This document shows positions 1 through 64,000 of a stretch of 64,000 nt of DNA, one piece after another. The DNA is taken from contig MU004236.1 of the NCBI GenBank assembly GCA_010405405.1, positions 2,052,070-2,116,069 of the forward strand, given 5' to 3'. Under the pieces are notes generated by a model. It was not told the origin of the DNA. It saw nothing but the letters and a program-made list of their open reading frames with translations, and ran no database searches. The position numbers were made by a program, and so were the translations under genes. Each line of letters opens with the position of its first letter. Within the stretch, counting starts at the first letter, position 1. The stretch comes from Microthyrium microscopicum. Taxonomy: Eukaryota > Ascomycota > Dothideomycetes > Microthyriales > Microthyriaceae.

Positions 1-3000
1 AGCTATTCTGCTAGATCTATACTCTAGGCTATAAATAGATGTAGGACTAAAGGATAGACTATGTGTAACAAACTCGTAATTCTGTTATTCTTTGCTTTTA
101 TAAGATTATTATAATTATCTAGAAAAGTAATATAATCCTTCTATGGGCTAAAGACGCTATTTATAAATAGATAATTAATATTAGTAGGAATAATATCTAG
201 ATTAGTTTATGTGCCTTAAGAGATTAGCTAAGGAAGATTCTTTTTTATAAGTATAGCTAAGCTGGCATTAACCTTAAAGAACTAGAAGACTATGGGGTAC
301 TAATTCTAAATAGTATATTAGAGATAGTGGAGAAGTAGATTAAATTTAGTATCCTTGCTGCTAACTATTAAATTGCTAATTATAGTAGAGTAGACTTAAA
401 AAAAGTTGTTTAATAGGTTAGGGTATATCTTAATAATAAGTATAGTTATATAGCCTATAGCTAATATACTTCTATAATATTTAATGTCTTAATTAATCTT
501 GTAAGCTAACTAGACGAGTTACTTTTCTAAGATAACTGTAGGAAACTTAATAACTATTTAGTCTATCTTTTTCTTCTTTATAATTAGATTATTTAGTAAG
601 AAATAAATGGTTTTAACTATTAGAGTTATAATATTTTCTTATATATTATTTTTGTTTTTATTAACTTTAAAAGTATTTCTCTTGTCTTTAAGATATAGGT
701 AAATAGTTAAGGTTAATATAAACTAAGTAACTTATTTATTATTCTTTATTATAGAGAATTGTGTTTTAATATTAGAAACTATAGCCTATTAATGCTTCTT
801 TTTTAATCTACGTATATATTTAGGCTTACTAATAGTATTATCTTAATTAACTTTATTATTAATGCTATTACCTAAGTATTAATTTGCTTTATTAATTAGA
901 TTATCTCTACTAAGAGCTACCTTTAGACCTTTCTTTAGTATATCTTCTAGATAAGGCTTATCTAAATATACTTATAAGCTATAAATTTGCTAGATTAAAG
1001 GCTTGCCGTTAGATAGATTTACTATAAGATTGTAGATAGTGTATTAAGGATTCTTAGGATCTATTTAAGATATTAGTATAAGGGTATATTTAGAGGCTTT
1101 TAAACTATTCTAGACTTTTGCTTTACCTTTGTTCTTAGTTTTAGGATTTTATTTACTTAAGTCTAAGAATATAGGTAAAGGATCCTTTTTAGCTAGGTAG
1201 GCAAAAATAGCTATAGAATCTAGTTTATATAAGTAATTAGCTAAGGATAAGGGAACGAATTTCTTTAAACTTATATTTTAATAACCTTAGAATTATTTAG
1301 CTTACTATCCTTATAAGGAGCGCAAGTTTTACGCTAATTAGGAAGAAGTTTTAGGATTATAATAGCTAGATGGCTAAAGATCTTAGTAGGAATTTCGTCT
1401 TTACCTATATCTTAGCTATAGATTTAGCTATTATAATTATATACTAATTGTTAAGTACGTAAAGTATTATAAGTAGCTATACTTATGATAAGTAGAGTAA
1501 GAATTAAGGAAGAGATAGAAAATATAAAGGATTTAGGTAGTGTTTTCTTTAAGGAAGGAGAAGTATTAAGAAGAGAAGATAAATAATAATAATAAAAGTA
1601 ATAACTTACTTACTATACTAAAGCCTAAAGGCGTAACTACTAAAAGTTAGCTATTTAGCCTAAACTTTAGGTTACTAAGCTATACTATCTATAAAAGAAT
1701 AAACTTAAGGAATTATTTAAAAGGACTTATTTAATTCTTATAATTACGAAAGATAGTAAGAAAGAGAGGTAATAATAAGAAAGAGGTTATAAGAATAAAA
1801 TAAAGAATTGCTCTCTCTACTAGAAACGCGACTAGAAGTTTATCTATTAATAGAGTTATTATAAAGCTATGCTATTCTGTATATAATAACTAAGTATAAG
1901 ATAGATTTAAAAGAACTTATTTAATCTAGTAATTATAGAATAGTAGTAAGAGAATAATAGTAAGAGAGATTTAGTAATAAGAAGATAGAAATATTCCTTC
2001 TTTTAGTATAGAATCTTCTAGTTAAATAGGCAGAAACCTTACTAAAGCCTATATGTAATAATTACGTAGCTCTTAAAGTTAAGAGAGACTATTCTTTCTC
2101 TCTTAAATATTAAGTATAAGTATAGGTGTTAATTATAGTTTCTTATTCTATTGTGATTACTACTAAACCTTATATTATAACTACTAAGTTAGGAACTTAG
2201 CTAACCTTATATAGGCTAAGACTTCCTTTTAAGTTTAAGCTTATATTAACTAAGCTCTACTTTACTACTTTAAAATATCTTTTCTCTAGGCTTTTAATAC
2301 TTCTTTTCTTACTACTATATCTCTACCTTACTACTTTTTTGTAATTACTAGATTAAATAAGTTCTTTTAATTCGTCTATTCTTTAGCTATTAGTGTTTTA
2401 TATACTTAGTAATTGCTTTAGTTTAGTTCTATAGGCATTAAATCCTTTTCTTTAAGTTAAAAACATAAATTAGCATCCTTAATTCTATAGCTTAAGGCTT
2501 TTGTACGCCTAACTATTTCTTTAATAAGGCCTCTAGGTATAATTCCCCTTTATAAATTAATTATAAATATCAGATAAGTTATTCTCTTAGTACCCTTACT
2601 TTAGGAGGTTTTAGTATTTTATATATAGACTTTTAGAACTAGCTCTTCTTTAATATAAACCTTATTTTTAGCTAGTAGTAGCTTATAGGTATGATATTTT
2701 ATAATAGCTAACTTTAAAGGTATAGTGTAATACTACTTAAAGGTACTAAATAAATATTTTAGTTAACTTAACTTACTAGCTTTAATATATCCTTACTAAA
2801 TACTTTTTACTTCTAATCTACTACTAATTTACTATATTTAATAAATCTTCCTTTTCTAGTGCTATTAACTCTATTAATAAATCTATACTAAACCTTATAA
2901 ATGACGTAATGAAGATAATTTATAGAATAAACTCTAAGTATAATTAGGGAGATTGTAAGTAGGCTAAGTAAATAGTTAAAGCTAAGAATAATGTAACTAA

Positions 3001-3149
3001 GGCGGACTTTTGTATGGAATTAGGCTATTATACTAATAAAATAGTCCTTAATATTATCTTTGTTGTAAAAAAGGATATTTTTAACTAATTTGGCGTAATT
3101 AAATGGCCTACTAATACTATTAGCTGTAATCTTAAATATATTAAAGTTA

Positions 3150-3460
3150 TTAAACGCGATTTACAATTCTCCTAAGCTATTATTTTATTAGTATTTAATA
3201 TTTTCTCTTATGAAGCCCTAGACTAGATTATACTTTTGTACGCGCGATATCTTATTAGTAACAAATAAGCTTATTAAAAACGATATAAGTAACAAAAGCA
3301 GCCCTATAATCTACACGATCGTTTTGCTTTAAAGCTAGATATAATCCTAATTATTCTATAAATAACCTAAGCGTTTATGATATTTAACGATAAAGACACG
3401 TATAGTAATTCTGCTTTTAAAGAATATTAGCTGTACTATTCCTAGCTCTCTAACTAGCTT
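3150..3460. other. Segment with weaker RIP signature inside island 1
   Basis: This segment keeps several CpA dinucleotides (for example in ACAATT, AACAAAAGCAG and CTACACGATCG), whereas the DNA on both sides has almost none. It also contains a CGCGCG stretch. Either it was never part of a repeat recognised by RIP, or it belongs to a younger insertion. No coding sequence or terminal repeat was recognised. The edges are approximate. Confidence 0.45.
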
Positions 3461-4549
3461 TACGGGACTATAAATAGACTATAAAGAAATTATACTTACT
3501 ATCTAAACCTCGTTAATAGCGTATTATTAAACGTGCTATAACTATAAAGCGATAGCCTAAGTTTAGCTATGTCTTATCCTTTATTTAACTAATATAAATA
3601 CTAAGGTTATATAATGCTATTACTAGGCTTTTAGAATAGTAATATCTATTATTAACTATAATAGTAGCTTAGCTATTATGGAATATAACTTTCGCTATCT
3701 ATGTAGCGTAACCTAACTTAATATGACTCTATAATATTTAGATTTAGAGATATAATTCTATTTTAGCTAAGTTCTAATAGCTATAGCCTATATTAAACTT
3801 TATAGTAATTTAATACTAGTAGGAATATAGTGTTAAGCTATGCTAATAAAGATAATAATAACTTCTTCTAAGGTACTTTAAGAGGTTATTGTAGTAATAC
3901 GCTATAGTATAACTAATTTTACGTATATACCTCTAGTAATAGCTATATGCTACCTAGATTTATCTAATTATTTCTTTTAGCTCTACTAGACCCTTCCTAA
4001 TCTTATGTATATATTTCTAATAATAGCTATATACTACTTAGATTTACTTAGCTACCTCTTTTAGCTTTGCTAGACCTTCTTACGCGTATATAATTAAAAA
4101 AGAAAAAGCCTACTTTAAAGAAATATTATAAAACCTAATAGTCCTTATCTATCTTTTAGGAAACTAATGCTTAAGATAGTAAAGACCTTAATATGATTAT
4201 ACTAGTATTTATTAAGAACTTTTTATAAAAATAGGTTATACTAAACCTAAAAGATATATATAAACTAGGCCTTTTTAACTTATCTAAAATAAATATAAAT
4301 ATTTATAAACGTGTAGTTAAGATTAGTATAAGGCACTTTAAAAGTATAATAAGCCTAAAGTTAGACTTATCTAAAAGTCTAGATATAATTTATAGTATAG
4401 GTTAAGTATAAAATAATTAAACTATTTTAATAAGTTTAAATATACGTAATTTTACTAAAGTTGCCTATAATAATCTTTATAGGCTAAGAAAGATTGCTTT
4501 TAAAGTTACCTAGGTTAAATCTTTCTTAAAAAAAACTTATATTAATAAA

Positions 4550-7500
4550 TGAAAGCGTAAAGCCTTAGTTGCTTCTGCTCTAAGCCCTTTTCCTTTATCC
4601 TAAAATAGATATAATAAAAAACCTTATATTTAACCTTATATAGATCCTTAGCTAACTACTTAACCTACCTTTATTACTAAACTATTAATACGTAAATATA
4701 ATATGTATAAAGATTCTATTCCTAACTAATTTAATAAAGATAGCGAGATTACTAAAGATAATAAAGATAGTAAGGTTATTAAAGATAATAAAGATAATAA
4801 GGTTACTAAAAATAATAAAGATAGCTTAGATAAGGATTCTAAAGATAGCTTAGTTAAAGATTCTAAAATAAATTTAAATAGTAATTTAGATAATTCTAAA
4901 GAAGAAGACTTAGAATTTCTGCTAGCACTACTTAGTAGAATAAAGCAGAAGTACTATAATGATAAGGATAATATAAGAAGAGTTAATAGTAGCTATAATC
5001 TTTTAGTATCTATGAACGAAAAGAAATTTAAGAACGAATCTAGCTCTCGCAATTATAAAGAATAATAGACTTTAGCATAAATAAGCCTATTTGGTAGGAA
5101 AAATAGAGGCAAGTCTAAACGTAAGGAGATAAAGATGAAATTAGCTCTAATCTTAGAAGCGATTAATAAGAATAGTAGCTAGGAATATTATACTTTTCTA
5201 AGCTTACTAGTCTAAATATCGTAGCCCTAGAATGCTACTACTAATACAGAAATAGAGGGCGTACAATAAGATTAAGCATTACTTCTAAATAGTACTAGAC
5301 CTATAAATACTACTACTATATCTTCTTAAAGACTTAAAAAGCGCGTTATTAAGCTAAAGATAGAGAGCGTACAATAAGATTAAGCACCACTTCTAGACAG
5401 CGCTAGACTTATAAATACTACTACTATATCTTCTTAAGGACTTAAAGAGCGCGTCGTTAAGCTAAAGATAAGAGACGTATAATAAGATTAAGTACCGCTT
5501 CTAGATAGCGCTAGACCTATAGATACTACTACTACATCTTCTTAAGGACTTAAAGAGCCTATTATTAAGCTAGAGATAGAGGGCGTATAATAAGATTAAG
5601 TATCGCTTCTAGATAGTGCTAAACTTATAAATACTACTACTATATTTTCTTAAGAACTTAAAAAGTGCGTTATTAAGCTAGAGATAGGAGGCATATAATA
5701 AGATTAAGCACTGCTTTTAGATAGCGCTAGACCTATAGATACTACTACTATATTTTTTTAAAGACTTAAAGAGTGTATTATTAAGCTAGAGATAGAGGGT
5801 ATATAATAAGATTAAGTACTACTTCTAGATAGTACTAGACCTATAGATACTACTATTATATTTTCTTAAAGACTTAAAGAGCGTATTGTTAAGCTAAAAA
5901 TAGAGAGCGTATAATAAGATTAAGTACTGCTTCTAGATAGTAATAAACTTACGCGGCTTTAAAGCCTTAAGCTTCCTACTAGTAATATATAGATAGGAGA
6001 TAGTGAAGTATAAGTACTAATTTCTATAGATATTAATTATTTATCTAAAATGTGTTATTTATAAAGACCTAATTCTACTACTCTAGATTATATTATATTA
6101 TCTTTTACTCTATAAAAATTAAGTTATCTAATAATAGCTAAACCCTTTCTTAATTATTTAAGAAAATACTATAGCTCTCTAAATACGCTAGCTTCTCTAA
6201 CTATGCTATTTTCTTAAAATAAGCTATCTTCTTCTAACTATACTAAATCTTTAAGTTTCTCTAAGCGTGTTATTAATTTTACTAGCGCTAAGAATGTTAT
6301 TAATCTTACTATTAATAACTTAGAATTATTACTATTTATAGTAAACATTCTTATAAATGCTAAAGACTTAATTAAGAAAGATATTGCTATGCTAAATAAC
6401 TTTATAGCTATTAAAGTAATTAATTTAATTATAGAAAAGGTTACTATGCTATTTAAACTTTAGTTATTAAACTTATTATCTTCTTTATAGAATAAAGTAA
6501 ATATGTTACGTAGTATAGAAGTAAAATACCTTTAGAAGTTATAACTTTATAAAGATAAGTAATAGTATAACTATAATAATAAGGATAGTGATGTAAGAAT
6601 TAATATATAGTAAGCTTATAAGAAATAGATTAAATCTTATTTATTTAATATATATAAACTAATACCTAATACTATTAGCTTTTATATACTAAAGACTTCT
6701 AAAAATAAATATATCTAAGAATAAACTAGTTTCCTTATTAACTACTTTAACTATACTAAATATAGATCTATTATACTTAAGTCTTCTATAATAGGTAAAG
6801 CTCTATATACTAAAGCTTTATAAGCTAAACTATTTTGTAATATATATATAGAACGTAGAGAGTCTAGAATAGTTAAAGATAAGGATTTAAAAGCTTCTTT
6901 TATTATAAGCTTTTACGTAGAACTACTATAAAATAAAACTTATAAGTACTTAATACTTAAAGACTAGAGAGAGATATATGTATTTTTTAACTATAAAGAT
7001 AAGAGTAATATATTAGACTTTATTATTCTTAGATTTAAAGTTAATATTTAAATTTATTAAGCTATTAGAGTAATGATTATATATAAGTATATTATCCTTA
7101 CGTAAAGTTTCTATATTATAAACGTTCTAAGCTTAGGAAAGACTATCTAGATGCTAATTACTATTTAGATAAATAGTTAATAAACTAAAAGCGTAGTAAT
7201 GTATATAAAGAAGTAGCGCCTTATAAGAGAAGAGAAACTTAAGCTTCTTAAGGAATATTTATTAGATATTTAGGTTCCTAATTATTAAGGCCCTAAGGAT
7301 AAAGAGAAAGGTTCTTATATGTAATTAAGGAGTCTTAACTAACTCGTAATATACTATTACTCTAAGAAATTACTAATATAGTTAAAATCTACTATAACCT
7401 ATATTAACTTAGATAACTACTAGTATAGTACTCTTACTATTAGTATAAACTATATATAAATAATTATATTTATAATCTTAGTTTGGTTAAATAAATAGAA

Positions 7501-10400
7501 AAAGATAATTAATACCTTAAAATATAAAAGTAAGCCTAACTAGGTATTTACCTTCTATGTTAACTATTTAAGCATAAAACCTAAGTTTATATTCTTAAAT
7601 AAAGTCTCCTATACGTGTAGACTTTTTACTAATTTTAAAACTAATTTTAGAATACCTAAGTAAACTAGTATTATTGTATTAATAATATTAAGTTTATATA
7701 TGTCTTAGGTCTTATAACTAATTATAAGACTCTTATAAATGTAGTTAAAAGAATAAAAAATTAGATATTATAAAACTCTAGAACCTAAGAACTACCTTTA
7801 TACTAATATAGAATTAATAGTAAATAGAGATAAATGTCTATGTGATTAAAGATACTTTATAGTTAGAGTCTTAGTTTTAAATAAGTCTTATAAATATTAA
7901 ATACTAAATAACCTAACTTATTCTAATATTAATAAAGAAACCTATATACTTAGTTATATATTATTAGAATACTATCGTAGTATATAGTCTAGAGCTACTA
8001 TATTAGATTAATCTAGGATATATTATAATACTATAGTAAGCTAACTAAACCTAATTACTTACTTAGTAAATATATAATATATTTACTTTTCTAATACTAA
8101 TAAAGATATTAGGGTTTTTCTTAAAGATAAATTAAAGAAAGATTAGGTAATCTTTACTAATAACTATGTATTATTTACTTCTCTATTACTTAACGCTATT
8201 TTTAGTTAGATTGTTATACTTATTATAAAAGATATAAGATTATGTAAATATCCTAATGAAAGAAAAGAGAAATAGCTTATAAGAGAATAAGCTTAAGTAA
8301 GTGCTACTTTAGCTAGTATATATACCTTATTTAAACTTCGCTATATAATAGATATAGAACTTTTTAGTTAAAAGTGTATTATACTACCTCTAAATAAAAT
8401 AGAGTTTATTATTATTAATATAATAGACTTAGAAGCAATATAGCTTATAGATAAGCTTAATAAATATATAGTAGCGTAAATAAACAAACTAAAGATAAGT
8501 ACTATTAATGACTCTACTACTTAGCGTAAAAGTAAACTATATTAAGCTAAATAAATATAAGCTAGGCTAGCTAACTATATAGTCTACTAAACCTCTACTA
8601 AGATTATATATTATAAATTTATTATTAAGGTGCCTTATCTATTAATATTAAAATAGGTAAAGGAAATTAAAAGATAAGCTAAAGACAATCTCTATTATGT
8701 GCTAGTAAGAATTAATAGTAGCCTACCTTTAAAGCCTAATTCTAAGAAACTAGCTAAGCCTAAGGATAATCTCTTTGTTAAAGAAGCTCTTTAGTTTCTA
8801 AAGATAAGTGCTTAAATATAGTACATAGTAAATATTATTAAAAAGGTCTATACTAACCTAGAAATATACTTTTTTAATAGAGAGTAAAAGAAATAAAGCT
8901 TATAATAGGGTAAGGTTTTAATTATTATAAAATATCCTACTTTTATTAGTGCAATTATAGTAGCGCTTTAATATATAATTAAGAAATTTAATCTCTAAGT
9001 ACCTTATTTTAGTAAAACTAGTATATTAAGTAAAAAGTTATTTCTAATTAAAGTAGGCTATTTAAAAATTAGCTCATCCTTATATAATAAAGCTAATATT
9101 TATTACTTCTTCTAAAATATTCTAAAGTCTACTACGAGTAGTTAAACGCTATTAAGAGTAAGTGAATATCTCTTTAATAAGAACATCTAGGTTTTAATTA
9201 GAATGTATAATAGCTATAATATTAGAAGTAATTAGTAGTAGGTAAAGTATTTAATTATAATATTTATTCTAATATTGCTAAGTAATTAGACTTAAAGTAC
9301 TAGAAGAGTTTTTTAAGTAAGTAATATAGTAAAGTATATCTTAATTAATGTATTATACTTAGATGATAATTTAATTAATATATTATTATAGAATATTAAT
9401 AAGCTTTAGTTAAATATTATAGGTTTTATAAAGGCTTATTCTAAAGATTAAGTAGTATAACTAATAGAATTTAAAAATTTATAAATATATCTTAAATTAG
9501 GACTAACCTAGCCTAAGTTAACTAAACTAGTATTCTAACCTAAGAAAGCCTTAGCTTCTTTATCTATAAAAGAGATATAAAAATACCTAAAGAATATTAA
9601 AAATAATATATATTAGAATATTAAAGAGAGTTTAGTTATAATTAAGATAGAGCCTAGAGATAACGAATTTAATAAATAACTTTATATATAATTAGTTTAG
9701 TTTATAATAAGGGTTAAAGTATTACTATTAAATTATTAATAATATAGGATATTAGAAAATATACTTAAAGTTAATATTATTACTATTAATACGCAAAATA
9801 CGCTTTTATAGTAAATTTAAATATCTTAACTAAACTAATAGATATATCTAGTAACTAAAAGAATCTAGAGAGAGATAAAAGAATAATAAGGATAGATAAT
9901 AATGCCTTATAGCCTATAGAGTATCTATTTAGCTAAATATTTTCTAGCGTATATTTATAAGATATAACCTAGCTATATTTATTTATAAACGCTATTCTGT
10001 TTATATTTTTCCTTCCTAGTAATATTAACTTATAAAGTAAATAATGTAGCACTATTAGTTTTTATAGCTCCTACTAAAATCTTAGGTAAAGAGCTTAGAA
10101 AGAATTATAGAGCTATATTATTTATACTGTTAAGTAATTAATAATCTAAGCTAACGTTTTAATAAGGTATTTCGTTAATCTTCCTCCTATTTATTTATAA
10201 TATTAGAACTTCCCTAAAAACGAAAATTAGTAATTTAGTCTTTTAACTTTAGCTTTTCTATAAGTAAATCTATTATCTCTACTAGTAGAAAATTAATAAA
10301 TTATGCTATATTATAATACTAACGTTATTAATATACTTAAATAAACTAGAAAAGATTTAGCTACGTAATTACCTTTTTTGCTAGAATTAATTCTATTATC
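4550..10400 (+). pseudogene. Very long RIP-degraded coding-like region, possibly ATPase/helicase-like
   Basis: One forward frame (codon first base congruent to 2 modulo 3) reads for more than 5 kb as protein-like sequence apart from RIP-type stops. It starts with a lysine/aspartate-rich stretch (about 4735-4870), then seven 36-residue repeats (5245-5985), then a long region rich in I, L and K. Near 7131-7144 it reads SLGKT, which resembles the GLGKT Walker A motif of SNF2-type helicases with a glycine-to-serine change that RIP would produce. I did not find a convincing DEAH-type motif, so the helicase idea is weak. It is probably cargo or the main protein of a repeated element. The family is not recognised. 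Confidence 0.35.
5245..5985 (+). repeat. 108-bp tandem repeat, about 7 copies (36 codons each)
   Basis: A block containing GTACAATAAGATTAAG or a near copy recurs at 5261, 5369, 5477, 5585, 5693, 5801 and 5909, exactly 108 bp apart. Since 108 is 36 codons, each copy keeps the same frame as the surrounding coding-like region. Units differ mainly at C/T and G/A positions, as expected of RIP acting after the array expanded. In the forward frame each unit reads as a conserved pattern with a D-x-A hinge, a run of three threonines and a basic ending. The unit is most likely a protein repeat of the degraded long gene. Confidence 0.85.
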
Positions 10401-11194
10401 TACTTTATTTATATCTAAAGGCTAAGGAAAAGGTAATAAAGAGGGGAGAGACGGAAAAAGATAGGGATAAGGAACTAAAAGTTAAGAAAGCTTAAACTTA
10501 AAGTATTGAGTTCTATTTAATTAGATAGGAAAAGCTATGTCTTTTTATAACCTTAATAATAAACTACTAGTCTAAGTAACTTTATTGCCTAAATTTAGAA
10601 CTTATTTATAATGACTATTACTAGTTTTAATCCCTAGCTTGCTTATTTAACTCTATCTTTATGCCTAATATCTTTATCTATCTTAGTATTATATTTACTA
10701 CTAATAACTATAAATATTATATTATTTCTTATACTAAGATAATCTATAAACTTAGTTAAGCTTCTATAAACTTAATAAGCTTATATAAATATATAAACTT
10801 TAAGAAACCTAATATAGTATTTAGATTTAAATAGTATTTAATCCTAATATATTAATTATAATTGTGCTTCTCTATAATTAGCTTTATTTAGATATGTATT
10901 TTAATATATACCTATTCTAATTATAGCAACTTATCCTTCCTATGTCTCTTATTAGGATTTGCTTAGGTGGGTACTATTATGCTTTAATTAGACCTACTTA
11001 AAGCACTTTAGGCTAATTTTTAAGGAGTCTAAGAAAAAGTAAAGTAATACTTAAGATACAAATAAAATTAAGAGTAAAAACTATAATCCTCTAGAATAAT
11101 TAAGTATAGACTAATTATTCTATAAATATAAAGCTATAACTGTGTGATTACCTACTCTACTAGGAGTAAGCTTGCTATATCTTGTATCTCTACT

Positions 11195-11420
11195 TAAAGG
11201 CTAAGAATGTAAAGAAATTAGAAAACGTAAAGAAGGTAAAGAAGTATGTAAAGAAGGCTATAAAGAAGGCTGTAAAGAAGGCTTAGTTAGAGGAGAAGGC
11301 TAAGGTAGAAGAAGTTACTAACTTATTAGAAAAGACTATACTTAAAAATAAGGTTAAGGTAGTAGCTAAAGAGGCTAAGAAGGCTTAGAGTTTAAGATAT
11401 AAGATACTCTTTGCTAAGTA
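11195..11420 (+). other. Lysine-rich degenerate coding-like segment
   Basis: The + strand contains repeated AAGAAGGCT/AAGAAGGTA units that read as alternating KK-A/V and KK-V pairs, followed by a more acidic E/K stretch. It resembles the basic low-complexity tail of a nucleic-acid-binding protein. The neighbouring DNA is RIP-degraded and no intact frame exists. The element it belongs to is not recognised. Confidence 0.35.
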
Positions 11421-14400
11421 GAAATTAAAAGTTATTATATAGAACCTATAGTTGCTATATTAAAGTTAATTAATAATATTAGCTTTAAAAGCTTAAATAA
11501 TTTTCTTTATTTATACTTTCTTACTTTAAAGGTTCTAGTCTCTATATTAGGGAGCTCTCTAATATAACCTTAAACGTTCTAAATATACTTATCTATAAGA
11601 GATATATAATAAATGATAAGACAAGTTATGAGAAAGGTAATAATTAGAAGTAGTAATTAAGGAAAATAGAATCTTAAGTTATAGGTATATTTAATAGGAG
11701 GGATTACTCTACTATTCTTAAAATCTAAGAATCTAATTAATTATTAAAAAAGTTATATAAGGTTCTAAACTTAAAATTACTACTAAGCTTTAAGGCTTCT
11801 TATTCTCTTTTTTGCTATTTATTTTTTTTTATTTGTAGTAATTATACCTTTATATTAAATGTATATTAGTTAGTATAAAGGTTAAGATATTATTCTTAAG
11901 GAGGGAAGAGTAGAGTCTACTAAGATAAGATAAGCCTTAGCTATAAAACTATTTATTATATTAATACTATTACTACTACCTTCTTTATCTATACTTTAAA
12001 GTAGTGAATAAGAAGAAAGAGGAGAAGGAAAAGATTATAAGTGAGAAAAATAAAGAATAAGAGGAGAAGAGAAAAGAGAAAAAGAAATAAGTGGAATAGA
12101 AGGTAAAAGAAGAAGAGATATAGTAAGTAAAGATAGAGGATAATTAGACTATTATAATTAGCTATAAAACTAAGCTAATATAATAATTTAGAGGTAATAG
12201 AAGTCTAAATTATTACTATTAATTATATTTAGGCTAGAAATTAAAATAGAAGAGGTTAGTACTTTAAGTAGAGAACTAAATAGCAATTATTACTATTTAG
12301 TTCTATTAGTATACTTTATAGATTAATTAGCGTAACCTAGTCTATATTATGAAATATTATTATTTGTTAAAAATAGAAGAGCCTTTAATTCCTACTAAGA
12401 AAGTATAATATTAACTAGAGTTGTTAAATCTAAAATATTTAAGTATATTATGTTTTTCTTTTATATTATTCCTATTTATCTCTAAGTAGATATACTTCTT
12501 ATTTACCTTAGTAGGAATAACTTAGAAAATATTAAAGACTATACGTACTTAAGTACTTATCTCTAGTACCTTATAAATAAAGTACCTAATAGAATTACGT
12601 TCGTAAGAGGCTATAGGGTTTATAATAGATTATATAATATAGAATTTAGAACGTAACGTAGCATCTTAGGTAATACGCTAAGGCTTTTAACTACTATAGT
12701 AGAGAAAAGACGTAATCTTATTATAAATCTACTTTATATAAAATAGCTATTAGACTTCTATTTTATTTATACTACTTCTTATTATTTAATTAATGCTAAT
12801 TATAGGTAAATTAGCTATGTTAAAGCTTATAATAATACTTACTTAAGATAAACTTATTATATAGTAATAATTACGTATAGGTAGCTATAGATAGTTCTTA
12901 AGCTTTATAGCGTACTCTTAATTTACTTACCTTGCTTTTAAATAAGAACAGAATAATAATAATGATTACTAACCCCTTTATTAATTCGTTAGAGTTACTA
13001 GACCTAAAGCTATTATTATAGATTTACTCTTAGAAGTAGAAGATTATAACTAGAGGCTTTATTACTATAATATATCTTTTAGTACTAATATTCCTTAACT
13101 TAATAAGGATAAGGATAGTAATCCTATAAGTAAAACTATATAGCTATTAATAATTTTAAATATAGAGAGCTAATAATAAATAAGCTAGAACGTCTAAACT
13201 ATTACTTATGTAACTTTCTTCGTCCTAATAAGTATAGTCTATTCTATAAATATATAATTTCTTAAATTATAAGACTAGTAAGTAAGTTATTACTAGAAAC
13301 CTTATGTTAATAATAGAAGCTTATAAGATATTAATATATAGAAGGCTAGTTACTAGAAAGGGCTAGGAATGATCTGCTATTTAGACCTCTATTATAATAA
13401 GGTATAGAATACCTTAACTATATCTAGAATAAATATTACTTCTTAGAATTTACACGCTAGACTTAGTTACTATCTAAGTATAGTAAATATACTAAATAAT
13501 AAGTTATAAAGCAAAACCGTAATAATGTAGAGGCTATAACCCTATAATATTAGAACGATTATAACTATTAGCTAACTTATTATACTAAAGGATAAAATCT
13601 ATAATACTATGTATTATAATATAAAGAATATAAAGGTAGCGGTTTTAAGCTATAAACGTATCTATAAAATAACTTTCTCTAAAAGTATATAGGTCTTAAA
13701 TAATAGTATATCTAGAAAAGTTTAGAAAGTCTAAATAAGTCTAGAAATTTCTAAAAATATCTTATATAATCTTAAAGAATATTTATTTTATTATACTATT
13801 AACGCTAAATACTACTACTTACTTTATATTTTATATATAAATATAACTTAACTATAGCTACTAACCTAGATATAAGTCTATAAGTCTTCTTCTAGCAGCG
13901 TAAAGATATCTATAGGCTTAATATATAGGCCCTTAGAACTAGCAAATCTAGTTATAAGTAGCACGTAGTCCTAAGTAATAATGCGTTTCTAACTATTTAA
14001 GTATTACTATAGTATATTTTCCTTATATTCTTTTTTCTATGTTATAATAAATTTATAACTCTTAATCTTTATAATATACTTATTATTAATCTTTAGTATA
14101 TTCTCCCTATTCTAACTCTAATCTTATATTATCCTTCCTACTTAATAACCTCTTTATATTATAGTTAGACTTTTAGAAGATAATATAGCTAAATAATAAA
14201 ATAGCTTAAAAGAGTATCTAAATATAACTAAGAAGAAGCTAATGCGATAACTTAATATAAACTTAAATGAATATACTTAATTAGCTATAGCTATAAAGAA
14301 GTAACTTTAAGACTTATACTATAGTCTTAATAACTATAATACGTATGAGGGAAAGTAAGAAATAATTACTAATATTATATAATACTTAAATATATAACTA

Positions 14401-15719
14401 CTAGCTAAATAAGGCTATTCGTATATTAGAAAATTACGTTAGCTAAGTATAAGGTATAATAAAGCTATATATAAGAATAAATAATAAAGATTGCTTTTTA
14501 CGTTAGTCTACTGTTACTAATGAAATATATGCTAATAAAAATAAATGAAAGCTTAAACTTAGAATATATGTAAGTAAACCCCTATTCTAACTTTAATTAT
14601 TTATTAATAATAGATAGGGTCTATTACTAATAAAACTCTACTAGTATCTTTCTAGAGCTTAAGGCTAAGAGAATTAAAATAATCCTAAGATTATAGTAAT
14701 ACGTAACTTAAGGTATAACTATATATACTTCTAGACTTTAACTCTTCTTTAGTAATTATAAATATATAAATATATATTTATAAGGTAGTAAGTAATTATA
14801 TTTATATTTTAAACTATAGAAAGTTTATAAATAGTAGCTATAATAGTTCTAGGAAAAATGCTAATACTCTAAATTATGATACTATAGTTAAGTTCCTTAG
14901 AGAGTTCTTTAAGTATAAGTAATATAAAAAGCTCTTACTTTTCTATAAATTTAATTAAATAAAGAGAACTCTTATTAATAGTAAGGTTTTATTTTATGGA
15001 GTAATTAATAGTACTATATTAATTAGGTGATAAACTACTAAATTTAAAGTAATAAAATAAATTAAGAGATAAAATATAATCTATTATTACGTAATTCTTA
15101 GACTATTATAGGTTCCTTCTTCTTCTTTAACCTAGGAAATATACTAATAATTAGAATAAAGCGTAATGTTAATTATTGTAAGTAAAATACTAAGGTATGC
15201 TAAAACGCCTAATTCTTAGGTTAAAACCTAGCTTTATAACCTTATAGTTAATAAAGTAAACGTTCTTTAAGTAAGATAAATTAGTATTAGATCTTAATAG
15301 CTTAGTAGGATAGGTTAGCCTTAGATATTAAATCTCTATACGTATTAGTCTAAACCCTAGCTTTAGTTTAGGTACTTTCTTACCCTCTAAGGCGCGTTAC
15401 TTATTTTGCTACTTTTATATAATAAACTAGTTACTTTCTTAATATGTCTATATATATCTATTAGGTTAATAGCGTTTAGAGTCTACTAGCTGTTTAGTAT
15501 AGATAATAGATAGTACTATAGGTTAATTAGGTATAGGTTTATTAAATACCTAAGGGTTAAGCTATATTTTAGTTTCTAATATAATAGTATCTATTCTAGC
15601 TTTAAAAAATACCTTAAGCTTAGTATTAAAAAGTAGCTCTATATTAGGCTTAATAGGAGTTTCTAATAAAACTTAAAAACTAGCCTCTATCTTAAGTTAA
15701 AGAAATAATTATAACTTAG

Positions 15720-16105
15720 TTTTAATAAAATACTCTAGAGCTTATTTAATAGAGTCCTTAAGCTTTATAATAAAAGTAGCCTATAACTCTAGGCTTAGAG
15801 CTTATTTAATAAGAGCCTTAAGCTTTATGATAAAAAGAGCTTATAACTCTAGGTCTAAAGCTTATTTAATAGGGGCCTTAAGCTTTATAAAAAAAGAAGC
15901 TTATAATTCTAGGTCTAGAGCTTATTTAATAGAGGCCTTAAGCTTTATGATAAATAAAGCTTATAACTTTAGTTTTAAAGGTTATTTAATAAGAGTTATG
16001 AAATAAGGTGCCTACTATAACTCTTAGTCTAGTAATTATTTAATAGGAGCCTTAAGCTTTATAATAGAAAAAGCTTATAATTCTAACTCTAGAGTAGTAT
16101 TTAGT
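15720..16105. repeat. 60-bp tandem repeat, about 6 copies
   Basis: The block GCTTATTTAATAG-N-GCCTTAAGCTTTA recurs at 15740, 15800, 15860 and 15920 with an exact 60-bp period. Two more diverged copies follow near 15980 and 16034. The period equals 20 codons, so it could be a protein repeat in a degraded gene. Both strands stay largely open across it, so the coding strand is not certain. The last two units carry small length changes. Confidence 0.8.
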
Positions 16106-19100
16106 AAGTTAGAGTTAATAACTATTAATAATTCTAATACTAAGAAAGTATCTTAATTAGACTTTTAGTATATATTAGCTAAGTCTAGTAGTCTTGTTTA
16201 ATAAAACTAGAAAGTATTACTTATTCTTTATATATTAATAGGATTTAATTAAGAAATAGTATTTTATAGTATTATAAATATTAGGTTCTATTTAATAGTA
16301 CTAACTAGCTAATAGGCTTATGCGTATAAAGGATTATCTATATATTATAGAATTATTAGAATACTATTTTTTAGTATCCTTTTATATACCTTATAGTAAG
16401 TTTTTATAAAATTAATATAACTTATTAGAGTATAGCTAGTCTATATATAGTTAACGCATTTATTACTATATTTATAGAAGAGTAGATAGTTATATAATAT
16501 ATAGATTAAGTAATTATCTATAGAAGGTTAGAATAGTGCCTATAATTAGTACTATAATAGTTAACTAATATTTTACTAGGTTTAATATATGGAATTAAAA
16601 TTAAACTATTATATAATAATAGAAGGGTTTAAACTTATTAGATAAGCGTAGATTATAAGTATAGTAATGCTTAGTATCTAACTATTGTTTATTAATATAT
16701 ATAAAGATAGTAACTAATATAGTACTTTAGGACTTATAGACTTTATAAGTTTAGACTCTATGTTAGCTTAATTAGTAATAAAGGTAGCTTCTATAGCTTA
16801 CTTACGATTAAGAGAGATAAACTAATTGCTATAGAATAACGTGATAGTAATTATTAATAGACTAGTTACCTAAATAAAGTAATTAAGAGGTTTAATACTA
16901 GCTTCTTTATTAAAAGTATTTCTTTATATAAACTAGATAAGCTTGCTCTAGCTAATAAAGATTAGTAGCTAAATATATTTACGTATTTTTAGGATAATTT
17001 AGTAAATAATTAACTTGTCTTATATAGGAGGAGTAATAGTAGTAGCTAGTATTTTGCTTATTATAGTAATATAGTAGTAATAAAAGAGGATATAAACTTT
17101 TAGTAGCTTAATAGAGTAGTAATTAAGATATTCTTATAGGAAATAGCGTAAGTTTAATACTAACTTTTATTTAACTATTTAGATTTAGCTTATCTTACTA
17201 TTACTAATTATAAACTATAAATCTCTTACCTACCTTATATAATACTTAAGCTTGTTTATACGTTTAATAATATATTAGCGTAATGGCTAAACGCAATTTT
17301 ATAATATAGATTAATATAGCTAAACGCGACTTTATAATATAAATTAATACTTAACCTTTGCTTTAATATAAGGAGATATAGAAATAGCTTAGTATAAGCT
17401 TATAATCTTAGGCCTTTTTTATATAGTCTAAGAATTAGTATATATAATAATTAGCGCATTAGATGATAATTAAATATAATAATAGGCTAAATCTAATTTT
17501 ATAATATAGGATTACTACTTAGCTTTTGCTTTAATATAGCGTAGTATAGAAATTACTTAGTATGACTTAATAATCTCTAGCCCCTTTTACGTAGCCTTAG
17601 AATTAATAAATCTAATGATAATAGAAAGTAATAGCTAAATAGGATCTTATGATCTACCTTAGTTTAACCTCTTATATTAATATAGTGTAATGTAGAAATA
17701 GCTTAACGCGACTTATCTCTTCTTACTTTTTTTATATAGTCCTTAGAATAGCCTATTTAATGAGAACTAATAATAATAGCTAAACGAGTTTTAAGAATAT
17801 AACCTTTATATATACTTAGCGTATACTACGTTAGTTAAGAGTTGAAAAGTAATAGGAAATACTACTAGGATTAGTCCTAGTACTAATATCTTTTATATGT
17901 TATATAATATAACTTTTAAAATATTATCTTCTTTTCTTATTATTCTATGCAATCTACTTCTTATTCTCTACTATACTTATTTAAAGTTCTACTAATTATA
18001 TATTTCTATTAGAATATCTATATACCTAGTAATCTTTATTATAATATTATACTTATTAGATTCTTATTATTACTTTATTTTAATATTTGAATCTTAATAA
18101 TACGTTTTATATATAATATAACTTCTTAGGTAAGCCTATACTAAGTTAATAAAACTATAATAAATTTAGTAAGATAAAGTAATATTATAAAAAGTAAGAC
18201 GAGAAGTAGGCTTATAAGAGCTCGTAAAAATTAAGGTATAAAGAGAGGTAAGGCTAAGTAAACTACTACGTATATTTTCCTAGCCTATAATTTACTTTTA
18301 TTAGATTCTAATTTATATATTCTTCTTTACTAAGAATAGTAGACCTTTATTATAAGACTCTATAGCTTAAGACTTTTTAAGCTATAATAAATAAAATAGA
18401 ATAGACTTTATAAAGTAGACGTCTAATATTAATATAATATACTCTAAATATACTTACTAAACTAAATATTAGCTAATGTAATAATTGCCTGCTAGCTAGA
18501 CGAATGGATAGAGTTTTTAAACCTAACTAAGTAGATATAAGTTAAAGGTACTACTATTAAGCGAAATGGTGCTTATGAATCTAGAGGCACTAATAAACTC
18601 TAAGCCCTAAACTCTAAGTTAGGCTTACTTGACTATCTAAAAACTAGCTTAATAATTTCTAAAAGAATGATTCTTATTAAATGTTAACTAAGTCGTAATT
18701 CCTATATAGTATTAAATGCTACTTCTAATGAAGCTCTAGAAGCTACTTAGGATATGGGATCTATAAGTACCTTAGATGAGTCTTTTAGTAGCAGCTAAGT
18801 ATTTCTACTATTTATTTATTTAGATTTATTTAGAAAGCTAATAAATACTAATAGATATATAAGTCTTAGACTATTCTAAAAACCTCTTCTCTTTACCTTA
18901 CTAGTTATAGTAATGTAATTACTTAGAAAAGCTTAATAAGTAATATAATATTATATAATATATTAATATCTATCTCTTTTATTCTGTTTTATCTCTACCT
19001 TATTATATATATAAGCTAATATAATAGTATTAAAGTAGATTCTTCTAACTATGGCTCTTCTTAAGCTATAAGTAATAAAGACGCTACGTTGGGTTATTTC

Positions 19101-21182
19101 TATTTATAGAAACTAAGATAAGCGTAAATATATAACTTACTACCTTTTAATATAGACTAAATGTCTGTTCTTAGCTTAGGTAATTATCTTCTTAGTAATT
19201 GCCTTATATATAGTATAAATGTAAATAGGCTCTCTTTATAATTTATGTAATCTAGTCTACTAGTTTCTATACCTTAGTAGCTATATATAGCCTTTAAATA
19301 ACTATTTCTCTCTAAGCTTATTATTATAATACTAATAACCTTATTAATAGATCTAGTCTATTATAAGGTTTACGTTTACCTATAAGAAAAAGTAAATAAG
19401 AATCTGTACTAAGCTAAGGTCTATATAACGATAGAGTTATTAGGTTAATTATGAATAAACTAACCTTAGCTACTCTTAATAGTAAGTATAACTTAGATCT
19501 CTAACTAAATTATTAAAATGATACTAGTAAGTAAAGTATAATAGGTAATAAGCTTTAGAACTATTACTATAAGATATATCTAGAAAAGGCGCTACCTAAG
19601 TTCCTAACTATAATAATTAATATCCTAAAGATACTAACTATATCTAAGTATAACTAATTCTATAGGAATATAAGTTTATTCTTATGTCTTCTTAAATATA
19701 GTATATGTAAGATTTAGCTAACTTTAAAAACTACCTAAATATAGCACTACGTTAGTTAGTATAGAATTACTATATCTAAATAGTTAAAGGTATTATTATT
19801 AAATATCTAGACTAAATAAAATATATATTAATTAGTACTATTTAACTCTATGTTCCTAAGATTACTTAAGACTAAGAAACTAGATATATAAAAGTTTACT
19901 AAGTAGCTAAGAAAAGATAGTAACTTTACTAAATTATATAAGCATAGTAAAAATAGAGAGAGTAAACCTTACGTAAGTTTATATTTTTAAATAAGACTAA
20001 ATTATAACTATATATTAATAATACCTTTAGGAATATATATTATTTATTAATAAGATAATCTTCTTTCTTATTAACGACTTACTATTTTATTTGCGTGCTA
20101 GTTATAAGCATAAAACCTTTATACTTAGCTAGGGTAGGAAATATTTTAGAGACTACTAAGCTATAAAGACTATAGAATTACTATTTTTAGGTAAACTTAT
20201 TATATATATCTATATACTCGTTAAGCTATATATAGAGACTATTATCTAGAGAGTTAATAATTTTTAGCATAACTTACCTACGTGTTAAAGTAATTTAGGT
20301 TATTAAATAAATAATATAATACTAACTAGTAACTATAATAAGTTATTAAAAATAGCTTAAATAATAGAACTTATAACTACCTTGTTTAAAACAAAAAATG
20401 AGCTTACTTATTTAAAAAATCGTTAGAGATCTTATATTATATAAAACTAGGGTATAATATAAAGAGTAATAGGAGCTAATACTAGACGTGTATACTTCTA
20501 ACTATAATAATATTAATAAGCTTTATAAAGTACGTTCTTTAAAAAACTAGTAATAATCTTACTAATATTGCTATTTAGGCGAAACCTTAGCCTATATAGG
20601 AAGATAATTATAATCTACCTACTTAAGAAGATAATAAGAACTAGGACTCCTTTAAGCTACTATAATATTTAGGACGTAAGTAAAGTAGTTCTAAAGCTAG
20701 GTTTAATAAGCAATATAGATATAAAGGACATACTCTACGGCCTAAGAAAGTAATGTTATATAGTAAGTTCTTAGCTAACGATAGGTATAAAGTAGATAAT
20801 AAGTAGAATAATCCTAATTATATAGACCTAATAGGTAAGTCTTATATATTTAAGTAAATATATAGGCTCTAATTACTAATAAATTATATAAATAAAACCT
20901 AGTAATAAAGACTAGCTAAAGAGAATATATATTTAGTTTACTAAACTAGAATAGATAGAAACTAAGCTATTAAACCTTAAAAGCTTTCTAACCCCTTAAG
21001 ATATTATAAATACTACTAATAACGAGAAAGATCTAAATTATACCCTATTATTCTATCTTATAAGTAAGGACTTAAGCTAAGAGAAGGAGGCATAGATTAT
21101 AGATAATAGTAAGAAGGGTATAATATTATAGAACTTAATCTTAATATACCTATAATAAAGTAGTCTATAAAGTTAAGATCTA

Positions 21183-21900
21183 NNNNNNNNNNNNNNNNNN
21201 NNNNNNNNNNNNNNNNNNNNNNNNNNNNNNNNNNNNNNNNNNNNNNNNNNNNNNNNNNNNNNNNNNNNNNNNNNNNNNNNNNNNNNNNNNNNNNNNNNNN
21301 NNNNNNNNNNNNNNNNNNNNNNNNNNNNNNNNNNNNNNNNNNNNNNNNNNNNNNNNNNNNNNNNNNNNNNNNNNNNNNNNNNNNNNNNNNNNNNNNNNNN
21401 NNNNNNNNNNNNNNNNNNNNNNNNNNNNNNNNNNNNNNNNNNNNNNNNNNNNNNNNNNNNNNNNNNNNNNNNNNNNNNNNNNNNNNNNNNNNNNNNNNNN
21501 NNNNNNNNNNNNNNNNNNNNNNNNNNNNNNNNNNNNNNNNNNNNNNNNNNNNNNNNNNNNNNNNNNNNNNNNNNNNNNNNNNNNNNNNNNNNNNNNNNNN
21601 NNNNNNNNNNNNNNNNNNNNNNNNNNNNNNNNNNNNNNNNNNNNNNNNNNNNNNNNNNNNNNNNNNNNNNNNNNNNNNNNNNNNNNNNNNNNNNNNNNNN
21701 NNNNNNNNNNNNNNNNNNNNNNNNNNNNNNNNNNNNNNNNNNNNNNNNNNNNNNNNNNNNNNNNNNNNNNNNNNNNNNNNNNNNNNNNNNNNNNNNNNNN
21801 NNNNNNNNNNNNNNNNNNNNNNNNNNNNNNNNNNNNNNNNNNNNNNNNNNNNNNNNNNNNNNNNNNNNNNNNNNNNNNNNNNNNNNNNNNNNNNNNNNNN
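21183..21900. other. Assembly gap (718 N)
   Basis: A run of N occupies this interval. The sequence on either side is AT-rich repeat DNA but differs in texture (see 21901-22652), so the gap may join two different repeats. The true gap length is unknown. Confidence 0.99.
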
Positions 21901-22652
21901 TATATTAATATTATAGTAATTTAAAATATTATAAATATTTAAGATCTATTAAGTATTATAAATATTATAAATCTTATAGAAGTTTATATTACTTAATCTA
22001 TTATAATATTCTATATATATAGTATATAAAATATATCTTTAGAATTATACTAGTTTAAAGAATTTAATATATATTCTTTATTAAAGCAATTTCTATTATT
22101 TATTTAATTTAGCTAGTTAAAAGTATTATAGTATTATAAATATTTAATATATTTAAGTTATAATAGCTATTTAAATAATTATACTATTTATATTATCTTA
22201 AATATATAAGTTATAAATAATATAATAGTAATTATAGTATACTAGATATTTATACTATTTATCTTATATAAATTATTAAATATATTTAGATTATATTAAA
22301 TATAAGTCTATTTTACTTATTATATCTATAAATATAATAATTATTATCTTAGTTATTAAATAATTTCAAGTATTTATCCTATAAAACTAATAATATTTAT
22401 TATAAATATATACTAGTTCTAGCTATTAATATTACTTAAGTAATAGAGTATATTAGACTTATTTAAGAATTCTAATTATTTATCTTATTTAAAGAATATC
22501 CTTTATTAGCTTTATAGAAGTACTTTAATAGTTTATCTTATTTTATTAATTTAAATGCTATAAGTAGTTTTAGTTCTTATTTCTATTTAATATATCTCAA
22601 ATTAGTAAATTTATTTTAATTATTCTATATATTTTAAACGAATTAGATGTTA
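21901..22652. repeat. Extremely AT-rich block right of the gap
   Basis: This stretch is even poorer in G and C than the rest of the island and consists largely of TATTATA, TATTTAA and TAAATAT words. No reading frame, repeat period or terminal structure is evident. It ends where a candidate transposon terminus begins at 22653. It is probably a heavily RIPped old repeat. Confidence 0.6.
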
Positions 22653-24480
22653 AGTCAAGTACTCAGATATAGGACTACGTATTATAGTAATAAGTAGTTA
22701 TAGTATTATCGGATAACTTAAATTAATAATAATTTTTTCACGATGGAGAGAGAGAGAGAGAAGAAGATTTAGAAGAGCTATAGATCTACGAGGAAACATA
22801 AGTCTGCTTAGTAGATCCTTAGGCGCGCTAACCCCCTTAGGTCTAGCGCGTAATCTTGTAATAAGATCTCTCTTACAACACTACTATAAAGCCTATAAAG
22901 AGGAATTATTATAGAATCTCCTATTTAGGATTACTAACGCGTTAAGAGTTCTTATAGAAATTAAACTAGTATTAGTAAGTAATTTAACACTAGATTAAAG
23001 TAAGAATACTATTAAGCTTCTTATTACCTAAGCTTATATTAATACTAAAGCTATATTAGATATCTTTAGTTCCTCTCTTTATCTATTACTTTAAAAATAT
23101 CTATATTAAGACAATTAAACTATATATTATTCCTTGCTCTTTTAGGCGTAGATTGAGCTATTCCTAAGCCTTTTTAAAAGCTTTAATTAAACTCTAGTAA
23201 AGATAGTTAAATTTATTCTTAATAGTAGCTATTTCTTACTTTTAGATCTTAGTATCGATAGTAATTTTAGGAGGGAATTTAGGCGTTAATAAAGCTAAAA
23301 GCGTAGAGTTAATCTAGGAAACTAGAGTGCTAGAATTAGGTAAAAATATCTTAGAATACTAAGTGCTATTTATTATAGCGTTTTAAATAGTAGTTCTAGG
23401 TAAATATATCTCTTAGACGTAGTTTAGACTATATTAACGCTTATAGATAATATCTTAAATAGCATTAGGTATATTTTAAGTCTCTTTAATTAGAAGAGGC
23501 TAAGTAATATTAATATCTTAAAGATATAATTTATTAGTAGCGTATTCTAAAATATCTTAAGTCTTAGCATTTTATTATAAAGAATACTTATCTAGTTAAA
23601 TCTAAGAAGCTAATAGTATTAGTAAATAATTAAAAATAATAGTATTTATATTAATACTACTTAGAAAGATAATAGGTAATAGTATAGATGCTATATAAGA
23701 TATAGAAATAAGATGTCTAAAATAAAACACTACTAGAGCCTTTAGGGCAAGTATAGGCGTTTTTAGTAAAGGACTTCTACCTATATATATATAGATCTTA
23801 AATAACTATCTAAGAGCCTTTTTAGGTGCTAGGGAGTAGTATTTATCTATAGCGCACGTTAAGATATAGTAGTTTAGAGATTAGATAGAACTAAGGACCT
23901 AACAAGTATAAACTATAGTATTAAGAAGTGTTTTAGTACTAAAAGAGTAGCAAGAAGTTATATAGAAGATATTAAGGAATTATTAAAGGTAAGATAACGT
24001 TAAATAGGTATATTTTAATAATTTTAGACTAAATTAATAGAATATCTTATAGTTGTTACTACTACTACTTTATTAACTCTAAAACGGCTTTCTAGTAATT
24101 CTACAAGCTCGTTATTCTATCTAATCTTAAGATCTAATTTCTAATAATTAGCCCTTAATGCTAATAATTCTATACTGTTTAACATCTTTAACTCTAGATC
24201 TTTGACTCTACTAGTAGGAATACTGCCCTTCTACCTACTTTATCTTTAATATCTTTAGGAACCTAACTTAAGATTACGGCCTAATTAGCTCCGTCAAGAT
24301 ATAATTACTATTAAAGAGCTTTAAACGCTATTAACTAGTAGGAATACTATCTATTTAAGATATCTTAAAGTTAATAAACGAGTAGTAATTAAATACTACT
24401 ATTTTGCTATCTATATTGCTAGTATAGCTTTAAAAGCGACCTAAGAAGTAGTATTTACGAAGGATAGTTTTAAGGGGTTG
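22653..24480. mobile_element. RIP-degraded segment starting with a Fot1/pogo-like inverted-repeat end
   Basis: The block starts with AGTCAAGTACTCAG directly after a TA dinucleotide. Fungal Fot1/pogo (Tc1-mariner superfamily) elements insert at TA and carry ends of the type AGTCAAGCAC; a CpA-to-TpA change gives the version seen here. About 90 bp inside is an ATG followed by an AG-rich run (22743 onward). The roughly 1.8-kb length to the island edge fits such elements. However, no matching inverted copy was found near 24480, so the right end is missing or the assignment is wrong. No transposase motif could be read. Confidence 0.35.
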
Positions 24481-25014
24481 CTATAGGGCCGTAACTAGGC
24501 GGCGCCCTACAAATTTGCACTATAGCGCCCATCCCGTCCTGAAGATCTACCTAATTACGGCCTGAAGCGCCATTTCATAATTTCAGGGGGGGGGATAACT
24601 GAGCTGCGGTGGCACTGTACAAAAGACTCAAAACTTGTTCAAAAAACTTGGAAATATTGCATTAATTGCAAGACCCTAGCACGAACTGTCAGCACTGTCT
24701 CGCAAAGGGCCGAACCGACAGGTTTCACAAGTCTGCCTCGTGGTTTACTACTACTTGAACGTGGTAAGAACAGAGAATAAAACTATGCCAGATTTGTATA
24801 ATTGGAGCGCTGCAACTGTGCCAATGCCTTTGCTGGCCTAGGAAGGCTCATATGTTGTAATGTATGATCGAACCCCCTTTTGACAGTTGAATCTAAACTC
24901 GTTCAGCAAACTATGAAAAGCATATATTCTAGCTGATTTGCACCGATCTAGGTAAGCCATATCTCAGTGTCAGCAAAACTTATAACCATACATACAGGAA
25001 TCTAAACGCCTTGT
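24481..25014. other. Intergenic boundary region, island 1 to gene island
   Basis: Composition switches abruptly near 24477-24485 from RIPped DNA to a GC-rich patch (GGGCCGTAACTAGGCGGCGC and following). The patch carries a short imperfect hairpin, with GGCGC and GCGCC arms around 24500-24530. A nine-base G run lies at 24586-24594. The rest is ordinary intergenic DNA downstream of the minus-strand dehydrogenase gene. No gene was found. Confidence 0.6.
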
Positions 25015-26256
25015 TCATCTACACAAAAGCTCCTCAACCATTTCCGCAATAGCCAACGAACTAGTCAAACCCGGCGACTCGATCCCCAACAAATTAACAA
25101 AACCCTCGAAACCCTCTTCCTTCCTTATTATAAAGTCCTTGAAATTCTGGCCAGCTATAATTGCACTCGTCCTTGTCAACTTTGGCCGAATGCCCGTATA
25201 ATCCAAAGTAATAGCACTCTTGTCAATGGTAGGCAAGTACCTTGATATATCGGCCAACGCAGCTTCCAAATGCTCATCGCTCGCCGCATAATCCGTCGGC
25301 GAGTCCACCCATTGTATATCAGGTCCAAACCGTATCCTCCCTCCCAGATCCAATGTCAAATGTGTGCCCAAACCACCATGACCAGGCACAGGAGCCGGAT
25401 AGATAAGTGTGCTCGTCTTCGGCCTAGATAACGTATACGAGTAATACGTGCCTTTGGCATAGTAAGGCGTAATATGTCTATCCTCCGGCAAAATCGAATT
25501 CGACAACGGCACCGCATACAGACCAGCAGAATTGACAATCGTGTCCGCAGTAATACATGACTCTTCTCCACCGTCCGCTCCAGTTGCTGAGCTCTTTGTC
25601 CATATCTCCCAGCCGCCTGAGCCATTCTGCTTCGGGACAACTCTCGTTATCGCACTATTCAGCGCAGTAACGCCTCCCCGTTCTTCAAAATCACCAAGTA
25701 AATACTGCATCAGTGCATGACTGTCCACAATGCCCGTCGTCGGACTCTCCAAAATGCCTGCTGTAGCTTGAACATCCGGCTCCCTCCTCTTTCCCTCCTC
25801 CTTGCTCAGAAAGTGCGTCGGCACACCCACCTGTTTCGAGAAATCCAGGATTTTCTCCAACTCTTTGAACTCCGTATCATTTTGCGCAACGACCCATTTC
25901 CCCGTGTTCCGGTGCGGTATGCCCTGCTCTTTACATAGTTTGTATAGTTCCTGGCGCCCGCGGATACATAGTTTTGTCTTGAGAGAGTCGGCGCCGTAGT
26001 AGAGTGCTGCGTGGATAACCTCGGAGTTGCGGCTGCTTGTTTCTGTGCCTACGGCGTCATGCTTCTCGATGAGGACTGTTGAGGCGCCAGTGCGGCCTTG
26101 GAGTTGGCGGGCGGCGGCGATGCCGACTACGCCGGCGCCGATTACGGCGTGGGCGAAATCTGATTTTTGAGATAGAGTTGTTGAGAAGAGGCGCTGGATG
26201 GGTTTTGTTGTGGGTTGGTGTTGAAGACGCCAGGCGTTGCGGGTGATGGACCCCAT
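25015..26256 (-). CDS. L-2-hydroxyglutarate dehydrogenase-like FAD-dependent oxidoreductase, mitochondrial
   Basis: This is an intronless gene of 413 residues. Residues 1-30 are basic and hydroxylated without acidic residues, as in a mitochondrial presequence. A Rossmann dinucleotide motif GAGVVG lies at 40-45, with an acidic residue (E64) ending the second strand to bind the FAD ribose. The TSSRNSEVIHAALYY segment (73-87) matches the conserved SEVIHAGIYY region of the DAO-family L2HGDH branch, and ESPGLTSS near the C-terminus (393-400) is the family's second FAD-contact motif. The family oxidises L-2-hydroxyglutarate to 2-oxoglutarate, a metabolite-repair reaction. The start gives the expected full length. 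It is divergent from the secreted hydrolase, with 781 bp between start codons. Some fungal paralogues act on other 2-hydroxy acids, so the substrate is inferred. Confidence 0.88.
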   Translation of the reverse strand: MGSITRNAWRLQHQPTTKPIQRLFSTTLSQKSDFAHAVIGAGVVGIAAARQLQGRTGASTVLIEKHDAVGTETSSRNSEVIHAALYYGADSLKTKLCIRGRQELYKLCKEQGIPHRNTGKWVVAQNDTEFKELEKILDFSKQVGVPTHFLSKEEGKRREPDVQATAGILESPTTGIVDSHALMQYLLGDFEERGGVTALNSAITRVVPKQNGSGGWEIWTKSSATGADGGEESCITADTIVNSAGLYAVPLSNSILPEDRHITPYYAKGTYYSYTLSRPKTSTLIYPAPVPGHGGLGTHLTLDLGGRIRFGPDIQWVDSPTDYAASDEHLEAALADISRYLPTIDKSAITLDYTGIRPKLTRTSAIIAGQNFKDFIIRKEEGFEGFVNLLGIESPGLTSSLAIAEMVEELLCR

Positions 26257-27037
26257 TGTGGGGATGGTTCTTGTGATTTTCCTGGTCGAGTTGATGATTC
26301 TTCCTCAGTAGATTCTGTTAAGCGTCTGATCAAATTACATTGGGCTTCAATTTTTATTTTGAACGGTTATCGGACTTTGATCATGGAGAAAGTAATCGCA
26401 ACTGGGCCGGAGGTTGAAGTCGCGAAATGAACCTTGTTCGAAACAGACGTTGACGATCCTGATAATGCACGTTGACGTCTATCATCGAGTATGTTCACAT
26501 GGCAAGTAACTCAAAATACATTTTTGTTACTATCCATTGACTTGATGGCAAGAAGTAACATTTTTGGTTTATTCAAAATTGGTACATTCTACTTTGGTAA
26601 TATGTTCTACGTTGTCTAACCCGTACATTCTACAGGATATGTCAATGAGTGAAGTGGAGCAGGCAATGGACTCACCCTTATTGCCAATTGCTACACAGTA
26701 GCACTCAGATTTTGTAAACATTATTTCCAAAATTCACATTACTCTATTCTACCCATTGTACGAACACAGATTTGCTTATCGTATTTGGTTTCTGGTTGGA
26801 TCAGCAGAGAGCTGGCTGTTCACAATAGGAGCAGTATAGGGCCTTGAGTGCTCAACCTAGAGTATTAATCAACGTTAATTTACTAGAGCACCTATATGAC
26901 CTTTAGTCCATATGGTCCGAATCAGGACACTAAACGGCACTTCCGAAAAATGATTGCCATATCCAGTGAATTGATAAAAATGTCAAAACCAGCGTCTACA
27001 ACCTCAAGTCTGCTTGAATATATCAAAAAACCTCACA
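26257..27037. promoter_or_regulatory. Shared divergent intergenic region
   Basis: The stretch lies between the start codons of the minus-strand dehydrogenase and the plus-strand secreted hydrolase, so it must hold both promoters. It has ordinary base composition. GTACATTCTAC occurs twice (near 26581 and 26623). No recognised factor site, RNA gene or additional coding sequence was found. Confidence 0.5.
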
Positions 27038-28322
27038 ATGCGCAGCACTACCCTGCTAGCCGTTTGGCTGAGCCCAGTCGTGGTGACTGCTATGCCACAA
27101 GCTGATCCAAAAAGCGGTATGTCTTCCTGGGCCGCTTCATACTTTCCCAACGCTCGATCTGGTCACAATGCGTGGCTTGATCCGCAGAATGACAAGACAT
27201 GTAGTATGACGCTCGAACTGACAATCTCACAGGCTGTCCACCGCTAAAAAGCTCCACTCCATCCCTAATCAAGCCAGCAAATTGTCCAGATCCCAAGACA
27301 ATTCCCAACGCGAAAGGCACACTCAAAGACAATGAATGTCTCGTCGGCGGTATCATGGGCGTGTGTCACTCCACCGTCTCTGACAACTTACCGTCAACTA
27401 AAACATGAATAGGGCGACTTCTTCAACCCATGCTATGCGCCTGACTTGCGCAACGGCCTAGGACCAGGCTCAGGCGGCCGTTCAGTGTCGGACTGGTCTG
27501 GTGGCTCCGGCCCTCACAAAGCGCAATTCTTCACAGATCCCAGCCTGCCGAATCATACTATCTATGCACCGAAGACACCCGTTACAGGGAAGAAACTCCC
27601 ACTACTGGTCTGGGCGAACGGCGCGTGTGAGAGTGATGGCTCGGCGTTCTCAAATTTCCTTACGGAGATTGCGAGCCATGGATTTATTGTCCTGGCGAAT
27701 GGAAAGCCGTCAAAGGTCTGGGGAAAGGGTGGTTTCTCGATGCCAGGTGGTGAGAAGTCTAGGGCGGCACAGTTGACTAAGAGCATAGACTGGGCAGAGA
27801 AAGGAGGAGCTGCAAAATTTGGGGAAATCGATATGAGTAACGTCGCCGTCGCGGGACAGAGCTGTGGTGGTGTAGAAGCATATTCGGCGAGTGTATATGA
27901 GCCAAGAGTGAAGTTGATTGGCATATTCAACACCGGTGTTATTGATCCTGCCAGACGATGGATGCTGAAGGATATCAAGCAGCCAATTGGATACTTTTAT
28001 GGAGGCAAGGTGGACTTTTCGGAGAGCTTTGTATGTTACGTCTAAACGGATGTTATGTGGTACATTGCTAACTTTGTGGTAGATCACGCAAGATTTTAGA
28101 GAGATACCGGCGAGTCTCCCGGCTATGATGTCGTCTTTGCCAGTTGGGCATGGAGGGACATTTTCGGAGGCGAATGGTGGGAAGTTTGGGAAGGCTGCGG
28201 TTGCTTTCTTCAAGTGGAATCTTCAGGGAGATGCTGCGTCGAAGGATTTGTACTTTAACAAGACGTCTGCTTTGTATAAGGATGGTTGGACGATTGATAC
28301 GGCGCACTGGACACAGAAGTAA
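27038..28322 (+). CDS. Secreted alpha/beta-hydrolase (dienelactone-hydrolase/PETase-like fold), 4 exons
   Basis: Exons are placed at 27038-27116, 27233-27360, 27413-28030 and 28083-28322, giving 354 residues. All junctions are GT-AG and keep one frame. Residues 1-18 form a signal peptide (basic start, LLAVWL core, TAMPQA cleavage region). A cysteine-containing N-terminal segment (C28, C43, C60, C76) precedes the hydrolase domain. The nucleophile elbow is GQSCGG with Ser219, Asp270 is a candidate acid, and His298 sits in VGHGGT, so a full catalytic triad is plausible. Similar secreted proteins occur widely in ascomycetes without a settled substrate; ester or polyester hydrolysis is an inference. 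Intron 2 uses a less usual GTGTGT donor. The gene ends 853 bp before a large transposon. Confidence 0.8.
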
Positions 28323-29175
28323 TGGAAAATACCCGTCGTAGCACATGATGCAGTTGTATAATGACGTCCTACCTTTTTTCGGCGAGGGTATTCTTGTTGC
28401 AAGTGCTGCATATTTACCTAAACACGTGTATTAATGCATATCATCCTATACTTGTCGTATGCGGTGGTGGGGCTGTGAAGCAAACCGTAAACTGTTTATA
28501 GCCCGGATTATAGTCGAGCGTCTGAGACTGCATGGTCAGCCAATGGGTAGAAAGAGGTTGATCCATGAGGAAGATTGTCTGAGCAGGATGGATCATACAC
28601 AATCTGTGGATGGAAATGATCAAAATATAGATGAGATGATGGAGTTCGTTGTGGAGGAGGACTGGAGAGGGAGATATTTGATAGGCAGGTGCCAGAAGGG
28701 CGGGTCGAGGATTGCTTACTGTGCTGGGCTCACAGGGCTAGTCAGCTCGAAATAGATCACAAATCAAAGATCAATGGGAGCCATGTGCAAATCTTACCTC
28801 TTTCAAACTGGTGTCCGCAAGAGCCTCTCCAGCTCTTTGGATCCTCCCGTTACCACTACCAAACCGTGCTAGACAATCTCGAAACATAGCGGGTCAAACA
28901 ACACTTGGAAGTAAGTCAGTAACTCAGTTCGACTTGGACGCCGGCACCTTCATTACTCCACGAAGATATATCTCCTACCTTGATCCGATACGCATTCAGC
29001 TCGCGAACTCGTCTATATCTTTACTGCTTTCAATTGGCCAATTCTACGTTCTAGGCGTGGCCCTTTTCCGGTCCTGTCCCTTTATGGACGCATCTTGAGG
29101 CTGAGTATCTGCAAGACTGCAACTGCCAATAAACGCATGGCCCAGCACAACTTGAATCTGGCCAGCCACCCTCCC
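28323..29175. other. Intergenic region before the 11.8-kb transposon
   Basis: The DNA has ordinary composition and no RIP. Short open frames exist (for example 28459-28755 +) but show no family resemblance, splice support or codon pattern convincing enough to call. The last three bases (CCC, 29173-29175) form the left copy of a presumed 3-bp target duplication. Confidence 0.5.
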
Positions 29176-29209
29176 CACTAGCGGATATCAGGGGCATTTC
29201 AAATCGTCC
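29176..29209 (+). repeat. Left terminal inverted repeat
   Basis: The 34-bp end begins CACTAGCGGATATC and ends AAATCGTCC. It matches the reverse complement of 40962-40995 at 32 of 34 positions. The two differences are A/G at position 15 and C/T at position 24, both transitions. Confidence 0.85.
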
Positions 29210-29219
29210 CAGGACGGCT

Positions 29220-29640
29220 TCAAATCCAGTAGCGTATTAGTATAGTTAAAATAAAGAATAGTAATAGATTTAGGACGTAGACTATATTTATAATTCGTTA
29301 TAGAACCTATGTTAAGACGATTAGCGTTAAGGACGTCTTAGCGTTATAAGTAGTATAAGCAAACTAACGTCTTAATATAGTTTATATAGAAAAGCGTATT
29401 AGTATAGTAGCCATATATAATAATTTATACTAAAAACGTAAAGCTAGTATATTATACTAAGATAGTTTAAACTAGAGATAATTAGTTAAGAAATATATTA
29501 ATAGTATACTATTCTAATAGTATCTATATAATATATTAACGTTTATAGTAAATACTATAGTAGGATGCTTACCTTATAAAGCGTCCTATAATTTAAGCGT
29601 CTTAGCAATTTTAGTATATTTAGGGCGTATTAGGTTAGTA
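29220..29640. repeat. Left subterminal repeat region
   Basis: Short motifs recur here: GCGTATTAGTATAGT appears near 29232 and again near 29396, and AGGACG/CGTCCT cores occur several times. AGCGTCCTATAAT at 29580-29592 is repeated inverted at the other end of the element (complement of 40910-40922). Clustered short subterminal repeats are typical transposase-binding sites of CACTA-type elements. Confidence 0.55.
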
Positions 29641-32600
29641 TAATTTAATTAAGAGGCTTAGCGTTAGTTTTGCGTCTATTCCTCTACCTTAAGATATAAT
29701 TATGACTTTACCTTAAAATCTTAAGCTACGTTAAATTAAATTTTATAACTTTAAAAAAATTTAATTTTACTTATTATGTCTACTAAGCTTACTACCCTTA
29801 ATGGCTAGAATAGCTAAAATAGCTAACCTACTCCTTTTACTAATAATCTGCCCTTCTCTACTAATATAGTGCCTACCGTCCTTTAGGCTACTACCTTTCC
29901 CTCCTTTTATACGCGTAATCTACGTATAACTATATTGCTATTAGCTATTATAAGTATAGTTCTTTCTAAAAGCTAGATTGTTTATTCTATTTATCTTTGT
30001 CTAATTATATCTAATTCTATAATTATATATTTATAACTTATTATTTTAAGTTGTATTTTAAAATTAGTATATAATGCTTCTAGTCTATCTATTATCTCTA
30101 AGTATAGCCTTATAGTAATTAGCATTACTACTAAGGTTTACTATATATATACTAAGTTTATATTATTCTTAATTAATGTATTACTTTCTACTAAATCTTC
30201 TTTCTAATTTTATTATACCTAATTAATATTAATAAGCCGTACTAACTAGTAGAGTAGAAAAATAAAGCTAAGCTTCGTAAATCCCTTACTATAAGTATAA
30301 CTAGCGCCTTTAGAGTAATAAAGAAGCGTAAGTATAATAATATTATATATAAAGATCTAGAGTCTACTACTACTACTACTTAAAAAGCTACTAAAGAAGC
30401 TACTAAAGCTATTACTACTACGCTAGATAATAAAGTACTTACTACTATTATTATTACTATTACTCTTACTACTAAGAAAGCGGCTACTATAACCCAAACT
30501 ACTATTACTAAGCTCTTAAAAGTTACTTAGAATAATTAGTCTCTAAAGTTAACTAGAGGGGCCTTTAAGATACTAAAGGTTAACTCTACGTCTTATATAA
30601 CTAAAAAGAAAATAGTTTTAAAGTAAGCTAAGCGCTTCTATTCCTTTATTTTTTATAATAACTAGTTTATAAAATAGGTTATAGAAAAGTTCTAGTCTAC
30701 TTTAAAGTATAGTATATAAAGATTAGCTTACGTATATATATATAATTTATATCTTAAAAATATATAGAATTTTAAGAACTATACTATTTTTAACTTTTAC
30801 GTAAATTATATACTATTTTAATATTCTATTTATTTTAATATTTATTATATATATATATATATCTATTTATTTAATAATCTATCTAATAATCTATCTACTT
30901 AGTTGTTAAATTTCTTATTAAATAAATAAATATATATATATATATAATAATTATTAAATTACTACTTTAATTATATAATTAAGATTATAAAACTATATAT
31001 TAATATAAAATAGACCTATATTATGAGCTATATAAAAGATTATATAGTTTTATAAGATCTTAGTTTATTTAATAATACTATTAAAACTTAACTTTAGTTA
31101 GACTACTCTTTTATATTCTTTTTATAGCTCTTTAACTTTATAAAAGAGTACTTAGACTTAGAAAAGTTCTCTAAGCTTAGAAAAGCTTAGTACTTAGATA
31201 TATTATAACTATTACTCTAAATTATATATATATACTAATACTATTATAGAATAGTTTATCTAGCTAAGTATTCTAATAATATATTAGCGCTAAGCTAAGC
31301 TTATAGCTAAAAAAGAGCCTACTAAAGTAAATTTAGCTTTAGTAAATATATCTAAGGACGCAATATTAGACTACTAGGATATTCTAGCGTATTAAAAAGA
31401 AATTTTTAACTTTCTTTACTTAAAAGATTTCTTCTAGCTTATAGTAATTACGTTAACTTCTACCTCTAAGAAGCTAGTTACTATCCTTAAGAGCGCTATT
31501 AAGCGCCTTATTAAGGTAGAGTTTAATTTTAATAGTTAGTATTTTTATTTAGTATTTATTAGTATAAAGTCTTATAAAGTTTTATAGAGTTTTTACTTAG
31601 AGTATATTTTTATAAAGTATATTTATATAATGTTTCTTATATTATTATTATTTTATTCTTATACTATTTTATACTTTCTTTATATAATTATTCCTATATT
31701 ATTATTATACTATTTTTATATAATTATTCTTATATTACTTTTAGTAGTATTATTTAGAGTTTCTTATTCCCTTAGAGTCCCTTTACGTCTTATTTCTTAC
31801 TTAGAGTTTTCTATAGCGTTTATTACTATAGGATATAAGACTATATAATTACGTAAACTTTATAATACTTCGTCGTCTCTAACCTATAGATCTACCTACT
31901 AATTATTAACTAGTAAGTTATGCTATACCTTAGGCTATTATTAATTACTTAGCTTATACTTGCTATATATCCTCTTAATAGGATTCCTTTATATACTAAC
32001 ATAATTAGTTATTCCTAAGTACTAGTTAGTATTAGTATTTAGGATCTATATACTAAGAGTTTTATAATACTATAATAGAGTTATAAGTAACTATAAGATA
32101 ATATAGTATTAATATTTCGTAAATAGATATTATATTTATAGGCTATATTATTCTTTACTAATATATTATATAGTTTCTACTTATACCTTATTAAGATAAC
32201 TAACCTTTAAGCTACCTAAATCGCTTTTATAGAGTCTAAAGGTATAGTTAGACTATATATATATTACTTATTAGCTTTATATTATAATACTATAAGTATA
32301 AAGCTTTAAGGCTTCTTAATACTAGCTACTTATTATAATATTAAATAATACTATCTTAAGTAGGAATAGTAAGAAGGCTTATACTACTAAGGATATAATA
32401 GTAGGTTTGTTAAGAACTCTATATTAACTAAATTAGTATTAAGAAAATTACTAACGCTAGTATAATTAATAGTTTATATTATTATTCTTAGCTTTAAGTA
32501 AAGGTAATTAGATAGGTACTAAATAGTTTAATACGTATTAATTAATTTACTAAGTAATAATATAAAATTAGATTATAAACTAGCTACTTCTTTACTTTAA

Positions 32601-34899
32601 TAATTACTTACTATTATACGCTATTACTATTATATACTATTCTAATTAGTAAGCTATAGCTAGCAAAATAGACATAGTATTTAGCTACTACTATATTATG
32701 AATTCTTTTATAGCCTTAACCCTTAGTTATAGCATAATCTATTTAGTTTACTATTATATTTAGTTTAGCGTTAAGTAATTATAAATATTAATTACTATAC
32801 CTAGTAGTATATTATAAAACTAATCTAAGTTAGTATATATATAGATATAGTTAAGATAATCTAAATTAACAATCTTGCTAAATAAGCTACTTAACTACGT
32901 AAAGAAAGGCTATAGTAAAGAAGACGAAGGAATTAGTATTATTTATAAAGATAATAGCTTAACTATATATTTGCTTACTTATAAGTAATTAATCAATATA
33001 AGAGTCTAGTTATAGGTTAGCTTAAAGGAAATAATTAAGTCTAGAGTATATATATTATCTAATAATAGCTTTTTAAGGTCGCGTTGCGTAACTCTAGCTT
33101 TCTAGCTACGCCTATTAATGTCTTTATTATGCCTTCTCTTTTTCTAACTCCCTACTACTGTTTAGGATATTATAAAGCTACGCTTAGACTATAATAAGGC
33201 TATAAAAGGCTAAAAATACTACCTTAAATTTATTAAATAGTAAGAGGGGCGTTTTAGTACTACTTAAATAGTAATTGCTTCTTCTAAATAATTATTTACT
33301 ACTTAGAATTAAATTTTTTCTCTAACTTTATCTTATACTTTGCCTTAAAACTCCTCTATATTTCTTTTTATTATTATCTATTTTTATCCTCTACTTCCTT
33401 TATCTACTTTTATTATCTACTTTTATTATCTATATTCTTACTATAACTACTAAGAACTAATCCTATAATATTATGTTTCTATTATTATTAGAGCAGTGCC
33501 GTTATTATAGTAGGTCGTAGTTGCTATAAGATAAAGTATAATAATAATAAGCATTAACCTTATTATTATTCTAAGTTTGCTCTAGTCGCTATAAATTTAG
33601 ATAATAATAAATAAGATAAAGTATAAGATAACTAGCTAATAGGTAGATATAATAAGCCTTTTAGTTCTATTAAACACGCTAAAGCTAAGTATAATATACC
33701 TACCGCTATACTTACTAACCTTAATTAATAAGTAAATTCAAAGCTTTAAGATAAGGTTTATCTTTTATCCATCACTATAGTTATATATTTCTTACTTATA
33801 TTTATTCTTATAGGTTACTAATAACCTTTAGGTTATAACTATATTACTTTAGAAATAGAACATTGCTATTATAAAGGAAGATACTTAAGATAATCTTGCT
33901 ACTATTATTACTAAATATATAGATAAGAATATTAATTAAGTTATTTAAGATATAGACCTTTAAGCATACCTTATAGACATAGCTTTATAAGCCATTAATT
34001 TTATAAAAAATATCCCTAACGAAGATATTAATCTAGATTATAATCTTACTATTAATCTTAACCTCCTATAGTTAAATATTTTAACTTCTATAACTATCTA
34101 AGTTTTAATAGATACTACTAAGTTTAATAGTCTACTAGTTCCTTTTAGTAAAGTATTACAAGTTTATAATCCTTTAGCTAACTATAAGAAAAAGAAATAT
34201 CTATTACTAACCTCTAATACTACTTCTAAACTATCTAATTATAAGCTTCTATCTAAATTAGAGTTAGTACTAGGATTATAATATAAAGATTATAGTATCT
34301 TGCGGACGTAGTATTAAAGCTTATAAGATATCTTTAAGATAATTAATACCTAAACCCTTCCTCTTATAGCGAAGCTTCTTAGCTTATTAAATATAATTAA
34401 GAACTACCTTAAAAACTACCTTTTGCGTATTTAGATTTGCTAATAGGAGGTTAACCTTAAGATTAAATAGCTTCTAATAATCTTAGCTATAGATCTAATT
34501 TAAGACATAAACGTATTTAAAAGTAACGTATTCTTCTTAAATATTCTTAAGCTAATTCGTAATGTTATTACTTTTTAGGTAATTAAAGACAAACTTTATA
34601 CTAATATAGCCTACTTTATTAATAATCTAAAGGAACTCTAAGAAAGCAACGCCTAGGCGTCGTTAATCTACGCCTTATCTAATAAATTTACTCTTATTTA
34701 GGATTTATAGCTTAACTACTTACAATCTATCTTTTTATTTAACTTTATATAGTTTTAATATAATAACAATAGCTACGTATAATGTCTTATAAGCCTAGAT
34801 TAGTATTTATATATTAGTTATATTATTACCTTTAATAAGGACTTCTAATTACATCGCAATTATAAAAGACCGCTAAGAAAAACCGTTATTAAGATATAA

Positions 34900-37500
34900 G
34901 AAGTTTAGCTTACTAGTATACTTAAAAAACGCTAAGGTTTAAGTATATAGTCTTTATCTCGTAAAGAAGTAGTAGTAAATACTAATTTTATAAGCGCCTT
35001 TAAGAAATTAGTATAAGATACTTTAATAAAATAGCCTATACTAAACTTAGGTTAAATACTAGTACCTTAATATAAAAATAATCTTTTTATTTAACTAGCT
35101 TATAGACTACTAGTACCTATAGCAAGTAATAAGTATATTCTTATTAAGAACTATATATTAATTATTCTTAAGACTAACGCTTTATATATATATCTTATAA
35201 TAGCTTTAACTCGCATCTTTATTATAAATTAAGAGTATAGTATTCCTTAGATTATACTAAACCTATCGCTTAATAAGCTAACTCTTACTACTCTATTTAT
35301 TTATTAAATATTTAACTCTACCTTAGGCCTTCGTTTACTATATTAGAGCTATCTACTATAAAGAAAAATTAAAATTAAGAAGTATAATTAATAAGCACTT
35401 AAGACTATATTTATTCTAGCTAGTAATAAAGACATAAACGTTATATCTATCTCTTTAATATATTTTATTAATAGATTTAGATTATATAGTATTATATATC
35501 GTTCCCTTATAGGTATCTATATATTTCTTACTAGTTTATTATATTATAAGCGTAATTATAACTTAAATATTATTCCCTATACTCTTAGTCCGTATAGTTA
35601 TTTAGAAGATTCTTTTATTAATATTATTAAAGAATACCTTTAGTTCTTATTTATTAGTAAGGTTAAGATTACTATTAATAAATATAAGGTCTACTTATAT
35701 ACCTATATCTACGTGTTTATTAGAGATATACCTTAATAATAAGCAAACTTAAGGATACTATTATAAAATACGAAACTAGGTTATTAATCTTATTAAATTA
35801 ATAAGAGTAAGCGCTCTTTCTTAAGGTTTAATACTACGACTTATAGTCGTTTTTATTTTAGTATTAAGCGAGTTTATAAAGCTATAACCAAACTTAATAG
35901 CATTAAGAAGAAGTAAGCGTTTAGCTCTACTACTAAATATAAAGTAAAGCTATACCTTCTATAACTTATTCTAAAATTAGATTTTGTCTTAGATTGCCCT
36001 TTAAATCTAGCTTATTCTAAGTTAGAAGAACTAATTAAGCAACTTTATATCCTATTTATTAAAGCTATTATTAAGCCTAATTAGATTAATACTTATAATA
36101 AAATTCTTTAAAGCTTTTTTTTACTATATAACTAGGGTCGTATTTAGAATCTAACTATATATATTAAAAGCTTTACGCTTTAGGAATATAATTATTAGTT
36201 AATTATTATTAGTATATTACTTCTACTTTAGCTTTAACCTAAATTTATTAAGCTACTTTACGCTAAAGCTATATAGATAGTATTTATTAATAAGATTTAG
36301 AAGCTTAATAGTAAATAAGCTAAGCTCTTTACTTAGATAAATTAAGATATAAATATCTTATACGATATATTAGTTCTAGCCTTTAAATCTATTACCTAAT
36401 TTAATTACTTATACCTAAATACTAATATTTAGCTTAAAGATTAAGCTACTTATATATAGTAAACACTATACGTACAATTTATGTTTTAAAAACTTTTTAA
36501 GTATAATTTATAAGTAGCTATAATTAATCCTTATATATAATAAGTATTATAAGCATAAAGCCACTATACTATTCTAAGTATAGTTACTATAGTAAGTATA
36601 TCATTACCTTTAGTTACTTTATCCTCTATACTATTATTAATGTCTATACTATTCCTAATATCTATACTATTACTAAATATAGCCTTATTTAGTATAAATA
36701 CTATTATTACTACTTTAGCTTATATAATTAAGCAGTATTATACTAATCTAAGCACTATTAATATTCTAGTAAGCTAAAAGAATACTTTAAAAGTAGTACT
36801 CTATTAAAACGTCCAAGCTTGTTTAAATATCTATATTAGTCTATACTATTCTATTCTTATTAATAAGTACTTAGGTAATAGTAACTATACTACTTTTAAT
36901 AAAGAGAAAGAGCATTATAACTTAAAGAATAATATTAAGAATACAAACTATTAGCTACCTTATTACGATCTTATAGTTTATAAGGCTAAAAGCTAAGGAA
37001 TTTAGTTTGCGCTTTTTAGAGCTTATATAAATATAACTTATAAGAAGAAGATCTTTCTTACTCTTAAGTATCTATAAATACGTCTTTTTAACCTATTTAC
37101 TTAGTTACTTCTAAAGTCTAACTAGAAAGTAGAAAATAATAATAATAAAAATACTTTAATAAATACTATAAAGGTTATAAATAATCCTATATACTTTATA
37201 CTTAAGGCTTACTCTAAAATCTTATAAAAGTTCTATACTAAAATACTATATTTCTCTATTAAGTCCGTAGATAGTAATCTTTATTTTAAAAATAAGTTTT
37301 GTAATATACTACTTAACGCTTATAATAGAGATTATAGAGAGTTAGCTATATTTCTTAAGTAATTAGCTATTACCTAGTTTAAAAGCATTTTATTTAATAA
37401 CCTATAAGTTTTAGTCCTAAATACCTATTATAATTACTAATATAAATTAGTAATACTTAATATTACTTAACGATAAAGATAGGTTAGTTTATTTACTATA
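34900..37500 (+). pseudogene. Degenerate transposase-like region of the DNA transposon
   Basis: The forward strand reads for long distances as protein-like sequence with RIP-type stops, and it keeps more CpA than the rest of the island. Around 35540-35760 a stretch reads as a conserved-looking S/T-L-x-P-x-x-S-x-L-E-D block. A polar segment containing R-D-I-P followed by glutamine codons comes next, then aromatic/cysteine-like positions. From memory this resembles the central part of large transposases of ascomycete KDZ/Tnp2-type elements. That would agree with the CACTA-like ends. The resemblance was judged by eye only, and no catalytic residues could be assigned. Confidence 0.35.
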
Positions 37501-40500
37501 GTTAAAAACGTATTAAATATATTAAAACTATAGCTATATATTAATTTACTAAGCTACTTACTATTAAAACTTAACGTATATTCCTATATATTAATAAGGT
37601 TATTATTTATAACTTAATTAAGGATTATATAATAGATTATAATATTCTTTAGATTACTAACTAGGTTAATCTAGTAGAACTCTAAATACTTTAGCTAAAG
37701 CATATCTACGTTATACTATTTAAGTATAGTAGTTACTAATAGGCTCTTTTAGCTATAAATAAAGCTAATAGCTTTATTTATATTAATTAGAATATTACCT
37801 TTATATAAGCTAAGCTCTAACGTTAAGTTATTACTTAACTATTTTATTCTAGTTTATTAGTTAGTACTATTTATTAACCTATTTCTTTACTTATCTTATA
37901 CCTACCTATCTAGCTTTATATAAGTCTAACTTAATCTAATTAACTACTTAATAAACTAGCTAAGCGTTATATTATATTATTTTCTATTTTTTTTATTTTA
38001 TTATATCTAAAAGTTTATTAAATATATCTACCTAATATTTTAGTATATAGGGTAGAAATAAAAGGTAGGTTATCCTAGCTATATATTTACTAGCATATAC
38101 TAACTCCTTATAGGTAAAGTTATTATTTAAAATCTAGTTCCTAGTTAGCTCTACTTTATTTCTTTATTATTATTAAGACTATATAGGACTATAAAAGGTT
38201 AGGCTTCTAGATTTATGCTATAGACTAGACTTAGACTAGATACCTTAGAATCTAATTATACCTAAATAATTCTCTACTTATTATTACTAGACGGACCCTA
38301 GAATAAGTAGTTAAGTTTTAGAATAAAAAATATTTAGTATATCTCTAAATATTTATAGCTCTATATAAATTCGTAACCTATCTATAATTAACCTCTATGC
38401 TTTATAATAAAATATTTATTACTAACCTATTATTTAATACGCTCTTAAACTTTATACTATTATCTATATATAATTTATAGAACCTCTCTATAACCTAGTA
38501 AACTATTATTAATACTCTTTATAGTAGTTAATAGGCTAATTAATATAATGCTTAAATACTTAATATTCTATATTTCTAATAACTAATAAGTAGTAGTATA
38601 ACTACTTCCTTTTAATCTTACGCAATATTTAAAGGAAAAAATTTAAAGGTTAGTAGCGTTTATTATTTATTTTACTTAAAGTTTAGTAATATCTAGATAT
38701 AAAGTATAAGCTTATAATCTTTATTATGCTATAAATATTATACTATATTAGCTAATATATACTTTACTATTAATTTATATATCTATTTCGTATTATAAAA
38801 GAACTAACCTTAATATAATCTACGCCTTAAATATACTAATAGTAATTACGTCTTACTCTATATCCTTAAATTCTAATATAGTACTTATAGTATTAAAGGT
38901 TAGTAGGCTTATTTATCTATCTATTTTTTATACGTTAGTAATATTTAAGTATAGAGTATGTATTTCTAAATACCTATTATACTAAGGCTATCCTACTATG
39001 TTTAGTATATACTTTCTTAATATTTATTAGTATTATAAAGCAAGATACTAACTTAAACATAATTAATAATATAACTTTTAAATTAGCCTACTTATATTAA
39101 TAGTGTCTTGCTGTATTGAAGTTAAGTACTTACGTCCTTTCTTTCTTATACCTATACGTACGTAGTCGCGTTATATGTCTTTCTCTATATTATATCTTAT
39201 ATAAAATATATACTAGTATTAGCGCTAACCTACTAGCAGCACTAGATTTATTAGCTTAAGTAGAAGACTATTATATACTATAAGATATCTAGCCTTTTTA
39301 TTTACCCTATCTACTCTATCTACTCTATTATATGCTCTTTTAATCTCCTTATATTAGGGGACTAAATAAGCCTATAGCAATTAAATAAGAGCGTACTACT
39401 TTTTAATCCCTATTATTAATATTACTAACGTTTTATATAATATAAAGATAATCCTATATACTAGTATATACTTTATAAACTAGAACGAAATATTATTATA
39501 TTATAATATACGTATATCTTTAGATCCTATTTATATCTAGTACGACTAGTACAATAAATTAGCTAATAATATAAAGAGAGGTAAAGACTACGCAAAAGGA
39601 GAGGAAGAACTAGCTTTATAAGTATAAAATATAGTAGTAAACGACTTTAAGGTATACATACTAACACTAAACTATTATATACTAATATAAATATAATAAG
39701 CAAGTATATTATTAAAAACGTTTAATAAGAGGCTAGTATAAAAGGAGGACGAGAGAAAGGTAAATATAAATATTAATTATAAAACTAGGGAGTCCTTAGG
39801 ATTATAGCTAACTATTAGTAGATTCTAATAACTAGATAAGATAGATATATAATTAACTAGTAAGAACTTAATATTATAATCTTTAATAATAAATACTAAT
39901 ATATTAAACTAAGATATTACGATATAAGCTATCTACTATATAAGTAATATATATTTAATGCTTATATATAAATTAATATAAGTTCGTATCCTTTTTAATA
40001 TAGTATTACTAATATTAAGGCTAACTAAGTAGTACTAAATTATTTATTTAGAAACTTACTACTAAGCTTCTAAAGTTTCTAAATACTTTATCCTTATAAA
40101 CTTTAAGGAATTTATAACGATTTACGATTTCTAAAGCTCCTTTTGCCTTAGAACCTTAATATCTAGTTAAAATAACGACCTACTAAGGGCTTCTTAACTA
40201 CGCTAGATTATACTATAGATTAAAAATAATCCATTAAGGCTTATAAAATATACTATCTTCTATCCTATAGTAACCTATATAAGGCTATATTTACTATTAT
40301 ATTATCTAATACCTCTTTATTTACTATATTCTTCCTTAAAAAGTTTATATAATTAATAACTTATTAATTATTAATTTAAAGAACGGCTAGGCTAATATCT
40401 ATCTATATTCTTAAATATTTAAGGTACGAAAGGACTTAGAAAATTAGAGATCTTATTTTAAGTAAAGGTTAATAAAGAGGTTAGTAATAGTAGAGTAGTA

Positions 40501-40729
40501 GAATAAAGGATTAGATCTAGGATCTTAATCTAGGACGATTAGATAGGTAGTAGAATAAGATCTAGATAAGATTATATTATACTATATTAAAAGACTTAAA
40601 AGTAGCTAGCCTATAATAAATTATACTTACTCTATACTACGCTTTCTCTAATTACGAACCTAGGCTACCTTAAAATAAAGAAAAAATCCTATCTACTTTA
40701 GGAAGCTATAAATAAGTAAACGTCCTAGT

Positions 40730-40925
40730 ATTAAGATATCCTAACTATAAGTCGTCCTATAGCCTTAAAATATTTTAATAGTATCTTATTTATTAATAAG
40801 ATAGCTTAACTTTAAGGCATTTTTATTTTATACTATTTATTATAAAGACGTATAAACCCTATAAATAATTTAAACGTACTATAATATCTACCATAAGGTA
40901 TTATAGGACGCTATTAATTTTGAAT
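40730..40925. repeat. Right subterminal repeat region
   Basis: The region contains inverted partners of left-end motifs: ATTATAGGACGCT at 40910-40922 is the exact 13-bp complement of 29580-29592, and a TCGTCCTATAG copy lies near 40752. It supports the two ends belonging to one element. Confidence 0.5.
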
Positions 40926-40961
40926 TAGTAGCTAGAAAAAACGCGTCATAGCACGGTCACA

Positions 40962-40995
40962 GGACGATTTAAAATGCCCCCGATATCCGCTAGTG
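40962..40995 (-). repeat. Right terminal inverted repeat
   Basis: This is the reverse-complement partner of 29176-29209. It ends with GATATCCGCTAGTG immediately before the flanking CCC. It still contains CpG-rich, non-RIPped sequence. Confidence 0.85.
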
Positions 40996-40998
40996 CCC

Positions 40999-41329
40999 AC
41001 TCCATCCCGTGTGAGGTTGGCCCGAGCTACAAGCCTACAATTGATGCTGCTGAATTGCTTGTTCTTCTTGGTCTAACTTCTCTTGATTGATTGACTGAAC
41101 ACCTTCAGGCTTCAGCCCTGTCAGCCAGCTGCTCGTTGTCTTTCGCAACTTTTCCACTCTCGCTCCTCATCACCAACATTCTGCTCCTTCAAGGCCCAAG
41201 GCCATATTAATAACATAATCCCCTCTCCCGCGGTCACTCCCACTATCGACTATTCAACCTTCCAGTCCTATATCCGAATATCTCTTGTGTCTGGTCCCGA
41301 GACCGCCGCGCCTTTCGCTGGCCCCCAAG
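40999..41329. promoter_or_regulatory. Truncated upstream region of the membrane-protein gene
   Basis: Only 331 bp separate the transposon's right flank from the start codon at 41330. The DNA is C- and T-rich toward the gene (for example TCTCTTGTGT, CCCCTCTCCC), as in many fungal core promoters and leaders. No TATA box is evident. If the gene once had a longer promoter, the transposon has displaced it. Confidence 0.5.
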
Positions 41330-44300
41330 ATGGCCAATCAACCTCCTCATAACGAAAGCTACTTTGATGGAGGCTCACCGGTAAGCTCTTCCAGTGCAAG
41401 ATCGCATCTTGCAATTATATGAAGGGAATGGAATTGGCAAAACAGTTTGTCGCGGACTTGCACGCTCAAAATCCAATCGAGTGATGTGTTCGCGCAATTG
41501 CCCAGATTGCCTGTCGAGTCTTGCCATTGGAGGTCAACTCTCCAACCGGCCACTTCAGGTCGTTCCTTCTTCCAACTTTTGACTCCTTGTGATCTCTCGA
41601 TGCGATTTCGATATCTCCCGTGATTGATATTGGAATTCATGCGCAACAGCTTCTTGCGAAAACACTCGATATCAGTGGTAGCTTGAAAAACTAACAAGAT
41701 CTAGGCTTCTCCTCAATCAGGCATATCTCCTCACTCTCCTCCTTCCAATGCATCCGCATACCAACAACTCAATTCTGCCCTGACACCCACCGAACCGCGA
41801 TTCCATCCTACAATTGCCGAAGAAGAAGACATTGGCGATCGAGGAGCGCATTCACAACGCGGACTCGGATTTACAAATGCTCCACTATCACCTGGTGCTC
41901 AAAGCACTCCCACCTCACCAAATGACCCAGATCAGCCGGGTCATGCGCGATCCTTTTCGCAAAGTACGGCCTACGACCCTCCAATGTCCAATCGATATGC
42001 GTCGAGGAAATCACCGGGCTCGTTTCAGTCTGGATTCGAGCGGCCGTATGGTACAGGATCGAGAGATCATCTTACCGCAAATACGGGCGCACCTTCAATG
42101 CGATCTACAACTTCGAAAAGATCAAAATATGATAGTGAGTGCAACCTCCACTAGATACTGTTTCGGATTCCAGAGCAAGCTTGAAATTCATGAAACTCGG
42201 TGCTTGTTTTGGAGTCGTACAATGCATGTAACGTTGCGGAGCATATATCAACATTTGCAACCTGAGTTTGAGCAAACGAAGTTGCGTTTGAGATGAGGAA
42301 CCAAATCTAATAACTCGCTCTAGATGAATTCACGCCAGAAGCATGTCCAGCAACTCGAACTTTTTATCAAGGAGGATCCCATTGGCTCACAATTACCATT
42401 TACATCTTGGTAATCTTCAGTACAGTCTTTTCCGGCATATATCTTGGCATCGCCATCGCCGCTCCAAGATGGGGAACGCACATCCACTCCGGTGGATCTT
42501 TGACAGCCTCAACAGCTAACGTACTCACACAATTGTTTGCCAAGTTGATTGAGCTGTCATTCGTGTGTTGCTTTGTTACTTTTCTTGGACAAGTCTTATC
42601 AAGAAGAGCTTTCAGCCGCGCATCTCGAGGTGTTAGCCTGGCTGAAATGAGCATGAGAAACTGGATTATGCAACCTGGAACTCTTCTTACACACTATGAG
42701 ACGGTATACTACATTGGCCTCACATTTCTTGGAGCTGTGTCTCTTACTGTGGCCATTCTGGCCGCGCTTTATAGCACAGCAGCATCTGCTTTGATAACTC
42801 CAGTTCTCAAGTTTGGCAGCTGGGAAGCCCGAGAGCTACAAGGGCTGGTCAAAACAACATTCGCAAATCCGATATACCTTAGTGAGACTTGTCAAACACC
42901 CATTATTTCTAATACCTGGGATACAGATTATACCCAGGATAAGGTAGGACAGACGTGTCTTACTATCGACCATGCAGCTCAAGGTTTCCACAATTATCAA
43001 CAATTTATGACCCGTTGGGCAACTATCGTTGGAGAAGGCAATGGAACAGACTTACAAGCTGATAGACCAGAGGGATTCGGGTTATTCCTTCAAAACACAA
43101 CCGTCAACGGTACATGGATCGAGAAGATCGATACAAAAGCTGTTTCTCAACAATACAATCGTATTGTCAATAACGTGACGATGGCCATGCCCCACACAGG
43201 CGTGTTTCAAGCCGCGAGAGATCCAAAGTCCAATATAATGCAGCCAGAAGATTTGGACGGCCTAGGAGCTTACAACATCCGAGCAGCCTTGCCAAGTCCA
43301 TATCTTAATGTACTCTGCGCAAATGTTAAGAAAGACGAAATCGCTTCGCTGGTCTACGAGACAGCTGTAAAGAATGTTACACTAAACGCGACAGCTGACT
43401 TGAACCAAAACAATCTCACGACATACTATCCCTACAAATTCAACTGGTCTACTTGGGATACTCTCACTACACCCGTAGACGATCTATTCGGCTGGGGCGC
43501 AAACGGTGGACAACCTCACCCGGTCTTTTACAAGTTTCCAACTAATTGGAACACGCTACTCAACAACACTGCCCCCTGGGGTCAAGATTCACTCTATATG
43601 CTTGGCCAAGGCGGCATAGACATGGAGAGCACAACGCGTGGAGAATACTTGTTATGTCGTGTAAAAGCGGGCTTAACCCCGAAATGCGCAACAGAATACC
43701 AAGCACAAGATGTCTCTGGAACTATGAGAGCACATTGTGAGGATCCAAACGATGAGATGGCTTACAATAGAGCCAACTCATCTCGTGCTACAACTGTGAG
43801 TCTCGATTGGATCAATGTCGCCGAAACTACTCTCAACGCGCTCTCTCTGAACAATGGTAATTAGTCTTTCCTCAATACCACGAATACGAGCTAACAATGA
43901 TAGGTGTCATCGACGGCCAAGCATCAAATGCCCGCCTTCTTATGCAACTAATGCTCCAGAACATGGAACTCAATCCCGCCCTCCCTAGTCCAGCAGAAGC
44001 ACTAGCAGTAATGACCAGCTGCTCCCTCCTAATGTCCTCACAAGACTCGCCCTTCGTCGAATTCTGGGTACTTACCTCCTTTCCCATCCCATCCAATCCT
44101 CATACTCTTACTAACTTCGTGTCCAGAACTATACCAACACCGAACTCAAGCCCGGAGTCTACCAATACTTCAACGCCACCGTCCGCGCCCAACAATACGC
44201 CTCCGGCGGCACTCAACCCTACCAACGCGCCTTCATCGTAGTCCTCTTCGCCGTCTTCGCCATCAACCTCTTCGTCCTAATCTACCTACTCGTCAACCGC

Positions 44301-44756
44301 GGTCTCGTCACCGACTATTCCGAACCACCAAACCTGTTCGCCCTCGCCATAAACTCGCCACCTAGCGTTCAGCTCAAAGGCTCCTGTGGCGCTGGCCCAG
44401 AGGGCAAACAATATACCATCAAATGGGGCGTAGAAATGGAAGACGAACACGTGTATATCACCGACAAACAAAATTCTATATACCCGTCCGGCGCACCAGG
44501 TGCATTGAAAGAGAGTAGGTTGGCGTTTAGTGAGATGTTTGGGCGCAACAAGGGCACGTGGAAATCAGTGCCAGAAGAGACGGAGATGGAGATGGGTACG
44601 GGGACGGGCTATAGCCCGAACGTCAGTGAGGGTAGAGTGGGTGAGAGTCCGAGGGTGGAGATTCAGGGTGTCGAGGAGTTTGGACCGCCGCAGTCGAGGG
44701 ATTCGAATATTAGTCGGATGTTTTCGAAGATTGCGAAGCGGAAAAGTGTGCTGTGA
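41330..44756 (+). CDS. Conserved fungal multi-pass membrane protein, function unknown, 5 exons
   Basis: Exons are 41330-41380, 41705-42134, 42324-43856, 43904-44067 and 44127-44756, giving 935 residues in one frame. The first 160 residues are cytosolic-looking, rich in P, S and T, and probably disordered. Three membrane segments lie at about 182-208, 231-251 and 288-312. A large domain of about 440 residues follows, with a dozen N-glycosylation sequons and several cysteines, so it is likely outside the cell. A fourth membrane segment (about 760-782) leads to a polar tail. Similar proteins are common in Pezizomycotina and are often mislabelled as MCM-family; nothing here resembles MCM. The function is unknown, and a cell-surface or vacuolar role is only an inference. 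Introns 1 and 2 (324 and 189 nt) are unusually long; CTAAC and CTAAT branch sites support both. The start lies 332 bp from a transposon. Confidence 0.75.
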
Positions 44757-45336
44757 GTGGCGAGCGAGTGGGAGCGTCTGAAGCGTTCGAGGGGGGCGTT
44801 TTGCAGCGTTTTGAAGCAGGTGTTTTGAAGCGAGCGTGTTAATGTTTCTTCGCGCCGTTGTAAATAGTACCTTTTAGTTTACGATTGTCATGTCAATAGG
44901 GGAGATACCCAAGGGATTTGAGCGGGTTACATAGCGATTGTTGAGGAATTGTTCATACTTCCTAGCACTGCAATATCAAGTAATGTTAAATCAAGTAGCG
45001 GAGTCCAATCTTGTCTGTATGTGTGGAGCCATGAAAAGTGTCGCTTCTTTCGCTACCTACATGCTGTGCTGGCACTCAAATCAAGACTCAACACCAACGC
45101 AGCCACGTGGGAAAAAGCCTGCTTCACGATGTGTGACGTCACTCATTCGGAACGCCGGATCGACCTTCCCCCAATGTGGACCTCGTTTGGCCGATCAAAA
45201 CCTTTTATAGAACACAGCTTCGCGACAAGCATCAAACCAAACTTTGTTGTGTTACAATCCCCTGTCGAGGTGGTTTACGATCGTCACTCAATTCCCAGCT
45301 TTTGCATGCCCTTCATCTTCCAACAAATATTCTCCA
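44757..45336. other. Intergenic region between two plus-strand genes
   Basis: It holds the terminator of the membrane-protein gene and the promoter of the PAF-acetylhydrolase-like gene. AGCGTTTTG-like words repeat just after the stop codon (44780-44830). Small open frames here have no support. No RNA gene was recognised. Confidence 0.45.
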
Positions 45337-47439
45337 ATGCCACCACTCACTCCAAAGGCTACGCCTCGTAGAACTGCAACTAATAGTTCGTCTATGAGCC
45401 GTAAACCTGAGCTGAGCCGCGTCCCAACTGCAAAGAAGCCACGAGCCCGACCACCGCGAAGTTTTCGTGACAAAATCGGATTCATCCATGGCGCGCTACC
45501 CACCTACTCTGGCCCATATGCAGTAAGTCGCACATATCAATTCCGTATTTAGTCTCCCTAACTAAATATCCAGGTTGGCATAATGGAGCTAGAGATCCCC
45601 GTCACCAATCCTCGAACATTCTATACCCATCCATCCACAGAAGACACCATCCGTCTCGAAACCGTCCACCTAGCACTTTACTACCCCGCCGCCATAGGAA
45701 CTGGCCGAGGAGAGGATCCCGCCGGCCACAAAAAGTGGTCGCGGCAGACTTGGCTTCCACGTCCGCGGTCTCAAGTTGCGAAGGGCTATGGGAAGTTTGC
45801 GGGCGTTGGGGCGGCGGGCATTCCCTGGTTTTTGTTAACGACTTGGTTTACGAAGCTGCCAGCGTGGAGAAATGCTAGGTTGGCAAAGTATTGGCCGCCG
45901 CCACAGGACGTCAAAGGAGAAGAAACGGAAGGGAACGAACGGGGAAAGTGGCATATGGAAGGCGAGGCACCACCCGGGGCGCAAGGGAGGCCGACGTTTC
46001 CGACGATGATATTTAGTCATGGGTTGGGTGGGAGTAAGACGGCGTATTCTTCTCTTTGCGGCGAGGTCAGTGTGTTCTCACTATCGAGTTAATGGACATT
46101 TGCTGACTGTTTCTAGTTTGCTAGTTATGGTTTTGTCGTGGCCGCTATAGAACATCGAGATGGTTCTGGGGCTAGGTCTTTTGTGAATCGTCCAGAAGAT
46201 CTCAAAAGCGGAGAAGAAACGGATCGTTCGGCTGAGTCTGGTAGTAGTGCTGCTGATTCAGAGGAAATTCCTGTGGTAGGCAAATGGGGTTCTCATCTTG
46301 AAGCATTAAGCTAATAGTCATCAAGGATTATATCTTTCCACCTGGTGAGAGCCATGAGCTGTTATTTTAGATAAGTTGCTGACCTTGATAGACAATCCTT
46401 ACGATACCTCTCCCCTGAACGATAAAGGCTTTGACACAAAACTTCGAAGCGCTCAATTACGCATGCGACTAGCAGAGATACACGAGACCTTCAAAGTACT
46501 ACAAGACATATGTGAAGGTAGAGGTCAAAGTGTTGAAGAGCGAAACTTGAGATGTAAGGGAGGAATAGGCGCCAGTTCCAGAGGGTTGGAGGGCGTAAGA
46601 TGGGAGGATTGGAAGAATGCGTTCTATCTCGACAACATCACACAGCTAGGTCACTCATTTGGTGCTGCCACTACCATTGAAGTGTTGCGACAAACTTCGC
46701 GATTCCCATACATAGGACAAGGCGTCATCTATGATATCTGGGCGTGAGTATAGACTGCAATCAACTCTTCTCAGCTGTTCTAACATCTCCCAGAGCTCCC
46801 GTCATCCAGTCAGGTCAGAATCGAGCAAAAGTCAGTCGTCCGCTGCTAGCAATCAACTCAGAAGCTTTCATGTACTGGCAGCAAAACTTTGACGTGGTCA
46901 CCAATCTACTTGAGGAGGCCAAATCTCAAAAACAGCCAGCCTGGTCGCTGACAGTAAGAGGCTCTGTTCACATTTCGCAGTCGGACTTTTCAGTTCTCTA
47001 TCCGCACCTATGCGCCATGATTTTTGGGATGACAGCGAATCCAAAGCGAGCTATCGACTTGAATATCGGGGCAACGTTGGAATTTCTCAAGCTAATAAGG
47101 AGTGAACGCTCACTTATTCTACGAAGAACTATGGTCGACGAAGGTCTATTAAGCGTAGGAGTTATCGACGAGCTGCCCACCGAGCACCGACCGGTCGCGG
47201 ATAAACACTTGGCAATTAAACTCGAGCTTCCTCGCCAACTGGGTAGCAGGGCTATTCCGAAGCTGCAGACCAAGATGAAGCAGTTGGGTAAGCATGATAT
47301 TCAGCCTAGCGATGAAGTCTGGGCGCATCTCGTAACGACTTGGGACGAGATGCAATCATGGGGATGTGATGCCGCCACATCGCCAGTCCAAGAGTTTGCT
47401 CACAAAGCCGAGGCCAGGCAGAAACAAATCCTGGAGTGA
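45337..47439 (+). CDS. Platelet-activating factor acetylhydrolase-family lipase, 6 exons
   Basis: Exons are 45337-45522, 45574-46065, 46117-46275, 46326-46344, 46392-46743 and 46794-47439, giving 617 residues. The fourth exon is only 19 nt. Skipping it breaks the family motif D-Y-I-F-P-P-D-N-P-Y-D, which the chosen splicing restores. Family landmarks are FSHGLGG (209-215, oxyanion region), YGFVVAAIEHRDGS (about 230-243), the nucleophile elbow GHSFG with Ser374, and a late histidine (His462 in GSVHISQSDF). PAF-acetylhydrolases remove the sn-2 acetyl or short oxidised acyl group from phospholipids. The basic N-terminus (about 50 residues) has no signal peptide, so the enzyme is probably intracellular. 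The gene converges with the Maf gene, with only 63 bp between their stop codons. Confidence 0.88.
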
Positions 47440-47502
47440 TTGAACAAAGTGGTGGAAGAGAAGATACCTGGTGATTTGGTCAATCAAGGCGTTCTCACAC
47501 CC

Positions 47503-48495
47503 TCAGCGGTCAAAGTTCAATTCTTCTTCATCATCCGCTTGCTGCGTCATGATTTTCTCAATCAGCTTTAAAGTGGATTTGAGAGGTAATCCGACGACGT
47601 TATCAAACGAACCGTCGATTTTGTCGATGAGGATCGCGCCGATGCCTTGAATTCCATAGCCGCCGGCCTTGTCTACACCCTCCCGAGTTTTTACGTATGA
47701 CAAAATGAGCTCATCGGTTGCTACCAAAATTAGCAACAGGAGTGAAGAGTCAGGGGGGCTAGCAGCGTACCAAGTGGGTCGAAGCGTACAGCTGTTTCTT
47801 CAACATGAGTCTCAAGGCGATATCCGGGATCCGCCGCGCTTTCAAGTGGTGCCATGCAGGCAACAGCTGTATATCTAAGTTTGTTGGTGTCAACTCATCA
47901 TAGACAATACTATTGGCCAGTACTGAGTATACCCCGAGAACCTACTCAAGTGCATGTCACCATATGAGCATTTCAATGGGATATTACACTAGGTCAGCGC
48001 AACGAGGGGAACACATGGGATGATATACACTTGATGAAAACCACCATCTCGCAGCATCTGAAGCGTTTCAACGTGCGATTTCATGGACTTTGGCTTTTCC
48101 AGTATTTCGCCATTTGGTGCTACCACGATGGTATCAGCCGCAATGATGAGTGTCGGCTCTCCTTTTGCGACATTGTTGATCTCCTGTTCATACACTTTCA
48201 AGGCCTTCTGGGTAGCAGTTTCCAGGACATAGTCGAATGGTGCACCAGACTTGGGCAGATCTTCCGCAAAAGCTGACGGGATGATCTCCAGATTTGTTAA
48301 CCCGATTTGAGCCAGGAGCTGTCGTCTGCGAGGGGAAGCAGATGCCAAAATTACTCTCTTTCCCCTGAGTGAATTGAGTGCAGGCAAGTCCAATAGAACG
48401 GGGGCTCTAGGTCGAAGAACTGGAGCCGAAGGCTGTTGGGCTGCCTCGTAAGATGGAGGTGGGTCAAGCGGGGTACTATTTTTTGTGTCTGGCAT
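47503..48495 (-). CDS. Maf-family nucleoside triphosphate pyrophosphatase, 3 exons
   Basis: On the minus strand the exons are 48495-48029, 47874-47771 and 47720-47503, giving 262 residues. The Maf signature SASPRR lies at 52-57, AADTIV at 119-124 contains the catalytic aspartate, and LEKPKS lies at 132-137. After the splices come VEETAVRF and the C-terminal KAGGYGIQG motif. Maf proteins hydrolyse dTTP, UTP and modified nucleotides to monophosphate and pyrophosphate, clearing non-canonical NTPs. The GYGIQG form is typical of the dTTP/UTP-specific branch (inference). The 40-residue N-terminal extension is proline-rich and contains PPPSY, a possible WW-domain ligand. Intron 1 (154 nt) is long, and intron 2 is 50 nt with a GCTAAT branch. 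Restored homology across both junctions makes the model strong. Confidence 0.9.
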
Positions 48496-49559
48496 GTTTT
48501 ATGACTTTAGCTGAACCTATGGATGTATCCAATCAGACGTTGTGATTGTAGTTTTGCTCTCCGAAAGTTGCTGGATATCGGATTGCAGACTTGGCGACGG
48601 GTCGTTGAGGTGCCAAAGTGGACAGTCCAAGGCAATGGATGTATGTCGAAAGGCTTGCTGCCAGTCCAACTGAGTGACAAAAGGATCAATTTTACGAATA
48701 ACAAATTGTCGATGTTCGGTCGTAGCTCATTGAGGTTGGAAACATGTGCAGATGTTGATCGCCGGGCGCTTGTTCTTCCGATAACCGCTCGTTGAGCTTA
48801 CTCTAACCTCACCTCCCACAGCTCTCCCAGATTCTCCTCCAATATTTATGGAAAAGACGGGAGTTGCTCCACAACTGAATTTTCGAGCAGACCAGAGAAT
48901 TGAGCATCCATAATCCATATATGCAGCTGCTATGTTCGCTTTCAGGAGCTCGCCGATGTCCACCGATCACTTCAGCTGTCCAAAAATAGCACAATATCAC
49001 TGCCAATTTTAGAACTCCACTAGTCTAAAACATGGAAACAAAAAACCGCGATAGCTTCCAGACTATTCAAAATAAGGCCCAGACTCATTTGAAAGGCTAC
49101 CCTTTGTGATGTGGTCGAGATAGATGATCAAAATGCCATGCACGCAATCGGCTTGAGTTTCGAAGCACAATCACCACGACTGGGATTCTCACGCAGATAG
49201 CCATCTCTCAAGACGTTCGTTTATCTGGATATCTGACATAGCCCAAACGAGTTGCGGGATGAGCTAACGCGACACTGTCAACATTAGAAAAGTATGGACC
49301 ACTCGATGCTCGGTTCCAAGGGAGATTGAAATTTTCAGGGAGGTACCAGCCAATGGCCATCATCAGGCTGAGCACTATTCAGCTCACATGCGATCATATA
49401 TCGCACTGTAGCATTAGATCAATGGGACGTTAGAGAATTCTGATATCACTCACAGCTGATTTTGTGGAACATTTGAAAGGTCGAGCATTTATACACGAGC
49501 CTGCGCTCTAAACTTCTTGTAACCCGATTTTTCTCTTTTGCAACTCACTTTCTAGCAAG
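48496..49559. promoter_or_regulatory. Divergent intergenic region between Maf and the secreted CPxC protein
   Basis: This 1.06-kb stretch of ordinary composition lies between two divergent genes. It must contain both promoters. A pyrimidine-rich leader (TTTTTCTCTTTTGCAACTCACTTTC) sits just before the secreted-protein start. Short open frames (for example 48523-48795 +) lack support. No RNA gene was seen. Confidence 0.45.
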
Positions 49560-50454
49560 ATGCATGCTTTCATCACCCTCGCTGCCATTTTGGCACCTGC
49601 TCTTGCTGCTCCTGCCGATGGACTCAGAAACAAGATACGCGCCAACCGCCCACCATACTATCCTCCTGGCTTCAACCCATATGGAGGTACTCAGCCAACT
49701 CAACCAACTCAACCCACAAACAACACAACCATGTGAGTTCCCCTGTTGGTCGTTATCGACTCTAAAGTCTAACATACTGCTTAGCCCAACTTGTCCTGTT
49801 TGCCCGACCTGCCAAACGTGCCCAACTTGCCCAATCTGCCCACCAGGTCCTATCCCATGCAATGCTACGCAATCCGTGGTCAATCCTGGCTTCGAGGCAC
49901 TAGGAGGCAGCTTCCCTCCATGGAGTTTGAGCGATCCATCCATTATCCTTCTTGACAGCACCAATGGTGGCCAAGATCCCGGTGGACTACACTCTGCAGC
50001 ATTTGTTCTCTCAACCGCAAAGAACGCAGCCTACATCTCACAAAACGTCACCGTGTGCCCCAACACAATGTACAAGGTCTACTTCCAGGTCAAGCGGAAC
50101 ACTGATGCAACAACTAGCACTCCGGGCAGCACTGGCTTTGCTCCATCCGGCGCTTCGGCCGGTATCACCCAATGTGTTATTTTCATCACTCTTGACAATG
50201 CCGGAACCTACCAGCTTCAAGGTGATGCAACACAAATCCCCGCAAGCCCAATGGGTTTCAACCAGATTATTACTAACAGCACCTTTACCACCGGAAACAC
50301 CACCTCCGCTGGCCTTATGGTGTCTGCAGTCTGCAGTTCATCTGCGTTCCAAGTACCCGCTACTGTCCAACAAGGAGCACCTCCCGCCACCCCGATTCCA
50401 GGTACCATCTACTTTGACAACATTGAGCTTATCCCACAACCTCCAAGGAAGTAA
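49560..50454 (+). CDS. Secreted cysteine-ladder protein with carbohydrate-binding-like C-terminal domain, 2 exons
   Basis: Exons are 49560-49732 and 49785-50454, giving 280 residues; the 52-nt intron has a TCTAAC branch. The first ATG (49560) gives a good signal peptide (1-17, ending ALAA). The next in-frame-looking ATG four bases later is in another frame and lacks one. A proline/tyrosine stretch with TQPTQPT repeats follows. Next is a ladder in which cysteines occur every third residue (C61, 64, 67, 70, 73, 76, then C83), alternating with proline. Residues from about 90 read N-P-G-F-E...W-S, the start of a CBM4/9-like or galactose-binding jelly roll, ending with F-D-N-I-E-L, a typical last strand of such domains. 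It probably binds wall or plant polysaccharide (inference). N-glycosylation sequons are present. Confidence is high for the gene and moderate for the domain. Confidence 0.8.
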
Positions 50455-50998
50455 AGTGTTTTGGTTTAAAAGGTGTACTGATTTCATCGGGTTGGTTTTT
50501 GTAGCTCTACTTTGCGAACTCCAGAGCATACACAACTGGATAATATTGGAACTCAGATGTTCAAGGTTGATTGCTGTAAATACCAGGTAGTAGATAAAAG
50601 AGTGGAATAGGGTAATAGATCTTGTGCAGTTTCTCTTCACATCTCATAGCTAATTCAATTTTTACCCTCAAGCTATTGATTGCTTGATTCTGTTCCTGAT
50701 AAAACATTATGATTGCTCGTGGTACAACCCCTTCACCAGCCATGTCCCAAGGTTGCATCTGAATGCTATTGATATTCGACTATGCCGGCTACTCAATTAC
50801 TCTAATCGTGGCCATCATCAAGCCAAAGGTCTTTCACTCCATGGAGGATTGGTCTACCCCTTTCACAGGGAAAGCACGCACTTCCAAATACGATCTAGTA
50901 ACATAGAAAAGAGTTTTCAACTTTTCCTGACTATATGGGCCGCAAGTGACCACATTCGGCTTCAATTTAACCACATTATTGATGTCCCGATCGTTTGT
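50455..50998. other. Convergent intergenic region
   Basis: It lies between the stop codons of the secreted protein (plus) and the first membrane-protein paralogue (minus). No supported coding sequence or RNA gene was found. It must carry both 3' ends; AATAAA-type words are weak. Confidence 0.4.
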
Positions 50999-51656
50999 TT
51001 ACCACACAAAGCCAATTTTGAAGATGTCGGAAGCCTTGCCTGTCTTTTCGACATGTGTCTGGCCTTTCTCTGCTTTTGACCCGGTCCATGCCTTTGGCGG
51101 CTTCGCTATAGCCTTTGCCTTGCTGGCACTACCCTTCGAGTTCCTTGATGGCTTTAGCCCCTTTCCTGTTGGCCTTAAGCCCTTCTCTGGCTGACATGAC
51201 GTTCTCCTCGACTCCCGTCTCGCTTGCCTTGATTCCCTTGTGTTGCTCTTCGTTCGCCTGGAAGTGTTGCCCGCCCGATGAGGTATGTACTCCATTGGAG
51301 GTGGCCAAGTTGCTATCCCATCATTCCTCTCTACTGGTGGTTCATCGCGGCGTTTACGAAAGCAGTAACTTTCAAGACTTAGCAAAAAACTTGACCTTTG
51401 CCGCTGGAATAACAAACCAGATTAAGAAAAAGAACAGGAATCCAGATAAGACCCCAAGAATAATGAATCCTGCGTCTCTGTCATCTTTTGCGTTTTCCTC
51501 CGGGGTTTTGCAATCATCGCGGCTACCCGAAAGCCACCGCCGTTGTATCAAGCAAGCAGATCGTCTAAGCAATATTTCTGCATTTGTAAGTTTGGCTTCG
51601 AGCGATGGATGGTGTGGCAATTGGAAGCCCATAGGACTTTCGGGAATGGGTGACAT
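50999..51656 (-). CDS. Small single-pass membrane protein, tandem family member A, 2 exons
   Basis: Exons are 51656-51418 and 51368-50999 on the minus strand, giving 202 residues. The protein starts MSPIPESP, has a short N-terminal domain with a cysteine before a T-P-E-E motif (C49 to E54), and one membrane helix at about 62-82. The 49-nt phase-2 intron lies just after the helix and has a GCTAAG branch. The tail continues Y-C-F-R-K-R-R and is long, very basic and rich in K, S and T, longer than in the two paralogues. The tail's end may contain another splice I could not see. The GTTTGT donor is less usual; a GTCAAG donor 30 bp on would not keep the frame. Function unknown. The basic stop-transfer sequence suggests the tail is cytosolic. 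Confidence 0.6.
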
Positions 51657-52184
51657 CTTTTTGATAGGCGTTCTTGATGATGGGGCGTACGTGATCGCAA
51701 CGAAGACACATGAACCGATTTATATTTGTTCATGATCTGTGGACTTTTGATGGACTTGTGAATTTTAGGTACCATCAAACACCACTTTTACGAGCTTGGC
51801 ACGTACAATATCTGCTTGGCCTACGAACATGGACCACGATGAGGAAGTCCAAGAAGCTTGGTATTTGAATATCACAAGTCATTTCATGTTAACTGGCCGA
51901 CAAGATGCGTGGTGCGCTTCCATCAAGTATGGTGTTCCCCATGGCACTGCTTAAAGAAAAGATACTTTGCCTGCTAGCGCAGTAGATAGGAAGTCAAGTG
52001 TAATACAAATTCAATGTGACATAAGGCACCCGACAGTGGAGCGTAGCGATTGTAGATATCATACCTGATGGGAGCGTGCCAGTTGTTTTGTCGCCTGGTT
52101 GTCAAACTCTCTCGATCTATTATTAATGTCTCATGCTGCAGTACATCCACTGGATCTCTTCTGAATTTTCGCTAGAAGATATCA
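51657..52184. other. Intergenic region within the tandem array
   Basis: It separates the start of member A from the stop of member B. The sequence near the member A start is AT-balanced and shows no coding potential. No repeat shared with the 52785-53026 spacer was noticed by eye. Confidence 0.4.
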
Positions 52185-52784
52185 TCATCGTCGAGAGTAC
52201 CTGGATTTGTTATGAGCAAGAACATGTCTTTCGTATCTCGGTTGGTCCAATCGAGATTCATACACTCGAGTAATCTCTTCCAGCGCAGCCTCATTCAACT
52301 CATCCTCACTGCGAACCTTCTGCTTCTGAATCTCTAGCCCTCGAAAAGCCTCATCACTATGTGTCTGCGCTCGTTGCGTATCCTTCGTTCTTGTGGCTCG
52401 TCTTTCCTTTTCGTCCGAACTACAGCAGAACGCTCTAGAGATTGTCAGTTTCCAAGGTCAGGTTTCAATTAGCAGTGCTGAAATGACTTACATGCAACAT
52501 GCTAAGAAAATAAGAATTATTACACCCATAAAGGACCCTACCACAGCCCAGATGATTATACTTGCTCTTTTGGCCTGTTCAGCGGTCATGTTGCCACTCC
52601 TGAACCTGCAGCAGCAACCACAATCACCATCGATATCTCTGCGCATCATAGGCCGACTAATATCTGTCCATGGCGCACTGGGAATGGCATCGTGAGCTGT
52701 AGCTAGCGAAGGTGGTAGATAATCTATTTGGGGGAGTGGCGATGGCATGAAGACTCCAGGAGAGAGCGCAGGTATGGGCGACAT
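52185..52784 (-). CDS. Small single-pass membrane protein, tandem family member B, 2 exons
   Basis: Exons are 52784-52492 and 52434-52185 on the minus strand, giving 180 residues. An open frame extends upstream to 53030. I start at the ATG giving MSPIPALSPG because both paralogues begin with MSP[IL]P. The N-terminal part is rich in P and S, followed by a cysteine cluster (C55, C57-59) and M-T-A-E-Q-A-K, then one membrane helix at about 75-100. The 57-nt phase-2 intron (GTAAGT donor, CTCTAG acceptor) falls directly after the helix, exactly as in members A and C. The cytosolic tail is charged, rich in E, R and K, and probably helical. Function unknown. The family might be a receptor-like or cell-wall-sensing membrane protein, but nothing here proves it. 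Confidence 0.7.
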
Positions 52785-53026
52785 GCTTGTCTGTAAGTCG
52801 CATAAGAAGAAATGAAGAAGAAAAATAGCATTGTTTTTGAGAAAATTTGGTATAAGGATATCTGAAAATATATCAATTTGTGTCTCTAGGTACCGTATAA
52901 CGATAGTATCCATCTCTAAGCCTGAATGGCCATCATAGCGTGTCGTATGCTCTTGGCGTATGAAATATGTACCATAACCAGACACTTCTAAGACCTTGGA
53001 ATTTCCACTATCAAAGTAAATGATCT

Positions 53027-53573
53027 TCAAGCGATGTCCTTCTCATTCTGCACGCATTCCGCCGAGACGAACGTAGTAGTGCTGGCATTTGAAGCAGTCT
53101 CGTCGCCAGTGGAAACCTCAACATTAGAAGCATCCTTTGCTAATTGAGCTTGTGCTGCGACCCTCTTTCTCTTTTTGCTGTCGCGGTAACAAGAAGAACT
53201 GTAGACTATCAGCGCATTCTGGGGACTGTAACCGAGAGACTTACATCATTGCTGCCAGGATAATGATCAGTGAGACTCCACAACACACTGATATTGCAAT
53301 AGTAAAGTCCCTGGTGGCTTTACTTCTAGCGTGGGCTTTATCAGTAGCTTCTTGAGCCACTTGTTCCGGCGTGAGAGGTTCGCCACAGAAGCATTTGCCA
53401 GCAGGCACGAGTATACCTCCGAGATACCTGCTTCTGGCAAACAGTTGGTGTGTGGAGTTGATTGCATTGATGAAAACATAGTTCAATTTGGCGACTGAAG
53501 GAAGCGAATCACCTGAGAAGGAAGGCGAAGAAGCATTGTAACTTTGGTGGGAGAGTGCTGGTAGAGGCGACAT
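53027..53573 (-). CDS. Small single-pass membrane protein, tandem family member C, 2 exons
   Basis: Exons are 53573-53245 and 53198-53027 on the minus strand, giving 166 residues. It begins MSPLPALS. It has N-glycosylation sequons (N-A-S at 13, N-S-T at 39), a C-F-C-G motif at 61-64, then L-T-P-E-Q and a single membrane helix at about 90-110. The 46-nt phase-2 intron (GTAAGT donor) again lies right after the helix. The tail starts S-S-C-Y-R-D-S with a K-K-R-K-R basic stretch and ends acidic. It shares a cysteine-then-T-[PA]-E-[QE]-x-A motif before the helix with A and B. It is the most distal of the array and 579 bp from the DUF2237 gene. Function unknown. Confidence 0.7.
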
Positions 53574-54152
53574 GTTTGTAGTACCGGTAGGTTAGAATCT
53601 TGAAAGTTGAAAATTGAAGAGTGCTTATTCCCTCAGAAAACGGCGAGATGGTCACTGATATATCTGACGTTTCCATTATGGGACATCCAGCAGACAGATC
53701 ATGCGGGCATGAAAACTAGATCTGCTGTGTAATAGTTCATACTATCGTGTTCTTGGCTGCTCGAGTTTGGTATAATTCCATTGCAAGGCTCTTGGTGTCG
53801 AGTTAGCCGCAGCGTAGGTGGTCTTCGTCAACCATGAATTGAGCATTGTCTCGAGTAGAGATGCGTACTTACATCTGAACATTCTCTTATTGCATTTTTG
53901 AACTCTGGAGCTCTGTGGCTCCATTGCAGTGTGTAGAATAGATTTGTGTGTGAAGGTGTTCCCTGAAAAGTTTCAGCAGCAAAAGCTCCTGAATAGAAAT
54001 ATTATTTGATGTAAAATCCATATATTGCATGAAAGATCTCATACTTTCAAATTTAGCAAAGTGATAGATACTTCATCATAGACGAGATTGAGGCACGTCG
54101 ATTATCCAACTGAGCAGACGAAAATGGTGTATCGATAGCCATATACTTCTCC
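53574..54152. other. Intergenic region between member C and the DUF2237 gene
   Basis: A short minus-strand frame (53924-53742) begins M-E-P-Q and meets a good GTAAGT donor and a GCTAAC branch. Splicing there would produce an immediate stop, so I do not call a gene. No further paralogue of the tandem family could be read here. Confidence 0.4.
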
Positions 54153-54676
54153 TTATTCCTCCTTGTCCACGGCAAACTTCTTCAAATCATCCAAATCAAC
54201 AGAATCGAGAGCTTTCTCATGTGTTGCATTCAAAAACACTCTGTTCAATGATCAGCAACATCCTTGTCATATACCGAAGCCGCCCACTTTGGGACCATTC
54301 GATCCTCTGCTCCTTTGCCAGCTTTGCAAGCCTCAAGCCAACGGGATGCACAAAGGCACCATTTACACCCGTCAGTCAATCCAGCCTGCCGCAAGTCATT
54401 TCCTCGTGAAGCAGTAAAGTCAAGAAATTCGTCTGTAACGACAGCTACAAGTTGATTAGCGATTATGTTCACATGCGAGTTGAACAATGCACGTACCGGC
54501 AACACTATGATTTCCAGAATCGCCGGCTGGCACTTTACAATAGCCATCACGCATATAGCCAGTCATCGGCGCCGTGGAGTGAAGCTTCAACTGCCGACGA
54601 AACACTGCAATATGTAAGTCACAAACCCCAGCACTATCAGAAAAAAGCAAAAATACGTACCATTTAAACTTGACAT
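54153..54676 (-). CDS. DUF2237-family protein, 4 exons
   Basis: Exons are 54676-54661, 54604-54497, 54444-54288 and 54240-54153 on the minus strand, giving 122 residues. The first exon is only 16 nt (M-S-S-L-N plus one base). The protein matches the small DUF2237 family almost end to end: S-T-x-P-M-T-G-Y-x-R-D-G-Y-C (15-28), G-N-H-S-V near 36-40, V-V-T-D-E-F-L (43-49), the hallmark W-C-L-C-A-S-R-W (70-77) and the A-T-H-E-K-A-L ending region. Conserved cysteines are C28, C68, C71 and C73. All three introns (56, 52 and 47 nt) are needed to keep these motifs. The last donor is GTGGGC, which is unusual. The biochemical role of the family is unknown; it is found in bacteria, plants and fungi. Confidence 0.88.
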
Positions 54677-56262
54677 TGTCGAATTTTGGAACGTAGAAAG
54701 TTGTATGTATCAATTCTTGTCTTTCCGGTCGTCCCGATCGCGCATGGAAATGATAAAAGCCAGCCCGATAGCTAAAGATTGAAGAAAGAGAAACTCATAA
54801 AGATCGCGTTGCTGCCAGGCCATAAATGCGGAGAAGCCACTGCCTCCAACTACAGGTGATGAGGTCATAGTTGGTGCAAATCGTCAACGCGGATGTATTG
54901 GGAATTTGGGATCGTTTGTTTGAGAATGGATGATGAGAAGACAGAACGTCTCTTCTTTTTTTGTCAAGATCGTAGGAATACGTCGATCGGGAACCTTTAC
55001 ATAAACAGGAACCAGGAAAATATGTAGCGGCGGGGTGCACAAGGGCTTTTGCTGAGAAAACGGCACAAATGTTGGTTAACTGGGAAGGATTTCCGGCAAA
55101 ATCGGACCAACCCGCGATACAGGTTTGGCTCGTGGGTTGTATGGAGTAGCAAACAGCTTTCTGGGGATTGGGAGAGCTTCAAATCTGCTGTGGGAATGGA
55201 ACGGTCTTTGTAGTCCCATTGCTTGAAGCAGCGACCTACATTATCTGTTTAACTGGAGCCATCAATGCCAGAACGTGAAGAGGCGATTTATGCCCTGAGA
55301 GGACCAAAGCACAACGCAAGGTCTGGTACGTGGTGTTGCGCGCATAATAGGCGTAGAACGGCTCGAGAACCGGCGGCCCGTGGAAGCGCATTACTTTTTG
55401 ATTTGGTCATTGACTGTTTATCAAGGTGGGCAATGATCGAAATACATTAGGGACAGCCTGAAGCCATTTTCATTATTTGAAGTCGTATACGAATTTGGGA
55501 TAGAAGGCTCTTCAATAGCCAGAAAGTGCCAAAACTAGAGTATAGTGATCTTGATATTGGATGGACTTGCATGCAGCGATCACAACCATGCTGCAGATAA
55601 TCTACAATTCGCGCCTTTTGAGATCGTTGAGCAATGTCAATGTGGTCGTGGTGGTTGGAACGGAAGAAGTGGCATGCATCAAAACAAGTTTTCCTTTTGC
55701 TCACAATTCCGTTCCTTGATTTCCTGGTTCTGGAAAGACCGACAAAAGAAATGAGTAATTCAGGTTGAAACATTGAAAGCAATGGCAAACCACTCGTTTA
55801 GTACCCCATGATCGTTCCCAGGTACTTCTCCATGATTTATATCCCCGAGATTGGGATTAATATAGTACCGTCCTTTAAAGCGTTCACACCACGTTCGAAC
55901 CACCAACCAATAACGCAAATTGCCAATGTGATCAAAACATGATGTTTATTTTTTGGTTCATCTGCCTACTATCTCGTGAGGCTATCTCAAATTCATGGGT
56001 GCATAATCGCTTCCCAATGATTTACTATTGGACCAACATCTGTTTCGTGCATACTAACATTACATGCCATTCGTGAAACCGTTTCCTTTTTTTGCCCATA
56101 ACTCCGAACTCGTGCATATGCATGCAACCTCCGAATTACCAGAAGCCGACTCAAAAATAACGCTGAATTAAGGGCCTGTGAACGAGGCAAAAGGAGGGAA
56201 GAAAGGAAAATTCCGGTTCTCTCCACCATCCAGAACCGTAGCATCTAGCACTGTATGCATGA
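54677..56262. other. Intergenic region, no supported gene
   Basis: This 1.6-kb stretch lies between the DUF2237 start and the ELL stop. Several frames of 60-113 codons exist on both strands but none shows a domain, a signal peptide or matching splice sites. No RNA gene or repeat was recognised. The composition is normal. Confidence 0.45.
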
Positions 56263-58425
56263 TCAAACTCGTAGTCCGCCAGTCAATTTTCGCTTCATGT
56301 CTTCCAGCGCATAGTGCTGCTTCAACAGCTCTTCTCGTTCGGAAGATGTTGGGCCATTGGGTCGAGCCTGGAGTTCCACATATCGCTTCTTATAAACTGC
56401 GTACCGCCGCTGGAACTTTTCGGCAAGAGTGACCCGTTGGTGATGCGACATGTTGTAATCTGGACTAGTGACACTGCTGTCATCGGACACCTGGGCGGTG
56501 CTACGAGGCCGACCAGTAGATTTGTTGCCGTTTGTAGCAGTGCCGTGCGATCGCGATAGGCTGTCGCCATTGGCCATTTTGCGGACTTTTATGGGAACGC
56601 TGTCCAAGGAGCTGCTCGAGCTGTCGTCTGGCGACTTCCGCTTGAGGGGAGTGCTCTTGGCTGTCGCGGGCTTCATCTTGGGTGTGCCCAAAGGTGTGGT
56701 CGTCCGGGCCTTCTTGACTAACACATCTCTATGCGTCTCCAGAGCCTTCCGTTTGAGGTTCTTGACCCCGTTGGATTTGGAAGGCGAGACAGCGGCCGAG
56801 AGGGCTTTGTGCACTGGGTGCGACTCCTCGAAATCGGAAGCGTTGACTGGAGGTGACAGGCTCAAAGGAGAAGGATTCTTTGGCTTGTTTAGCAATGCCT
56901 TTGCTGAAGTGCTTGGCTTTGCTTCCTTGGCTGGTCGTCTCGCTGGCGACTGTGTAGATGCCGGTTTGGTGACCTTGGCCGGCTTCATCTTTGGAGTGTC
57001 CCGTTTGAGTGACTGGGCCTCCGATCTTGAGGCACTGCTGGCTGCTACCTCTCGACTCTTTGGAGTGCCTTTGGTCTCCCGCTTCTCCTCCTTCTTCGCC
57101 ACTGGCGCCTTCTCGCTCTTCTTTTCCACCTTCTTCTCTGTCCGCTTTCCTTGTGCGCTCTTGAGCACTGGCTTGAGGTTGGGAGTTGACACTTTTGGTG
57201 CCTGTAGTTTCAGTTTGGAGAGCGATATCCCTTTGTTGCGGTCCTCTTTAGGGAGTAGATTCTGCCAGATTGGATCTTCCTTATCAATTCGTTGGCGATC
57301 GAAAGCACGAATGGCATTTTCAATACAAGCTTCTCGTTGCGGCTTTGTATATGGGAACTCGAAAGGTTCAACAGTGAGCCAAGTCTTTGAAGATAGTTGC
57401 CAGAGATGGGCTTCATCTTCCTTGGCAATGTTTCCTAGGATTTTGATTGCCTCCTCCTGTGATGATCTGACACGAGAGTAGCAATCACGCAGTGAAAGAG
57501 GACCTGTGGCTAGCAGGTGGGTCAGAGCTCGCTTTACGGCCTTCGTGCGATTTTCAGTGGGCGATAGGTTTGGATCGCGGGGCATCTTGGAGGTAGCTTT
57601 GTCGTCGGAATCGTCAGGATTGAATGAAGAAGCGGGATTTTGTCCACGACGAGAGGATATACTGGGAACAACTTGGGTTCTATAATGGAAGGACGAGTTA
57701 GTCTTTTATGCAGTAGAACTTCTAGATCGCTGTGGTGGTTGAGAGTGGTTTAATTGAGGAAAGGTCCTCAATAGACACCGACAATGGACAATTATATCGT
57801 TACAATACGCATTGTCTCAATATAATTACTCATTGACGGCCAAGAAGTGTGGTTTCTAGCCTGGCAAGTGCGAACCAAGGTGGGGAAGGCACGTTGGAAC
57901 TGCCCAGAGCCAGATTGGGGAAGGTACGATGGGAAATTGGAAGGCACGCACGTTCTGGCAGCTTGCTCCTTCTGTATGGAGGCCATGTTGTTCTTCAATG
58001 CTTCGAGCGCCTGGTCCATGCCGGCTGACTGCTCCTCCATCTTCTTCACCCCCAATGAATGGGAAATCAGTCCTGCAAACTCCCATTGTCCCTTGTTCTC
58101 TTCATCTTCTTGGTATAACTCGTGCCGTATATTCGAGGGCCGACAATCCAGAACGTGGTTATGGTTTCCGAGCCGAAGCATCTGTTGCCGTCTGTTAGCC
58201 GTCTGGTCGCAGCCCATTGCGCACCACCCAACATACAGGAGTCCGGCCAAACGATATCTGAGGCTGTTTGCCGCTGCGGGCAGCCGCCAGAAGTTCCTCG
58301 AGAACAGCATTGCTCATGTCCAGCTGCATCACCTGCACGCTCTTGGACTCTGCCCCGGCCCTTCCAAGAAACTCGTCCGGAGCCCCATTTAATATTATGG
58401 GCGTTCGAAAATTGAGTTTGTCCAT
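56263..58425 (-). CDS. RNA polymerase II elongation factor ELL, 3 exons
   Basis: Exons are 58425-58237, 58181-57952 and 57679-56263 on the minus strand, giving 611 residues. The N-terminal region (about 25-140) matches the fungal ELL N-domain, including I-S-F-G-R-T-P joined by splicing to a L-R-L-G-N-H-N-H strand. A winged-helix-like segment (about 185-281) starts with the V-K-R-A-L-T-H-L-L-A-T-G-P-L-S helix and ends D-P-I-W-Q-N-L-L, both typical of the family. A long lysine/serine/proline-rich disordered linker follows. The last 50 residues (about 561-606) form a charged helical hairpin like the occludin/ELL domain. ELL suppresses pausing of RNA polymerase II in the nucleus. Intron 2 is 272 nt, intron 1 is 55 nt with a GCTAAC branch. 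The start ATG (58425) is the first plausible one; an upstream exon cannot be excluded. Confidence 0.82.
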
Positions 58426-61400
58426 GGTACTATTTATTTGTAGGAGCAATTATGTGGTATGTTGTGTATGGTAGGGAAAGGGTGCTGACGACCCGCCCTG
58501 GGGGTGGCAGGGCCCTTTGGTAGAGTGCTACCCGTGCCAGTCGCTGCAAGTCTGTCACCAGCTGGAAAATGATGCTGTGAAGTGTTCGATGGCGGTGAAA
58601 AGCATGTGGGCAAACGGACACCGAATATCAGGCAAACAATTGTAGAGCGGTCGTGGTGGGCTTCGAGGCCTCTGGTAGGTGAGCTGGGCTTGAGGCGGAT
58701 CAGCAAGCCTTAGTTGACGGCATACAAGCCAAAACTACGCTGTAAAGAAGGAAGTTCCCGAGAGTTGGAGAAAGGCTGGCTAGAATGCTGTAACATGCAA
58801 ATGCTAACAGTAACAGTCTCACCAAATAATGCAGAGCGTGCAAACCAGTAACAAGAGGAAGAGTATGGAAGGTGAAGAAAGGTTGGGATTAGAAAGCAGA
58901 TTGGAGGTTTCCAGATGGAGCACCAAAGAGATCTGGGACTGGCAAGCTGGTAGGGCCAGGCGGCTTAACGTGGGCAAGAGGCGGAAGGGAGTGTCTGGTG
59001 TCTGGGGACTGGCGTGTCTCGCTGCCACAATTTGACAGGGTCAGGAAATAATACGCCAGGAATTACCACTACTGCTCCACGCTCCAACAAAGAATCTGGC
59101 ACTAGCCGCAACAACCTCACTCTCTATTCGCCTATACGTCTACGAGGTCTGCTATCCGATTGTCTCTATGGCCCTCCAGCAATTGTCTTGGCTCCGAACC
59201 CTTGAGAGACGAACAAAAGCCGGCTCCCGCAGCTGAAGAATGAACCAGTTTAGTCAGACTTGTACTATTCCAGAAATCCGTCAGACTGCAGGCGAGCACA
59301 AGGTGGGTTCGAAAACAGACGACAGGCCCATCTGTGCAACCCTGGCTTACTTGACTGCTCTTCTCTCTTGCATACTTTCTGCATGGCGCCATGGATCAGG
59401 CGTTATTGGAGCGAGGTACATTGGGACCTTCTTTCGAGCCCTCCTCCAAGCAGCAATGTCAGTCGTATCAAATTCTTGTCAAGAGTTCCGATAGTCAAGA
59501 GATTGATCATATTGTTTGTCTAAGACAGTTACAGAATCCGCCTCGGCCATTTCATAGTCACTGGGTGAGTTTGTGGGACTGGTAAATCACTCCGCTTGAG
59601 CTCTTGGAAATCTGCAGGTGGCAGGTTTCGCAAATGGATGAAGCTGGGCATCCCGTAAACCTGGGGCCCAGCGGAACGGCGCTGCGTACGGCACCTTTGG
59701 CAGGCAAGGCAAGTTGATGCGACCACACCTGCATCAGTTTGATATTTCTTTGCTTTTCAAACTTATCCCTCTAACTTGTGAGTTGGCAGCAACTTCTGGT
59801 TAGAAATGGGTTTAGCCAATAGCACCCAAGACTATGCTCCACCAAATACCTTCTGATATTCGTCTGCTGAGCATCTCGTACACACCATCATCTTGCAACC
59901 AAATTACACCGTACTTTGCGCAACAGGTTTTGTCATATGGTACATGCCGTTGTAACTCCGCCACAGTGGTCTGCTTTGCGTCAATCAAATCTACTATTGA
60001 TTGAATTGCTGACCAGGAGTTTGGCATGGGAAGCGAGAGGATTAAATTACAAGTCATCCAAATCGATTGGATCATTATGCCTCGCCTCGCCCACTCACGG
60101 TCCCACGCGGAAGCTAAAATGGTATTTTTCTGCAATACTCTTTGGGTCCATCTTCCTTGCTTGAAGGATAATAGATCTACTACTTCCCGTCACCTTGTTT
60201 CGAATATTCATAGCATTTCCCTGACTTTGTCAACTCCTTCAAGGATTTCTAAATAACAGCAGCAATGTCACCATTTTCAAAAAGCACTTTCATAGCGGCC
60301 GGTGAGAAAAGACCAGCTCACAAGCTCAACATGCAATGGCAAGGATCTTTGCCAGCGGAGGTTTTCAACGTCCGTCCAGCTCCAGCCGAATACAATGCCT
60401 ACATGGATAAGAATGAACAACAACAAAAACGACATACTGATCCGCTTTGCTTTCCCCAGCTGCCGCATTGTGCCTGTAAGGACCGTAAGGCATGTATACC
60501 GGGCACTGTTCCTCGGACGATCAACCCAGGGTCCAGGGACATCCCCAATTAACTCCACGCATCCTCTGTGATTGCAGGAGGAATCCAACTCCATTTTCGT
60601 ACTGCGTAAAAAGTATCAGAGCAGGTCCAATCTGAGCGTTTCGTACCTGTACATCCAGCGGGGATGTACAAAACCTCAAAGTTTAATTCAGTGACTTTGG
60701 GCTCCATTCCCACAATAGAACTGTATGAAATTGGGCGAGCAATGCCAGCCATTCGCTTATACACTTCAAGTAGCCCTCCAGAACTGTTTCATAGCAACGT
60801 TTCCAAACACAATCCACTACTGAAAGGTACCTCCATTACTTACCACACATCAAATCATTAGCATGTCCCTCGTGGTCTTTCAAGTAACCAAACTAGTCCG
60901 ATTTGTACAATGGCCCTGAGCATTAGCATCCTGTCACCCATCTTCCTTCCTCTCACGTAAGGTGACACCTATAGACTAGCATCGGCCAATGGTGAGCAAT
61001 GTCTCTCTATTTTTGGCCACATCAGGTGGTGCATCTGTGCCGACGGGCTGATATGAAAAAAATACCACGGCCTACGCCGCTCTCGTGCCCTTGCTTTGAC
61101 AGGGCAACGGTATATTATTGCGGGGGAGGGCATTAATTTGACCCAGTTCGTCATCGCCTCTCTTTCGCTCCCGAGCGTCGCCATGTGCTTCGTTGATCAG
61201 AATAATTGCACAAAAGAATGATGTGAGTGAAGTGGATGAGCAAGAGAGCATCCTTGTCTTAATTTTGGGCGATGGCGAGGGTGATATAATCGATTGGAAG
61301 TATGTTGGTCCGGCCATCACGTACGATCTTTGTCCCTCAATTTTGCTGAATTAGTGTCTTTCGGTACCAGACCTTGAACGTTCATACAGGTCATTCGGCA

Positions 61401-61556
61401 TATCATTTACATTTCGAGTCCTTTTCTACACTCTAGCAACGAAGGAAACTTGCCTGCACCTAGCCTCAGTAGTCACTTTTTGCTTTGTACACCAAGAAGC
61501 AAACAGATCGTTTGAGTCAAATCTGTATCTATAGTACTATCCCGCGAGGGGATCAC
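58426..61556. other. Gene-poor 3.1-kb region before island 3
   Basis: The composition is ordinary and no RIP is visible, yet no convincing gene was found apart from the weak candidate at 60265-60552. Frames such as 59812-60135 (minus) and 61072-61320 (minus) lack motifs and splice support. The ELL promoter must lie in the first part. Unannotated long non-coding RNA or a very divergent gene is possible. Confidence 0.45.
60265..60552 (+). CDS. Possible small protein of unknown function
   Basis: A 95-residue open frame starts with ATG in a good context (CAGCAATGTC). The first 70 residues look protein-like: a charged start, an alanine/proline patch, K-N-E-Q-Q-Q-K-R, then a cysteine pair in H-C-A-C. 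A GTAAGG donor-like site lies at the H-C-A-C codons, and joining it to the TTGCAG acceptor near 60576 would give an immediate stop. No signal peptide or membrane helix is present and no family is recognised. It may be a chance frame. Confidence 0.2.
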   Translation: MSPFSKSTFIAAGEKRPAHKLNMQWQGSLPAEVFNVRPAPAEYNAYMDKNEQQQKRHTDPLCFPQLPHCACKDRKACIPGTVPRTINPGSRDIPN

Positions 61557-64000
61557 GAAGCGATGTAATTATAGTAGATAAGAGATTACATGCTAAGTAT
61601 AATATCTTATTACTAGTTTATATACTTACTCTTATTTATCCTCTTAGGGACGTAGGTTTAATATTGTACTAGTAAACTCTATATCTTAATTTATATATAG
61701 AGACTTTTATAAAGTTATAGTGATAGTTAGGTAGATACTTAGGATTATGCTACTCTTAAGGATACTATAGTAATCTTAATAATAAGTAAACTAATGTCTA
61801 TATATTTAGTAAACTACTTATTAAGTATAGGGTATATTTTATCTCTATATATAAATATTATTAGTAGTTCTACCTATTTATAAGTATAATATAATAAGTA
61901 TAAATAGAGCTACTATTCTTAGGAAAATAGATTACTCTAATAATAAGAATTAATAAAGAGAGTTAAAATTTTTTACTATAAATAGGCTTAATTTATCTAA
62001 TATAATACTATTTATTACTATTAATAAATAAGCTAAGTAAAGAGCTAGGTATTCCTTAATTAGGAAAATAGCTATAAATATACTACTTAGGAACTTTAGA
62101 ATTAAGAGTATATATTCTTCTTTAAACTTTATTATTATATAACGTTAATTTTACTCTTTATTAATTACTATATTTACTTAATTATCCTCTAAATAAACTT
62201 TAATCCTCTCTACTAAAACTACTACTCTTAAGAATATTTCTACTACTATAATTAAAATACTTTTAAATAGTTAACTAGTAGAAGTAGTTACTTAGACTAA
62301 AGAAGATATATTAAATATAGGCTCTACGTCCTTTTAACCTTCTTTTTATAAAAATATTAAGATTTATAATAATATTATTATAGAGAATAGCTAAGAAACT
62401 TTAGGCTTTACGTCTATTATTTTAGCTACTACCTATATATTTAGTACTAAAGGTTTAGGCGTAATACTCTAAATATAACTTCCTAGTAGTTAAATAACTA
62501 CTATATTACTATTAAGTATTATTAAGAATATATTTAATAATAAGCATTTCTAAGTAAATTAAGGCTAGGCTATTATAAATTCTAAAGAGAAAAAAGTAGT
62601 AAAAAAAGTAGCTAATAAGCTATAATACTAAAAAAATTATAATAAGAAAGTAAGGAAGGTAATAAAAGCTATACTTTAGGGTAAAAAACCCTTTAAACTA
62701 TATAAGAAGTATTAGTCTCTTAAGTATTAGATAATAAGATATACCTTACTTAAGCTTAGTTATAAAGAGAGGAACGTTTATTATATTATATATAAGGCGT
62801 TAAAAAAGAAGAGGAAGGCTACTATCTTATTATAAAGAGTTTTAAAAAAGGCTTCTAACTTAAAAGAAGCCCTAGTATAAGCTAGAGCTAAAAAAAAAAG
62901 ATTATTTTAGAATCTTATAAGGGCTTATATAGCTAGAAGTTAATATAACTTCTAAAGCCTATTAAAATAGACTTTTAGACTACTTAGTAAGGTATCCTTA
63001 GATATATCTTAAGACTTAAGATAGATAAAGATAGATAAAAGCTATTTTTTCCTATAGCTAGTTATTATATAAATAATAATATTAAAAAAGTAATACTTAA
63101 AATAGGTAAGGTTATTACTAAAGAAGTTAACTAAGTCTTCTACTTTAATAGGCTAAAGAATTTAGTTATTAACCTAAATTTAAAGGCTATAATTAATTAC
63201 CTTATAACGTTAGAGCTACTTATTTCTCTAGATTTAGGTAGTAAATTATTTTTAGTCTATTCTTAGATTTTTAAAATAAATAACCTAGTTATATTCTTTA
63301 CTACTACTATTTATAGCTTTAAGGTAGTAGCTCTTATAGCTAGTTTTATAAAATTTAAAGTCTTCTAAGAATAGAGCCTTAGGTTTTAGCTTAGATATAA
63401 GTATACTATAATAATTAAAGGAAATTATTATATTATTATTTTTAATAAAGCGCTAAGAGTTTCTAAATTTTTGTTTAGTATTAATATTTTTAGAAAAAAT
63501 AAGAAAAAGCTTTTATTTAGGATAGAAAATAATAAGCTTACTTAATATCTAGTATATTATACTATAAAGAAAATAGATAATTATTATCTTATAGCGTATA
63601 GAAATCTAATATTAGTATCTATTCTTTAAAGTAATATCTCTAACTTAGGTAAGCTTACTTAGTATAAGTCTAATATTAATATCTTATATATAACTAGTTA
63701 TTTAAATAAATAGTTTTAATATAAGTATTCTTAATATATCTTCTATAACTAATTCTACTTATTAAGATAATTTATATATATATATAATAACTAAAAAGAT
63801 TAATATTATACTATTATAAGAAACTTAGCTTACTCCTAAAGTAATTAATAAGTTTTATATAAAGTTCCTTCTATTTAGGATTAAGGGCTTAAAGCTTAAT
63901 AGAGTAAATAGTAGAATTACTATTATAATAAATACTTATATATATACCTAGTCTCTAGACCTAGATACTATAATATTTAATAAGTTAGCTAAAAACCTTT
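61557..64000. repeat. RIP-degraded AT-rich repeat island 3 (left edge)
   Basis: Composition switches sharply just after CACGAAGCGATG (about 61562) to TpA-rich DNA lacking CpA. The first bases of the island, TGTAATTATAGTAG, could be the start of a long terminal repeat, because such repeats usually begin TG. No second copy is in view, so this stays an inference. The island reads in places like former coding sequence but is broken throughout. It runs off the right edge. Confidence 0.7.

Follow-up and report, generated by a model that had tools for sequence, protein, structure and literature searches.

A probable CACTA-like DNA transposon within a RIP-mutated island of Microthyrium microscopicum

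An island of RIP-mutated DNA in the dothideomycete Microthyrium microscopicum raises the question of whether it is a complete transposon and, if so, of which kind. The island was studied in a window of 64,000 nucleotides, which is the whole stretch of DNA that was analysed (contig MU004236.1, positions 2,052,070 to 2,116,069). The element under discussion occupies positions 29176..40995 of this window (11,820 bp), and its interior is RIP-mutated. A first-pass annotation, made from the sequence, described it as a complete CACTA-like DNA transposon, with the superfamily inferred. The termini, the remains of coding sequence and the likeness to published elements are considered here in turn.

Termini, target site and subterminal motifs

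The element is framed by two terminal inverted repeats (TIRs) of 34 bp, the left at 29176..29209 on the plus strand and the right at 40962..40995 on the minus strand. They are identical at 32 of 34 positions, and both the coordinates and the identity given by the first-pass annotation were reproduced. The outer 14 bp, CACTAGCGGATATC, are the same at both ends. If equal base frequencies are assumed, the probability of such a match by chance is about 2e-17 for a single pair of positions and about 4e-8 for all position pairs in the 64-kb window. The exact 14-mer occurs in the window at these two ends only, and with up to three mismatches it is matched five times, against 4.7 expected. Of 198 inverted pairs, the 25 listed include no inner TIR pair of comparable quality. 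Searched as exact patterns, the outer 24 and 19 bases of the TIR are absent from viral_contigs and genome_contigs, and the 14-mer was not found in the research-paper texts searched. The element ends in CACTA...TAGTG, which is the CAC..GTG form of fungal EnSpm elements. An AT-rich inverted repeat of 59 bp also lies inside the element at 30831-30961 (86% complementary, 13-bp spacer), to the left of the long coding relic, and is most likely a product of RIP or of (TA)n.

The proposal that the island is a RIP island is borne out by base composition and dinucleotide ratios, which reveal a very strong mutation of the interior. The GC content there is 0.227, with TpA/ApT of 1.63 and (CpA+TpG)/(ApC+GpT) of 0.14, against 0.48, 0.68-0.75 and 1.26-1.34, respectively, in the GC-normal flanks. 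CpA and TpG each stand at 0.14 of expectation. The island had been called bounded to the base by the inverted repeats, which is correct for the TIRs but not for RIP, whose traces begin at an inward distance of approximately 52 bp from the left end and 75 bp from the right one. The left terminus without RIP mutation (29176..29229) keeps 7 CA/TG in 54 bp and the right one (40920..40995) keeps 7 in 76 bp; from the interior rate, 1.4 would be expected in place of these 14 dinucleotides (p 4e-10). The flanks seem RIP-free, with 14 CA/TG per 100 bp. As RIP halts at this distance inside each end, the termini are intact.

RIPped islands are frequent in the window. The left one extends over 1-24.4 kb and contains an assembly gap (718 N at 21183-21900), and a third begins abruptly at about 61.6 kb and continues past the window end at 64000. 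Two host ORFs, at 27413-28043 and 46735-47436, flank the element on either side at a distance of about 19 kb from each other, and each matches a separate part of the profile of the PAF acetylhydrolase family (96-132 and 262-349). About 3 kb to the left of the element, an FAD-dependent oxidoreductase ORF at 25015-26304 looks intact (DAO family, E 6e-62).

The trinucleotide CCC stands flush with the outer ends of both TIRs, at 29173..29175 on the left and 40996..40998 on the right, and is a possible target-site duplication (TSD). The repeat reported on both flanks is therefore present, but its value as a 3-bp duplication suffers from its context: because the left flank, CACCCTCCC, is C-rich, the 3-bp match is weak evidence of a TSD, and it may be a chance match.

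Arrays of short motifs in the subterminal regions are typical of plant CACTA elements. Here, the innermost TIR bases, CGTCC (GGACG), are present again on both sides and in both orientations. The left subterminal region (29205..29882) contains CGTCC at 29205 and AGGACG at 29211+, 29272+, 29330+, 29582- and 29877-; the right one (40532..40966) contains AGGACG at 40532+, 40721-, 40753-, 40905+ and 40961+. The pentamer, counted in both orientations, occurs eight times in the two 700-bp subterminal stretches (1.4 kb), five times in the 9,420-bp middle and four times in the remaining RIPped DNA of the window, which amounts to 26.8 kb including 718 N. Of 29 distinct TIR 5-mers, CGTCC is the one with a strong subterminal excess (p 2.4e-6), the next reaching 0.02. 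When k-mers were searched without a preset motif, the observed value was reached by 6 of 300 block shuffles for 6-mers and by 2 of 300 for 7-mers. In 32 overlapping control segments of the neighbouring RIPped island, the best 6-mer had p 4.0e-8 versus 8.4e-8 in the element, and the best 7-mer p was nearly equal to that of the element. The test restricted to TIR 5-mers is the fairer one, because the TIR fixes the motif. By the excess of CGTCC, the element has the subterminal repeats of a CACTA transposon, with the all-k-mer control being weaker. In addition, a 13-bp motif, AGCGTCCTATAAT, lies at 29580-29592 and has an exact inverted partner at 40900-40912. The motif had been noticed earlier and is real, with its left position correct; its right partner had been placed at 40910-40922, which is 10 bp off.

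Coding relics and the nature of the long gene

The element contains no ORF that reaches 80 aa. A 3-base periodicity survives in two zones, at about 29.6-31.1 kb and 33.4-37.7 kb. The second of these corresponds to a long coding relic on the plus strand (33400..37699), probably of a transposase gene, which is marked by a constant 3-base phase and by the fewest stops. A single phase over its 4.3 kb yields a chi2 of 68 on 6 df, the maximum in 500 block shuffles being 36.5, and stop codons make up 8.0% of the plus frame versus 9.6-17.2% in the other five frames. Signals of this kind also occur elsewhere in the window, as the left island reaches a chi2 of 124 in the 4.3-kb stretch from 4501 (the top of 12 stretches), which is probably another dead transposable-element gene. 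When the long frame was compared with the window by tblastn, at least 40 matches were obtained, and those listed are all within the element.

A second relic, at 29500..30450, is recognized by its periodicity and is probably on the minus strand, with strand and limits uncertain. At 29.85-30.15 kb the first codon position is more gene-like on the minus strand, and at 30.15-30.8 kb the strand is uncertain because a triplet repeat interferes. A codon model derived from host exons RIPped in silico, one of six of which was out of frame, did not have the power to assign the strand. If the left relic is on the minus strand, the two genes are divergent, which is the probable arrangement.

The identity of the long gene was sought in databases of families and structures. 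A Pfam search of the six frames, with X at stops and E up to 5, found no family at all, and ten read-through stretches matched no transposase family. The matches of read-through stretches to CBM_4_9 (E 0.019), GGA_N-GAT (0.36) and DSBA (1.4) fell below the cut-offs and were taken as chance. The PDB sequence search gave one unrelated chain (E 0.91), and an AlphaFold model of one read-through stretch, made without an alignment, had a pLDDT of 40 and was uninformative.

When read, the long plus frame resembles what we take to be a fungal CMC/EnSpm-type transposase. A putative fungal CMC transposase sequence of 269 aa, written down after the translation of the window had been read, served as the query of a RIP-aware alignment to three RIPped stretches, read in 18 frames in all; the alignment covered this CMC query alone. 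The query scored 42.6 in the long plus frame and 16.2 in the next frame, whereas 100 shuffles gave at most 17.2 and the reversed query 13.7. With a codon table in which all exons were in frame, the score was 44.8, the next frame gave 15.2 and 60 shuffles gave at most 17.1. Residues 1-84 of the query, in which no string of the motif search occurs, scored 35.1 on their own versus at most 15.4.

Five candidate fungal motifs all rank top among about 75,000 positions and lie in order in the long plus frame (34609, 35722, 35761, 35989 and 36115), with strings that were partly shaped by the frame already read and a codon table in which one of six exons was out of frame. With a codon table that included an out-of-frame exon, three overlapping forms of a plant TNP2 motif all missed the site. 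The putative transposase strings themselves matched no Pfam transposase family and had no relative in viral_contigs or genome_contigs. Candidate D-x-P, C(2)C and H(3)H motifs can be placed tentatively at 35722..35856 on the plus strand, where C(2)C is now Y..Y (35782-35793) and H(3)H is now Y...Y (35842-35856). TAT codons stand at the expected places, which is what RIP would make of codons for Cys and His. The distance between the first two candidate acidic residues is 85, and a published account of Transposase_21 puts the corresponding spacing at 80. A near-strict form of the published motif I has no matches, and the generic form of C(2)C/H(3)H fits every frame and was therefore discarded as a test. 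The alignment gives a strong lead to a transposase of the CMC/EnSpm type rather than a database-confirmed identity.

Known relatives and rival explanations

Plant CACTA/Spm elements have a 3-bp TSD, short repeated motifs inside both ends and a long transposase gene. The element of M. microscopicum is like them in its CACTA TIR (the CACTA core and the sizes of such elements being described in the literature), in the short motifs repeated inside its ends and in its relic of a long, probable transposase gene. It is unlike them in that the subterminal motif is a different one and in that the plant TNP2 motif did not find the gene.

A closer relative may be found among ascomycetes. Sly1-1 of Neurospora crassa is described as a CMC transposon of 11,534 bp that carries two genes, one for a transposase and the other without known function (PMC4592977). 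The same source states that the two-gene arrangement is conserved, with divergently transcribed homologues in Chaetomium globosum, and describes Sly1-3 and Sly1-4 as RIPped elements of about 12 kb without identified ORFs and with near-identical TIR pairs (PMC4592977). The present element is like Sly1 in its ascomycete host, its length (11,820 vs 11,534 bp), its ORF-less RIPped state and its probable two-gene layout; this is a likeness of size, probable layout and fate, and the layout here is read from RIP-wrecked DNA. There are two coding zones, with the plus strand favoured for the long one and the minus strand no more than probable for the short one. The suggestion that the element is large enough for extra genes is tempered by Sly1-1, which has this size with its two genes. 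In fungal EnSpm families, 5′-CAC..GTG-3′ ends and 3-bp TSDs are reported (Kojima 2025, PMC12730594). The element shares these ends and possibly the 3-bp direct repeat, and it is unlike the three rust-fungus EnSpm families with a TET/JBP gene of that report, as Pfam found no TET/JBP match here.

On these grounds the element is held, with a probability of roughly 0.78, to be a once-autonomous CACTA/EnSpm (CMC) cut-and-paste DNA transposon, most like the Neurospora Sly family. A CACTA-like transposon is the best reading because of the termini, the flush 3-bp repeat, the subterminal motif of the TIR, the 4.3-kb relic and its match to the putative transposase query. The superfamily named by the first-pass annotation is partly supported, as far as the ends, the subterminal repeats and the relic matching the putative CMC query are concerned; neither Pfam nor PDB names a transposase, and CCC is weak.

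Other explanations account for part of the same observations. As the ends read CACTAG...CTAGTG, the palindromes TA, CTAG, ACTAGT and CACTAGTG also fit as duplications, and the element could belong to another TIR superfamily (ESTA, Tc1/mariner or hAT-like) with CACTA being partly target DNA, which is unlikely. The left end, ...CCCACTAGCGG, and the right end, CCGCTAGTGCCC, read equally well with a duplication of TA or CTAG, and TA occurs at both ends, inside the longer perfect CACTA repeat. With a TA target, the ends would start GCGGATATC after TA. Any such palindrome requires that CAC/GTG stand beside the duplication by chance and leaves the flush CCC unexplained, and a gene of about 4.3 kb in a total of 11.8 kb would be large for Tc1/mariner elements. 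ESTA elements, which are EnSpm-like members of the CMCT clade with TA TSDs, are known in fungi, but with a TA target the ends here would not begin with CA, and the CA..TG ends common to most CMCT elements would be forfeited (PMC12730594). The CACTA reading is favoured because the ends then begin with CA, as in most of these elements, and because CAC..GTG ends are combined with a 3-bp TSD in published fungal EnSpm elements.

It is also improbable, though conceivable, that CACTA ends enclose foreign material, that is, that the element is non-autonomous or nested and that its 4.3-kb gene comes from another transposon or from captured host genes. The coding relics are identified by no database (Pfam, PDB), and the second relic and the 3.2 kb to the right of the main gene are without assignment, which agrees with this idea. 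Conversely, the putative CMC transposase, the sole superfamily aligned, finds its match in the main frame, the 25 listed of 198 inverted pairs include no comparable inner TIRs, and the size agrees with Sly1-1. An inverted repeat brought by chance around an ordinary RIPped island, without any transposon, is hardly credible. The window is indeed rich in RIPped islands, but the TIR probability over all position pairs, the RIP edges within 52-75 bp of both outer ends and the subterminal motif shared with the TIR all speak against it.

History of the element and its significance

For the CACTA/EnSpm transposon favoured here, the following history may be proposed. The product of the plus-strand gene would have been a DDE transposase that had the C(2)C and H(3)H motifs and whose binding sites were the TIRs and the GGACG copies of the subterminal regions. 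Excision would have been followed by insertion through a 3-bp staggered cut at CCC. The element would then have been duplicated, whereupon RIP would have turned most CpA/TpG into TpA, and the genes would have been killed. As its ends are intact, the copy is in principle movable by the transposase of another copy.

The spared ends find a simple explanation in an edge effect of the homology search of RIP. In a less likely course of events, RIP would have struck the copy at another place, and the transposase of a surviving copy would have brought it to this site later. A full-text search of the literature on RIP and transposon ends returned nothing on point.

This kind of element is already known in ascomycetes, since Sly1, a CACTA En/Spm class of 78,909 bp in Mycosphaerella graminicola and fungal CACTA-type proteins (transposases), the last reported in 2006, are published. 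The view that CACTA transposons are sparsely documented in ascomycetes was thus half right, Sly1 and the M. graminicola class being already in print, and the present element is a good example of an ordinary kind. With ends that are legible despite extreme RIP, it joins the published ascomycete CACTA/CMC elements as a well-bounded candidate. The sharp halt of RIP inside both ends poses a testable question, namely, whether it is an edge effect or the mark of a dead element moved in trans. If movement after RIP is true, autonomous CACTA elements would become non-autonomous through RIP and yet stay mobile, and mobility would outlast RIP.
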